Assembly: GCA_919902985.1 (NCBI GenBank)
Contig: CAKKSC010000017.1
Span: forward strand, 1-64,000
Source of the DNA: Desulfuromonadales bacterium
GTDB taxonomy: Bacteria > Desulfobacterota > JAENJC01
DNA length: 64,000 nt
Direction of reading: 5' to 3'
Under the pieces are notes generated by a model. That model did no database searches. It was not told the DNA's origin and was given only the letters and a program-made list of their open reading frames with translations. How positions within the stretch are numbered: the stretch's first letter is position 1; the number at the start of each line of letters is the position of its first letter. Of the stretch, positions 1 through 64,000 are shown piece by piece. A program made the translations under genes and the position numbers.

Positions 1-613
1 TAGTGAAACCACAATATATTGTGGCTGGTTGAGTCAAGTGGATACCCCTATTAGCTATTGCATTATCCAGTTTATCCTTTACCGATTCAAAAATATTACG
101 GCTGCCCTTCTGGTATCCGGTGACATGCCTTTTAAGTTCCGTTTCTACAAGGGTGCAGTTGGATGCATCCCCCGCAGCGGAAAAAGTCCGAGTTGTATAA
201 GTGTAATGGAGAAGCAACCATATCTCGAAGCAGGGGACAGAGGTTATAGCATGAAGAACAGCGCCCTTTTTCAGTCGAGTAGACCTGATTTTATCGAGGG
301 TGGCGTCATAAGTGGAGTGTTTATCCTTATCAAAGACGCAGTAGACACGATCATAGATAGGGTCTTTATTGAACGCCTTAATTGCAGAGGTTACAACGCT
401 GAGCGGATCAGTCCCGGTTGTTTTATCAGCAATGATGATATTGGCATTGCTTAAGCGCAGATGGCTCCGAAGCCCGGAAAAATAGTAGGGTTCGGTCTTT
501 GCCCCCTCGCAAACAATGAGGACAACATCGTAAGGTGCGCGTTTTGCTGCCTTCCGGCGCAAAGACTCCGCGTCACGCGCTTTTCGCTTATGGAATAGAT
601 CATCCGTTCCCAT
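1..613 (-). CDS. rloB: RloB-like protein (AbiLii-like), C-terminus cut by the left window edge
   Basis: Manual reverse-complement translation from ATG at 613-611: MGTDDLFHKRKARDAESLRRKAAKRAPYDVVLIVCEGAKTEPYYFSGLRSHLRLSNANIII...DRVYCVFDKDKHSTYD..., open to base 1. Start overlaps the stop of the upstream ATPase (TGATG). Absent from the ORF track because it has no stop inside the window. Confidence 0.85.
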   Translation of the reverse strand, partial: MGTDDLFHKRKARDAESLRRKAAKRAPYDVVLIVCEGAKTEPYYFSGLRSHLRLSNANIIIADKTTGTDPLSVVTSAIKAFNKDPIYDRVYCVFDKDKHSTYDATLDKIRSTRLKKGAVLHAITSVPCFEIWLLLHYTYTTRTFSAAGDASNCTLVETELKRHVTGYQKGSRNIFESVKDKLDNAIANRGIHLTQPATIYCGFT

Positions 614-1944
614 CAGAATTTAAATTCTCCAATAAAAGGCAGCGCGCCGTATCGGCCATTAAGATATCCTCTTTCAAGGGCTTCCCCTTTCCGGGGACTG
701 AACTCGGTCAGTGGATATAACTTAGTTGCGCTTTCGCTGTCCTTTTCCACAAACCAGACCTGGTCACGGCGGAAGATATCCGTATCAAGGACAGAGGTAT
801 CATGGGTGGTAAAGACCAATTGGGCATTGTTCTTATTAATTTCAGGATTATGGATAAGATTGATTAGAAACCTCACCATAACTGGGTGAAGACTGGTATC
901 CAGTTCGTCAACAAGGAGAATACGGCCCTTAGCCAAGACATCCAACAAAGGGCCAGCAAAGGCAAAAAGCTTTTGGGTGCCCCCTGATTCCTCGGAAATA
1001 TCAAATGAAACAATGTCTTCACTATCAGTTGATTTATGTAAAAAACGAATGTTGGTCACCTCTTTGCCATGCAAATCTCTAATAAAATGCTCTTTGATTT
1101 CTTTAGGCATGTTAGTAGGTAAAATATTTGAAGAGAACGGCGTCTTCTTTAGTTCAATCCCGGTAATGCTGATGTCTGCCGAGTTCATGAATTCCATAAC
1201 CTGCTTTTTACCATCTTCAGAGGCACACTGCTCAATTGAAAACTGCAAATTAATATCCCCGACCGGCAGAATAACGGCAAGCTTCTGTTGAAACCAGTTA
1301 AATACAGGCTTGAGCTGTTCATTGTTGAGTTGAATAGCGGTAGAAAGGAAAAGACCATTCTGACGCGTGGCCTTCTGCCAAACATCAATCATTGAAGTAG
1401 GACCAGAAAACTTGCTGCCAAAATACCAGTCGTCGCTTCCTTTTACGTGGTCGTACTTTCTCTCAAACCACCGTTGCGGTCTTCCTTCAGGATAGGCCAA
1501 CAGCCATTCATTCATCACTCTTGTATTGTTAACGGCAAAGCCATACTGATAGCGTACCTTGTCCAGGATAAAGATTACTTCAAACTCACTGGGCTCTGTG
1601 CGGCTTTTACTGTTTAGAAGGAAGGGGGTCACATTGATGTTTTGTCCTTCCTGCAAGGATTGAGATGTTAACACAAAGTTCAGCATGAACTGCATAGCGC
1701 GAAGCAGATTACTTTTGCCGGCCGCATTTGGTCCATAAATAACGGCGGAGCGAAGAATATCCGGGAGGGAAGGTAACCCGGAAGCAAATGTATTTGCGCC
1801 TTTTAGTTCATTTCCAGTCCCTGCGACCATGCTAAGGGTTTGAGTCCCATTAATGGAACGGAAATTTGTTACCTTGAATTCGATAAGCACGGTTAAATCC
1901 TTTTTGAAGATAATTTGAGCGGCATTATTGCACAAAAAATGCAA
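613..1944 (-). CDS. rloA: RloA-like AAA ATPase (AAA_15/AAA_21, OLD/ABC-type)
   Basis: IEFKVTNFRSINGTQTLSMVAG N-terminus, Walker A GPNAAGKSNLLRAM, signature-like EESGGTQKL, Walker B ILLVDELDTSLHP, switch FTTHD. First 18 residues may not be translated (possible GTG start at VLIEFKV). Confidence 0.88.
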   Translation of the reverse strand: MHFLCNNAAQIIFKKDLTVLIEFKVTNFRSINGTQTLSMVAGTGNELKGANTFASGLPSLPDILRSAVIYGPNAAGKSNLLRAMQFMLNFVLTSQSLQEGQNINVTPFLLNSKSRTEPSEFEVIFILDKVRYQYGFAVNNTRVMNEWLLAYPEGRPQRWFERKYDHVKGSDDWYFGSKFSGPTSMIDVWQKATRQNGLFLSTAIQLNNEQLKPVFNWFQQKLAVILPVGDINLQFSIEQCASEDGKKQVMEFMNSADISITGIELKKTPFSSNILPTNMPKEIKEHFIRDLHGKEVTNIRFLHKSTDSEDIVSFDISEESGGTQKLFAFAGPLLDVLAKGRILLVDELDTSLHPVMVRFLINLIHNPEINKNNAQLVFTTHDTSVLDTDIFRRDQVWFVEKDSESATKLYPLTEFSPRKGEALERGYLNGRYGALPFIGEFKF

Positions 1945-1996
1945 AAGTCAAGCTGAAATTATTTTAACAGAGATTTTTAAAGTTGCAAGGTTGGCA

Positions 1997-3532
1997 TCAA
2001 AACTTTTTTTCTAATGCCTCTCTTAACTCCTCCATAATCTCTAAAATCCTCTTCTCCTTCTTTACGATATCCTCCACCAACTGTTCAGGCGGCATGTGCT
2101 CAAAGTCCTGTTTGCTGGCCGGGTTCTTTATGTCGAGGTTAAAACCGTTCTCAATGACCAGTTCCACCGGCACACGCCAGGCTTGCCCGTTTTCTTCACG
2201 GTTCTTCCACCAATCCATGCATGGCCTGAAATCTTCGAACTGGACGGGTTGGGTCTTGGTGTAGTTCTTTCTTCCTTCCGGCAGCGGCTGCTCATAATAC
2301 CAGACCTCTTTCGTCGGACCGGAGCGGTCAAAGAACAGGAGGTTGGTAGGGATGCCTGTATATGGCGCAAATACTCCGTTGGGAAGGCGGACAATGGTGT
2401 GGAGATTGAAATCCTTGAGCATCTCCTCCTTGATCCTGGCGCAGACGCCGTCGCCAAAAAGGGTCCCGTTCGGGACGACCACCGCGGCCCGCCCCGGCTT
2501 CGGCTGTCTTCTTAGCTTCCGCATAATGAGTTGTAGGAACAAAAGGGCAGTCTCCGCGGTCTGCTTGTCTTCGGGGAAGTTGGAGAGGATGCCGCGCTCC
2601 TCCTCCCCTCCGAAAGGCGGATTAGTGATGATTATATCAACCCTGTCCTTATCCCCGATCTCTTTGAGAGGAAAACGGAGGGTGTTGCCGGGGTCTATCT
2701 GTGGCGATTCGAGGCCGTGCAAAAGCAGGTTCATCTGAGTAAGAAGGTAAGGCAAAGACTTGGCCTCTCCACCCAAAATACTCCTGGTCTGTAAAACCTC
2801 ACGGTCCTGAACGGTCTTGCACTGCTTTTCAAGATGGGTGTAAGCCTCTACAAGAAATCCGCCGGTTCCGCAGGCTGGGTCAAGGACTGTTTCACCGAGG
2901 CGCGGGTCAATTACATCAACCATGAAACGGACAACAGCCCTTGGGGTATAGAACTCACCGGAGTCTCCGGCTGCGTCCCGCATCTCCTTGAGCATGGACT
3001 CATAGAGATGTCCAAGTGTGTGTATCTCCTCTGAAGATGTAAAGTGGATTCCGTTGATCTTATTGATAACGTCCCGCAGCAGGTAGCCGTTTATCATGCG
3101 GTTTATGGTGCCCTTGAAGACCGTGGCTATCACATCCCGCCGGTCTCCTCCATTGGCCCCTTGTAATGAGCGCAGGTAGGCAAAAAGGCCTGGGCCACGC
3201 GTACCATCAGGGCGCATGGCTTCTTCATTATTCACAAAGGAAATAAGTTCATCTCCTGTGATTCCGTCTTCCCTTATCGCCCAGTCCCGCCAGCGATATG
3301 GTGACTCGATGGCAGGACGGAATCTCTTACCGGCAAGGACCGCCTCCTGCTGACGCATCTGCTCTATGTCGTCAAGGAACTTGAGAAACATTATCCACGT
3401 AAGCATGGGCAGACGGTCAAGGTCGCCATTCAATCCTTTGTCCTTACGCATGATGTCGCGGGCTGATTTTACGATGCTCCCAAGCTGCTGGGCAGTGGTC
3501 ATTGGTTGATTACTGCTCTTTGTCTTTGCCAT
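1997..3532 (-). CDS. hsdM: Type I restriction-modification system N6-adenine methyltransferase subunit
   Basis: HsdM N-terminal helices, DPACGTGGFL SAM motif, NPPFGG catalytic motif. Confidence 0.95.
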   Translation of the reverse strand: MAKTKSSNQPMTTAQQLGSIVKSARDIMRKDKGLNGDLDRLPMLTWIMFLKFLDDIEQMRQQEAVLAGKRFRPAIESPYRWRDWAIREDGITGDELISFVNNEEAMRPDGTRGPGLFAYLRSLQGANGGDRRDVIATVFKGTINRMINGYLLRDVINKINGIHFTSSEEIHTLGHLYESMLKEMRDAAGDSGEFYTPRAVVRFMVDVIDPRLGETVLDPACGTGGFLVEAYTHLEKQCKTVQDREVLQTRSILGGEAKSLPYLLTQMNLLLHGLESPQIDPGNTLRFPLKEIGDKDRVDIIITNPPFGGEEERGILSNFPEDKQTAETALLFLQLIMRKLRRQPKPGRAAVVVPNGTLFGDGVCARIKEEMLKDFNLHTIVRLPNGVFAPYTGIPTNLLFFDRSGPTKEVWYYEQPLPEGRKNYTKTQPVQFEDFRPCMDWWKNREENGQAWRVPVELVIENGFNLDIKNPASKQDFEHMPPEQLVEDIVKKEKRILEIMEELREALEKKF

Positions 3533-3544
3533 TAAGTATCTCTT

Positions 3545-5914
3545 TTACTCCTCATAAAGTAACGTTTGTAATTCACTTACCGCTTTTTTCAAACTTTCAG
3601 CCCCGCCAAAGATATTTATAATCTCAGCCACATTTCCATGATCTGAGATAGGAGGAACCTTGAGGACCTCTGGAATGACAAATTGGGCCGTGCCGTATTC
3701 AGTGTATTTTTCTAAAAGTTCACTGAGAATGGCCTTTGCCTCTGGTCCATATTGATCGAAGAAGTCCTTTTTGTCCCGGCGGAGTCTGTCGGCTCGCTCC
3801 CTGCGAGTACGGAGCGGGGCATTGAATGCAAGGTGACAGAGAAGGTCAAAGGGATCTGCATCAGGCTGGTTTGTTGAGACTGCAAGCTCATGAAAGCTTA
3901 TCCCTCGCTCTTCCAGTTTTGAAATAATCTCTGCCCGCTCCACAGGGTCGGCCCAGGAAGCCCGCATTTCAGCAGCATTTGGATATAGTGTTTGAACCTT
4001 CTCTGCCGCATAATCTGTGTATTTGACAACTCTCAGTTGCTTCCCGTCGGCGTCCAACTCGTAGACAAGATGGGCGGCTATCTCTACACGGCCACCATCA
4101 ACATAGTATTTACGGCGCTCAAATTCATTTGCACCTATTGGCCCAAAAGAATCTGACTGCGGTTCATCAGTAGATATGAGATGTTCTTCTACAACCTCAT
4201 AGGTTGTAGTGACTGTATTGCCTGAATCATCAATCTTTTCCTCGCTGACTAAAGCAGGGTCGCCGTCAAACTGCGGATCTGCAAAGTTCCGCGTCGCGCT
4301 TCCGGTATAGTCGAGGATGCTGAAGTAAAGCTTCCCGTAGTCATCCCGGACTCTAGTCCCCCGGCCGATTATCTGCTTAAAGTCAGTCATGGAATTGATC
4401 ACACGGGCCAGAACAATGTTCTTGCATGTTGGAGCATCAACTCCTGTGGTGAGTAGTTGTGAGGTAGTTAAAATAACCGGCGTTGTTGTTTCAAGTTCCT
4501 GAAACCTGCCAAGATGTCCCCTTCCAATATCTCCTTCATCGGCAGTTACCCTGCAAACATAATCAGGATAATGTTTAACGATATCTGTACTGAGATTATT
4601 GATGGCCCGGCGCATCTCATCGGCATGTTCCTGATCAACGCAGAAAACGATGGTCTTTGCAAAGCGGTCTGTCTTCCTCATGAACTCTGTTAGATGTCTT
4701 GCAATGGCCTCGGTGCGCGCACGGAGGGCCACAATACGTTCGAAGTCCTTGGTCTGATACTCTCCGTCAGGTATCACGCGGCCATAACGGTCAATGTCTC
4801 CCTGGCTTGGTCTCCATCCTGCGGCATCGTATGTTGTAATAACTCGATGAACGCGGTAAGGGGCAAGGAAGCCGTCCTCTATTCCCTGTTTCAGGCTGTA
4901 TTGGTATATGGGATTGCCGAAATATGCGTATGTATCACGGTTGTCGTCACAAAGAGGTGTTGCTGTCATCCCAAGTTGATGGGCAGGTTTGAAGTATTCA
5001 AGTATTTCCCGCCAGTTGCTTTCGTCGGAGGCACTGCCACGGTGACACTCATCAACGATGATGAGATCAAAAAAATCCGGGGCATACTCCTTATAAAGCC
5101 CCGGCCTGCGCTCATCCCTGGCAAGGGACTGATAAGTGGCAAAATACATCTCACGCCCTTTGTTTGCATTGCCGTTTTCTATCTTCCAGCGGGCATCTCC
5201 AAATGGAGCAAATATCTTGTCCTTGGGATCATCAACAAGGATGTTGCGGTCTGCAAGGTACAGTATCTTTGGACGGCGGTATTCGCCGGTGCGGTTCCAT
5301 CGAGCATTCCATAGCTTCCAGCATACCTGGAAGGCAACAACCGTCTTTCCAGTGCCTGTGGCCATGGTCAAGAGAACCCGTTTCTTGCCTTGCAGGGTTG
5401 CCTGAAGAGCTCTGGTTATGGCTATTTCCTGATAATAACGCGGGCTTTTGCCGCTGAGATGGTAAGAGGGTGTGAGTAGGCGAGATGCCATGGTTTCATC
5501 ACTGATTCCATGTCCATTCCGGAGTCTCTGCCAGAGTTCGTCGGGTTGGGGAAAAGTGGTAACTTGCCTCTCCTCACCTGAAAGGAAATCGTACTCGATG
5601 ATCTCATGCCCATTGGTGGCATAGGCAAATTTCAACCCAAGGACCTCAGAATAATCTTTGGCCTGCTGCAGACCGTCTCCTGGGGACTTGTATTCGGCCT
5701 TTGCCTCAATCACAGCGATAGGAAAGTCACGGGTATAGCGTAATAGATAGTCGGCCCGCTTCTGTGAGCGACGGTTGACCTTGCTGCCTGCAACAACAAT
5801 GCGGCCATCAGTAAAGGTCTTTTGCTCCGTGAAGGAGTGTGGGTCGTTGTCCCATCCAGCCGCAATGAGCTTGGGTAGGACATATTTGCGGCAGGTATCT
5901 GCTTCGTTGTGCAT
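3545..5914 (-). CDS. hsdR: Type I restriction endonuclease subunit R
   Basis: Nuclease-like IAVIEAKAE motif, MATGTGKT Walker A, DECHRG box, GRGTRVRDDYGK helicase motif. Confidence 0.95.
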   Translation of the reverse strand: MHNEADTCRKYVLPKLIAAGWDNDPHSFTEQKTFTDGRIVVAGSKVNRRSQKRADYLLRYTRDFPIAVIEAKAEYKSPGDGLQQAKDYSEVLGLKFAYATNGHEIIEYDFLSGEERQVTTFPQPDELWQRLRNGHGISDETMASRLLTPSYHLSGKSPRYYQEIAITRALQATLQGKKRVLLTMATGTGKTVVAFQVCWKLWNARWNRTGEYRRPKILYLADRNILVDDPKDKIFAPFGDARWKIENGNANKGREMYFATYQSLARDERRPGLYKEYAPDFFDLIIVDECHRGSASDESNWREILEYFKPAHQLGMTATPLCDDNRDTYAYFGNPIYQYSLKQGIEDGFLAPYRVHRVITTYDAAGWRPSQGDIDRYGRVIPDGEYQTKDFERIVALRARTEAIARHLTEFMRKTDRFAKTIVFCVDQEHADEMRRAINNLSTDIVKHYPDYVCRVTADEGDIGRGHLGRFQELETTTPVILTTSQLLTTGVDAPTCKNIVLARVINSMTDFKQIIGRGTRVRDDYGKLYFSILDYTGSATRNFADPQFDGDPALVSEEKIDDSGNTVTTTYEVVEEHLISTDEPQSDSFGPIGANEFERRKYYVDGGRVEIAAHLVYELDADGKQLRVVKYTDYAAEKVQTLYPNAAEMRASWADPVERAEIISKLEERGISFHELAVSTNQPDADPFDLLCHLAFNAPLRTRRERADRLRRDKKDFFDQYGPEAKAILSELLEKYTEYGTAQFVIPEVLKVPPISDHGNVAEIINIFGGAESLKKAVSELQTLLYEE

Positions 5915-5963
5915 GGTAAAGATTATTGTTCAATCTTTGAATACAGTCAAGGTATTTTGCCAA

Positions 5964-6000
5964 CAAAAAAAGGCAGCCTTTTGGGCTGCCCTTTTTGTTT
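5964..6000. terminator. Bidirectional intrinsic terminator
   Basis: A-run, GGCAGCC (5972-5978), short loop, GGCTGCC (5984-5990), T-run, between ahcY and hsdR. Confidence 0.85.
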
Positions 6001-6040
6001 CACTTGGGCGCACATTTCATGCGCCCCTACATCAAAATTA

Positions 6041-7415
<1,375 letters not shown>

Positions 7416-7418
<3 letters not shown>

Positions 7419-8585
7419 AATTCCTGCGGCCTTTCTCAATGCCTCCACCTTATCTGTCTTCTCCCAGTGGAACTCAGGCTCATTCCTTCCGAAGTGACCG
7501 TATGCTGCGGTCTTCCTGTATATAGGCCTGAGGAGGTTAAGGGTTTCTATGATCCCCTTTGGCCTCATGTCAAAGGTCTTTTTTACTATCTCCGCTATTT
7601 TGTTGGTAGGGATCTTACCGGTGCCGAAGGTGTCTATCATTACTGATACAGGCTCCGCAATGCCAATGGCATAGGCAAGCTGTACCTCGCACTCATCTGC
7701 AAGGCCGGCGGCAACTATGTTCTTCGCCACATACCTTCCCATGTAAGATGCGCTCCTGTCCACCTTTGACGGGTCCTTGCCTGAGAATGCCCCGCCGCCA
7801 TGAGAGCCGTGTCCCCCGTATGTGTCAACTATGATCTTCCTCCCGGTTAGGCCGCAGTCACCCATGGGGCCGCCCACTACAAACCTGCCGGTGGGGTTTA
7901 TATAGTATTTCGTATTTTTATCGAGAAGCCCTGCCGGGATTATCTGCTTTATGACCTCTTCTATGATCCCTTCCGTAAGGGTTGAGTGAGAAACGCTATC
8001 CTTGTGCTGGGAAGAGATGACTACCGCGTCAACCCTCACAGGCTTGTTGTTTACATACTCTATGGTCACCTGGGACTTCCCGTCAGGCCTGAGATAGTCC
8101 AGCTTGCCGCTCTTCCTGACCTCTGCAAGTTTTTTCGTCAGCTTATGGGCATATATGATGGTCATGGGCATAAACTCAGGGGTCTCCTTGCAGGCATACC
8201 CGAACATAAGTCCCTGGTCGCCGGCCCCCTGCTCTTTATAAAGTCCCTCTCCCTCCGTAACTCCAGCAGAAATATCAGGGGACTGTCTGTTTATTGAGGT
8301 TATGACTCCGCAGGTCTCCCAGTCAAACCCCATGGCAGACTCGTTATATCCTATCTCCTTAATGACCTCTCTCACCACTTTAGGGTAATCAATCCTGGCA
8401 TCAGTAGTTATCTCCCCGGCTATCATCGCCAGTCCTGTGGTTACCAGCGTCTCACAAGCGACCCTGGCCTTCTTGTCCTGAGCAATTATGGCGTCAAGAA
8501 CAGCATCGGATATTTGGTCTGCAACCTTGTCAGGATGCCCTTCGGTAACCGATTCCGAGGTAAAGAGATATTCCGTCATTCCCAT
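7416..8585 (-). CDS. metK: S-adenosylmethionine synthetase
   Basis: [61 protein letters not shown]. Confidence 0.98.
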
Positions 8586-8662
8586 TTTCTGCCTCCAGGT
8601 TATATTAAAAAATGCTCTATTATATTTATTTGACTCTGCATGTCAAGGTAAAACCTTTTGCT

Positions 8663-10270
8663 TTACTGCAAAAACTCCTCGTACGTCTTTATCTTCGCCT
8701 TAGTCCTTGCTATCTTTAGCCAGCTCTTCAGTATTTCGTCTCCCTTTTCCTGCGTCAACCTCTCCCGAATGGATGCCTCTTCAGTCTTCAGGCCTTCCTT
8801 ATCTGCCTCGACACGTTCCTTAAGCCTCATTATGTAGGTTATGTTGTTGATGACAAAAGGGGTTGCGGGATATGGCGCCTCCTTTGAAAGAGAAAAGGCA
8901 GCTTTGCTCATCTCCTCAGAGAACCCTGCAGATGGCACACTTCCGCCCCTTCCAAACAATCCGGTCTCTAAAGCCTTGTAGGGCAACTTAGAGATATTCA
9001 GCCTCCCTTCCCTCATGCCGGAAAGCAGCTCCTCGGCCTTCTTGAACGCCAACTCCTCGGCCTTCTTCTGGTTTACTGCGGCAACAGCCTTTTCCTTGAC
9101 CTCTTCATACTCTGGCGTCCTCGACTCCTTCCTCTCAACAACCTTAAGTATCAGGTACCCTGTGGGTGTCTCTACCGGCTGGCTTATATCCCCGGCCTTC
9201 ATTGTGAATGCCTCCCTGTAAAAGTCGGGGTTCATCTCCATGCCAGCCACCTGCTCTCCGGCTGAAAAGAAACCCGTCTTTGTAACGGGAAGCTTCGCCT
9301 TCGCCGCCTCCTCTTCCAGATTTTTGGTCTTAGACGCATCTTCCCTGAACTTGTAGACCTTTTCCCTGAGGACCTCCGCGCCCCGATCTTTTCTATACAG
9401 GACAGCAACCTGGCCCATAACCTCTTCAAACGGCTTTGCGCCGGCATCTTTTTCGGTTTTCATAAACAGGTCTACATTCTTCTCATAGTATTTCCTCAGG
9501 TCATCCTCTGAGGTGGTTATCGTCTGCTCCACATCCCGGGAATTCATTGTGACAAACTCGGTACTTACACTGGCAGGCATCCTGAATATCTCTTTGTTCT
9601 TGGAAAAAAACTCCCTTGCCTCTTCGTCCGATACCTTTGCATCCTTCATGAAATCCTTCGGATATATCTTTATCATCTCCAGATTTACCTTTTCCTTCTC
9701 TCTTGCATAGGTATCCCATGCCTCCTCATCGCTTACCTTGACACCTTCCTTTATGAGACCCTCCGCCTCGCCGATAAGGATACTCCTTTTCTGGCCCTCC
9801 TCAAACTCTCCAGGGGTAAGACGGTTTGCCTTAAGCACGGTTAGGTACAGCTCCTTATTAAATGCATTGTCCTTCTGGAAGGCCGGGTACCTGGAAATGG
9901 AATCTACCAGCTCGGCGTCGCTTACCTTGAAACCGACGGTTGCAGCCTCTTTAAATAAAAGCCTGGCATCAATGAGGTTGTCCAGGGCCTTCTCCTTTAT
10001 CTTCAACTCCTTCAGCATCTCTTCAGAGAGACCCTCCTTGTAAATGCTCCTATAGATGCTCATTATGTTGTCGTAGGACTTTTGATATTCCGACCACGTG
10101 ATCTTGGCGTCATCAACAGTTGCAACCACCTGGAGCCCAGTCCCTTTTTCCCCTGGTGCGGTATAGAGCAGAATAAATACGATGATTATAATTACGAATA
10201 GTCCTTTTATGACCCAGGACTGGGCATGTTTCCTCATAACGTCAAGCATCTTTTTTATTACCTCCGGCAA
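8663..10270 (-). CDS. SurA/PpiD-like membrane-anchored peptidyl-prolyl isomerase
   Basis: N-terminal TM anchor, SurA_N-like domain, parvulin-type sequence GDISQPVETPTGYLILKVVERKE. Confidence 0.85.
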   Translation of the reverse strand: MPEVIKKMLDVMRKHAQSWVIKGLFVIIIIVFILLYTAPGEKGTGLQVVATVDDAKITWSEYQKSYDNIMSIYRSIYKEGLSEEMLKELKIKEKALDNLIDARLLFKEAATVGFKVSDAELVDSISRYPAFQKDNAFNKELYLTVLKANRLTPGEFEEGQKRSILIGEAEGLIKEGVKVSDEEAWDTYAREKEKVNLEMIKIYPKDFMKDAKVSDEEAREFFSKNKEIFRMPASVSTEFVTMNSRDVEQTITTSEDDLRKYYEKNVDLFMKTEKDAGAKPFEEVMGQVAVLYRKDRGAEVLREKVYKFREDASKTKNLEEEAAKAKLPVTKTGFFSAGEQVAGMEMNPDFYREAFTMKAGDISQPVETPTGYLILKVVERKESRTPEYEEVKEKAVAAVNQKKAEELAFKKAEELLSGMREGRLNISKLPYKALETGLFGRGGSVPSAGFSEEMSKAAFSLSKEAPYPATPFVINNITYIMRLKERVEADKEGLKTEEASIRERLTQEKGDEILKSWLKIARTKAKIKTYEEFLQ

Positions 10271-10400
10271 TCTAATTAAACCGAATAAGATTAATTCAAC
10301 TATGGATAAAATGCAATAGTTTTTTGCCTGACCTCCATTATTTGTCTTGATATAATTGGCCCGTTTTGATAAATTAATAAAAAATTGCCGGATGGCATAA

Positions 10401-11507
<1,107 letters not shown>

Positions 11508-11516
11508 GGGTATATC

Positions 11517-12353
11517 ATGCTCCTTAGATTTACCAAGAAGAACAAAGTCAATGTAACCTTCCTGTCCCTCCTGATCGTTTCCATCCTCCAGATGTCAATT
11601 GATGCAAAAAAAAGAGGTAAGTTGAGCATGCTCGATGAACTCCTTTTAGACTCAGCCTCAATTGCGCAGAGGGGCATAACGTCCTCTTATCAGGCAGCCC
11701 AGGATCTATGGTTCGGCTATATATACCTTATAGGCCTGAGAGAAGAGAATCGGCTGTTAAGGGATGAAACATCTGAACTCAGGGGTAGGATAAATGCCCT
11801 GAAAGAGGCCGGTCAGGAGAATCAGAGACTAAGAGATCTGCTGTCTTTTAAGGAAACCACCGGATACGGGACCACGACTGCAAGGGTAATAGGGGGCTCC
11901 CCTCTCAGTTCGTTTAACACTATAGTAATCGATAAGGGTAGCATTGACAATGTCAGAAAGGGTATGGCTGTAGTATCAAATGACGGCGTTATAGGGAAGA
12001 TACTCAGCTCATCCGCCAATACCTCCAAGGTCCTTTTGATAACAGACAGAAACAGTGATGTAGATGCCATAATACAGCGGAGCCGGGACAGTGGCGTAGC
12101 CGAAGGAGGGGATTCCGGCCTCATCCAACTCAAATTCCTTTCCAAAAACGCGGATGCCGTAGTGGGTGACATTGTGGTCACTTCTGGAATCGGCGGGGTT
12201 TTTAAAAAGGGCTGCATAATAGGCGCCATCTCAAGGGTTGACAAAAAAGCAGGGCTGATGTTTCAATATGTTGAGATAGAACCCTCAATAAACTTCTCAA
12301 AACTCGAAGAAGTTCTTGTAATAACCGACTCCCATGAGGAAAACGGGAGATAG
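11517..12353 (+). CDS. mreC: Rod shape-determining protein MreC
   Basis: Coiled coil followed by beta domain (ARVIGGSPLSSFNTIVIDKG); position after mreB. Confidence 0.93.
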   Translation: MLLRFTKKNKVNVTFLSLLIVSILQMSIDAKKRGKLSMLDELLLDSASIAQRGITSSYQAAQDLWFGYIYLIGLREENRLLRDETSELRGRINALKEAGQENQRLRDLLSFKETTGYGTTTARVIGGSPLSSFNTIVIDKGSIDNVRKGMAVVSNDGVIGKILSSSANTSKVLLITDRNSDVDAIIQRSRDSGVAEGGDSGLIQLKFLSKNADAVVGDIVVTSGIGGVFKKGCIIGAISRVDKKAGLMFQYVEIEPSINFSKLEEVLVITDSHEENGR

Positions 12354-12873
12354 GATAAAAATGGTTCACCTTGTACTGCTGACCCTTTCCGCTTTGACCC
12401 TGATACTGGTGCAGGGAAGTTTGCCTGCCCTCCCTGTAACTCCAAATTTGATCCTCATAATAGTCACATATGTTGGTCAGTTTTATTCCCCCATAACAGG
12501 ACTGATCATATCCTTCATCCTGGGGTACTTTCTGGATGTTGCAACCGGCACCCTCCTGGGGTTGAACTCCTTTTCCATGGTTTCCCTGTGTTACCTCTCC
12601 TTCGTCCTCGGGAAGAGAATAGTTATGCAGAGGGCTCTTGCCCAGACCCTGACGGTATTTATTTTTTCTATCATATACAGCGGTATCGTCTATTCACTGT
12701 TTAGCTTCTTCAGCATGGATATATCGATCTATCCTTTCGTCAGGACGGCCGCTGGGAACAGTATAGTTACAGCATTATTTTCCCCAATACTCATAACAGC
12801 CATAAAGAAGATGGAACGGGTCCTCAGATTTGAAAATGAAAGGGACGAGGGCTCAAAGGACATAAAAGTATGA
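12334..12873 (+). CDS. mreD: Rod shape-determining protein MreD (true start possibly at M10, 12361)
   Basis: Small polytopic membrane protein between mreC and pbp2. Confidence 0.85.
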   Translation: MRKTGDRIKMVHLVLLTLSALTLILVQGSLPALPVTPNLILIIVTYVGQFYSPITGLIISFILGYFLDVATGTLLGLNSFSMVSLCYLSFVLGKRIVMQRALAQTLTVFIFSIIYSGIVYSLFSFFSMDISIYPFVRTAAGNSIVTALFSPILITAIKKMERVLRFENERDEGSKDIKV

Positions 12874-14780
12874 ACATGGAAGTATATTCGAGGGAAGGGG
12901 TCGCTGGGGCGACTGCCCGCCTCTTCACCTTTTCTGCCATTGTGGTAGTCGGCACCATTATTTTACTTTCAAGACTCTGGTATCTCCAGATACTCAATGG
13001 TGACAATTACCGTCAGAAATCCGAAAACAACAGGGTAAGGATACGACCCGTACTGGCAGTCAGAGGGATGATCCTCGACAGGTTCGGAAAGGTCATGGTT
13101 GACAACCGACCCGCCTTTGATGTCTTTCTGCTTAGAGAGGATGCCGGGAACCTGAAGGAAGCAATAAATAACGTCAGCAGCGTCATTGGGACAAGACCCG
13201 AAGATGTTGAGACGATCCTCAGGAGGGAGTCTCCGATACGGCCTGTAAGGATAAAGAGGGACATAGACAGGGAGACCCTTGCAACACTTTTGACCAACAG
13301 GCTTGACCTTCCTGGGATCACCGTATCTATTGAACCCAAGAGGAGCTACCCATACGGCAACCTGGGCTCCCACCTCTTCGGCCACATAGGGGAGGTAACT
13401 GAAAAACAGCTCAGCGTCGGTTCCTATTCAGATTACAGGATGGGGTCCCTTATAGGTAAATCAGGGCTTGAGCTGAAGTATGAGACATACCTCAAGGGTG
13501 TAGACGGGGGGAAATATGTCGAAATAGATGCCTCAGGCAGGGAGTTGTCTATTTTAAAAGAGGTTGATTCCTATCCTGGGAACAATCTCGTCACCACTAT
13601 AGACCTGGAACTGCAAAAGGCAGCTGAGGAGGCATTTAAGGATAAGGCAGGGGCCGTAGTTGCCATGGACCCGCGTAACGGAGAGATCCTTGCAATGATC
13701 AGCAGCCCTGCCTTCAACCCGGATATGTTTTCAGGCCCCCTGGATTCAGAGGAATGGAACCTTCTTATAAACAACCCCTTAAAACCCCTTCAAAACAGGG
13801 CAATACAAGGTCAATACCCGCCAGGCTCCACATTCAAGACGATAGTCGCAGCTGCAGCCCTCGAGGAGGGCGTGATAACGAAGGATACATCATTTCAGTG
13901 CAACGGCTCATATCGGTTCGGAAACAGGAATTACAGGTGCTGGAAAAGCGACGGTCACGGGAGTGTCAGCCTTCACCGGGCCATAGTCGAGTCATGCGAT
14001 ACCTACTTTTATCAGGTCGGGCTGAAGCTCGGGATTGACAAGATAGCTGAGTATTCCCGGAAGTTCGGCCTCGGCCAGCTCACAGGGATAGAGCTCTCTG
14101 ATGAGAAGACAGGGGTCGTACCTGACAGGGCGTGGAAAGAGAAGCGCTTCGGTACCCCCTGGTTCGAGGGTGAGACACTCTCCTGTGCCATAGGACAGGG
14201 TTTCAACCTTGTCACGCCCATTCAGCTCCTAACGGCCTATGCGGCCCTTACCAACGGCGGAGATGTTTATCAGCCGCACCTCGCAAAGGCATTAGTAGGG
14301 CCCGACGGCAAGGTCTTGAGGACCTTGCTGCCCGAGGCCAGAAAAAAGCTCATGCTTTCGCCGGAGACTGTAGGGCTTCTAAAAGCCGGACTGCAAGGTG
14401 TAGTTAACGAGCCTGGAGGGACTGCACGGTCTGCCAGACTTGACGATATTAAGGTCGGCGGAAAGACAGGCACCACACAGGTGGTGGCAATGAGGGCAGA
14501 CCAAAGGGTTAAGGGCGAGGACCTTACCTACTGGTTCAGGGACCATGCCTGGTTTGCATCATTTGCACCCGTAGAAGACCCCAGGATTGCACTGGTGGTC
14601 TTTATCGAGCACAGTGGTTACAGCGGAGGCCACGCAGCAGCCCCGGTTGCCGGAAAGATCCTCAAGAGTTTCTTTGACCTTGAAAAACAGAGAAAAGATG
14701 GAGTCCAGGCAGAGGGTAAACCTGCACCCTTACCCGCACCAGTACCTCTATCTGATACACCTGTCCATGAGGCATTATGA
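12870..14780 (+). CDS. mrdA: Penicillin-binding protein 2
   Basis: PGSTFKT (SxxK), SCD (SxN-like), KTGTTQ; PBP dimer N-terminal domain. Confidence 0.96.
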   Translation: MNMEVYSREGVAGATARLFTFSAIVVVGTIILLSRLWYLQILNGDNYRQKSENNRVRIRPVLAVRGMILDRFGKVMVDNRPAFDVFLLREDAGNLKEAINNVSSVIGTRPEDVETILRRESPIRPVRIKRDIDRETLATLLTNRLDLPGITVSIEPKRSYPYGNLGSHLFGHIGEVTEKQLSVGSYSDYRMGSLIGKSGLELKYETYLKGVDGGKYVEIDASGRELSILKEVDSYPGNNLVTTIDLELQKAAEEAFKDKAGAVVAMDPRNGEILAMISSPAFNPDMFSGPLDSEEWNLLINNPLKPLQNRAIQGQYPPGSTFKTIVAAAALEEGVITKDTSFQCNGSYRFGNRNYRCWKSDGHGSVSLHRAIVESCDTYFYQVGLKLGIDKIAEYSRKFGLGQLTGIELSDEKTGVVPDRAWKEKRFGTPWFEGETLSCAIGQGFNLVTPIQLLTAYAALTNGGDVYQPHLAKALVGPDGKVLRTLLPEARKKLMLSPETVGLLKAGLQGVVNEPGGTARSARLDDIKVGGKTGTTQVVAMRADQRVKGEDLTYWFRDHAWFASFAPVEDPRIALVVFIEHSGYSGGHAAAPVAGKILKSFFDLEKQRKDGVQAEGKPAPLPAPVPLSDTPVHEAL

Positions 14781-15871
14781 TAGACCGGCGACTTATAAGC
14801 AACTTCGACTGGGCCTTACTTGGCATCACGCTCTTTTTCTCAATCCTTGGGATAATTAATCTCTATAGCGCTTCCTACAGTTTCAGTGGCGGAAGGACTC
14901 CGGTCTACATAAAACAGATCTACTACATCCTCATGGGACTGATAGGAGTAGTGATCATACTGCAGATAGATTATAAAAACCTTGAGAGGTATGCCTACTG
15001 GATCTATGCCTTCTCCGTACTTCTTCTCGTTGCGGTGCTGCTGGTCGGGAAAACCGGCGGAGGGGCGAGACGCTGGATCGGGATAATGGGGGTCACCTAT
15101 CAGCCGTCGGAGCTGATGAAGCTGACCCTGATCCTCGCATTGGCCAAATATTTCTACAACAGGAACAAGGTCGGTGGATATTACCTCCGTGACCTGATCG
15201 TGCCCTTCATGATTGTAGGCATCCCATCACTCCTGATAATGAAACAGCCTGACCTCGGTACAGCCCTTATCCTACTGTCCATATTCGGTTCCATAATACT
15301 GTTTGTGGGGGTGAGACTTCCATCCCTTCTGATCGCCGGCTCTTCACTTTTAGCAGGAGTACCCATACTCTGGCACTTTATGAAGGACTACCAGAGGATG
15401 AGACTAATGACATTCCTAAATCCCGAAGCAGATCCGCTGGGTTCGGGTTATCACATCATCCAGTCAAAGATTGCCGTAGGATCAGGAAAGATATTCGGCA
15501 GGGGTCTAATGTCAGGAACGCAGAGCCAGCTACAGTTTCTGCCTGAGCATCATACAGACTTCATTTTTTCTGTTCTGGCTGAGGAGTGGGGTTTCATTGG
15601 TTCCATGATCGTCATAATGGGATTCCTGTTCCTCATTCTATGGGGAATAAGTATAGCAAAGGAGTGTAAGGACAGGTTTGGGACCATCCTCTCCTTCGGG
15701 GTGATTGCCATGATCTCATGGCATTTCCTTATAAACATAGGGATGGTAGTAGGTTTGATGCCGGTTGTAGGAGTTCCACTCCCATTCTTCAGCTATGGAG
15801 GTTCTTTCATCATGACAATCCTGATTGGGATAGGATTGCTCTTGAATATAAGGATGAGGAGATTTATGTAG
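14777..15871 (+). CDS. rodA: RodA SEDS peptidoglycan glycosyltransferase
   Basis: SEDS-type polytopic protein; QPDLGTALILLSI, LPEHHTDFIFSVLAEEWGF; ATGA overlap with pbp2. Confidence 0.96.
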   Translation: MIDRRLISNFDWALLGITLFFSILGIINLYSASYSFSGGRTPVYIKQIYYILMGLIGVVIILQIDYKNLERYAYWIYAFSVLLLVAVLLVGKTGGGARRWIGIMGVTYQPSELMKLTLILALAKYFYNRNKVGGYYLRDLIVPFMIVGIPSLLIMKQPDLGTALILLSIFGSIILFVGVRLPSLLIAGSSLLAGVPILWHFMKDYQRMRLMTFLNPEADPLGSGYHIIQSKIAVGSGKIFGRGLMSGTQSQLQFLPEHHTDFIFSVLAEEWGFIGSMIVIMGFLFLILWGISIAKECKDRFGTILSFGVIAMISWHFLINIGMVVGLMPVVGVPLPFFSYGGSFIMTILIGIGLLLNIRMRRFM

Positions 15872-15950
15872 AACAGGGTATAGCATGTAGGGAGCAGGGT
15901 ATAGCAAAATTTGCAACCACACCCTACCCCATATCCTCATACCCTATGTT

Positions 15951-16280
15951 TTATAATGCCTTCTTAAGCATATCCGCCAACTGGACCTTTGGGACGGCTC
16001 CCACCTTCTGATCCAGCACCTTCCCGTCCTTAAAGAGTATAAGGGTAGGTATACCCCTCACTCCGAACTTGCTCGGGGTCATGGGATTTTCGTCCACATT
16101 CATCTTTGCGACCTTTATTTTCCCCTCATACTCTGCAGCAAGCTCATCCACTATAGGGGCAATGGCCTTGCACGGAGCACACCAGGATGCCCAAAAGTCT
16201 ATAAGAGTTGGCTTGCCGGCCTTTAAAACCTCTGCCTCAAACGAACCATCCGTCACATTAACTATCTTTTCAGAAGCCAT
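15951..16280 (-). CDS. trxA: Thioredoxin
   Basis: DFWASWCAPCKAIAPI active site. Confidence 0.97.
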   Translation of the reverse strand: MASEKIVNVTDGSFEAEVLKAGKPTLIDFWASWCAPCKAIAPIVDELAAEYEGKIKVAKMNVDENPMTPSKFGVRGIPTLILFKDGKVLDQKVGAVPKVQLADMLKKAL

Positions 16281-16404
16281 ATAACCTCCTTGTTTTAAGT
16301 CGTCTAATTTTCAGATTAACCGGCAAGTTGCGATAGGGAAAACTTAATACAGTTTTGGCAAAAAGGCAAGTTCAAATTATCCCATGCCCATTCCTTTATA
16401 GATT

Positions 16405-16482
16405 TGGTGCGTCTGGCAGGATTCGAACCTGCGGCCAATGGTTTCGAAGACCATTGCTCTATCCAGCTGAGCTACAGACGCA
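16405..16482 (-). tRNA. tRNA-Arg(TCG), encoded CCA
   Basis: Reverse complement TGCGTCTGTAGCTCAGCTGGATAGAGCAATGGTCTTCGAAACCATTGGCCGCAGGTTCGAATCCTGCCAGACGCACCA; acceptor TGCGTCT/AGACGCA, anticodon loop CTTCGAA. Confidence 0.95.
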
Positions 16483-16499
16483 TTATTTGATTGCTTAAA

Positions 16500-18029
16500 C
16501 TATACCACTCCCCTGTCCAGGCTCCTGTACTGGATCGCCTCTGCCACATGCCTTGCCTCTATATCCTCGCACTTATCTAAATCAGCTATGGTCCTTGCTA
16601 CCTTAAGTATTCTTGTAAATGCCCTGGCTGATAAGCCAAGTCTGTCTACCGCGCTCTCTAAAAGCCTGTCAGCATCTTCCCTGATAACGCAGTACTTCTT
16701 GATGTGCCTTGAAGACATCTGTGAGTTGCAGTGGATCCCCTTCCCGGTAAACCTTTCTCTCTGGATATCCCTGGCTGAGTTGACCCTTTTTCTTATCTCC
16801 TCCGAGCTCTCCCCTGCCCTCGCTGCAGAAAGCTCCTTGTACCTGACTGCAGGCACCTCTATATGTATGTCTATCCTGTCCAGCAAAGGACCTGAGACGC
16901 GCGCCCTGTACTTATGTACCTCATTTGGAGTGCATGAACATGGTTTCTGCTGGTCCCCGAAGTTTCCACACTTGCAGGGGTTCATTGCTGTAACCAGCAT
17001 AAACCTTGCAGGATATGTAAGAGATACTACTGCCCTGGATATGGTCACTACGCCGTCCTCCAGCGGCTGCCTCAAAACCTCCAGGACGTTCCTCTTGAAC
17101 TCAGGGAGCTCGTCCAGGAAGAGGACGCCGTTATGGGCAAGGCTGACCTCTCCTGGTTTTGGGATAGTCCCGCCTCCAATTAGTCCGGCGTCAGAAATCG
17201 TATGGTGCGGAGCGCGAAAGGGCCTTGTGGCAATAAGGGATGCGCTTGAGTGAAGAAGCCCCATTATGCTGTGTATCTTTGTTGTTTCCATGGCTTCATC
17301 CATATTCATGTCTGGAAGGATTGTCGGAATCCTCCTGGAAAGCATGGTCTTTCCCGACCCAGGAGGGCCTACCATCAAAATGTTATGGCCTCCGGCCGCA
17401 GCTATCTCCAGCGCCCTCTTCACGTGCTCCTGGCCCTTTACGTCCGTAAAGTCTTCCTGATACTGGGAGTATGTCTTGAAAACTCCTTCCATATCTATCT
17501 CAACCGCCCTTATCTCCTCTTCACCATTCAAAAAACTTACCACTTGAGGCAACGTATCCACTGGAATAACCTCTATCCCTGGGACAATAGCGGCCTCCTT
17601 TGAATTTTCAGATGGGATGATGAGCCCTTTCAGCCCTGACCTCTTAACGCCAATGGCTGTTGGAAGCGCGCCTCTGATTGGCCTGACCCTGCTGTCAAGG
17701 GAAAGCTCTCCAAGTATAGCGTAGTCCGAAAGCCTGTCTTTCTTGACAACCCCAATTGCAGATAGGATCCCGATGGCTATCGGCAGGTCATAAGATGAAC
17801 CCTCCTTCTTTATATCCGCTGGGGCAAGATTTACAGTGATCCTCCTCTCAGGAAAGGAGTAACCTCCGTTCTTTATGGCAGACTTGACCCGGTCCTTGCT
17901 TTCCTTTACAGCGCCGTCAGGAAGCCCCACTGTGGAAAAGGCAGGGAGACCGGGAGAAATGTCAACCTCCACACCTACCAGATAGGCATCAATACCGAGA
18001 ACAGCACTTGATAAGACCTTAGAGATCAT
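16500..18029 (-). CDS. comM: YifB/ComM-family Mg chelatase-like AAA ATPase
   Basis: GIDAYLVGVEVDISPGLPAFSTVGLPDGAVKESKDRV, MVGPPGSGKTMLSRR, AMNPCKCGNFGD. Confidence 0.95.
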   Translation of the reverse strand: MISKVLSSAVLGIDAYLVGVEVDISPGLPAFSTVGLPDGAVKESKDRVKSAIKNGGYSFPERRITVNLAPADIKKEGSSYDLPIAIGILSAIGVVKKDRLSDYAILGELSLDSRVRPIRGALPTAIGVKRSGLKGLIIPSENSKEAAIVPGIEVIPVDTLPQVVSFLNGEEEIRAVEIDMEGVFKTYSQYQEDFTDVKGQEHVKRALEIAAAGGHNILMVGPPGSGKTMLSRRIPTILPDMNMDEAMETTKIHSIMGLLHSSASLIATRPFRAPHHTISDAGLIGGGTIPKPGEVSLAHNGVLFLDELPEFKRNVLEVLRQPLEDGVVTISRAVVSLTYPARFMLVTAMNPCKCGNFGDQQKPCSCTPNEVHKYRARVSGPLLDRIDIHIEVPAVRYKELSAARAGESSEEIRKRVNSARDIQRERFTGKGIHCNSQMSSRHIKKYCVIREDADRLLESAVDRLGLSARAFTRILKVARTIADLDKCEDIEARHVAEAIQYRSLDRGVV

Positions 18030-18104
18030 ATCTCCTCCTACTTATCGGTTAATATAGCCACGAATCTATCATGATTTATTACAATAAAAAAGTATTTTAA
18101 ATCT

Positions 18105-19073
18105 TTGACTCAATCTCGCTCTTTTGATAAACTCTCGGAGATGAATAATAATACCCAAAAAATAAGGGCGCTTGAAGCAAATATCGGCACAGTTATAAAG
18201 GGCAAACCGGAGGTAATTAGGATGGCTGTTATAGCCCTCCTTGCCAGGGGACACTTGCTTATAGAGGATGTGCCCGGGGTCGGAAAAACGACCCTTGCCC
18301 ATGCCCTTGCAAAGTCTCTTGGATGCGCCTTTCAGAGGATCCAGTTTACCAGTGATCTCCTTCCTTCCGACATAATAGGGGTCTCTATATACAACCAGAC
18401 AAGCCACGAGTTTGAGTTTAAGCAGGGCCCTATATTCTCCAACATAATCCTGGCAGACGAGATAAACAGGACCACGCCCAAGACGCAAAGCTGCCTCCTG
18501 GAGGCAATGAACGATTTTCAGGTATCCGTAGAAAACAGGACCTACCTTTTACCCCTGCCTTTTATGGTCCTTGCCACACAGAATCCACTTGAGTATCACG
18601 GGACCTTTCCATTACCCGAGTCACAGCTCGACAGGTTTATGATGAGGATTAAGATAGGTTACCCCTCCGAGACCCATGAAATAGAGATCCTGACATCAGC
18701 GGGAGGTAACAGGGTAGAAGACCTTTTACCAGTGGTTTCATCGGACGAGGTGCTTGAGTTGCAAGCCTTTTCCGAAAAAGTCCGCATGGACCGCTCCTTG
18801 GTTGATTACATATTAAAGATCGTCAGCGCTACCCGAACCTCTGAGCTCCTTGCTCTTGGGGTAAGTACTCGAGGGGCGATACACCTTTACAGGGCATCAC
18901 AGGGCAAGGCGATGGCAGACGGGAGGGACTACTGCATCCCTGATGACATCAAAGAGATGGTATTTCCTATCCTTTCTCACAGAGTAATGTTAAGCTCCAG
19001 ACTGGAGTCCAACAGAGAGGACGCAGAAGAAGTCATAAATGACATTGTGGAAAGGGTCGCGGTACCCCTATAG
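18105..19073 (+). CDS. MoxR-family AAA ATPase (likely start M13, 18141)
   Basis: GHLLIEDVPGVGKTTLAHALAKSL, ILADEINRTTPKTQSCLLEAM, ATQNPLEYHGTFPLPESQLDRFMM. Confidence 0.95.
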   Translation: MTQSRSFDKLSEMNNNTQKIRALEANIGTVIKGKPEVIRMAVIALLARGHLLIEDVPGVGKTTLAHALAKSLGCAFQRIQFTSDLLPSDIIGVSIYNQTSHEFEFKQGPIFSNIILADEINRTTPKTQSCLLEAMNDFQVSVENRTYLLPLPFMVLATQNPLEYHGTFPLPESQLDRFMMRIKIGYPSETHEIEILTSAGGNRVEDLLPVVSSDEVLELQAFSEKVRMDRSLVDYILKIVSATRTSELLALGVSTRGAIHLYRASQGKAMADGRDYCIPDDIKEMVFPILSHRVMLSSRLESNREDAEEVINDIVERVAVPL

Positions 19074-19176
19074 CAGGCTGTGCAATAAATAGTCCTTGCA
19101 AACAGCCACTCCTTTCTGCTATAGTTACAAGTCGTTAATTATATGCTATCTATTTAATATTGTTCACTTTTTTAAG

Positions 19177-19208
19177 TTATCCACACGTGTTTACAACTTT
19201 GTGTATAA
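19177..19208. promoter_or_regulatory. Pair of inverted DnaA boxes upstream of dnaA
   Basis: TTATCCACA at 19177-19185 and TGTGTATAA (reverse complement TTATACACA) at 19200-19208. Confidence 0.8.
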
Positions 19209-19221
19209 CTATGGCTGGGTT

Positions 19222-20562
19222 ATGGATCATATTTGGGAAAAGAGCCTCTCTCTGATAAAGGGAAAGGTAAATAATCACAATTTTGACACTTGGATCAAAC
19301 CTTTAAAGCTCATTTCAATTGATGAGAAAGGAGTTGAGATAGAAGTCCCTAATAAGTTCTTTCAGGACTGGTTATACGACAACTATAGCGGTCTTATATC
19401 TGACACCCTGAAAGAAGTAAGTAAAAAAGATTTATCTGTAACCTTTAAAGTGAAGAAGGAAAGTGGAAGATATATAAGAACCAGTATGACTGAACAGACC
19501 GGGAAAGAGGATGAAAAGAAGGTTGTTCAACAGGAAGTTCTAAAGAGTGCAAACTTCTTAGATAATAAGTACACCTTTGAAAGTTTCGTGGCAGGATCTT
19601 CAAATCAGTTTGCAAGGGCCGCTTCTCTGGCTGTAGGCAACGGTCCTGGAAAAACTTACAACCCCCTTTTCATATACGGCGGAGTTGGACTTGGTAAGAC
19701 CCATCTTCTTTGCGCAATTGGGCATCATGTACTTTCAAAAAAAAGTAGGGCAAAGGTTATATATGTCTCTTCAGAAAGGTTCACGGATGAGTTTGTAACA
19801 GCAATGAGGTTTAATAAGGCTGATGAATTTAAGGCCAAATACAGGGTTGCGGATGTCCTTCTTATAGATGACATACAGTTTATAGCAGGTAAAGAAAGGA
19901 CTCAGGAGGAGTTTTTTCATATATTTAATACACTATTTGAGTCCCATAAGCAGATAGTAATGACTAGTGACAGCTTCCCGAAAGACATACAAAAACTGGA
20001 TGAAAGATTAAGATCGCGTTTTGAGTGGGGATTAACAGTGGATATTCAGCCACCCGATCTTGAGTTGAGAGTGGCTATCCTGAAAAACAAGGCGGAATTA
20101 AACGCCTTTAAAATCCCTAACGATGTAGCATTTTTTATAGCCACTCATTTTAAGTCGAACATAAGAGAATTAGAAGGCGCCCTTACAAATATTCTTGCAT
20201 TTTCATCTCTTACCGGCCAGGAGATATCTATCGATATGGTAAAGGGTGTATTAAAGATTAGTGCGGAAAACAAGATACTTACTATAGATGACATACAAAA
20301 GGCTGTAGCCGGGTTTTATAACATTAAGGTATCTGACCTGAAATCTCAGAGAAAATTAAAGACTATAGCTATACCAAGACAAGTAGCCATGTATCTGTGC
20401 AGGACATTAACAAAAGGATCATTCCCTCAAATAGGAAGGGATTTTGGCAACAAAGACCACTCCACTGTGATGTACGCAGTAAAAAAGATGGAGAAGGAGA
20501 TCCTTACTAATCATACAATTAAGAACGCTGTTGATTCTTTGTCTATAAAGCTGGGAAATTAA
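19222..20562 (+). CDS. dnaA: Chromosomal replication initiator protein DnaA
   Basis: YNPLFIYGGVGLGKTHLLCAIGH, LLIDDIQFIAGKERTQEEFFHIFN, GRDFGNKDHSTVMYA; likely start ATG 19222 (MDHIWEKSLSLI), downstream of the track start 19096. Confidence 0.97.
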   Translation: MDHIWEKSLSLIKGKVNNHNFDTWIKPLKLISIDEKGVEIEVPNKFFQDWLYDNYSGLISDTLKEVSKKDLSVTFKVKKESGRYIRTSMTEQTGKEDEKKVVQQEVLKSANFLDNKYTFESFVAGSSNQFARAASLAVGNGPGKTYNPLFIYGGVGLGKTHLLCAIGHHVLSKKSRAKVIYVSSERFTDEFVTAMRFNKADEFKAKYRVADVLLIDDIQFIAGKERTQEEFFHIFNTLFESHKQIVMTSDSFPKDIQKLDERLRSRFEWGLTVDIQPPDLELRVAILKNKAELNAFKIPNDVAFFIATHFKSNIRELEGALTNILAFSSLTGQEISIDMVKGVLKISAENKILTIDDIQKAVAGFYNIKVSDLKSQRKLKTIAIPRQVAMYLCRTLTKGSFPQIGRDFGNKDHSTVMYAVKKMEKEILTNHTIKNAVDSLSIKLGN

Positions 20563-20756
20563 TGTTGATGAATAATTATATTTAAGTCAATATCTATTCA
20601 TCAACATTATTTATAATGTTATCAACAGTTAGTGATATATAAAATATAACATTGAAGTAATAATATTATTAGATAGTTAATCCTGTTATAAACATTTTCA
20701 CAGTCTTTATTATAAGTCTTTTATAAATATATCTTTATATATAAGGAGTAATAAGT
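20561..20756. other. AT-rich dnaA-dnaN intergenic region, candidate oriC/DUE with 14-bp inverted repeat
   Basis: AATGTTGATGAATA (20561-20574) and TATTCATCAACATT (20595-20608) are perfect inverted copies; the rest is strongly AT-rich, with TTATCAACA-like words. Confidence 0.55.
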
Positions 20757-21866
20757 ATGGAGCTGACTATAAAAAGAGATGATCTCTATAATGGTTTACT
20801 TAAGACTCAAAGCATGGTGGAAAAAAGAAGCACTATGCCTATATTATCGAATGTACTTCTGGAAACGAGGAACGACAATCTCAGAATAAAGGCTACGGAT
20901 CTAGAGATTGGGGTTGATACAGTATATCCGGCAAATGTAATAAAAGACGGTAGTTTGACTGTGCCTGGTAAAAAGCTGTTTGAAATGGTAAAAGAGATGG
21001 AGGCAGGTGAATTAAAGTTATTAAAAAAGGAAGGTAATCACCTGGAGGTTTGTTCAGGAAAGGCTGTATTTAACATAGTTGGTCTACCTGCTGAAGAGTA
21101 TCCATCTTTTCCATCTTATGAGGATAGGCTTTTCTTCTGTTTATCAGCCAAGGTTATAAGCAGGATGATAGAAAAAACTATATATGCAGTATCAACAGAT
21201 GAGATAAGGTATACGCTGAACGGGATATTTATAGAAAAGAAAGATGAAGAGTTAAGGATGGTAGCAACTGATGGGCATAGACTGTCATTAATGAATTATA
21301 AAGACCCTTCTTTAAAGGATGTGGAGATAGGAAAGGGAGTGATAATACCAAGGAAAGGGGCTGTGGAACTTAAAAAGCTCATTGAAGGAAGCAGCGATGA
21401 TTTAATGGTGAATATTACGGATAATAATGGGGTATTTAAGGTTGGAAATACAATACTTACGATAAGGATGATAGAGGGTGATTTCCCTGACTATAAGCAG
21501 GTAATACCGGTAAAAAGAGAAAAGGAGGTAAGGGTAAACAGGGAACTATTAATAAAGGCGTTAAGGAGAGTAGCAGTCCTTTCCAGCGAGAAATCAAGAG
21601 GAGTAAAGGTTTCACTCACAAAGGGCCAATTAGACGTTTTTACAGCCAACCCGGATATAGGGGAGGCATCAGAAAGTATAGATGCTGAAATTTCAGGTGA
21701 AGAGATTGTTATAGGGTTTAATGCACGTTATCTGATAGAAACCCTTAACAGTATTAATGATGAGACCGTTAAAATAGATATAAATGACGAGTTTGGCCCT
21801 GTGAAGATAGGTGGTTTGGTTGATGGTGGAGAACATATCTCAATAGTTATGCCAATGAGGTTATAA
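20757..21866 (+). CDS. dnaN: DNA polymerase III beta sliding clamp
   Basis: Three-domain clamp; MPILSNVLLETRNDNLRIKATDLEI, MVATDGHRLS, C-terminal VMPMRL. Confidence 0.97.
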   Translation: MELTIKRDDLYNGLLKTQSMVEKRSTMPILSNVLLETRNDNLRIKATDLEIGVDTVYPANVIKDGSLTVPGKKLFEMVKEMEAGELKLLKKEGNHLEVCSGKAVFNIVGLPAEEYPSFPSYEDRLFFCLSAKVISRMIEKTIYAVSTDEIRYTLNGIFIEKKDEELRMVATDGHRLSLMNYKDPSLKDVEIGKGVIIPRKGAVELKKLIEGSSDDLMVNITDNNGVFKVGNTILTIRMIEGDFPDYKQVIPVKREKEVRVNRELLIKALRRVAVLSSEKSRGVKVSLTKGQLDVFTANPDIGEASESIDAEISGEEIVIGFNARYLIETLNSINDETVKIDINDEFGPVKIGGLVDGGEHISIVMPMRL

Positions 21867-21876
21867 GAGGTTATAA

Positions 21877-24300
<2,424 letters not shown>

Positions 24301-24301
24301 C

Positions 24302-24330
24302 TTGACATATCTTTAGCTTTTGCTTAATAT
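24302..24330 (+). promoter_or_regulatory. Sigma70-like promoter for rpmH
   Basis: TTGACA (24302-24307), 17-nt spacer, TAATAT (24325-24330), immediately after the gyrB stop. Confidence 0.75.
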
Positions 24331-24360
24331 AACGGTTTTAATTTCAAAAGGAGTTTTGCC

Positions 24361-24495
24361 ATGAAGAGGACATTTCAACCGAACAACCTGAGAAGGAAGA
24401 GGACCCACGGCTTCCTCGAGAGGATGAGCACCAAGAACGGCCGTCTTGTGCTGAAGAGAAGAAGGGCCAAGGGGCGCAAGTCCCTGTCTGTTTAG
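24361..24495 (+). CDS. rpmH: 50S ribosomal protein L34 (44 aa, below the ORF-track size cutoff)
   Basis: Manual translation [44 protein letters not shown]. Confidence 0.98.
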
Positions 24496-24529
24496 GGCGG
24501 GTTTCCTGTCTAGCGCGCTTCCCACAGAT

Positions 24530-24919
24530 TTGGCATCTGCACCTAAACATTTTTCGTTTACAAAAGAGGAGAGACTCCTTAAAAGGATCCAGTTTCTCAA
24601 TGTTACCGAAGATGGTAAGAAGCTTCTTACAAGGAGTTTTATCATTTTCCTTAAGCCCAACAACCTGGCTTTTTCGAGGATAGGGATTACGGCCAGCAGA
24701 AAGGTCGGAGGCTCGGTCGCGCGGAACAGGGTCAAGAGGATTGTAAGGGAATTTTTTCGACTCAACAAGTCCAGGATCGAGAAGGGTATCGATATTGTTG
24801 TTATAGCAAAGAGGGAGGCTGCAGGTAAAGGCTTTGTAGAGGTCTCCAGGGAGCTGGAAAAGGTCCTTGTCCCGATTTTCAAGTTCAAATCAGGTGATGC
24901 TGAAGAGAAGAGAGGTTGA
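24530..24919 (+). CDS. rnpA: Ribonuclease P protein component
   Basis: LAFSRIGITASRKVGGSVARNRVKRIVREFFR; follows rpmH. Confidence 0.95.
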   Translation: MASAPKHFSFTKEERLLKRIQFLNVTEDGKKLLTRSFIIFLKPNNLAFSRIGITASRKVGGSVARNRVKRIVREFFRLNKSRIEKGIDIVVIAKREAAGKGFVEVSRELEKVLVPIFKFKSGDAEEKRG

Positions 24920-25129
24920 ATGACCCGTATCCTTGTCTCAGCCATAAAGGCTTATCAGCGGTTCATCTCGCCGATGAAACAACCATCCTGCCGGTTTCAT
25001 CCAACATGTTCAAACTACTCTATAGGGAGCTTAGAGAAATACGGGATTGTAAAGGGGTTGTTCCTTGCCGCAAAGAGGATACTCAGTTGCCACCCGTTTC
25101 ACCCGGGCGGTTATGACCCTGTTAAATAG
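24920..25129 (+). CDS. yidD: Membrane protein insertion efficiency factor YidD
   Basis: [35 protein letters not shown]...[12 protein letters not shown]. Confidence 0.96.
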
Positions 25130-25208
25130 TTCATTTGGCGCACAACATTGTAGAGTTGAGAAAATAGAGTATATTATTGTGTTCAGGTGCTTTGGAGGAA
25201 GTGAATAA

Positions 25209-26801
25209 ATGGAAAAAAGGGCTGTCTTAGCCGTAGTTTTGTCTTTGCTGGTTTTATTAGGATATCAGTACATCTTTGCCCCAAAAGAGCAGATGGTTGC
25301 AGAAAAACCCGCATCCATTTCAGGGACCCATTCGATGCCAGCAGGGCCTGCAATTACTCAGACACCTGATTTAGAGCACCCGAAGGAGGAGGGGGCCACG
25401 CATCCCTCTCTCCCTCAGGGCGAGGGATTGGCTGCGAAGGACATCGTTGTTGAAACGGATACCATAAGGGTGGTTTTAAACACAAAAAGCGCCTCTGTTA
25501 AGAGCTGGATGCTGAAGAGGTATAAAGACAAGGTCAATGGAGCAGTTTCGGTAGAACTGGTTCCTCCAGGAAAGAGGCAGCTTGAACTTTTATCTACTGA
25601 GAACGGAAGCCACTTCCCTGACAATCTCATCTATATCTCAGACAAGGAGTCCCTGAACGGTGCAGGCAGCATAACATTTACTGCAATGAGGCCTGACGGG
25701 ACGAAGGTCAGAAAAACCTTTACATTTACAGAGAACAGCTACAAGGCTGGTTTAAAAGTGTCATATGAAAACACCGGCTCCTCTGTGACAACAGAGAGAC
25801 CCGCCCTTTCAATGTCTATAACTTCAAAGCTAGCGGACCGGGGTGTGCTCTTTCATGAGATGGCCTTTCTTTCGGGTAAAGACTTAAAGAGGATACATGC
25901 AGATAAGATAAAGGACGAGAAGGCCGGTTCTGGAGAGATAGAATGGGCCTATCTCGGAGACAAGTATTTTATTACCGCTGTAATGCCTACGAGTGGGGGC
26001 AATGCGGAGGTCTACTTTAAAAAGGTCGGTGAGGAGCTATTTGAGGCCAGCCTGTTCTTTGTACCGTTGCAGATCAAGCCGGGCGAGACAAAAGGGATGG
26101 AATATGGGCTATACTTTGGCCCAAAGGAAGTAGAGATACTTAAGGCGGCAGGGTCGAAACTGGAGAGGGCCATTGACCTTGGTTTTTTTGACCTTATCGC
26201 ATACCCCATGCTCCTCAGCTTCAAATGGATGTATGAGATAATTCCGAACTATGGGGTGGTGGTAATTCTGCTGACGGTTCTGATAAAGGTCCTGTTTTGG
26301 CCCTTATCCCAGAAGAGCTACAAGTCGATGAAAGACATGCAGAAGATCGCCCCATTGATGGAACAGATCAGGGAGAAATACAAGGACGACAAAGAGAAGT
26401 TGAACAGGGAGGTCATGGATTTGTACAAGAGGCACAAGGTAAACCCTCTTGGAGGTTGTCTCCCCATGATACTTCAGATACCTGTATTCTTTGCCCTGTA
26501 TGCTGTCCTTGGCGGCGCTGTGGAACTCAGGCACGCACCATTCATTTTTTGGATTACGGACCTTTCTGCAAAGGACCCATATTATGTTACGCCTGTCATC
26601 ATGGGAGCTACCATGTTTATACAGCAGAAGATGACGCCTTCAGCGACGGCGGACCCTATGCAACAGAAGGTCATGATGCTTATGCCTGTGATATTCACCT
26701 TTATGTTCCTGAATTTCTCTTCCGGCCTCGTGCTTTACTGGCTGGTTAACAACGTCCTTTCCATAGGACAGCAGCATTATGTAAACAAGTATATTAAGTG
26801 A
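25209..26801 (+). CDS. yidC: Membrane protein insertase YidC
   Basis: N-terminal TM plus periplasmic domain; KVLFWPLSQKSYKSMKDMQKIAPLMEQIREKY, HKVNPLGGCLPMILQIPVFFALY. Confidence 0.97.
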   Translation: MEKRAVLAVVLSLLVLLGYQYIFAPKEQMVAEKPASISGTHSMPAGPAITQTPDLEHPKEEGATHPSLPQGEGLAAKDIVVETDTIRVVLNTKSASVKSWMLKRYKDKVNGAVSVELVPPGKRQLELLSTENGSHFPDNLIYISDKESLNGAGSITFTAMRPDGTKVRKTFTFTENSYKAGLKVSYENTGSSVTTERPALSMSITSKLADRGVLFHEMAFLSGKDLKRIHADKIKDEKAGSGEIEWAYLGDKYFITAVMPTSGGNAEVYFKKVGEELFEASLFFVPLQIKPGETKGMEYGLYFGPKEVEILKAAGSKLERAIDLGFFDLIAYPMLLSFKWMYEIIPNYGVVVILLTVLIKVLFWPLSQKSYKSMKDMQKIAPLMEQIREKYKDDKEKLNREVMDLYKRHKVNPLGGCLPMILQIPVFFALYAVLGGAVELRHAPFIFWITDLSAKDPYYVTPVIMGATMFIQQKMTPSATADPMQQKVMMLMPVIFTFMFLNFSSGLVLYWLVNNVLSIGQQHYVNKYIK

Positions 26802-27151
26802 TGGACAAGACTAACAAGCTTCTTAAGAGCGTGGCGGAGTGCATCCTGGATGAGGAGGGCTCATTCTTTGCCGTAGTAAATGCGGACATGCTTGACCTTC
26901 CACTTGAGGGAACTCAGAGGATGATCCTTGGAGGGAAGGCAACCCCCTATCTGAGATTAACGGACGAAGGGATAGAAGCGGGACTTTCAATAAACCGCTT
27001 CCATTACGATGCCTTCATCCCGTGGCATGTTGTGAATGCTCTTGAAGGTGAACGCAAGGCCTTTTATTGCAAACGGGAAGGTGTTGATAAGGAAAAGAGA
27101 GAGGAAGAGGCGCAAAAGGAAAACAGGCACCTCAAAATAGTAAAAGATTAA
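26798..27151 (+). CDS. Hypothetical protein translationally coupled to yidC
   Basis: 117 aa; ATGA overlap with yidC; no recognised motif. Confidence 0.65.
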   Translation: MMDKTNKLLKSVAECILDEEGSFFAVVNADMLDLPLEGTQRMILGGKATPYLRLTDEGIEAGLSINRFHYDAFIPWHVVNALEGERKAFYCKREGVDKEKREEEAQKENRHLKIVKD

Positions 27152-27206
27152 TACCAGATTGCTTTCAAATATCTACTTTTAATATTAATGAAAGGTTACT
27201 TGGTAT
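27151..27206. repeat. ATACCAAGT-family inverted-repeat element, copy 1
   Basis: ATACCAGATTGCTTTCAAATATC...ATGAAAGGTTACTTGGTAT; compare 57715-57771 and 63959-64000. Confidence 0.75.
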
Positions 27207-27218
27207 AAGCAGGAGAGT

Positions 27219-28301
27219 TTGTTGGAACCGCTTGGACTGACCATAGGTAAAAAGAAGATACGGATCCCCATAATACAGGGCGGTATGGGTATCGGAGTTT
27301 CCAGGTCAGGCCTTGCCGGTGCAGTTGCAATAAACGGAGGGGTAGGAGTTATCGCCTCTGTTGCACTTGGGCTTATCTCTCCTTATTTCAAAAAGAAATC
27401 TGACTATTATGAGGCAAACAAGCTGGCACTCAGGGACGAGGTGAGAAAGGCCAGGGAGATAGCTGGAGATGGCGTAATAGGCGTAAACTGCATGGTTGCA
27501 ATAACCGATTATGAGGATATGGTAAGGGTCTCTGTTGAAAATGGCGCAGACATGATCATATCAGGCGCAGGCCTCCCCACATCCCTTCCGGCCTTGACAA
27601 AGGGGTACCCTGATGTCGCCCTTGTTCCCATAGTCTCTTCAGTCAAGGCAGCCCAGGTCATAATCAAGAAGTGGGAGAGGAGTTTCAGCCGCATACCTGA
27701 CGCCATAATTTATGAACATCCCAAGTATGCTGGCGGACACCTTGGCGCCTCACATGATGAATTGGAGCACCCCAAATACGATTTTCAGGCTGTTATCCCG
27801 GACCTTGTCGAGGCCGTCAAACCGTTTGGGAAGATACCGGTCATTGCGGCCGGCGGGATCTGGAATACAAATGACATAAAAATGGTAATGGCCCTTGGGT
27901 CATCCGGCGTTCAGATGGCCTCACGGTTTGTATGCACATATGAGTGCGATGCAGACATAAGATTTAAGGAGATATACATATCTGCCGGGGAGGAAGATCT
28001 GGCTATAGTCCACAGCCCGGTGGGGTTGCCTGGCAGGGCCATAAACACAGCATTCATGAAGACTGGAAAAAAAGCCAAAGGGAAGGGATGCATGGCCAAC
28101 TGCCTCAAGGTATGCGCCAAGAGGGATACAGGTGAGGATTTCTGCATAGCCCTGGCCCTCAGGAACGCCGTAACCGGAGACATCAAAAACGGCCTCTTCT
28201 TTGCCGGTACCAATGCTCCCAAGAGCAGCAAGATGGTCTCTGTAGCTGAACTTATGGAAGAGCTGTCAGAGGGGTTTGCCCCCTCCCTTAATCAAGGTTA
28301 A
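27219..28301 (+). CDS. Nitronate monooxygenase / 2-nitropropane dioxygenase-like FMN enzyme
   Basis: IPIIQGGMGIGVSRSGLAGAVAINGGVGVI, PVIAAGGIWNTNDIKMVMALGSSGVQMASRFVCTYE (possible upstream non-ATG start). Confidence 0.92.
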   Translation: MLEPLGLTIGKKKIRIPIIQGGMGIGVSRSGLAGAVAINGGVGVIASVALGLISPYFKKKSDYYEANKLALRDEVRKAREIAGDGVIGVNCMVAITDYEDMVRVSVENGADMIISGAGLPTSLPALTKGYPDVALVPIVSSVKAAQVIIKKWERSFSRIPDAIIYEHPKYAGGHLGASHDELEHPKYDFQAVIPDLVEAVKPFGKIPVIAAGGIWNTNDIKMVMALGSSGVQMASRFVCTYECDADIRFKEIYISAGEEDLAIVHSPVGLPGRAINTAFMKTGKKAKGKGCMANCLKVCAKRDTGEDFCIALALRNAVTGDIKNGLFFAGTNAPKSSKMVSVAELMEELSEGFAPSLNQG

Positions 28302-28380
28302 GCCCTATCCTGTCGAACCACAAAAGATAGTTTTGCAAGAGGCTCATTATTACAGTAGCTTTCTATCATGGGTAGGAAAA

Positions 28381-28944
28381 TTACACAACAGACCTGAATG
28401 CAGGGAGCCTCTTTATATGCCGAACGAGGAACTCTCCTCCTATCCCGTTCACGATACCTGTTGCAAGTCCGAAACCCAGGAATACGGGCAGGAGCATAAA
28501 TATTTCCGAATGTCTTATGAACAGGGCGTAGACCGTAACAACCTGAGCCAGGTTGCTTGCGTATGCCCCAAGGACGCTTATCCCGACAAGGCTAAAAATA
28601 CCTTTAAAAAACCTGTGCGAGACTCCCATAACCACGGTGCTGGCTATCCCGCCGGAGAGGCCTATAAAGAATGATGGGGTCAGGAAGGTCCCTATAATAA
28701 GGGAACCCACCATTACCCTGAGGAAGGCAACCGTCAAACCTGCCCAAAAGTCATATAAGGATATAGCAGTAATGGTGAGTATATTGGCAAACCCGAACTT
28801 GAGCCATGGAACCGGGGTCGGAATGACGGCCTCTATGGTGTGGACAGCGGATGCCAGGGCCACAAGGAGTGCCAGGTGGGTATTCCTCCTTACCCTTTCA
28901 AGGTCTGATCCATTTTCAGCGTGTAACAGCATCATAATCCCCAT
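28381..28944 (-). CDS. Gx transporter family protein (heptaprenyl diphosphate synthase component I-like)
   Basis: LALLVALASAVHTIEAVIPTPVPWLKFGFANILTITAI. Confidence 0.85.
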   Translation of the reverse strand: MGIMMLLHAENGSDLERVRRNTHLALLVALASAVHTIEAVIPTPVPWLKFGFANILTITAISLYDFWAGLTVAFLRVMVGSLIIGTFLTPSFFIGLSGGIASTVVMGVSHRFFKGIFSLVGISVLGAYASNLAQVVTVYALFIRHSEIFMLLPVFLGFGLATGIVNGIGGEFLVRHIKRLPAFRSVV

Positions 28945-29362
28945 CGCCTCCCAGCACCCTTATTACAACCTTGTTGGGAAGGCATGCAGCAATCTGGCCG
29001 TTCTTGCCGATCTCGCCCTGATGGACGCATACCTTATTCCTGCATGGGGAAGATAAAAATGAGGCCTTTCCGTCCCTGATAGATATCTTGCTGGCGCCCA
29101 GAACACCTTTTACATCAATAACGCTGTCCTTTTTGAGCAAGTACGTTCCGACTTGCTTCCCGTCAGCCTCAATCTTAACCTCCACCCCCTGCCTTCCACC
29201 ACTTGCCATGGAGTAACTGAAGATAGTAAGAATGGCAAGAAAGGCAATGAGTACCTTGTCGGCGATTGTGAACATGCTTAAGAGGATAGCAGAATGGGCC
29301 TCTTCTATCAAGGAATTTATCTCTTTAAATGGCAGCGCATGCCCATAATTTCTAACGAACAA
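28916..29362 (-). CDS. NusG domain II-containing membrane-anchored protein
   Basis: SSPCRNKVCVHQGEIGKNGQIAACLPNKVVIRV; commonly precedes a Gx transporter gene. Confidence 0.85.
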   Translation of the reverse strand: MFVRNYGHALPFKEINSLIEEAHSAILLSMFTIADKVLIAFLAILTIFSYSMASGGRQGVEVKIEADGKQVGTYLLKKDSVIDVKGVLGASKISIRDGKASFLSSPCRNKVCVHQGEIGKNGQIAACLPNKVVIRVLGGDGDYDAVTR

Positions 29363-29377
29363 TCAACCTTTTTCTCC

Positions 29378-29406
29378 TTGACAAAAAGGGAAAGTTAAAT
29401 TATCTT
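29378..29406 (+). promoter_or_regulatory. Sigma70-like promoter for the nuo operon
   Basis: TTGACA (29378-29383), 17-nt spacer, TATCTT (29401-29406), upstream of nuoA. Confidence 0.6.
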
Positions 29407-29483
29407 TATCGAACTTTATGACCGAGGGCATGATTCAGGCCGATTTCCCGATTGATCTGATAATATTAAATTAGGGGGATGAT

Positions 29484-29837
29484 ATGATAAACTACCTACC
29501 AATACTATCCCTCTTTGTCCTTGCAGTGACGTTTGCATTCGGCACCATCCTTGCGTCACATCTTATAGGGCCTAAAAACCCTTACAGAGAAAAACTCTCC
29601 CCTTATGAATGCGGTATGCCTCCTGTCGGCAATACAAAAGAGAGGTTCCCGATAAAATTCTATATCATAGCTATGTTATTTATAATATTTGATATTGAAG
29701 GTGTATTCATGATTCCATGGGCCGTTGTATTTAAGAGACTAGGGATGTTTGGGCTCATTGAGATGGGCGTATTCATCGCTATCCTTCTGATAGGTCTTGC
29801 CTATGTATGGAAGAAAGGGGCGCTGGAATGGGAATAG
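29484..29837 (+). CDS. nuoA: NADH-quinone oxidoreductase subunit A
   Basis: [40 protein letters not shown]. Confidence 0.96.
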
Positions 29838-30322
29838 AACAGGCACTCGGCAAGCTTGGCGATAATGTTGTAGTTACCTCTGCGGAGAAGGTCATAAACT
29901 GGTCACGTCGTTCATCCCTGTGGCCCATGACCTTCGGTCTAGCGTGCTGCGCTATAGAGATGATAGCCATGGTCTCCGCAAGATATGATATATCGAGGTT
30001 CGGGGCCGAGGTATTCAGGGGGACCCCTAGGCAGTCTGATTTAATGATAGTCGCAGGGACTGTAACGAAGAAGATGGCCCCTGCGTTAAGGGCTGTTTAT
30101 GACCAGATGCCTGAGCCGCGCTATGTGATATCCATGGGTAGCTGTGCGAGCACAGGCAACATCTTTAATACATATTCAGTTGTCCAGGGAGTTGATGAGG
30201 TAGTCCCTGTGGATGTCTATATCCCAGGTTGTCCGCCATGCCCGGAGGCGCTTATATATGGGATCATGAAGCTCCAGGAGAAGATTGACAAGGAACACTC
30301 ATTAAGAACTAAAAAGGCTTAA
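29828..30322 (+). CDS. nuoB: NADH-quinone oxidoreductase subunit B
   Basis: [62 protein letters not shown]; start at ATG 29828. Confidence 0.97.
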
Positions 30323-30402
30323 AAATAAATTTAGACACAGATTTCACAGATAAATCATAATAAATCAGTGTGAAACAGTGTCAAAAGATGTAAGGAAGAG
30401 AA

Positions 30403-30855
30403 ATGTCAGAGATGGTGGTCGAAAAATTGAAAAAAAGGTTTTCTGCTTCGGTGTTGGATTCTTATTCATTCCGGGACGAGAACACCGTAGTCATAAAGAA
30501 AGAGGATTTAGTTGCGATCTGCAGATATCTAAAAAGCGACCCTGAGCTATCCTTTGATTTCCTTTCCGACCTCTGCGGTGTTGATTATATGGGGAGGGAA
30601 CCGAGGTTTGAAGTGGTCTACCATCTCTTCTCCATAAACAAGCACCACAGGATACGGCTCAAGGCAATGGTTGGAGAAGGGGAAAAGATATCTTCAGTAG
30701 TTGGACTATGGAGCACTGCAGACTGGCATGAGAGAGAGGCCTTTGACATGTACGGGATAATTTTTGAAGGTCACCCAAACCTGACCAGGATTTTGATGCC
30801 TGAAAACTGGGACGGTCACCCTTTAAGGAAGGATTATCCGCTAAAAGGAAGATAG
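30403..30855 (+). CDS. nuoC: NADH-quinone oxidoreductase subunit C
   Basis: WHEREAFDMYGIIFEGHPNLTRILMPENWDGHPLRKDYPLKG. Confidence 0.96.
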   Translation: MSEMVVEKLKKRFSASVLDSYSFRDENTVVIKKEDLVAICRYLKSDPELSFDFLSDLCGVDYMGREPRFEVVYHLFSINKHHRIRLKAMVGEGEKISSVVGLWSTADWHEREAFDMYGIIFEGHPNLTRILMPENWDGHPLRKDYPLKGR

Positions 30856-30861
30856 GTTTAG

Positions 30862-32037
30862 ATGGCTGAAACAAAGAACATGATACTTAATATGGGTCCC
30901 CAGCACCCCAGCACCCACGGGGTTCTGAGGCTTATACTTGAGCTTGACGGCGAGACTGTTGTAAAGCTCACCCCTGAAATAGGGTACCTCCACAGGGGGG
31001 TCGAGAAGCTCGGCGAGAACCTTACATATCACCAGTTTATTCCCCTGACGGACAGAGAAGACTACATCGCCTCCCTCTCCAACAACCTTGCATATTGTAT
31101 GACTGTTGAGAAGCTCCTCGGGATGGAAGTTCCGCCGCGGGCCATGGTTGCCCGTGTATTGCTTACGGAGCTCCAGAGAATAGCCAGCCACCTTATATGG
31201 CTTGGCACCTTCGGTCTTGATATCGGGGCCATGAGCCTATTCTTCTATTGTATGAGGGAAAGGGAAACTATCCTTGACATGTTTGAGGCGTGTGCAGGGG
31301 CAAGGCTTACCATCAACTATTTCAGGATAGGCGGAATTGCAAAGGACCTCCCTGAAGGGTTTGAGAAACGGGTCAGGGACTTCATAGACATATTACCAGA
31401 AAAGATGAAGAACGACTACGAGCGTATCTTCCAGGACAACAAGATAGTCAGGATAAGGACGGAAGGTGTTGGCATCATATCTAAAGAAGATGCCGTAGAC
31501 CTCGGTTTAAGCGGACCGCTGCTCCGGGCATGCGGCGTTCCCTGGGACATAAGGAAATCGAATCCATATTGCGGATATGAGACCTACGAATTTGATATCC
31601 CTACAGGCAAGACAGGGGATGTCTTTGACAGGTACCTGGTTAGGATGGAAGAGATGAGACAGTCCCTGAAGATAGTGCAACAGGCACTGGATAGGCTTCC
31701 AGGCGGCGCTTTTCTTGCCGATGACCCGAAGATATGCCTCCCTCCCAAGCAGAAAGTAATGACAGAGATGGAGTCGTTGATCCACCACTTCAAGATAGTA
31801 TCCGAAGGGTTTGATCCTCCCGTCGGTGAGGTTTACCACAGCATAGAGACGCCAAGGGGAGAACTCGGCTTCTACATAGTATCCGACGGTAGTAATAAGC
31901 CGTACAGGCTAAGATTCAGACCCCCTTCGTTTGTAAATTTGGAATCCCTCGCAAAAATGGCTGAGGGAAAACTGATAGGCGACCTGATTGCCATAATAGG
32001 CGCGCTTGATCCTGTTATGGGGGAGGTAGACAGGTAA
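30862..32037 (+). CDS. nuoD: NADH-quinone oxidoreductase subunit D
   Basis: MGPQHPSTHGVLRLILELDGE, ETPRGELGFYIVSDGSNKPYRLRFRPPSF. Confidence 0.97.
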   Translation: MAETKNMILNMGPQHPSTHGVLRLILELDGETVVKLTPEIGYLHRGVEKLGENLTYHQFIPLTDREDYIASLSNNLAYCMTVEKLLGMEVPPRAMVARVLLTELQRIASHLIWLGTFGLDIGAMSLFFYCMRERETILDMFEACAGARLTINYFRIGGIAKDLPEGFEKRVRDFIDILPEKMKNDYERIFQDNKIVRIRTEGVGIISKEDAVDLGLSGPLLRACGVPWDIRKSNPYCGYETYEFDIPTGKTGDVFDRYLVRMEEMRQSLKIVQQALDRLPGGAFLADDPKICLPPKQKVMTEMESLIHHFKIVSEGFDPPVGEVYHSIETPRGELGFYIVSDGSNKPYRLRFRPPSFVNLESLAKMAEGKLIGDLIAIIGALDPVMGEVDR

Positions 32038-33026
32038 TGACTGAATTTGTCACAATAATGATAGTAAAGATGGTTGTCATATTTGCCGCAGTGATGGGGA
32101 CCATGACTTATATAACCCTGGCGGAGAGAAAGATTCTCGGCTACATGCAGATAAGACCGGGCCCGAACAGGGTGGGGCCGTGGGGGCTTTTGCAACCCAT
32201 AGCTGATGGGATAAAGCTATTTCTCAAGGAAGACATAATACCTGACAAGGCATCTAAAGCAGTATTTGTTATAGCGCCCGCCATGGCCTTGATACCTGCG
32301 GTCATGACCATCGCAGTAGTTCCGTTTGGCCCTACAGTTACTATTCTGGGTAGACCTGTTGATATATATATGGCGGACCTAAATATTGGCATCCTCTACA
32401 TATTTGCCGTTTCTTCAATTGGTGTATACGGTATAGTACTGGCAGGATGGGCATCCGAGAGCAAGTATTCCCTTTTGGGCGGACTAAGGGCTTCAGCCCA
32501 GATGATAAGCTATGAGCTTTCCATGGGATTTGCAATAGTCGGCGTCATTATGATGTCGCAGTCTCTCTCCATGGTAAAGATTATTGAGGCCCAGCAAGGG
32601 GTATGGTTCATAGTCCCTCAGTTATTTGGTTTTATAATCTATATTACTGCCGCCATGGCAGAGCTTAACAGGACGCCGTTTGACCTGCCTGAGGGAGAAT
32701 CGGAGCTGGTGGCCGGTTACTTTACGGAGTACAGCAGTATGAAATACGCAATGTTCATGCTGGCCGAATATATCAATATCATCACTGTGTCGGGTATAGT
32801 TACTACCCTTTATCTTGGCGGATGGAGCGGACCTGTATTGCCCCCATTGCTCTGGTTTGTCATAAAACTTCTTGCAGTAGTTTTCTTTATGATATGGGTG
32901 AGGGCTACAGTCCCAAGGTTAAGGTACGACCAATTGATGACATTAGGATGGAAGGTGTTGCTGCCTGCATCTATTGTTAACATCCTGTTGACGCCGATAA
33001 TTATGAAGATTTTCGGGTATTTGTAA
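32037..33026 (+). CDS. nuoH: NADH-quinone oxidoreductase subunit H
   Basis: ERKILGYMQIRPGPNRVGPWGLLQPIADGIKLFLKED. Confidence 0.97.
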   Translation: MTEFVTIMIVKMVVIFAAVMGTMTYITLAERKILGYMQIRPGPNRVGPWGLLQPIADGIKLFLKEDIIPDKASKAVFVIAPAMALIPAVMTIAVVPFGPTVTILGRPVDIYMADLNIGILYIFAVSSIGVYGIVLAGWASESKYSLLGGLRASAQMISYELSMGFAIVGVIMMSQSLSMVKIIEAQQGVWFIVPQLFGFIIYITAAMAELNRTPFDLPEGESELVAGYFTEYSSMKYAMFMLAEYINIITVSGIVTTLYLGGWSGPVLPPLLWFVIKLLAVVFFMIWVRATVPRLRYDQLMTLGWKVLLPASIVNILLTPIIMKIFGYL

Positions 33027-33042
33027 ACGCCCCCGCCTTCGC

Positions 33043-33075
33043 ACCTCCTCTTTAGTAAAGAGGGGGTCAGGGGGA
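33043..33075. repeat. Palindromic CCTCTTTA-G-TAAAGAGG element
   Basis: cctcctctttagtaaagagggggtcaggggg; related palindromes near 51124, 53412 and 55339. Confidence 0.6.
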
Positions 33076-33137
33076 GTTAGTCTTCTGTGGTTACGGTTTG
33101 TATTTTTTGGTATACGTAAAAAGCTTATGGAGTTGTT

Positions 33138-33542
33138 ATGTTAAAAGCTCTTGCAGAGGGTTTAAGTGTAACCCTCAAACACATGTTTAAGAAGAGAAAC
33201 ACAGTCCAATATCCGGAACAAAGGAGAGAGTACTCTCCGAGATTCAGGGGGAAGCATAAGCTCAACAGAAACGAGGACGGAAGCGAGAAGTGTGTTGGAT
33301 GCTATCTTTGCGCTGTAGTATGCCCTTCCCAGTGCATTAGCCTTCAGGCTGGAGAAAATGAGCATGGAAAAAGATATGCGGAATGGTACAAGATACAGAT
33401 GGGCCGCTGTCTCTTTTGTGGTTTTTGTGTTGAGGCGTGCCCTGTTGAGGCGTTGGATATGACCGGATTCTACGAGATGTCATGTTATGGCAGGGACGGT
33501 CTGGTTTACGAGAAAAAAGATCTGTTAGTTCCTAAAAAATGA
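33138..33542 (+). CDS. nuoI: NADH-quinone oxidoreductase subunit I, 2x[4Fe-4S]
   Basis: CVGCYLCAVVCPSQCI and CLFCGFCVEACPVEAL. Confidence 0.96.
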   Translation: MLKALAEGLSVTLKHMFKKRNTVQYPEQRREYSPRFRGKHKLNRNEDGSEKCVGCYLCAVVCPSQCISLQAGENEHGKRYAEWYKIQMGRCLFCGFCVEACPVEALDMTGFYEMSCYGRDGLVYEKKDLLVPKK

Positions 33543-33692
33543 ACGTATTGCAGAGAGACACAACGAAAAGCAGGCGCTTCCAGGCGAGAACGCAAAATTA
33601 GCATAATATTTTATATTAAAAGTTTTTTCTCTGCGACCTTCGCGTTTTTGCGATGATATAGAAGCAAGAATTTTTAAAAACTGGGGTTAAAG

Positions 33693-34211
33693 ATGGAATT
33701 GATTCTATTTTATATATTCGGTGGGATTGCAATAATAGCATCCCTTGGTCTTGTTACAGGGAAGAATCCGGTTCATTCAGCCCTCTTTATGGTTGTAGTT
33801 TTTTTTGTAGTTGCTGCACTGTTTGTACTGCTCGGGGCCGAGTTCCTTGCAGCAGCCCAGATATTAGTATATGCCGGGGCCATAATGGTCCTTTTCCTAT
33901 TTGTCATCATGCTGCTGAGGCTCCAGAAGGAGGAGCTGAGAAACACCTCAAGGCACGCATTCCAAAAGTTCTTTGGGATAGTGCTGAGCCTGGTATTCGC
34001 ATTTCAGGTAATAATGATATTTAGAGGTGGTTTTTTTAAAGGCGCCAAGGGGAATTTTCCACCTGATGCAGTCAAAGGTTTTGGAGGGAATACTGAGGCA
34101 GTGGCAGCGGTATTATTTACCGACTATCTCTTCCCGTTCGAACTGACATCAGCCATCCTTTTGATGGCGATGGTTGGCGCAGTTGTGCTTACAAAGAAGG
34201 AGCTTAAGTAA
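33693..34211 (+). CDS. nuoJ: NADH-quinone oxidoreductase subunit J
   Basis: [23 protein letters not shown]. Confidence 0.95.
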
Positions 34212-34513
34212 TGGTGCCTCAGGAACATTACCTTGTGTTAAGCGCAATCCTGTTCGCGATAGGGGCCATAGGCGTCCTGGTACGCAGAAATGCGATCGTT
34301 ATATTCATGTGCATAGAGCTTATGCTGAATGCCGTAAATGTCTCCCTTGTAGCATTTTCAAAACAGATGAACTCCATGGATGGCCAGGTCTTTGTCTTCT
34401 TTATCATGACAGTTGCAGCAGCAGAGGCAGCCATTGGCCTTGCGATAATGGTTTCTCTGTTCAGGAACAAAGAGACGTTGAATGTGGATGAGATAAATCT
34501 GATGAAGTGGTGA
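34211..34513 (+). CDS. nuoK: NADH-quinone oxidoreductase subunit K
   Basis: [43 protein letters not shown]. Confidence 0.96.
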
Positions 34514-34586
34514 CTACTATACTATATGATACATGCCGACATAAACCTATCATCAAGGTTTCTTTTTAATAGAATGGAGCGTAATC

Positions 34587-36068
34587 GTGATAATACCCTC
34601 AGTTAAACCGTTGATCGTGATTGGCGTCGCTGCGGTTGCATTCGTCTTAATCCTGCTGTCAGACAGGAGACCCAACCTGAGGGAGTTTTGGTCTGTTCTG
34701 GCAGGAGTAATAATATTACTTATCGTCTCGTCCATGCTGCCGTCCGTGCTTTCGGGCAACAGTCTTGAACTGACTCTTGCGGAGTTTTTTCCGGGGATAA
34801 GCTTAAGGTTACGGGTGGATGCCTTGGCACTAATGTTCGCTCTCACCGCCTCTTTTCTGTGGATACTAACCACAATGTATTCCATAGGCTACATGCGTTC
34901 CCTGAACGAACACTCACAGACGCGGTTCTTCGCGTGCTTTGCTGGCGCGGTTTCGGCAACCATGGGAGCTGCATTCTCAGCAAACCTGCTGACCCTGTAT
35001 TTCTTTTACGAGATAATCACGATGATAACCTACCCGCTCGTCAGTCATAAGGATACTTCTGAAGCCCTGGCGGGAGGAAAGAAATATATCGCATATCTGC
35101 TCGGCACCTCCAAGGCGTTCCTTCTTCCGGCCATAATCCTTACATACATCATAGCCGGGACGCTGGAGTTTACAGCGGGAGGGATATTACACGGTGGAGA
35201 TTCGACCCTGCTTACAGTGGTTTATGTGCTCTTCATTGCTGGTTTCGCTAAGGCTGCGATAATGCCGCTGCATAATTGGCTTCCCTCCGCGATGGTTGCT
35301 CCGACACCTGTGAGCGCCCTCCTCCATGCTGTGGCGGTGGTAAAAGTTGGCGTATTCTCCATCTTGCGGGTGATACTCTTCGTTTTCGGCACCGGGACGT
35401 TAAAGACCCTTGGACTAGGCATGCCAACCGCCTATTTCGTCTCCTTCACGATAGTAGTAGCCTCCGTGATAGCTCTCACCAAGGACAACCTGAAGGCCAG
35501 GCTGGCATATTCAACGATAAGCCAGCTCTCCTATATCGTGCTCGGAGCCGCCCTTCTAACACCAAGCGGTATAACAGGCGGGATCGTACATATTACCAAC
35601 CACGCCTTTGCGAAGATCACGCTCTTTTTCTGTGCAGGCTCCATCTATGCCGTCGCCCATAAGTCCAATATCAGCGAGATGGCCGGGATAGGAAGGAAAC
35701 TCCCGTTTACAATGACTGCGTTCTCGATAGGAGTACTCGGAATGATAGGTGCACCCCCCGCAGGAGGGTTTGCCACCAAGTGGTATCTTGCAATAGGCGC
35801 TATGGAGGCTGGCTCAATGGCGGTGCTTTTAGTCCTGCTTTCGTCCACTGTACTGAACGCTGCCTATTTCCTGCCCATCGTGTATACGGCGTTCTTCAAA
35901 AGCCCTGAAGATGGGCATCACGGCCACATAGGAAATGATCACGGCCATGGCGAAGAGATAAAGGAGAACCCGTATATAGCCGTTCCGCTGGTGATCAGCG
36001 CCATAGGCTCTCTTGCGCTTGGTTTCTATCCTGACATCCTTTTAAGCTTCGTAAGGAGGATATTATGA
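34587..36068 (+). CDS. Proton-translocating antiporter-like subunit (MrpD/NuoM-like), extra subunit
   Basis: LPSAMVAPTPVSALLHAVAVVKVGVFSILR, LAYSTISQLSYIVLGAAL; Proton_antipo_M-like. Confidence 0.88.
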   Translation: MIIPSVKPLIVIGVAAVAFVLILLSDRRPNLREFWSVLAGVIILLIVSSMLPSVLSGNSLELTLAEFFPGISLRLRVDALALMFALTASFLWILTTMYSIGYMRSLNEHSQTRFFACFAGAVSATMGAAFSANLLTLYFFYEIITMITYPLVSHKDTSEALAGGKKYIAYLLGTSKAFLLPAIILTYIIAGTLEFTAGGILHGGDSTLLTVVYVLFIAGFAKAAIMPLHNWLPSAMVAPTPVSALLHAVAVVKVGVFSILRVILFVFGTGTLKTLGLGMPTAYFVSFTIVVASVIALTKDNLKARLAYSTISQLSYIVLGAALLTPSGITGGIVHITNHAFAKITLFFCAGSIYAVAHKSNISEMAGIGRKLPFTMTAFSIGVLGMIGAPPAGGFATKWYLAIGAMEAGSMAVLLVLLSSTVLNAAYFLPIVYTAFFKSPEDGHHGHIGNDHGHGEEIKENPYIAVPLVISAIGSLALGFYPDILLSFVRRIL

Positions 36069-36310
36069 AGATAATCGACTGGCTTGCGGACGAAAATAAC
36101 AGGGGGACGCTCAAGAAGGCGTCATATATAACACTATTCATAGTGTTCGTTGCGGATTTTTTCGTTCATCGCCATCATGCGACGTTCATCTGGGACAATA
36201 TCCCGGGGTTTGGCGCCGTATATGGCTTTGTATCATGCATCGTCATAATACGCGTATCCAAGGCCTTAGGGCACGCGGTGCTTATGAAGAAAGAGGACTA
36301 TTATGATTGA
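36065..36310 (+). CDS. Small hypothetical membrane protein within the nuo cluster
   Basis: 81 aa with two predicted TM segments, overlapping both flanking antiporter genes. Confidence 0.75.
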   Translation: MKIIDWLADENNRGTLKKASYITLFIVFVADFFVHRHHATFIWDNIPGFGAVYGFVSCIVIIRVSKALGHAVLMKKEDYYD

Positions 36311-38132
36311 ATGGGTTCATCCGGGGGCAATACTGATCATCGGGGCAGTGCTCGTTCCGTTCCTGAAGGGAGGGATTAAACAGGTATACCTGCTCCTCCT
36401 TTCGGCGCTGGCCTTTGCAGCAATAGTGTCCTCCTCTCACGGGACGCACGGCGTTGTGCATATTCTGAACCAGGAGCTCGTCTTCGGCAGGGTGGACAGG
36501 CTCTCCCTTGTATTCGGCTACATCTTCGGGATCATGTCCTTTATCGGCTTCACCTATGGGTTGCACGTCAAGAGGGATGGTGAGCATATGGCCGCGCTCC
36601 TTTATGCCGGCGGCTCAATGGGCGCCGTATTCGCAGGGGACTTCATCACCCTGTTCATATTCTGGGAGGTGATGGCGTTTGCATCGTTATTCCTCGTTTG
36701 GTTCAAGGGGGACAAGGCGTCTGGCGAGGCGGGGTACAGGTATATATTGGTTCATATCTTTGGAGGCGTCTGCCTTTTAGGCGGGATCATTATATATTAT
36801 GCAAACACCGGCACCCTGGAGTTTAACGCTGTAAAGGTCGGCGGGCCGGCCTTCTATATGATACTCATAGGGTTCCTGATAAATGCGGCCGTCCCTCCGT
36901 TTAGCGCATGGTTAGCTGACGCTTACCCCGAGGCGACGATCATGGGCGCGGTCTTTATGTGCGCCTTTACCACTAAGACGGCGGTCTACGTGCTTATAAG
37001 GGGTTTTGCCGGGACGGAACTGCTCATATGGATGGGTGTCATTATGGCCATCTACGGGGTCGTCTACGCAACGCTCGAAGGCGACGCGAGGAGGCTTCTG
37101 GCATATCATATTATCAGCCAGGTCGGGTATATGGTCACCGGAATCGGGATCGGGACCGAGATGGCCTTGAACGGATCAACGGCCCATGCCTTTGCCCATA
37201 TCCTTTACAAAGGCCTGCTTTTCATGGGCGTCGGAGCTGTTATACACATGACCGGCAAGAGGAAGCTCAAGGAGCTTGGCGGCATATACAAGACCATGCC
37301 GATCACCATGCTTCTTTACATGATAGGAGCCTTTTCCATATCTGCGTTCCCTCTCTTCAGCGGCTTTGTCAGTAAATCTATGGTGGTCACGGCTGCCGAA
37401 GAGTCTCACATAGCATGGGCAGTCCTCCTCTTGACCCTTGCTTCATCAGGCACCTTCATTTCATTAGGGCTTAAGCTGCCTTACTACATGTTTTTCGGAA
37501 AGGATTCAGGCATAAGGACAAAAGAGCCGCCCCTCAATATGCTGATTGCCATGGGTATCGCGGCCTTCCTTTGCATCGCCATTGGGGTTTGGCCAGATGC
37601 CCTCTATGGAGTGCTGCCCTATCCAGTCGATTACCACCCTTACACGGCACAGCACGTTATGACTGCCCTTGGGATACTGCTTTTTACAGCACTTGGGTTC
37701 TTCATGCTCCTTAAGAAGCTTGACCCTGAGCCGACGATAAGCATGGATACTGACTGGTTCTACAGAAAGGGCGGGATGCTTTTCCTTAAAATAGCGGAGA
37801 GGCCAGTCGCGTTGGTTGACGCCTTTGTCAGCGAGCTTTACTCCACAATAGGGTTTCGCCCCGCAAAAAGGATTGGGGGCCACCTTTGGGAATTTGACGG
37901 GAAGGCGGTTGACGGTGCGGTGAACGGCACGAGCTGGATTGCACAGATAACTGCAAAGGTAATCAACTTCATTGATAAATATTTTGTAGATGGGACTGTC
38001 AATGGTCTGGCATTGTTTGTGGATATCAAGAGTCGTATCCTGAGGAGGATACAGACAGGCGATGCTCAGAATTATGCCCTTGTAATGCTGCTGGGTGTGG
38101 TGTTTCTTATGGGTGTATATTACTTTTACTAA
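36303..38132 (+). CDS. Antiporter-like subunit with NuoL-type C-terminal extension
   Basis: MrpD-like core (LEGDARRLLAYHIISQVGYMVTGIGIG) plus NuoL-like tail FIDKYFVDGTVNGLALFVDIKSRILRRIQTGDAQNYALVMLLGVVFL. Confidence 0.87.
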   Translation: MIEWVHPGAILIIGAVLVPFLKGGIKQVYLLLLSALAFAAIVSSSHGTHGVVHILNQELVFGRVDRLSLVFGYIFGIMSFIGFTYGLHVKRDGEHMAALLYAGGSMGAVFAGDFITLFIFWEVMAFASLFLVWFKGDKASGEAGYRYILVHIFGGVCLLGGIIIYYANTGTLEFNAVKVGGPAFYMILIGFLINAAVPPFSAWLADAYPEATIMGAVFMCAFTTKTAVYVLIRGFAGTELLIWMGVIMAIYGVVYATLEGDARRLLAYHIISQVGYMVTGIGIGTEMALNGSTAHAFAHILYKGLLFMGVGAVIHMTGKRKLKELGGIYKTMPITMLLYMIGAFSISAFPLFSGFVSKSMVVTAAEESHIAWAVLLLTLASSGTFISLGLKLPYYMFFGKDSGIRTKEPPLNMLIAMGIAAFLCIAIGVWPDALYGVLPYPVDYHPYTAQHVMTALGILLFTALGFFMLLKKLDPEPTISMDTDWFYRKGGMLFLKIAERPVALVDAFVSELYSTIGFRPAKRIGGHLWEFDGKAVDGAVNGTSWIAQITAKVINFIDKYFVDGTVNGLALFVDIKSRILRRIQTGDAQNYALVMLLGVVFLMGVYYFY

Positions 38133-38165
38133 AGAAATTCCCTGAGAGGGATAGCAAGCAATCGT

Positions 38166-39806
38166 TTGGAGGAACTGATGAACAACGTCCTTGGATTTCC
38201 TATATTATCGCTTATAATCTTTTTGCCGCTCATCGGAGCCATTCCGATTATGCTTTTTGTTCCCAAGCAGAAAGAGGAGTTGATAAGGTGGCTATCCGCC
38301 ATTACAACATTTGTCACATTTATTGTTTCCTTAATCCTGATTCCAAATTTCGATACGGCAACTCACGAGATGCAGTTTGTAGAGAGACACAGCTGGATCC
38401 CTTCCATTGGTGTCCAGTACTTTCTAGGGATAGACGGAATAAGCTTCCTTCTTGTTCTGCTTACTACAATGATAACATTTATTGCAGTCCTGTCATCCTG
38501 GCATGCTATTTCGGAGAGGCTTAAGGAATTTCATGTTTGTGTACTCCTGCTGGAAGTTGGCATGCTGGGCGCTTTTATGGCCCTTGACTTCGTATTCTTC
38601 TACGTCTTCTGGGAGGTCATGCTCGTTCCAATGTACTTTATCATAGGTATATGGGGAGGGCCGCGGAGACTTTATTCTGCCATCAAGTTTTTTCTGTACA
38701 CCCTCCTTGGAAGCGTATTCATGCTGGTGGCCATCCTGGCGCTCTTCTTTGTGTATCACCATTACACCGGTGAATACACTTTTAACATCCTGAAGTATAT
38801 GGAGTTTAACTTCCCTTTCAATGTTCAGTGGTGGGTCTTCCTGGCATTCTTTCTTGGATTTGCTGTCAAGGTGCCCATGTTCCCATTCCACACGTGGTTG
38901 CCTGATGCCCATGTGGAGGCCCCAACTGCTGGCTCTGTCATACTTGCAGGTATTCTCCTTAAGATGGGGACATACGGTTTTGTGAGGTTTGCACTGCCTA
39001 TAACGCCTGATGCTGCGCATACCTTTGTTCCATTTATAGTAACGCTCTCCATTATTGCAATAATATACGCAGCTTTCATATGTCTTGCACAGAAAGACAT
39101 GAAGAAGCTCATCGCCTATTCTTCAGTAAGTCACATGGGATATATAACCCTTGGGACCTTTACTTTTAATCCTCAAGGTTTAGAGGGGGCCATCCTTCAG
39201 ATGATTAACCACGGTCTCTCCAGTGCGGCCCTCTTTCTTATTGTGGGTCTTGTTTATGAGAGGAGACATACAAGAATGATAGCGGATTTTGGTGGACTTG
39301 CGAAGGTTATGCCTATATATGCTGTTTTCTTTGCGATTGCCACCATGTCATCCATTGGGCTCCCGGGCCTGAATGGCTTTATCGGTGAGTTCCTTATACT
39401 TCTGGGGGTCTTTAAGGTGAGTTACATTTGGGCGTTTTTGGCCGCTTTTGGTATAGTTGTTGGAGCGGCCTATGCCCTCTGGTTGTATCAGAGAACCATG
39501 TTTGGAAAACTTGAAAACCCTGAAAATATAGAGCTGAAGGATCTAAACCTTAGAGAGAAGTGGACGCTTATCCCGCTGATTATTATGATGTTCTGGATAG
39601 GCCTCTATCCAAAGCCTTTCCTTGACACCATGCACGCGTCTGTCAACAATATAGTGCAAAGGGTCAACCCGGGATACACACCGGCGCTGGAGAGCTTCAG
39701 GATTGAAAGCGGTTCTGTTCCTACAGCGGATCCTACGCATGCCGGGCGCGCCAACACGAACGAACCGTCCGGCCATGGGGACACGGCGCACCATGGGGGG
39801 CATTAA
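38166..39806 (+). CDS. nuoM: NADH-quinone oxidoreductase subunit M
   Basis: FYVFWEVMLVPMYFIIGIWGGPRRLYSAIKFFLYTLLGS, PMFPFHTWLPDAHVEAPTAGSVILAGILLKMG. Confidence 0.97.
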   Translation: MEELMNNVLGFPILSLIIFLPLIGAIPIMLFVPKQKEELIRWLSAITTFVTFIVSLILIPNFDTATHEMQFVERHSWIPSIGVQYFLGIDGISFLLVLLTTMITFIAVLSSWHAISERLKEFHVCVLLLEVGMLGAFMALDFVFFYVFWEVMLVPMYFIIGIWGGPRRLYSAIKFFLYTLLGSVFMLVAILALFFVYHHYTGEYTFNILKYMEFNFPFNVQWWVFLAFFLGFAVKVPMFPFHTWLPDAHVEAPTAGSVILAGILLKMGTYGFVRFALPITPDAAHTFVPFIVTLSIIAIIYAAFICLAQKDMKKLIAYSSVSHMGYITLGTFTFNPQGLEGAILQMINHGLSSAALFLIVGLVYERRHTRMIADFGGLAKVMPIYAVFFAIATMSSIGLPGLNGFIGEFLILLGVFKVSYIWAFLAAFGIVVGAAYALWLYQRTMFGKLENPENIELKDLNLREKWTLIPLIIMMFWIGLYPKPFLDTMHASVNNIVQRVNPGYTPALESFRIESGSVPTADPTHAGRANTNEPSGHGDTAHHGGH

Positions 39807-39845
39807 AAGGTGCGGAGAGGAATTTGCATTTGAAATAAGGAGTTT

Positions 39846-41303
39846 TTGATGACGCCGATACATATTGCATATCCTAATATATTTGTGATCCTGCCGGAAC
39901 TCATTCTGATGTGCTGGGTCTTTTTCATGATGATGGCAGACCTCTTTATTTCAAAGGAGAAAAAGGAGGTCAATGCACTTCTGGCCATTATAGGGATACT
40001 CCTGTCGGCGGCAGCTGTTTTTGTGGTCATGCCTTCAGGACATATTACTAGCTTCAACGACAGCATGGTATCAGACAGTTTTGCCCTCTTCTTCAAGTTG
40101 CTGTTCTGCATAGCCGCTGTACTGACGATCCTTATCAGCAGAAAATATATAGCTATTGAAGGGATGAACTGGGGAGAATATTACACACTTCTCCTTTTTG
40201 CCGTATCAGGCATGATGGTCCTTGTATCTGCAACAGACCTGGTCACGATATACCTTGGGATGGAGTTTATGGCCCTGACCGTGTATGTATTAACCGGATA
40301 TTTAAGGCATGATACCAGATCAAACGAAGCCGCCCTCAAGTACTTCCTGCTCGGGGCATTTTCTTCAGCCATAATCCTGTACGGAATGGTACTGCTGTAT
40401 GGTGTGACGGGAAGCACAAATATTTACAAAGTGGCCAGCTTCCTGGCTGCAAACGACAATTTTTCCAACCCTGTAATGATTGCCTCTGTCATCCTTCTTG
40501 TCGCCGGTTTTGCCTTTAAGGTTGCCGCAGTCCCATTCCATATGTGGGCCCCCGACGCCTACGAGGGTGCGCCAACTTCAATCACCGCATTTATGGCGGT
40601 TGGTCCAAAGGCAGCGAGCTTTGCAGTCATACTCAGGATATTCCTTGTCGCCTTACCTGCAATGAAATCCCACTGGGTCCCTATTTTCTGGGGCATATCG
40701 GCTATTTCCATGTTACTGGGAAATATCGTGGCTGTGGCCCAGACCAATATCAAGAGGATGCTGGCATATTCCAGCATAGGCCATGCGGGCTTTATCTTCA
40801 TGGGAGTTATCTCAGGCACAAAGATCGGTATCGCATCTGTAATGCTCTATATGCTGGCATACTTATTCATGTCAATAGGCGCCTTTGCGGTTATAATACT
40901 TCTCCGCAAGACCGGGGTTAGGGGAGATGAGATCAAAGACTTCAGCGGATTTGCCAGAAAGCATCCATCACTGGGTCTATGCATGCTCATATTCCTGGTC
41001 TCCCTTATAGGATTGCCTCCAACCGCCGGTTTTATAGGTAAGATGTACCTCCTTGCAGCAGCGGTAGAGGCTGAATATTATTACCTTGCAGCAATAGGGG
41101 TCCTTATGAGTGTTGTATCCCTCTTCTATTACATGCAGGTCGCAAAGACCATGTATATAGACGAAGAGATACCCGGCCAGCAGCTTGTATCATCAAATGC
41201 ATTGACCTTAGTAGTCTACTTCTGTGCTGCTGCCACCCTTCTGATCGGCATGTTTCCCAACCGATTCATAACCTCAGCGTTGGCGTCGGTGCTTACTATG
41301 TAA
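39846..41303 (+). CDS. nuoN: NADH-quinone oxidoreductase subunit N
   Basis: AALKYFLLGAFSSAIILYGMVLLYG, VAAVPFHMWAPDAYEGAPTSITAFMAVGPKAASFA. Confidence 0.97.
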   Translation: MMTPIHIAYPNIFVILPELILMCWVFFMMMADLFISKEKKEVNALLAIIGILLSAAAVFVVMPSGHITSFNDSMVSDSFALFFKLLFCIAAVLTILISRKYIAIEGMNWGEYYTLLLFAVSGMMVLVSATDLVTIYLGMEFMALTVYVLTGYLRHDTRSNEAALKYFLLGAFSSAIILYGMVLLYGVTGSTNIYKVASFLAANDNFSNPVMIASVILLVAGFAFKVAAVPFHMWAPDAYEGAPTSITAFMAVGPKAASFAVILRIFLVALPAMKSHWVPIFWGISAISMLLGNIVAVAQTNIKRMLAYSSIGHAGFIFMGVISGTKIGIASVMLYMLAYLFMSIGAFAVIILLRKTGVRGDEIKDFSGFARKHPSLGLCMLIFLVSLIGLPPTAGFIGKMYLLAAAVEAEYYYLAAIGVLMSVVSLFYYMQVAKTMYIDEEIPGQQLVSSNALTLVVYFCAAATLLIGMFPNRFITSALASVLTM

Positions 41304-41414
41304 TGCTGTAGCTATTTGGTTGCTCACATTTCACTGGCCTGCAACTGACGGAATGAAGGTGGATAACCACCGGGAAGCAGGTTTTGAAGTTTAGTCGACC
41401 GTCTGGGCATATTT

Positions 41415-41444
41415 AGTGGTCAGTGGTCAGTGGTCAGTGGTCAG
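41415..41444. repeat. 7-bp tandem repeat (AGTGGTC)x4 plus partial unit
   Basis: agtggtcagtggtcagtggtcagtggtcag upstream of fhs. Confidence 0.9.
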
Positions 41445-41542
41445 GTATATAACTGATCACCGGCTACCGACGACCGTCCACTCGTACGTCCAGGCGGTTT
41501 TTAATTTTTAATACAAAAGAAACTCAATAAGAGGAGGTTGTT

Positions 41543-43306
41543 ATGCCATTGGATCCTACGAAACATGCGGACTGGGAGATTGCGGAAGCGGCGGAAAAGA
41601 ACATGAAGACTGTCTACCAGCTTGGAGAAGAGCTGGGGCTTGAGAAACAGGAGCTTCTTCCCCACGGCCATTACGTGGCAAAGATCGACTATGCCAGCGT
41701 CCTTAAGCGACTTGCCAGCAGGCCCAACGGCAAGTATATCGACGTTACGGCCATAACCCCGACTCCTCTCGGCGAGGGGAAGTCCACGACAACCGTTGGC
41801 CTTACCCAGGGACTTGGAAAGAAGGGAAAAAAGGTCATAGCAACCATAAGGCAGCCTTCTGGCGGCCCAACTATGAACGTTAAGGGGGGAGCAGCAGGCG
41901 GAGGTCTCTCCCAGTGTGTACCGCTGACACCTTTCTCCCTCGGCCTTACCGGGGACATCAATGCAGTTATCAACTCCCACAACCTTGGAATGGTGGCCCT
42001 TACCTCCAGGATGCAGCATGAATTTAACTATACTGATGAGCAGTTGGCAAAGCGCGGTCTCAAAAGGCTTGATATAGACCCCAGGAAGGTTGATACCAAG
42101 TGGGTCATGGACTTCTGCGCTCAGTCCCTTAGAAACATCCTTATCGGTCTCGGGAACAAGGATGACGGGTTCATGATGGCGTCAGGGTTTGCCATAGCCG
42201 TTTCCTCAGAGGTCATGGCCATACTTGCCGTAGCCAGCGACCTTAAGGACATGCGAGAGAGGATGGGGAAGATAGTCCTGGCTACCAGCAAGAGCGGGAA
42301 ACCGGTGACTGCCGAGGACCTGGATGTCGCAGGCGCCATGACCGCATGGATGGTGGAGGCAATTAATCCGAACCTTATCCAGACTATAGAAGGACAGCCT
42401 GTGATAGTCCACGCAGGGCCTTTTGCCAATATAGCCATAGGGCAGTCTTCTATCATCGGTGACCGCATAGCCCTCAAGATGGCTGACTATGTGGTGACAG
42501 AGTCAGGGTTTGCAGCAGACATCGGGTTCGAAAAGTTCTGGAACCTCAAGTGCCGCATGTCGGGCCTCAAGCCCCATGCTGCTGTTATTGTTGCTACAAT
42601 AAGGGCCCTCAAGTGCCATGGCGGAGCGCCAATTCCTGTTCCGGGAAAGCCTATCCCAGATGAATACAAGGCAGAAAATGTGGGTTGGGTAGAGAAGGGT
42701 TGCGAAAACCTCCTCCACCACATAAACACGGTCAAGGCATCAGGGATCAAACCTGTTGTCTGCCTTAACCATTTCTATACAGACAGGGATTCTGAAGTCG
42801 CGGCAGTCCGTAAGATCGTTGAGGCGGCAGGCGCAAGGTTTGCCCTCTCCAAGCACTGGCAGTACGGCGGAGAGGGAGCGACAGACCTCGCAGACGCAGT
42901 GATTGACGCGTGCAACGAGCCGAACGATTTCAAGTATCTATACGAGCTCTCAACGCCTCTCCGTGAGCGTATCGACAAGATAGCAAAGCTTTCCTACGGC
43001 GCTGATGGGGTAGATTATTCACCGGAGGCCCTTATAAAGGCCAAGGCCATTGAAGCAGACCCGGAGCTTTCAAAGCTCGGCACCTGCATGGTCAAGACCC
43101 ATCTGAGCCTCACCGATAACCCGAACCTGAAGGGCGTGCCGAAGGGATGGAAACTGTTCGTAAGAGATATCCTCACATACCAGGGAGCTGGATTCGTTGT
43201 GCCTGTTGCAGGGGCCATTAAGCTCATGCCTGGTACCGCTTCTGATCCAGCATACAGAAGGGTCGATGTGGATGTGGAGACAGGAAAGGTTAAAGGACTG
43301 TTTTAG
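41543..43306 (+). CDS. fhs: Formate--tetrahydrofolate ligase
   Basis: [38 protein letters not shown]-like central region. Confidence 0.97.
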
Positions 43307-43336
43307 TAGCAGTTGTTAGAGATTAGATGTTAGTGG

Positions 43337-43363
43337 GGGCGAACCTTGTGTTCGCCCTTTTTT
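43337..43363 (+). terminator. Intrinsic terminator after fhs
   Basis: GGGCGAAC cttgt GTTCGCCC TTTTTT. Confidence 0.85.
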
Positions 43364-43374
43364 GTTGATAATGT

Positions 43375-43977
43375 TTATCTTGCCAGTATCTTCAGCGCAC
43401 CCTTAATCATCTCTTCAATGTCAGAGTCAGGGTTGTCTTTCTTCACCTTTTCCAGCGCCCCTTCAGCCTGTGGCCTCCTGTATCCAAGGTTAAGAAGGGC
43501 AGATATAGCGTCCTCAAGAACCTCATCGCCTGTTGCCAGCGGTTTGGTCTGAACACCGGGTTTCTCTTTGTGAAGCTTCAGTGCCTTGTCCTTAAGCTCT
43601 AAGACCATTCTTTCCGCAGTCTTCTTCCCGATCCCCGGTATTGCTGTAAGCCTTAGCAGGTTCCCGTTTAACAGAGCTGTCCTAAGCTCCTCAGGTGTAA
43701 TTCCAGAAAGGATATTTACGGCAAGCTTTGGCCCTATCCCCGATACACCTAACAGGAGCTGGAACATCTCTTTCTCATCTGTTGTCAGAAATCCAAAGAG
43801 TTGCAGGGCGTCTTCTCTGACATTGGTAAATGTATGAAGGGTCACCTGATTTTTTATATCAGGGAGTTCATAGAAGGTGGAAAACGGGGTAAAGACCTGG
43901 TATCCAACGCCACCAACATCGATTATGGAGTATTCCGGTGATTTATGAATCAGTCTCCCGCATAACTGGGCTATCAT
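43375..43977 (-). CDS. ruvA: Holliday junction branch migration protein RuvA
   Basis: MIAQLCGRLIHKSPEYSIIDVGGVGYQV, LLGVSGIGPKLAVNILSGI, AIPGIGKKTAERMVLELKDK. Confidence 0.97.
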   Translation of the reverse strand: MIAQLCGRLIHKSPEYSIIDVGGVGYQVFTPFSTFYELPDIKNQVTLHTFTNVREDALQLFGFLTTDEKEMFQLLLGVSGIGPKLAVNILSGITPEELRTALLNGNLLRLTAIPGIGKKTAERMVLELKDKALKLHKEKPGVQTKPLATGDEVLEDAISALLNLGYRRPQAEGALEKVKKDNPDSDIEEMIKGALKILAR

Positions 43978-44005
43978 TGGCCTACCTCTTCTTTACTATT
44001 AATGC

Positions 44006-44039
44006 AAAGATATTAACAGGTTAAATGAGAGATGACAAG
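44006..44039. repeat. Short dispersed repeat, copy 1
   Basis: AAAGATATTAACAGGTTAAATGAGAGATGACAAG; second copy at 61130-61163. Confidence 0.7.
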
Positions 44040-44099
44040 GGGTTTTAGCGAGGATTCTCGAAATGAGAATTATTATCTGTTGAAGAAAACGCCAGGCAA

Positions 44100-44720
44100 T
44101 TAATGCTGGAATATCGAGAGCTGCTCGCCCTCACTTGCCTTTAATACAAAGCTCTTTCTGTGTACGGATGACATGCCATATTTATTTATGGCATCCCTGT
44201 GCTCTTCCGTTCCGTAACCCTTGTGACCTGGAAAGTTATAATCTGGGAATTTATCATGGAGGGAGGACATCATCCTGTCCCTTGTGACCTTCGCAATGAT
44301 GGATGCTGCTGCTATGGAGAAGCTCCTGTCATCTCCTTTGACTATCGTCTCCTGTGGGAGATCGGATTTAACAGACTGGTTCCCGTCAATAATGACATAA
44401 TCCGGCCTGTGGCTCAAAAAAGAAAGGGCCGCCTCCATCGCCTTAAGCGTCGCCCTGAGGATATTTATCCTGTCGATCTCCTCAGGCCCGACAACACCTA
44501 TGCCAATAGATACGGCCTTTTGCTCTATCTCTTTAAAGAGGCACTCTCGTCTTGGAGCTGTCAGCTTCTTTGAATCCCTTAACCCGAAGTTTTTGGTCCC
44601 GGACGAAAAGATAACGGCAGCAGCAACCACAGGCCCTGCCAATGCACCCCTTCCGGCCTCATCTACACCGGCTATAAGGCTGAATCCTGCACCCCAGAGT
44701 TTCTTCTCGAAGCTGTCCAT
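44100..44720 (-). CDS. rnhB: Ribonuclease HII
   Basis: LIAGVDEAGRGALAGPVVAAAVI, IIAKVTRDRMM, GHKGYGTEEH. Confidence 0.97.
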   Translation of the reverse strand: MDSFEKKLWGAGFSLIAGVDEAGRGALAGPVVAAAVIFSSGTKNFGLRDSKKLTAPRRECLFKEIEQKAVSIGIGVVGPEEIDRINILRATLKAMEAALSFLSHRPDYVIIDGNQSVKSDLPQETIVKGDDRSFSIAAASIIAKVTRDRMMSSLHDKFPDYNFPGHKGYGTEEHRDAINKYGMSSVHRKSFVLKASEGEQLSIFQH

Positions 44721-44760
44721 GATAAGGGATTACTGGTTGACAGCATCAACCAGAACATGT

Positions 44761-45129
44761 CTACCCGTTAGACTTCTTTGCAATCTCCGGCCTGATCTCT
44801 TTTATCCTTGCCGCCTTGCCTGTAAGGCCTCTGAGGTAGTATGTCCTTGACCTTCTGACCTTCCCTCTGGTCAACACATCTATCTTGTCTATCATAGGCG
44901 AATGGGTCGGGAATGTCCTCTCAACACCAACACCGTAGGACATCTTCCTTACAGTGAAGGACGAGCGCATAGCTCCACCCGATCTCTTTATGACAATCCC
45001 TTCAAAGACCTGGAGCCTTTCTTTCTCCCCCTCGATGACCCTGGCGTGCACCTTAACGGTGTCACCTGCCCTGAACTGCGGGATATCCTCCCTCATCTGT
45101 TCCTTTTCAACCAGTTCCATTGCCTGCAT
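44761..45129 (-). CDS. rplS: 50S ribosomal protein L19
   Basis: [56 protein letters not shown]. Confidence 0.98.
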
Positions 45130-45133
45130 ATCT

Positions 45134-45865
45134 CTACCCCCTTCCTTTGATCTCGTTAATTATTTTTTTATCTTCTTCCAGAAGGTCGGCCTTTTCCAGA
45201 AGGTCCGGCCTTACCAAAAGCGTCTTTCTAAAGGCCTCTCTCCTTCTCCACCGCGAGATCTCCGCATGGTTGCCTGAGAGAAGAACGTCGGGAACCCTCA
45301 TCCCCTCAAACTCCGGGGGTCTTGTATACTGAGGGTATTCAAGCAGATCCTTTGAGAAAGATTCTTCTTCAGGCGACTCTGAGCATCCCAGAACGCCAGG
45401 GATCAGCCTCGAAACAGCATCCACAATAATCATGGCGGGGAACTCTCCGCCGGTAAGGATATAATCGCCTATTGATATCTCCTCATCAACAAAGCCATTC
45501 CTCACCCGTTCATCAACACCTTCATACCTGCCGCAGATCATGACCAGATGGTGCTCAGTACTTAATCTCTTCGCAGTCGACTGGTCAAACTCTTTTCCAG
45601 ACGGGGAAAGGAGTATCACCTTTCCTTTTCCGCTTTTTTCTTCGACATCCCTGAGGGCCCTTACTATAGGCTCAGGCTTCATGACCATCCCGTTGCCGCC
45701 GCCATACGGGTAGTCATCTGTCATCTGGTGCCTGTCTTCAGCAAAATCCCGTATATTTACAAGGTTTATATCAACGAAGCCGGCTTCCCTGGCCCTTTTG
45801 AGGATACTGTGTTCAAAGGGAGAGGCAAACATCTCCGGGAATATTGTGAGGATGTCAAACCTCAT
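45134..45865 (-). CDS. trmD: tRNA (guanine-N1)-methyltransferase
   Basis: [55 protein letters not shown]. Confidence 0.98.
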
Positions 45866-46377
45866 TCCTCCCCCAGAAGCCCCTTCATGGGGCTGATAAC
45901 CATCCTGCCGAGTGAAACATCAACAACCTTAACAACCTGCTCTATGGCAGGTATAAGGTATTCCTTCGATCCATCCCTTACCACATACACGTCATTGCTT
46001 CCAGTGGGTAATATCTCCGCAACCTTGCCAAGCAAACGGCCTTCCTCTGTAAGGACATCAAGGCCTATTATCTGGAACCAATAGTATTCCCCTTCTGGCA
46101 GCTTTTCAAGGGTGGACATCTCGGCAAATACACGACTGCCAACCAGGCCCTCCGCCCTGCTCATGGTATCTATCCCTTCAATCCCGAGGAGTATCGACCC
46201 TTTGTGAAGTTGAGACGACAACACCTTATGGTAAGCAGCGGGCTCCTTGCCTTTTTCCAGATAAACACCATCGGCTGCAGAAAAAATATCCGGGTCTGCC
46301 AGAGGCCGCACCTTTAACTTTCCCTTTATTCCCTGAGGCCGGACAACTTCACCGACAAGGACAAACTTATTATCCAC
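45862..46377 (-). CDS. rimM: Ribosome maturation factor RimM
   Basis: [37 protein letters not shown]. Confidence 0.95.
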
Positions 46378-46401
46378 TCTTCCCCAATACCATAAGCCTG
46401 A

Positions 46402-46644
46402 TTACTTAGCACCCATGCTGCGTTTTATTATCTGACCAGCTGTCTCGCTTGGCTGGGCACCCCTGTCAAGCCACATCTTTACCTTATCGCCATCAAGCTT
46501 GATAGCCGCAGGGTTCTTGGTCGGATCGAACGTCCCAAGTATATCAATGAACTTACCGTCCCTCGGAGACCTGGAATCCGCTGCAACCAGCCTGTAAAAA
46601 GGTTTCTTCTTTGCGCCATATCTGGCAAGCCTTATCTTTACCAA
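46402..46644 (-). CDS. rpsP: 30S ribosomal protein S16
   Basis: [41 protein letters not shown]. Confidence 0.98.
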
Positions 46645-46736
46645 TTTAAAATCACCTCCCCTTCTAAAATTAGGGACAAGGATTACAGGATTACAGGAGT
46701 AAGCTTACCCCTTAATCCTTAATCCTTAATCCTGAC

Positions 46737-48071
46737 TTACCTGAATGCAGGCATACCTCTTTTCAGACCCTTCATCCCGCCGGATGTAAACATCTTCATC
46801 ATCTTTCTTGCCTCTGCATATTTCTTTACCAGTTGGTTCACTTCCTGGACGCTTGTTCCGCTCCCCTTTGCTATCCTTATCCTTCTGTTTCCGTTTAGGA
46901 TTGAAGGCTCGCGTCTCTCTCCCTTTGTCATTGAGTTTATTATCGCCTCTATCCTTTTTATGTCCTTCTCGGCAGGGGCCATCTCCTTGACATTCTTCAG
47001 CTTTCCAAGCCCTGGTATCATCCCTATAATATCCCCGAAGGAGCCCATCTTTTTCATCTGCTGGAGCTGGTCCTTGAAATCATCAAGGGTAAACGAGTCC
47101 TTCTTTAACTTGTTTCCAAGCTCCTCGGCCTTCTTATGGTCAAAGGCGTCAGAGGCCTTCTCTATGAGAGTAAGGACATCTCCCATTCCAAGTATCCTGG
47201 AAGCCATCCTGTCTGGATGAAACGGCTCAAAGGCATCAAGCTTTTCGCCCACACCTATGAATTTAATCGGTTTCCCGGTTACAGCCTTTACAGAGAGGGC
47301 CACACCACCCCTCGCATCTCCGTCAAGCTTAGTCAGGATAACGCCGGAAAGGTTCAGCCTCTCATCAAAGGCCTTGGCAACATTTACGGCATCCTGACCT
47401 ATCATTGCATCGGCAACAAAGAGGATCTCGCTCGGTGAGATAGCGATTTTTATTGCAGACAGCTCCTGCATCAGTTCGTCATCTATATGGAGCCGGCCGG
47501 CGGTGTCTAATATGATGTAATCGTATCCTCCCCTGTCTGCTGCCCGGAACGCCTCCCTGCATATGTTCAAGGGGTCGTCTCCGGCATTTGAATCGTAAAC
47601 ATTAATACCCAGCTGCTCCCCAAGCCTTTTAAGCTGGAGGATAGCGGCAGGCCTGTAAACGTCCGCAGGGACAAGAAAAGGCTTTTTCCCTTTTGACTTC
47701 AGGAGCCTTGCAAGCTTACCGGCTGTGGTAGTCTTGCCGGAACCCTGAAGACCTACAAGCATTATGGCGATAGGGGGCCTTGCTGCCGTATCTAAGGGAG
47801 AGACAACCCCTCCCATCAGAGATGCAAGCTCATCCCTGACTATCTTTATCATCTGTTGGCCAGGTGTGAGGCTCTGCATCACCTCGCTTCCCATGGCCTT
47901 GACCTTAACGGAATCTATGAAATCCCTGGCTACCTTGAAGTTGACATCAGCCTCAAGGAGGGCCATCCTTACCTCTTTCAACGCCTCCTCGATGTTGGCC
48001 TCAGAAAGGGTGCCGTGCCCGCGAAGCTTCTTAAATACTGTATTCAGTTTTTCCGAGAGGTTATCAAACAT
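46737..48071 (-). CDS. ffh: Signal recognition particle protein Ffh
   Basis: [33 protein letters not shown]; methionine-rich M domain. Confidence 0.98.
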
Positions 48072-48212
48072 ACAGACCCTGCATTATAATCGCGCCCTAT
48101 GTGCGCCAAAAATAAAAAAGGATAAGTATATGGAATGATTGAATGGAAGTCAAGGAAAAACTCCCTGACGAATTGCAATGGCTTGATGAACTTCAACGGA
48201 GAGCGACAGAGG

Positions 48213-48842
48213 TTAAGGTTTCAACATCCTCAGCTTTTTGAAAACCTCTTTTACCTGCAACTCCGTCTCCTGCCTGCTACCACTGTTATCAATGACAAAA
48301 TCAGCATATGTTACTTTTTCAGATAAAGGCATCTGCGCGGAGATGCGTCTGATAGATTCTTCCCTGGAAAACCCGTCCCTTTCCATGAGTCTTTTTATCT
48401 GAGTATCCTTGTCTACTGTTACGACTACGATCTTGTCGCAATTCTTATAGTGACCGCTTTCTATCAGCAGAGGGACACTAAGGATGATTATAGCATCAGG
48501 CTCCCTGTTTTTAATCTCCTCAATCGCCCTAAGCTCTTCATCCAACACCCTCGGATGGACTATTGCGTTAAGTCTTTCCCTTTCAGCGTCACTTCCAAAG
48601 ACTATCTCACCAAGGGCCTTGCGGTCTATCTCACTATTCTTAAGGAGTATACCTTTCCCGAAGTGGCCCACGATCTCAAGCCATGCCTGTTTGTCAGGCT
48701 TCACCACTTCCCTGGCGATCCTGTCGGCATCGATCAGGGCTATTCCAAGTTCCACGAACATCTTAGCAACAGTGCTCTTCCCGCTGGCGTAACTACCTGT
48801 GAGGCCGACTATCAGCAAAGCAACCCCCTTAACTTGCAGCAA
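48213..48842 (-). CDS. coaE: Dephospho-CoA kinase
   Basis: LIVGLTGSYASGKSTVAKMF, DADRIAREVV. Confidence 0.96.
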   Translation of the reverse strand: MLQVKGVALLIVGLTGSYASGKSTVAKMFVELGIALIDADRIAREVVKPDKQAWLEIVGHFGKGILLKNSEIDRKALGEIVFGSDAERERLNAIVHPRVLDEELRAIEEIKNREPDAIIILSVPLLIESGHYKNCDKIVVVTVDKDTQIKRLMERDGFSREESIRRISAQMPLSEKVTYADFVIDNSGSRQETELQVKEVFKKLRMLKP

Positions 48843-48948
48843 GGAAAGTATACAAATCTTTGAGGCGGTTGTCTATCGTTTGTGAAGGATACCCCATTCA
48901 TTAAGATAAGGGTTTATACCTACTGGGCATGAATACCCGAATGGGTAG

Positions 48949-48985
48949 AGGCCTGGTGGGGTTATGCCGGGCGGATTGGCGGAGG
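48949..48985. repeat. Imperfect direct repeat flanking the toxin-antitoxin module, copy A
   Basis: AGGCCTGGTGGGGTTATGCCGGGCGGATTGGCGGAGG; copy B at 49907-49943. Confidence 0.75.
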
Positions 48986-49200
48986 TTGCTGATCTGTGCA
49001 AATCTGCGCCATCTGTGGACAATGCCTTTATGGAATTGACTTAAAGATAGAGACGCCAAGAGCTTTTGGAAGCTGAAAATAGACAGAGTTAGAAGAGATT
49101 ATAAGGGATTAAGCCGTTGTTCCAGAATAACCGTAACATTGAAAGATCATGGCTGGCATAAGGGGCCGTAATGAAATGGTCTGAAATTAATGGTTATTTC

Positions 49201-49596
49201 TTAACGGCCCCTAAACTTTATGACCTCAAGAGCGGATATATTCTTAAAATGTTTGTAATTTGCACTTGCCAAGGCTGCGCCGTTTACGAGGGCCGACGCT
49301 GCAATGAGAGCGTCCACGGTTCTCAGCCCATCGGACATGGCGTGCCTTTCCAGTAAATGTATGGCCTTTTCGGAGATGCGTTCGTCAGGATGTATGACTT
49401 GGCAGATGTTTTCCCTGATGAACTTCTTGACGTTCCTCAGTTCTTCTTTATTCATACACCCCTGCACCAGTTCCATCATGCAAAGGGCGCTGATGTGCCT
49501 ATCCGGGTATGGGACCTTTTCCATGAATTCCATGGCACCGGAGTCTCCCCTGAAATACCATATAAGGACATCGGTATCGAATATTATCTTGGAAAT
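49201..49596 (-). CDS. PIN-domain (VapC-like) toxin, apparently initiating at AUU
   Basis: Upstream in-frame extension (AUU)SKIIFDTDVLIWYFRGDSGA-MEFMEK... holds the first conserved PIN Asp. The track start (49533) omits it. SD GGAGG at 49609-49605 lies 8 nt from ATT. Confidence 0.8.
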   Translation of the reverse strand: MSKIIFDTDVLIWYFRGDSGAMEFMEKVPYPDRHISALCMMELVQGCMNKEELRNVKKFIRENICQVIHPDERISEKAIHLLERHAMSDGLRTVDALIAASALVNGAALASANYKHFKNISALEVIKFRGR

Positions 49597-49823
49597 CGCT
49601 CTTTCCTCCTTTCAGCGACCCATTCGGCCACATTTTTCATATCCTTTCTGTCCTTCCACATCGCGAAACCGACGGGGCTGAACTCTCTTTCCTCCTTCAG
49701 GAGAGGCTTGATTACTGCAATGGACTTGCCCCTGAGAGTAATGGTCACATCCCTCCCTTTCCGTATGTTTTCCAGGATTGAAGATGTTTTGCTCCTTAGC
49801 TCTTTTGCAGTGGCTGTTTTCAT
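49584..49823 (-). CDS. Phd/YefM-family antitoxin
   Basis: MKTATAKELRSKTSSILENIRKGRDVTITLRGKSIAVIKP; overlaps the PIN gene. Confidence 0.88.
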   Translation of the reverse strand: MKTATAKELRSKTSSILENIRKGRDVTITLRGKSIAVIKPLLKEEREFSPVGFAMWKDRKDMKNVAEWVAERRKERFPR

Positions 49824-49834
49824 ATATGTCTCCA

Positions 49835-49858
49835 AGTGTATATTTGGAAGTATACACT
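49835..49858. promoter_or_regulatory. Palindromic operator candidate for the TA operon
   Basis: AGTGTATA tttggaag TATACACT, directly upstream of the antitoxin. Confidence 0.75.
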
Positions 49859-49906
49859 ATCTTGCGAAGGTGTCAATTAAAAGTTGATTCCAATTCATGC
49901 CAGTAA

Positions 49907-49943
49907 AGGCCGGGAGGGGTTATGCCGGGTGGATTGGCGAAAG
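49907..49943. repeat. Imperfect direct repeat, copy B
   Basis: AGGCCGGGAGGGGTTATGCCGGGTGGATTGGCGAAAG. Confidence 0.75.
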
Positions 49944-50162
49944 GGTGAATTGGAGGGGATTTCAGCGGATAAACTGATTTTTCAAGACCTGACCCTCCTC
50001 CTTTGCTCCTCCTTCTTTCGGCTTGCTTTTGTATTGTCGGCATCTTAAACCTCCTGTGCTTAAACCAAACTTATTTTATCACAAATCACCGCTGCTATTT
50101 AACGATTAAAGGGCGGGGCGCCCGTCGCTAATGATGAGGTTTGTTTGTAAATAGTGTAGACG

Positions 50163-50222
50163 CGACCCTCTATGGTCCGACCCTCTATGGTCCGACCCTC
50201 TATGGTCCGACCCTCTATGGTC
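50163..50222. repeat. 15-bp tandem repeat, 4 perfect units plus a partial fifth
   Basis: (CGACCCTCTATGGTC)x4, then T, then CGACCCT. Confidence 0.97.
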
Positions 50223-50228
50223 TCGACC

Positions 50229-50960
50229 CTAAGCTTTACTAATCTCCTCCTCGATTTTCTTCATAATGTCATTAAGATAAATTTCCGTGTTATCTATATA
50301 TTTTCGGAGGTGACCTGAAGTTTTAAACCGCATTTTTTTACATGATTCAAATAGGTAATCCCTCTTTTTACGCGAAAACAATTGCATTGGATAAATCGTT
50401 AGATGCGAGGAATTACCTTTTTTTAAATTACACTTATAATCCTCTATAAAGACTTTTTCCATTTTATGTTTTCCTATTTCATTTTCAATCGAGCCATGCG
50501 CGATAATTCCATAAAACTCTAATTCTTCCTGTAATAGAAAAGCATCAATTAGAGGCTGACCAAAAAAGATTGAATTACCAATATCAAATGTCATCACTCC
50601 AAAGGCTACCGCCCCTTTATATGGAATTCCTTCTACAAGTAAATCGCTGGCAAATGCTGAAACAGTACAGATAAATGACTCCAACGAGTTTTGGCTATCA
50701 TCCTTTGAATAAATAATAATGCTGTCAGAATAGTTCGTAGCTTTTACTAAATCAGTAGTTTCTTCAGTCCACTTCACATTCGCATTACTGTATACCTTTT
50801 TATGAATGCTTAGCATCATGTCGTATATATCATTATGGTCCGTTCTTAAGATCATGTCTTTAAATCCCATAATATCAATATATGCAACGTAACGATTAGT
50901 AGTTACTTCCCAATCACCCTTCAATGATAGATTTCGCAGACCACCTACTTTTATTATCAT
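50229..50960 (-). CDS. Nucleotidyl-cyclase-like hypothetical protein
   Basis: RYVAYIDIMGFKDMI, NYSDSIIIYSKDD, IPYKGAVAFGVMTFDIGNSIFFGQPLIDAFLLQEE; resembles the class III cyclase-like fold. Confidence 0.6.
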   Translation of the reverse strand: MIIKVGGLRNLSLKGDWEVTTNRYVAYIDIMGFKDMILRTDHNDIYDMMLSIHKKVYSNANVKWTEETTDLVKATNYSDSIIIYSKDDSQNSLESFICTVSAFASDLLVEGIPYKGAVAFGVMTFDIGNSIFFGQPLIDAFLLQEELEFYGIIAHGSIENEIGKHKMEKVFIEDYKCNLKKGNSSHLTIYPMQLFSRKKRDYLFESCKKMRFKTSGHLRKYIDNTEIYLNDIMKKIEEEISKA

Positions 50961-51176
50961 CCTCTCTCCTATTCAATATTACCTTAAAAAATATATCTTC
51001 CCTTGTTCTGTCTGTTCTATGAACTTTTCAAGGTTATTATGTTGGCGCTTAACGTCCTGCCAAATTCCGGGGACACCATACCTAATTCATCCCCAACCTT
51101 TCCGCCCTTAACGCCCGCTGGCCCCCTCTTAACCTAGAGGGGAAATGGGGACAGATTTATTTTAACCCCGCTCCCC

Positions 51177-51375
51177 GCCTTTCTTTGCCGCCCTTGACGC
51201 CCGCTGGCCTTTTCGTAACGCCCCTTGTTTCCTTTCTTAGCGAGATAATGAAGCTGAAATGATTATTATACAGGGGAGAAAAAGAGTCAAGAAACTTTAT
51301 CTTCGTAAACCATGAAGAAATGGGAACGGATTTATGGTGATTGTCTTACGATATTAAAGAGATGAAGCTCAACTG
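51177..51375. repeat. 199-bp perfect direct repeat, copy 1
   Basis: By eye identical to 54371-54569 from gcctttctttgccgccc to gatgaagctcaactg. Confidence 0.95.
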
Positions 51376-51631
51376 CCTTCCGGTCTTTCCCATCTCTTTC
51401 CTGTGGGAGAAGAAGAGGTCTGTCCTGCAAGAGGTGCATATATCTGAGATATCAATGTCAGCCACACCGGCCTCCCGCAACTGCAACTGATTCGCCTTCG
51501 GGAGGTCTACATGCCATTTATTGCCATGCTGAACGGCAACGCCTTCTCTCCGGGCGACGGCAGCAACCACCTCATCTCCGACCTCATAGCAGCATGGACC
51601 TATAGCAGGCCCAATGGAGGCTGGGAAACGT
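51346..51631 (-). pseudogene. Truncated 3' fragment of a pgeF/yfiH (polyphenol oxidase family) homologue
   Basis: PASIGPAIGPCCYEVGDEVVAAVARREGVAVQHGNKWHVDLPKANQLQLREAGVADIDISDICTSCRTDLFFSHRKEMGKTGRQLSFISLIS aligns with the C-terminus of the intact copy. Confidence 0.92.
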
Positions 51632-51855
51632 AGGGAAACGTAGGGACAACCCCCGTATTATTTACCCTCCCGCATTAACTGCCCCGTGTTGCCTTGCCGC
51701 CCTTCCCGCCGCTTACTTTTTCGTAACGCCCTTTTTGCCCCTCACCCTTAAACCCCATCCCCCTCTCAATCTCCCCCTTGAAAGGGGAGAGGCTTGTCGA
51801 AGGGGCGAGGGGAAAGCCCCATTTCTGGGAACAGCATACTTCATACGGCTTCTTT

Positions 51856-52641
51856 TTACAACATCGCCCGCTTCGGATAAAACACACCAAGCACCATAAA
51901 AGACTTCGGCGTCTGGAAACCATTGCCGACAAAGAAGACCGTGTCTCTATCACTGCCGCACATCTGAACCAGCCATTTTTCCCTTATCTTGGCTATTATC
52001 TCGGCTTCATTATCGCCCTTGTGCTTCAGGTTTCTATAAAGCTGCATAAGCTCCCAGTCAATTATTGATTGACGATGACCGGGGCAGGCTTTGTCTGCGC
52101 ATTTGTAGCGGTAATAGAATTTGTAAGGCACTTTTTCCAGGGGGTGTCTGTGTTTGTCGAAAAGCCCTTGCTGGCTCATCCATTCCCTCTGGTCCTTTGT
52201 CCAGTCCGATGAATCCCTTTCCACGTCTATTCCTTCGACATGAGAAGGCCGGAAAGCGGCAAGCGAGCGGTTGACCGCCCTGCCTTCTTCCATGCACCTG
52301 TTTGCGTCCGCTTGAATCGCGCACATTGAATCGGAAACAAGGGGAGAGACCCACTCTTTGCGTTCAGACCAGTTATTGTCAGAGGTTATTGTATCTCCGA
52401 GCGTTATCGTGTCTATAAGGGGTTTGTAGGTATATGGCCGTGGATCGTTCGATTTTACGACATCAATCTCAATCCATTGATACTTTCGGAAGCGCTTTTC
52501 CTCATCAAGAGACCGGAAACGCATCGGATAAAGACGTATCCACTGCTTATCATCCTCTGTTACACCAGCAACGCAAACGGATTCCTGATATTTAGGGCTT
52601 GGATTCGGGTAGGTCTTTACGAGAATCAATACTTTTTTCCG
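51856..52641 (-). CDS. Dual-OB-like domain protein of unknown function, partner of DUF488
   Basis: MRKKVLILVKTYPNPSPKYQESVCVAGVTEDDKQWIRLYPMRFRSLDEEKRFRKYQWIEIDV; C-terminal CADKACPGHRQSIIDWELMQLYRNL; likely start M10 of the 52668 ORF. Confidence 0.7.
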   Translation of the reverse strand, partial: RKKVLILVKTYPNPSPKYQESVCVAGVTEDDKQWIRLYPMRFRSLDEEKRFRKYQWIEIDVVKSNDPRPYTYKPLIDTITLGDTITSDNNWSERKEWVSPLVSDSMCAIQADANRCMEEGRAVNRSLAAFRPSHVEGIDVERDSSDWTKDQREWMSQQGLFDKHRHPLEKVPYKFYYRYKCADKACPGHRQSIIDWELMQLYRNLKHKGDNEAEIIAKIREKWLVQMCGSDRDTVFFVGNGFQTPKSFMVLGVFYPKRAML

Positions 52642-52682
52642 CATATCTCTCCTGAACAGCGGTTGCAAAAGATTGGATCGTT

Positions 52683-53129
52683 TTATATATGCTTTATTTT
52701 AAGGCCGTTGCCGTCAACCTCTTTAATTTTTTCCGCGACTACCATGCGATGACAATAGTGCGGGTCTCTTTCCAGACACATAAGACAGGATGATTCATTG
52801 ACAATGGTGTCCTTATATAAAGACTTTAGTACGCCTATCTGCGTGTTCAGATATTTTCTGTATTTGTCAAAGAAGCGACTATAATCTTTTTCCTCTTCAA
52901 GTTCTTGCCGCAACACCTTCGGGCTTCCCAACGCCTTTACATGGAGATACTTGATATTCGCTGTTTCAAGGTATTGCGAAAGCTTACTTTTTGAAAATCC
53001 TGGCTTTCTGCTGGCCGGTGTCTCTCTCACGTCAATAAGGGTCTCAATACCGTTTTTTTGCAATCTCGCAATGAACTCATCAATATTTCTGTCTTCGTAA
53101 CCGATAGTAAATAGGCTGACTGCATGCAT
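52683..53129 (-). CDS. DUF488 domain-containing protein
   Basis: LFTIGYEDRNIDEFIARLQKNGIETLIDVRETPASRKPGFSKSKLSQYLE; CLMCLERDPHYCHRMVVAEKI. Confidence 0.92.
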   Translation of the reverse strand: MHAVSLFTIGYEDRNIDEFIARLQKNGIETLIDVRETPASRKPGFSKSKLSQYLETANIKYLHVKALGSPKVLRQELEEEKDYSRFFDKYRKYLNTQIGVLKSLYKDTIVNESSCLMCLERDPHYCHRMVVAEKIKEVDGNGLKIKHI

Positions 53130-53152
53130 AGAAAACTCCTAAAGTTGATGAT

Positions 53153-53273
53153 CTCGTAAAAAGTCGTCTCACCGGTGAAAACCGGTGTCCAGGGGTTTTG
53201 TAACTATCTGAAAAGACTGGATTCCGGCTTTCGCCGGAATGACGAAAATGTGCCATTTCAGACTTTTTACGAG
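53153..53273. mobile_element. MITE-like element with 13-bp terminal inverted repeats
   Basis: CTCGTAAAAAGTC (53153-53165) / GACTTTTTACGAG (53261-53273); internal hairpins CACCGG..CCGGTG and ATTCCGGC..GCCGGAAT. Confidence 0.85.
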
Positions 53274-53482
53274 TGCATCAAAGTTGCTATTGGTCAAATT
53301 TAATACATTTCTATCGATGTTGTAAATACAAATTTCATGCACTAAGGGAATGTCTTTGCCTGATTTGCACCCGCCATGCTTTACCGCTTACTTTTTCGTA
53401 ACTTTCCCTGCCCCCTCTTAACCTAAGAGGGTAACCCTTTTTTAAAGGAGAGAACCTTATTCAAGGGCGAAAGGATATCAAA

Positions 53483-53728
53483 TTAAAGATGTGGTTGTGG
53501 GGTCCCGACACTTCTTTCATTAACTGCCACATACTCCGCAAATGACGTAGATTCAGGAATTGGCAGATTGTCTTCTATAAGGCCCTGTACATGCATTTCT
53601 ATGGCCTCATACATATTAAGCTCTGCATCCTCACGGGTTGCGCCCGTTGCCACACACCCTGGCAGATCGGGGGAGTATGCCGAATAGTTGCCGTCGGCCT
53701 TTTCAATCACAATAAGAAAACGATGCAT
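53483..53728 (-). CDS. hicB: HicB-family antitoxin
   Basis: RFLIVIEKADGNYSAYSPDLPGCVATGATREDAELNMYEAIEMHVQGLIEDN. Confidence 0.95.
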   Translation of the reverse strand: MHRFLIVIEKADGNYSAYSPDLPGCVATGATREDAELNMYEAIEMHVQGLIEDNLPIPESTSFAEYVAVNERSVGTPQPHL

Positions 53729-53729
53729 T

Positions 53730-53924
53730 TTATTTTACCTCCTTCAGTTGCGCCTGCTTTAAGACACTGTTCAAAGTCCCAGGAGCCAGATCATCCCCGG
53801 GATGACCTGCGATAGTCACTCTTCCAGGTTTTGACGGATGCTTGTACTGCTGGTGGCTACCTTTTGTGGCGATCTTATACCATCCATCCCCTTCTATCAA
53901 CTTTATTGCATCGCGTATCTTCAT
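53730..53924 (-). CDS. hicA: HicA-family toxin
   Basis: IKLIEGDGWYKIATKGSHQQYKHPSKPGRVTIAGHPGDDLAPGTLNSVLKQAQL. Confidence 0.95.
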   Translation of the reverse strand: MKIRDAIKLIEGDGWYKIATKGSHQQYKHPSKPGRVTIAGHPGDDLAPGTLNSVLKQAQLKEVK

Positions 53925-53990
53925 AAGATAATAAAATTAAAGGGACTTTTTTGAACCTTGCTTTGCCGCCCTTCACGCCTCGCTGGTCTA

Positions 53991-54236
53991 CTATAGAGAG
54001 GCGCTTGCCTCATACATCAAGACCTTGCCCACTTCTTTAAGTTCAACCTTGGTTTTAACAAGCTTATCTTCGACCTCTTCCAAAAACTGCACGGTACGCC
54101 TGTCATAGTAGCGCTCGCCACACGTTTTGCAGACAGGGACTTTTACCGGGATATAGACAATATCGTTGCCGACGGGAAATTCTTCTTTTACGTCAGTGAC
54201 CTTAATTTCATCTCCGTGACAGATAACGCATTTCAT
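53991..54236 (-). CDS. YgiT/MqsA-type zinc-finger protein (orphan antitoxin-like)
   Basis: MKCVICHGDEIKVTDVKEEFPVGNDIVYIPVKVPVCKTCGERYYD; likely start at M18 of the 54287 ORF. Confidence 0.85.
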   Translation of the reverse strand: MKCVICHGDEIKVTDVKEEFPVGNDIVYIPVKVPVCKTCGERYYDRRTVQFLEEVEDKLVKTKVELKEVGKVLMYEASASL

Positions 54237-54370
54237 GGCTTTTCCTAACTTTAGCATGCCTGGAATATAAAACCGAGTTGAATTCAAAACACACTCGTAT
54301 TTTCTGCATCCAATTCATAATGTGTTTATACTCATGCTTATCATCATCAAACTTTACCGAGCCACTTCCT

Positions 54371-54569
54371 GCCTTTCTTTGCCGCCCTTGACGCCCGCTG
54401 GCCTTTTCGTAACGCCCCTTGTTTCCTTTCTTAGCGAGATAATGAAGCTGAAATGATTATTATACAGGGGAGAAAAAGAGTCAAGAAACTTTATCTTCGT
54501 AAACCATGAAGAAATGGGAACGGATTTATGGTGATTGTCTTACGATATTAAAGAGATGAAGCTCAACTG
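54371..54569. repeat. 199-bp perfect direct repeat, copy 2
   Basis: Identical by eye to 51177-51375. Confidence 0.95.
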
Positions 54570-55316
54570 TCTTCCTGTCTTTCCCATCTCCTTCCTGTGG
54601 GAGAAGAAGAGATCTATCCTGCAAGAGGTACATATATCTGAGAGATCAATTTCAGTCACACCAGCATCCTGCAACTGCAACTGATTTGCCTTTGGGAGGT
54701 CTATATGCCAATTCTTGCCATGTTGAACAGCGACACCCTTCTGATGACCGAAGGCAGATACCACCTCTTCGCCTACTTCATAGCAGCATGGACCTATGGC
54801 AGGCCCTATAGCTGCAGTGATATCCTGTGGCCTTGACCCGAACCGCTCCATCATTATTTCTACAGCCTTTGCCGATATCTTTGAGGCTGTTCCCTTCCAG
54901 CCTGCGTGAATGGCTGCAACAACCCTCTTCTTCCTGTCAAACAGCAGCACAGGCACACAGTCCGCTGTCAGTATCCCTATGGACACACCTTTAACATCCG
55001 TTATTATACCGTCTGCTTCCTGGCTCTTTATCACTTCAGGTGTAATATTTGGATTATCTATTATTACAATCCGGTCGCTGTGGACCTGGCTTACTGTAAA
55101 TATCTTTCCCTCAACGACTCCGAAGGCCGCTCCCACTCGCCTCTTATTTTCAGCCAGGCACTCTGCCCTATCCTCTTCCCTCCGTCCCAGGTTCAGGTAT
55201 GCAAGGTGGCCGGAACTGACCCCCCCTGTCCTTCCAAGAAAGGAATGAACAAGTCCGGGGACTTCTTCAAGCCTTGGGGATGAGTAGTATGTAATTCCCT
55301 GTATTGTTTTCAGCAT
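54540..55316 (-). CDS. pgeF: Polyphenol oxidase family protein (YfiH/PgeF)
   Basis: VHSFLGRTGGVSSGHLAYLNLG, TADCVPVLLFDRKKRVVAAIHAGWKGTASKI, AIGPAIGPCCYEVG. Confidence 0.95.
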   Translation of the reverse strand: MLKTIQGITYYSSPRLEEVPGLVHSFLGRTGGVSSGHLAYLNLGRREEDRAECLAENKRRVGAAFGVVEGKIFTVSQVHSDRIVIIDNPNITPEVIKSQEADGIITDVKGVSIGILTADCVPVLLFDRKKRVVAAIHAGWKGTASKISAKAVEIMMERFGSRPQDITAAIGPAIGPCCYEVGEEVVSAFGHQKGVAVQHGKNWHIDLPKANQLQLQDAGVTEIDLSDICTSCRIDLFFSHRKEMGKTGRQLSFISLIS

Positions 55317-55338
55317 ATTGGACCGACAACTCCATCAT

Positions 55339-55373
55339 CCCCCTCTTAAATTAAGAGGGGGAGCGAGGGGGCG
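55339..55373. repeat. Palindrome CCCCCTCTTAA/TTAAGAGGGGG with AGCGAGGGGGCG tail
   Basis: ccccctcttaaattaagagggggagcgagggggcg. Confidence 0.75.
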
Positions 55374-55383
55374 TTATTCTGCT

Positions 55384-56331
55384 TTAGTCTTTAAGCGCCT
55401 CAAGGACAATCTGAAAGTCGTCCGGGATAGGGGCTGTAAACTCCATATATTTGTTGGTTTCAGGGTGTATGAATCCCAGAATCGTTGCATGAAGGGCCTG
55501 TCTGCCGAGTTTTTTTATGACCTTTCTTATTTTAGGTTCTTTTACTCCGCTGATCCTATCCTTTCCACCATAGACCTGATCTCCAACAACTGGATGGTTT
55601 ATGCTGGAGAGATGCACCCTTATCTGATGAGTCCTGCCTGTCTCCAGCGTCAGCTCCACAAGGGTGAACTGGTCGAACCTGCTCAACACCTTAAAGTGGG
55701 TGACAGCTGTCTTCCCCCTCTTTGTTTTAATAGACATCATATTCCTCTGGGACATGTGCCTGCCGATCTCAGCCTCAATCTTTCCTTTCTCCCCTTTTAT
55801 TACGCCGTGTACAAGGGCTATATATTTCCTCTTAATAGAATGCTTTTTGAACTGGGCACTGAGGGACTGGTGGGCCTTGTCGCTCTTTGCTGCAATAAGA
55901 ACCCCTGTCGTGTCCTTGTCAAGCCTGTGGACTATGCCGGGTCTCAGCTTCCCCCCAATGCCGGAGAGGTCCTTGCAGTGATAAAGCAAGGCGTTTACCA
56001 GGGTCCCTGTATAATTTCCTGCCGCAGGATGCACAACCAGCTTGGCTGGCTTATTTATCACCACCACATCGCTGTCTTCGTACAGGATTTCGAGGGGAAT
56101 AGGCTCAGGAAGGGCCTCTATGGCATCAGGCTCAGGGATGCTTATATCGATCTCTTCTGGCTCCCTGATCTTGTGGCTCGCCTTGGCCTGTTTTTCATTA
56201 ACCTTTACGAGGCCTTCTTCTATCAGCCTCTGTATCTGGGAGCGGGTCAGGGAAGGGTGTTTCAAGGTAAGGAACAGATCAAGCCTCTGTCCTGCATCTT
56301 CTGGTAATACTGTATATTGGGCTTTATTCAT
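55384..56331 (-). CDS. rluD: RluD/RluA-family 23S rRNA pseudouridine synthase
   Basis: S4 domain; GIVHRLDKDTTGVLIAAKS. Confidence 0.95.
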   Translation of the reverse strand: MNKAQYTVLPEDAGQRLDLFLTLKHPSLTRSQIQRLIEEGLVKVNEKQAKASHKIREPEEIDISIPEPDAIEALPEPIPLEILYEDSDVVVINKPAKLVVHPAAGNYTGTLVNALLYHCKDLSGIGGKLRPGIVHRLDKDTTGVLIAAKSDKAHQSLSAQFKKHSIKRKYIALVHGVIKGEKGKIEAEIGRHMSQRNMMSIKTKRGKTAVTHFKVLSRFDQFTLVELTLETGRTHQIRVHLSSINHPVVGDQVYGGKDRISGVKEPKIRKVIKKLGRQALHATILGFIHPETNKYMEFTAPIPDDFQIVLEALKD

Positions 56332-56930
56332 AACAATCTTCCTTTAACAGCATCATCATACTCCTCAGGGGTGTTGATATTTACAAAGGGTGAGGGCTCG
56401 GAGATATAAGGTGCAAGCTCATCTTCCGTTACCTCTTTTACCCTTACTTCAGGGTAAAAGCCTATTATCCTCAAATCTCCTTTATTTATCATCTCCTTTA
56501 TCTTATTAATGCATTTTTTTGAATATACAGCATGAAGGGGTTCATGGCCGTCTCTCAGTCGCGGCACGACTACATCGTAACCTTTATTCAGATTTATAAG
56601 AAATTCTATCAGCTCTCTTCTGAGAAATGGCATATCGCAGGAGGCTATGAATGAGTAATCATGTGAAGAATGGACAAGGCCAGTGTATATGCCGCCCAGG
56701 GAGCCCTTACCTGGGAATATATCGGTTACTGTCTTAATGCCGAGGTTCGCGTATTCTTCAGGGGTATTGGTAACAAGTATTACCTCTGGAAATATTGATT
56801 TGAACAGGTCAACAGTATGCTCAATTATGCTCCTGCCGCCGAAGTCAAGGAGTGCTTTGTTGCGACCCATCCGGCTGCTTTTACCGCCGGCAAGGATTAT
56901 CCCGGTAACTTCAAGCCTTAGGTTTCCCAT
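56328..56930 (-). CDS. mobA: Molybdenum cofactor guanylyltransferase
   Basis: GIILAGGKSSRMGRNKALLDFGGRSII. Confidence 0.95.
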   Translation of the reverse strand: MGNLRLEVTGIILAGGKSSRMGRNKALLDFGGRSIIEHTVDLFKSIFPEVILVTNTPEEYANLGIKTVTDIFPGKGSLGGIYTGLVHSSHDYSFIASCDMPFLRRELIEFLINLNKGYDVVVPRLRDGHEPLHAVYSKKCINKIKEMINKGDLRIIGFYPEVRVKEVTEDELAPYISEPSPFVNINTPEEYDDAVKGRLL

Positions 56931-57633
56931 TTTTCCTGGTCTTGATCTTTATGACTATATCCTCCGCCTTCTGGCACCCCTTTAACGCGGAGAGAGAGCC
57001 TAAGATTGAGTTGGCTAAAAGTAGTTCAATGAAAGGCTTGAGCGGAACATGTTTCCCGTCCACTACAAGCGATATCCTTTCAGGCCTGAAGCCCTTTATC
57101 ACCTTTTCCTCTATTATGTCTGCCAGACCTTTGGCGTCGTTTATGTCGACCCTTGGGACCTTTACCTCTACCGGATAGTCAGATGCCACTGCTATCAGAT
57201 TCTCATCCTCGGTACATATAAGCTCCCTGTTCTGTGCCTTCCTTGAGACCTCCACCTTTGGGTAGGCCTCCCTCTTGTACCCTTCAGATATGATCAGGTC
57301 GGCATCCTGAATATACCTCGACCTTATCTCTTCCAGGGTCATGTCCCTGTCAGTGTCGCTGATGACAGCGATCTTTTCAGGGGACGAGATGATTGTTGTT
57401 CCGGCCCCTGCCTTCTTGTGCCGCCAGGAGTCCTTTCCTTCCTTATCTACATCAAACCCGTGGACATCATGTTTTATTGTAGCAACCCTGTAACCCTTCT
57501 TTATCAGCTCAGGGATGAGCTTTTCAAGGAGGGTGGTCTTGCCGCTGTCGGATGTTCCGACTATGGAAACTATAGGTATCATGGTTGGTGAGTATAGCAG
57601 AAAGGTAGGATAGAGGCAATCAATTCCTGCCAA
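56911..57633 (-). CDS. mobB: Molybdopterin-guanine dinucleotide biosynthesis protein MobB
   Basis: IVGTSDSGKTTLLEKLIPELIKKGYRVATIKHDVHGFDVD. Confidence 0.95.
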   Translation of the reverse strand: MAGIDCLYPTFLLYSPTMIPIVSIVGTSDSGKTTLLEKLIPELIKKGYRVATIKHDVHGFDVDKEGKDSWRHKKAGAGTTIISSPEKIAVISDTDRDMTLEEIRSRYIQDADLIISEGYKREAYPKVEVSRKAQNRELICTEDENLIAVASDYPVEVKVPRVDINDAKGLADIIEEKVIKGFRPERISLVVDGKHVPLKPFIELLLANSILGSLSALKGCQKAEDIVIKIKTRKNGKPKA

Positions 57634-57714
57634 AGGTTACCAAAATACTCCTATGGTAGAAATCCGTTGACATACTTAGTGGAGAAACATAAAATGCCGC
57701 CCATATAGTTATTT

Positions 57715-57771
57715 ATACCAAGTTGCTTTCAAACATATATTTTAAGCCAACATCGAAAGCTTACTTGGTAT
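57715..57771. repeat. ATACCAAGT-family inverted-repeat element, copy 2
   Basis: ATACCAAGTTGCTTTCAAACATATATTTTAAGCCAACATCGAAAGCTTACTTGGTAT. Confidence 0.85.
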
Positions 57772-57801
57772 TCAGTTACGAGTAACACTGAAAGGGAGGC
57801 G

Positions 57802-58854
57802 ATGGACAATCAGGCAAGCGATCATAATACAGAGCCCGTTTCGACCCACAGGGATGTAAAAGTTTTCTTGTACTTTGTCTTCGCTTCCGTCCTGGCGGCC
57901 ATCGTAAATCCAGCAGATGCCCGTCCGATAAGAGGCGTTGTGCACATCTCGCCATTGCCTCAATTTATACGTGCCAAAGCTGCCATAGTTGTTGATCCCA
58001 ACGGGTCGGTCATTTACGCCAAGAACCAGGACGTCAGACTTCCGCCTGCAAGCACAACCAAGCTTCTTACAGCAATGGTGGCTTTGGACAAAATTGCCCC
58101 CGAATTAAAGGTCAGAATAAATAAATCTGCTATAAAACCTCACTCAGCTCCGCCGAGGGTAAGGGTTAATGAGGAGTTAACCGTGTCAGACCTCTTGCAC
58201 CTTGCGCTTATGAAGTCTGTAAACTCCGCAGCAGTGGCGCTGGCCGAAGGGGCGGCAGGCTCTGAGGAAGAGTTTGTGGAATTGATGAATCAGAAGACGC
58301 TGGCCATAGGGGCGGTAAATAGCAAGTTTGCAAATGCATCCGGCCTGCCTGAAGGAGTTCAATACACTACTGTTTATGACCTTACACTGATACTGAGTGA
58401 GGCCCTTAAGTATCCTATGATCAAAGAGATATTGGGCAAAAAGGAATACCTTGTCGTGACAGGCGGAGGAAGGAGTATCCATATCAGAAACACAGACAGG
58501 CTTCTGTGGGCAACAGACAATATGATTGGTGGAAAAACAGGGTATACGCGCAACGCACAACACTGCTTTGTAGGAGCGTTCCAAACCGATGACGGCCCGT
58601 TATTTACAGCCGTTCTGGGAACGAGGTCGAGAAACAGGATGTGGAAAAGCACAGAAGTGCTGTATGGTATTGGCTGCGGTTTACAAGCCATTCCGTCTAT
58701 AAAATTTGCCAATGCCTATGACAGGAGGGTATCCATTGTTTCAGGCAATAAAGGTAAAAACAGTACCGTAAAACATAAGAAGAGCCGCAGGGTCGGACAT
58801 ACGTCAAAACAGAAGCATAAAGAACCGGCAATCAGGCTTGTAAGAAAATATTGA
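57802..58854 (+). CDS. D-alanyl-D-alanine carboxypeptidase
   Basis: PPASTTKLLTAMVAL (SxxK), SVNSAAVALAEG (SxN), GGKTGYT (KTG). Confidence 0.95.
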   Translation: MDNQASDHNTEPVSTHRDVKVFLYFVFASVLAAIVNPADARPIRGVVHISPLPQFIRAKAAIVVDPNGSVIYAKNQDVRLPPASTTKLLTAMVALDKIAPELKVRINKSAIKPHSAPPRVRVNEELTVSDLLHLALMKSVNSAAVALAEGAAGSEEEFVELMNQKTLAIGAVNSKFANASGLPEGVQYTTVYDLTLILSEALKYPMIKEILGKKEYLVVTGGGRSIHIRNTDRLLWATDNMIGGKTGYTRNAQHCFVGAFQTDDGPLFTAVLGTRSRNRMWKSTEVLYGIGCGLQAIPSIKFANAYDRRVSIVSGNKGKNSTVKHKKSRRVGHTSKQKHKEPAIRLVRKY

Positions 58855-58909
58855 TTAGTTCCATTACACATGATATGCTGTCGCCATAAAAAACTTAGGA
58901 GGATTCAAA

Positions 58910-59314
58910 ATGAAAACCATTTCAATCATCGCAGCAACGCTTTTGGCTATCCTGACTATCGGGGGCCTGGACAGAATTGAGGCTGCTGAAAAGGGCAAGA
59001 CCGCTTCTGCAAAGACAGAGGTATACAAGGTGGAAGAACTGTATGCCAAGAAGGAGGAGCTAAACGGGAAGAAGGTCACTGTCAAGGGGAAGGTAGTAAA
59101 GTTCAGTGCCGGAATTATGGGCAAGAACTGGATTCACTTGCAAGATGGAAGCGGCAAACAGGGAACAAACGATATAACTATTACTACAGATCAAAATACT
59201 TCAATTGGAGAGAATATTACTGTAACAGGCAACCTGGTTACTAACAAGGACTTCGGCGCTGGATACAAGTACGAGGCTATCATTGAAGAGGCCACTGTCA
59301 AGGCTGAGAAGTAA
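58910..59314 (+). CDS. Secreted OB-fold (NrfJ-like) protein
   Basis: Signal peptide; VTVKGKVVKFSAGIMGKNWIHLQDGSG. Confidence 0.8.
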   Translation: MKTISIIAATLLAILTIGGLDRIEAAEKGKTASAKTEVYKVEELYAKKEELNGKKVTVKGKVVKFSAGIMGKNWIHLQDGSGKQGTNDITITTDQNTSIGENITVTGNLVTNKDFGAGYKYEAIIEEATVKAEK

Positions 59315-59330
59315 TACAGAATAGAGATTC

Positions 59331-59374
59331 AAAAGATGAGCCCATAAAGCGATGCTTTATGGGCTCATCTTTTT
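59331..59374. terminator. Bidirectional intrinsic terminator, 20-bp perfect stem
   Basis: AAAAGATGAGCCCATAAAGC gat GCTTTATGGGCTCATCTTTT between convergent genes. Confidence 0.95.
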
Positions 59375-59378
59375 AGCG

Positions 59379-59912
59379 CTATTGTTGATCCACTACCTGG
59401 GTGTCTGCAAAGATGTCACCGATCCTTATGCCGCCGTCGTCTGTATAAATAAGATAAGATTCAAAGAATAACACAACCAGCCCGACTGTAAAGAACAGTA
59501 TCAAGCCCAGGATTGGAATAAAAAAAACGAAGAGGGCAATGAGCCCTATGGGTATGTTTCTTAGAATGGAGTCCTTGAAGTTGCACGGCATCCCTGTTTT
59601 CAGGTTGACCACCTTCAGCCCTATAAGCTTCTTTCCAAGGCTCCTCCCCTCAAAGAAGCCGTCTGCAATGAGGGAATATGTCAGAGCTGCCATAGAGCCG
59701 ACAGGAGCCTTTATGGCCGTTCCTAAAGCTCCTATTATCAGGAAATCTATGAATTTGGCCAGGAAACGGTTCAGGAGATCGGCCTTGCTAAACTCCTTTT
59801 CTTCCGCTTCGGTTTCCACATCATCCCTTTCTCTTTCAGGCAGAAGGGGTTCTTTATTCTCCGAAACCTCTTCGCTCACTTCTTTCTCCATGCCAGAGGC
59901 TGATATATACAC
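59379..59912 (-). CDS. RDD family membrane protein
   Basis: LLNRFLAKFIDFLIIGALG...FEGRSLGKKLIGLKVV. Confidence 0.9.
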   Translation of the reverse strand: MYISASGMEKEVSEEVSENKEPLLPERERDDVETEAEEKEFSKADLLNRFLAKFIDFLIIGALGTAIKAPVGSMAALTYSLIADGFFEGRSLGKKLIGLKVVNLKTGMPCNFKDSILRNIPIGLIALFVFFIPILGLILFFTVGLVVLFFESYLIYTDDGGIRIGDIFADTQVVDQQ

Positions 59913-61048
59913 TTAGGTTCCTCTGCAAGATAATCCCCGTGAACAGCATAAGCCCTTGCCCTGGAACCTCCGCAGACCTTTTTATATTCGGCGCAGGCCC
60001 CGCATTTACCCTTTAGCTTTTCCTCATCTCTCAGTTCTTTAAATAGGGGGGCATCTCTATAGACATCTACCAGGCTGTTCCTTCTCACATTCCCGGCCGA
60101 TAAAGGCAGGAAGCCGCTTGGATAGATCTCACCCATATGAGATATAAAAACAAAGCCGTTTCCGTCGTTTACGCCTCTCGGCGCGCGGTGCATACCGTCC
60201 TTGAACATGGCAAAACCGGGGCCCTGGAAATTCCCGCCCTCTCTCTCGCCCGTAGCCTGTCTCTCCGCCTTTTTCCTCTGGAGGATTACCCTTCTATAAT
60301 GGGTTGCAGCCGTTGTCTTTATGTTATATGGCATAACCAGAGATTTTTCATAAAGCCAGTTAAGGACTTCTTCGTACTCCTCACCGGTTATGTCGTCCTT
60401 CTCCTCTCCCCTCCCGCATGGCACAAGGAAAAAGACTGACCACAGGACTGCATCAAAACTCTTTACCAGTTTTGATATCTCTTCAAGTTCGGCCCTGTTA
60501 TAGTTTGTCACCGTAGTGTTTATCTGGATAGGCAACTTTGCCTCTCTGGCACTATTCACTGCATCCATTGTAAGTTTATAAGAACCCGGCACCTGCCTGA
60601 ACCTGTCATGAGATGCAGCAGTTGCGCCGTCCAGAGAAATGGCCATCCTGGAAAGACCCTTCTCAACGCACTTGAATATGTTATCCCTCGTAAGAAGGGG
60701 CGTAGCTGAAGGAGTCATGGCCATCCTTAAACCTATCTTGACCCCGTGTTCTATAAAGTCAAATACATCCTCCCTTTTTAGGGGATCGCCGCCAGTTATT
60801 ACAAATAGAGGGTTGCCGAATTTTTTGACTTCCTCAAGGACCTTGAAACCCTCTTCTTTCGAAAGCTCCAACGGGTTCCGATGAGGCTGGGCCTCTGCTC
60901 TGCAGTGGATGCATGCAAGATCACACGCCTGGGTTACCTCCCAAATGACTATAAAAGGAGATTCATTAAAGTCCACCATAAGCCCTTCCGGCATGGCGGA
61001 CTCGAACTTGAATTTTTTATCATCATTTCCCGTTGCAAAGCTTTCCAT
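59876..61048 (-). CDS. Radical SAM/SPASM domain protein
   Basis: CDLACIHCRAEAQ radical SAM cysteines; CGACAEYKKVCGGSRARAY SPASM-like. Confidence 0.95.
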   Translation of the reverse strand: MESFATGNDDKKFKFESAMPEGLMVDFNESPFIVIWEVTQACDLACIHCRAEAQPHRNPLELSKEEGFKVLEEVKKFGNPLFVITGGDPLKREDVFDFIEHGVKIGLRMAMTPSATPLLTRDNIFKCVEKGLSRMAISLDGATAASHDRFRQVPGSYKLTMDAVNSAREAKLPIQINTTVTNYNRAELEEISKLVKSFDAVLWSVFFLVPCGRGEEKDDITGEEYEEVLNWLYEKSLVMPYNIKTTAATHYRRVILQRKKAERQATGEREGGNFQGPGFAMFKDGMHRAPRGVNDGNGFVFISHMGEIYPSGFLPLSAGNVRRNSLVDVYRDAPLFKELRDEEKLKGKCGACAEYKKVCGGSRARAYAVHGDYLAEEPKCIYQPLAWRKK

Positions 61049-61129
61049 TATTTCTCCTTATAAGCCAATAAATGCTCCAAACCCTTTCAGGAAAAGCCTT
61101 ATATCACCAAGATGGGACTGACATAACGT

Positions 61130-61163
61130 AAAGATATTAACAGGTTGAAGGGGAGATGACAAG
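61130..61163. repeat. Short dispersed repeat, copy 2
   Basis: AAAGATATTAACAGGTTGAAGGGGAGATGACAAG. Confidence 0.7.
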
Positions 61164-61187
61164 AAAATTTAAGGTGCGGCGTGAAAT

Positions 61188-61520
61188 GAAAAAGGCTCAG
61201 ACCGGCAGTCCGAGCCTAAACAGTCAGGCGAGTCCATTTAAACCGTCAATTGGTTGAATAAAGCGGCTTTCAAAGGTTGTCGAATGTGTAGCGCAACCCT
61301 CTAAGTTCCCTTTAACGGATTTCCGCTTCTACAACAGCGTCATCCTTCTCGACGAGTCTCTTTCGGGGCTCAATCCCTTCAACCTTTTGGCTTGTGGTCT
61401 GCCTACTGTCCTACGCATAAAGCCTGACGTTCCCGCCAGACCTCCAAGTACCCGCTACTTGGCTGACCTTCCGGGACGGGATTCGCACCCGCTTGATTAT
61501 ACGACCTTGCCCGGCCGCAC
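61188..61520 (-). ncRNA. Structured RNA, probably the 5' part of a group II intron, ending in a terminator-like hairpin; no RT ORF
   Basis: Minus strand starts GTGCGGCCGGGCAAGG... (GUGYG-type 5' end), several local stems (GCGGGTGCGAATCCCGT, CCAAGTAGCGGGTACTTGG), and ends AGGCTCGGACTGCCGGTCTGAGCCTTTTT. Confidence 0.5.
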
Positions 61521-61548
61521 TGAAGACGCGACCCCTATGGCGCCTTGA

Positions 61549-61818
61549 TTAATCATTCTCAAAATCAATATCATGATCGGAGGGTTCGATAAACTTTGTG
61601 CCAGATTTAATTTCGTCGTATTTTTGACTACCAAGTAATTGCATAATCATGCATATCAAGGTTTTCAAAAAACTTTGGATAGTAAATCAGCGTATATTCA
61701 TGATATGGGTTTAAACGCAATGTCTCCTTAAAAAAGTTTATAGGCAATCTCAGTATCACTTTGTTTCCAATGCATAAAGGCAAGGTTCGTTTTTATTCAA
61801 CCAGTCAAGGATAGGCAT
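61549..61818 (-). pseudogene. Decayed protein-coding remnant of unknown family
   Basis: Segments in shifted frames: MPILDWLNKNEPCLYAL / HWKQSDTEIAYKLF / ETLRLNPYHEYTLIYYPKFFENLDMHDYAI / LLGSQKYDEIKSGTKFIEPSDHDIDFEND*. Confidence 0.5.
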
Positions 61819-62005
61819 TTTTATATTCCAGGAAGAGGCTCAAATTATCCGATAAATTTTGCCCTTATTTATACAATGACATAGGCCGGGAAGTCAATTG
61901 GAAACAAGGGATGACGCATAAAAGAACGGGGACGATAATACGAGGGATTTGTATAGCCTCAATCCTCTATTGCCTCAGTTGCCATATTTTGTTACCATAA
62001 AAATC

Positions 62006-63925
62006 ATGAAGTTGAAAACATACGATGTAATGGTCATAGGCGCAGGTCATGCAGGGTGCGAGGCGTCGCTGGCCGCTGCCAGGATGGGGCTTTCAACCCT
62101 TTGCCTGACCATAAATCTGGACACCATAGGTCTTATGTCCTGTAATCCTGCCATTGGCGGGCTTGCAAAGGGGCATCTTGTAAAGGAGATAGACGCCCTT
62201 GGCGGGGAAATGGCGAAGAATACTGATGCAACAGGCATCCAGTTTAGGATACTTAACGCCAGCAAGGGACCTGCCGTCCGTGGGAGTAGGGCACAGGCAG
62301 ACAGGACCCTTTACAAGAATAGGATGAAGACGGTCATGGAGTCCCAGCCTAACTTAGATGTGAAGCAGGGGATTGTGGACGATATCCTTGTGGAGGGCGG
62401 ACAGGTTCTTGGAGTAAGGAGCAATATAGGGGTTGAATACCTCGGAAAGACCGTTGTAATAACCTCAGGGACCTTCATGAAGGGGCTGATACATGTGGGG
62501 CTTGTGAATTACGCTGGTGGTCGCTCTGGAGACCTCCCTTCAGAGAAGCTCTCCGACAGTCTTAGAAACCTTGGCTTTGTCATAGGAAGACTTAAGACAG
62601 GTACATGCCCCAGGCTTGACGCCAAGACCATAGACTTCTCAAGCCTTATACCTCAGCATGGAGATGAGCCTCCCGCTCCCTTCTCCTTTTCCACAAAAGA
62701 GATAACCCAGAGGCAGGTACCATGCTACATGACCTATACCAGCGAGGAGACCCACAACATAATCAGGAGCGCTCTGGACCGGTCACCCCTTTACTCAGGC
62801 GTCATTCAGGGAGTTGGTCCCCGTTATTGCCCTTCTATTGAGGATAAGATAGTGAGGTTCCCGGATAAGATAAGGCATCAGATATTCCTTGAACCCGAAG
62901 GGTATGCAACCCAGGAGATTTACCCCAACGGACTTTCTACCTCCCTTCCTTACGATGTTCAGTTGAATATGGTAAGGTCTATCCCAGGCCTTGAAAATGC
63001 TGAGATAATGAGGCCAGGTTATGCCATAGAATATGACTTTGCTCAGCCGACCCAGCTTAAGCCTTCTCTTGAGACTAAGATAGTCAGTGGGCTATTCTTT
63101 GCCGGGCAGATAAACGGCACTTCTGGTTACGAGGAGGCGGCAGCCCAGGGACTCATCGCAGGTATAAATGCGTCCCTCTTGGTCACAGGGGAGGATCCGT
63201 TGATAATTGACCGATCCGAAGGTTACATAGGGGTGATGATAGACGACTTGGTGACAAAGGGGACCAATGAGCCTTACAGGATGTTTACATCAAGGGCCGA
63301 ATACAGGCTTCATCTTCGCGAAGATAACGCCGATCTGAGACTGAGGGAGAAGGGTTATCAGATTGGGCTTGTCTCTAAGGATGATTGCATGGCCTTTGTA
63401 GAAAAGAAAAAAGAGATTGAGGCTGAGACTGAGCGACTGAAGACCGTGAAAGTCCCGCCAACGTCTGAAGTGAACTGTAGATTAGGGTCTTTGGGGTCTG
63501 TGCATCTTATAGAGCCGATAACTATGGAAGACCTTTTGAAGAGACCTGAAATAAGGTATAAAGATTTGGTGGAATTAGAAGCCGGGGACAGTCCCGATTC
63601 TACGACTTCGCTGCGCTCCGTCCGTAAATCCGGGACAGTCCCCTCAGTTGCCCAACAGGTGGAGATTCAAATAAAATATCAGGGGTACATAAATAGGCAG
63701 ATGGTGCAGGTTGAGAGGTTCAGGAAGATGGAAAAGATGAGGATACCGGATGACGTGGATTACTCCGAGGTACCCAGTATCTCAAGAGAGGTGCGGGACA
63801 AGCTTTGTAAGATAAGGCCTCTTTCTATTGGCCAGGCGTCGAGGATTTCAGGAGTAACCCCTGCGGCGCTATCGATATTGATGGTTTATCTTAAGGGCAG
63901 AGCGCAAAAAAGGACATTCTCATAG
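62006..63925 (+). CDS. mnmG: tRNA uridine-5-carboxymethylaminomethyl modification enzyme MnmG (start at M20 of the 61949 ORF)
   Basis: [74 protein letters not shown]. Confidence 0.97.
63584..63643. repeat. 60-bp palindromic insertion inside mnmG
   Basis: GGGGACAGTCCC...GGGACAGTCCCC bounding an in-frame 20-codon segment. Confidence 0.8.
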
Positions 63926-63958
63926 TGAATGCGAGCATTAATACCCATTCCGGGTATA

Positions 63959-64000
63959 ATACCAAGTAAGCTTTCATTGACCTGATAAGTAGCTGTTTGA
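63959..64000. repeat. ATACCAAGT-family element, copy 3, inverted and clipped by the right edge
   Basis: ATACCAAGTAAGCTTTCATTGACC...GCTGTTTGA matches the reverse complement of copy 2. Confidence 0.8.

Follow-up and report, generated by a model that had tools for sequence, protein, structure and literature searches.

A VapC-like PIN toxin gene without a canonical start codon and its probable initiation at AUU within the overlapping antitoxin gene

Overview

The window analysed here (64,000 nt of contig CAKKSC010000017.1 from a Desulfuromonadales bacterium) contains a VapC-like PIN toxin gene that lacks a canonical start codon, an absence shared by nearly all members of the clade to which it belongs. 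The translation-start arrangement is conserved and unusual, and the VapC module is otherwise ordinary. That the toxin starts at some non-canonical codon is very highly probable, and that this codon is specifically the AUU at codon 1 is probable. Hence, of the start at AUU 49596 proposed in a preliminary description of this DNA, a start other than ATG, GTG or TTG ahead of Asp7 stands, and the identity of the codon is supported rather than proven.

The toxin reading frame

The toxin ORF (49201–49596; this and all other features of the operon are on the minus strand) comprises 131 codons counted from ATT as codon 1 and ends with TAA at 49203–49201. The frame is open from an in-frame TGA at 49614–49612 to this stop, and contains no ATG, GTG or TTG between the TGA and the ATG at codon 22 (49533–49531). 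Its 5′ end consists of GGAGG (49609–49605), the 8 nt spacer AAAGAGCG and then ATT TCC AAG ATA ATA TTC GAT, where ATT (49596–49594) is the proposed start and is followed by the residues SKIIFDTDV. The antitoxin gene lies directly upstream and overlaps the toxin, which is in the −1 frame relative to it, by 13 nt. A recount on the minus strand agreed with the preliminary description on the GGAGG 8 nt before ATT, on the upstream TGA with no ATG, GTG or TTG following it, on the 13 nt overlap with the antitoxin stop (TAA, 49586–49584), and on the position of the called ATG at 49533 past the catalytic motif, Asp7 and strand 1 both being upstream of it.

Residues 4–120 of the toxin match the PIN domain PF01850 (E 1.5e-15), and the PIN acidic sites D7, E42 and D95 are invariant in six members, the fourth site being N113. 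An AlphaFold2 model (pLDDT 83) places strand 1 at residues 4–6, followed by Asp7 and helix 1 at residues 8–15, with residues 1–3 unstructured. When the model was compared to the PDB, almost all matches at E ≤ 0.001 were VapC or other PIN-domain proteins, and the best were VapC toxins, including the Shigella VapC mutants D7A and D7N; with codon 1 counted as Met, the catalytic Asp is residue 7, as in Shigella VapC. The scores against the NCBIfam VapC equivalogs NF047959 (36.1 bits, cut-off 80) and NF047863 (30.3 bits, cut-off 140) are both below the curated cut-offs, and the toxin was therefore not filed under either subfamily. A PIN domain with acidic active-site residues and an upstream overlapping antitoxin gene, conserved in relatives, point to the toxin of a Phd-VapC type II toxin-antitoxin operon, for which toxicity and its neutralisation are predicted.

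The ATG at 49533 is the first in the frame and the likely choice of an automatic gene caller, and is unlikely to be the true toxin start. It lies beyond Asp7, and a protein starting at Met22 would, according to the model, lack Asp7, strand 1 and helix 1. Codons 6–21 are the most constrained stretch examined across the clade (pN/pS 0.155 versus 0.303 for codons 22–60, with synonymous sites near saturation); they are under the strongest purifying selection and are therefore translated, which also argues against a silent, degenerate toxin. The Met at codon 22 is not conserved in relatives, several of which have no canonical codon at all in the first ~20 codons. Initiation at 49533 was rejected on conservation and structure, and either this or a degenerate gene is most improbable.

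Antitoxin gene, operon signals and surroundings

The antitoxin (49584–49823, 79 aa) is of the Phd/YefM type (PF02604 PhdYeFM, E 3e-8) and starts with ATG at 49823, preceded by the Shine-Dalgarno (SD) sequence GGAG at 49833–49830. A predicted sigma-70-type operon promoter, TTGACA-16-TATACT (49849–49876; 11/12 consensus), overlaps an inverted repeat, AGTGTATA-8 nt-TATACACT (49835–49858), that is perfect in the window and is probably the antitoxin operator. Arms of the GTATAC type resembling this repeat were found upstream of most antitoxin genes of the clade, and a −35-like element recurs at a similar position in most of the relatives.

Genes for Ffh and CoaE lie just past the 3′ end of the toxin gene. 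Elsewhere in the window are a tandem repeat (50163–50230; 4.5 copies of a 15 bp unit, 98 % matches), a 243 aa ORF without a Pfam match (50229–50960) and an apparently truncated gene (51346–51570) whose open frame matches just the final quarter of PF02578 (laccase-like polyphenol oxidoreductase).

Relatives and the loss of the canonical start

Five relatives sharing 62–67 % identity with the toxin were obtained from a genome collection, where they are labelled Deltaproteobacteria, Nitrospinota/Nitrospinae and Nitrospirota/Thermodesulfovibrionia, and a single-phylum survey added further relatives (59–67 % identity). All of these have the same Phd antitoxin tail and the exact 13 nt overlap, and the canonical start is missing in nearly all. 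Codon 1 is ATT in L001, L012, L015, L016, L052, L053 and L055, ATA in L013, L014 and L054, and GTT in L057, L058 and L066, which share one arrangement. In L056 (61.7 % identity), codon 1 is GTA and codon 4 is ATG, retaining an ATGA overlap, and L053 has ATG at codon 5. In L012 and L016 the toxin frame additionally extends upstream without a stop as far as an ATG or GTG at codon −9 or farther, inside the antitoxin gene.

Wherever the record has a name, the assemblies are all metagenome-assembled genomes, and a sequencing or assembly error concealing an ATG was considered, as the preliminary description had advised. It was rejected because related loci of different groups, assembled separately, share the lack of a canonical start and have differing codons at the site; the absence is neither chance nor error, and the likelihood that an ATG is concealed is negligible.

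Among more distant relatives, the toxin usually begins at codon 4, with ATG or GTG. There, the antitoxin stop is in the context NTGA in the canonical starters and NTAA in the clade, and a change from NTGA to NTAA would be a simple path by which the antitoxin stop is kept and the toxin start ruined. A phylogenetic tree supports one broad group containing the clade and resolves little of its inner order.

Three further relatives differ in other ways. L020 (51 % identity) has ATG at codon 2, and there the antitoxin gene stands in another frame relative to the toxin and overlaps it for longer. L062 (~41 % identity) also has no ATG, GTG or TTG at codons 1–7, the antitoxin TAA leading into ATC to give TAATC, a site at which TAATG could stand in relatives, and is possibly an independent loss of the canonical start. 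L060 has one in-frame TAG inside the toxin gene and is probably a decaying copy. No other close copy of the toxin was found in its own genus, order and class group (three genomes), and a search of phages gave no match. Plasmids yielded two distant matches and viral contigs one relative at 40 % identity, none of them members of the clade.

Evidence for initiation at codon 1

Little can be concluded from conservation of the triplets themselves: an Arg-Phe/Tyr in the antitoxin fixes codon 1 as xTT or xTA, and xTA at codon 4, like the A after it, is imposed by the TAA stop. Conservation of ATT as such was therefore rejected as evidence, and the proposal that AUU be examined in homologues had a divided outcome: ATT or ATA is present in 10 members from eight lineages, and others have GTT or GTA. 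As the toxin triplets are dictated by antitoxin coding, the informative sites are the synonymous positions of the antitoxin gene.

The toxin SD, GGAGG, lies within the antitoxin Arg-Arg codons AGG AGG and would form a duplex of −9.3 kcal/mol with the anti-SD. Taken alone it is weak evidence, because AGG accounts for 53 % of the Arg codons in this genome, and the same antitoxin tail written with this genome's codon usage has an equally good SD by chance in about one case in three (P ~0.3). SD strength in this genome alone is not significant and was rejected as evidence; the significance comes only from comparison across lineages. An SD match 4–8 nt before codon 1 was present in all 10 members with AUU or AUA. 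Although synonymous sites elsewhere have nearly reached saturation, the last Arg codons of the antitoxin have kept their form: the Arg at −7 is encoded by AGG in 8/8 AUU/AUA lineages compared to 29/59 Arg codons in the interior of these genes, and the Arg codon at −4 has A as its third letter in 8/8 compared to 21/59. Eight of the nine lineages without ATG at codon 4 combine a good SD for codon 1 with A as the first nucleotide of that codon (expected in 1–26 % per lineage), giving P ~1e-8, or 2e-4 for the A alone, under local codon usage and assumed independence; these values are optimistic and ~1e-8 is overstated because the lineages are related, and the inputs are rough, with small codon samples for some genomes.

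The live rival is initiation at the AUA of codon 4 (49587–49585) or codon 5 by termination-reinitiation, a near-cognate start having been left at the old position when ATGA or GTGA became ATAA or GTAA. Codon 4 is where most canonical-start relatives begin, L056 still has ATGA there, and the rest of the clade has ATA or GTA at this position, where it overlaps the antitoxin stop (ATAA in the window). Residues 1–3 are mostly absent in relatives that start at codon 4, strand 1 of the model starts at residue 4, and canonical starts occur close by in L056 (codon 4), L053 (codon 5) and L020 (codon 2), all of which count against codon 1. However, the TAA stop dictates NTA at codon 4 and the A of codon 5, which makes their conservation uninformative, and no SD serves codon 4 in the AUU/AUA members (−0.2 to −3.8 kcal/mol; −2.1 kcal/mol and not usable in the window). 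In these members the codon-4 SD is usually worse than under random recoding (P 0.57–0.97), and a start at codon 4 or 5 accounts neither for the AGG at −7 nor for the A kept at the Arg wobble position. The GUU members are a separate case: in the two tested, as in some canonical codon-4 starters, the best SD is spaced for codon 4, with GAGGU suitably placed for GUA, and in this lineage the start may be the GUA of codon 4 or the ACG of codon 3. Overall, initiation at codon 4 or 5 is rather unlikely. AUU at 49596 is favoured because the SD is suitably spaced for it, the Arg wobble position is conserved as A, and codon 4 has no SD of its own.

The short, fixed overlap and the −1 frame of the toxin are also what programmed −1 frameshifting at the end of the antitoxin gene, leading to an antitoxin-toxin fusion, might produce, and C AAA AAG is present in L055 and L054. 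The full slippery heptamer was found in no lineage, and partial matches are confined to a few with none common to all, so the heptamer was rejected. In distant relatives the toxin is encoded separately and has its own ATG, and a fusion would fix toxin and antitoxin at one to one. Frameshifting is thus very unlikely.

The start of infC in the same genomes

The gene for initiation factor IF3, infC, is the textbook case of a non-canonical start, beginning with AUU and being autoregulated in Escherichia coli. In the toxin-carrying genomes its start (infC loci L068–L081) is AUA, AUC or AUU, with AUA the commonest, and is 6–8 nt after GGAGG in nearly all; several have no canonical start at all near this position. 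In the genome from which the window comes, ATC is 8 nt after GGAGG and an ATG follows only 2 nt after the ATC, which makes this particular infC start ambiguous, and in L070 a TTG is also present, and closer. The infC genes of these genomes are a useful case for start-codon annotation in their own right.

The infC-like arrangement put forward in the preliminary description is borne out, the same design being found in infC of the same genomes. The toxin gene likewise lacks a canonical start ahead of essential residues, and its AUH codon is preceded, at normal spacing, by a strong SD. Because infC is so arranged, AUH initiation with an SD spacing of 6–8 nt very probably operates in these bacteria, as far as can be judged from sequence.

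Proposed mechanism and significance

The best explanation, and a probable one, is weak, infC-like initiation of the toxin at AUU or AUA, coupled to translation of the antitoxin. After loss of the canonical toxin start in the clade, a single promoter would transcribe both genes, the antitoxin would be translated frequently and the overlap would deliver ribosomes to the toxin start. Initiator tRNA would then begin at AUU 49596 (AUA in some relatives), guided by the strong SD in the C-terminal Arg codons of the antitoxin, and, initiation within the last antitoxin codons being rare, the toxin would stay below the antitoxin. We infer the AUU initiation, its low yield, the coupling to the antitoxin and any sensitivity to IF3. 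By analogy with the action of infC on itself, the AUU/AUA start might place this VapC family under the start-codon fidelity check of IF3, a tentative suggestion that we consider doubtful; if it were correct, the toxin would rise relative to the antitoxin whenever initiation fidelity was lost or IF3 fell, and the module would be a sensor of translation-initiation stress.

To our knowledge, a non-canonical start is very seldom found in a conserved gene, infC being the textbook example and sigR a proven one. A toxin clade that as a whole lacks a canonical start would mean that weakness of the start codon is a heritable means of holding a toxin under its antitoxin. The overlap would be the enabler, as NTGA can become NTAA with no effect on the antitoxin stop, and the toxin start is thereby destroyed. 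Such toxins are perhaps under-counted, because gene callers limited to ATG, GTG and TTG would truncate them past the active site.

Comparison with known systems

The operon, with its Phd/YefM-type antitoxin, resembles VapBC type II toxin-antitoxin systems in the PIN fold, the gene order, the gene overlap and a palindromic operator at the promoter, and differs in belonging to a clade whose toxins lack ATG, GTG or TTG. With infC it has in common the design GGAGG, 6–8 nt, AUH, but the protein is unrelated, the toxin start is nested in an upstream gene and the link to IF3 is by analogy. Initiation at ATT is about 0.3 % of that at ATG in E. coli, as quoted in PMC10666635, and a published type II toxin with an AUU or AUA start was not found in the open-access literature. 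The close precedents are KacT4 (GUG) and sigR (GTC). The KacT4 GNAT toxins start with GUG (CUG in one case), overlap the antitoxin by 14 bp and have a toxicity affected by the start codon (PMC9431474); these are also type II toxins with a suboptimal start in overlapping genes, but GUG is a canonical alternative start and AUU and AUA are far weaker. In Streptomyces, the GTC start of sigR is repressed by IF3, which keeps SigR below RsrA, as has been proven experimentally (PMC5472188). There too, a non-canonical start holds the active partner below its inhibitor, an anti-sigma factor, although the genes and the codon are different, the inhibitor gene is downstream, and the proof for sigR is experimental where the case made here is sequence-based.
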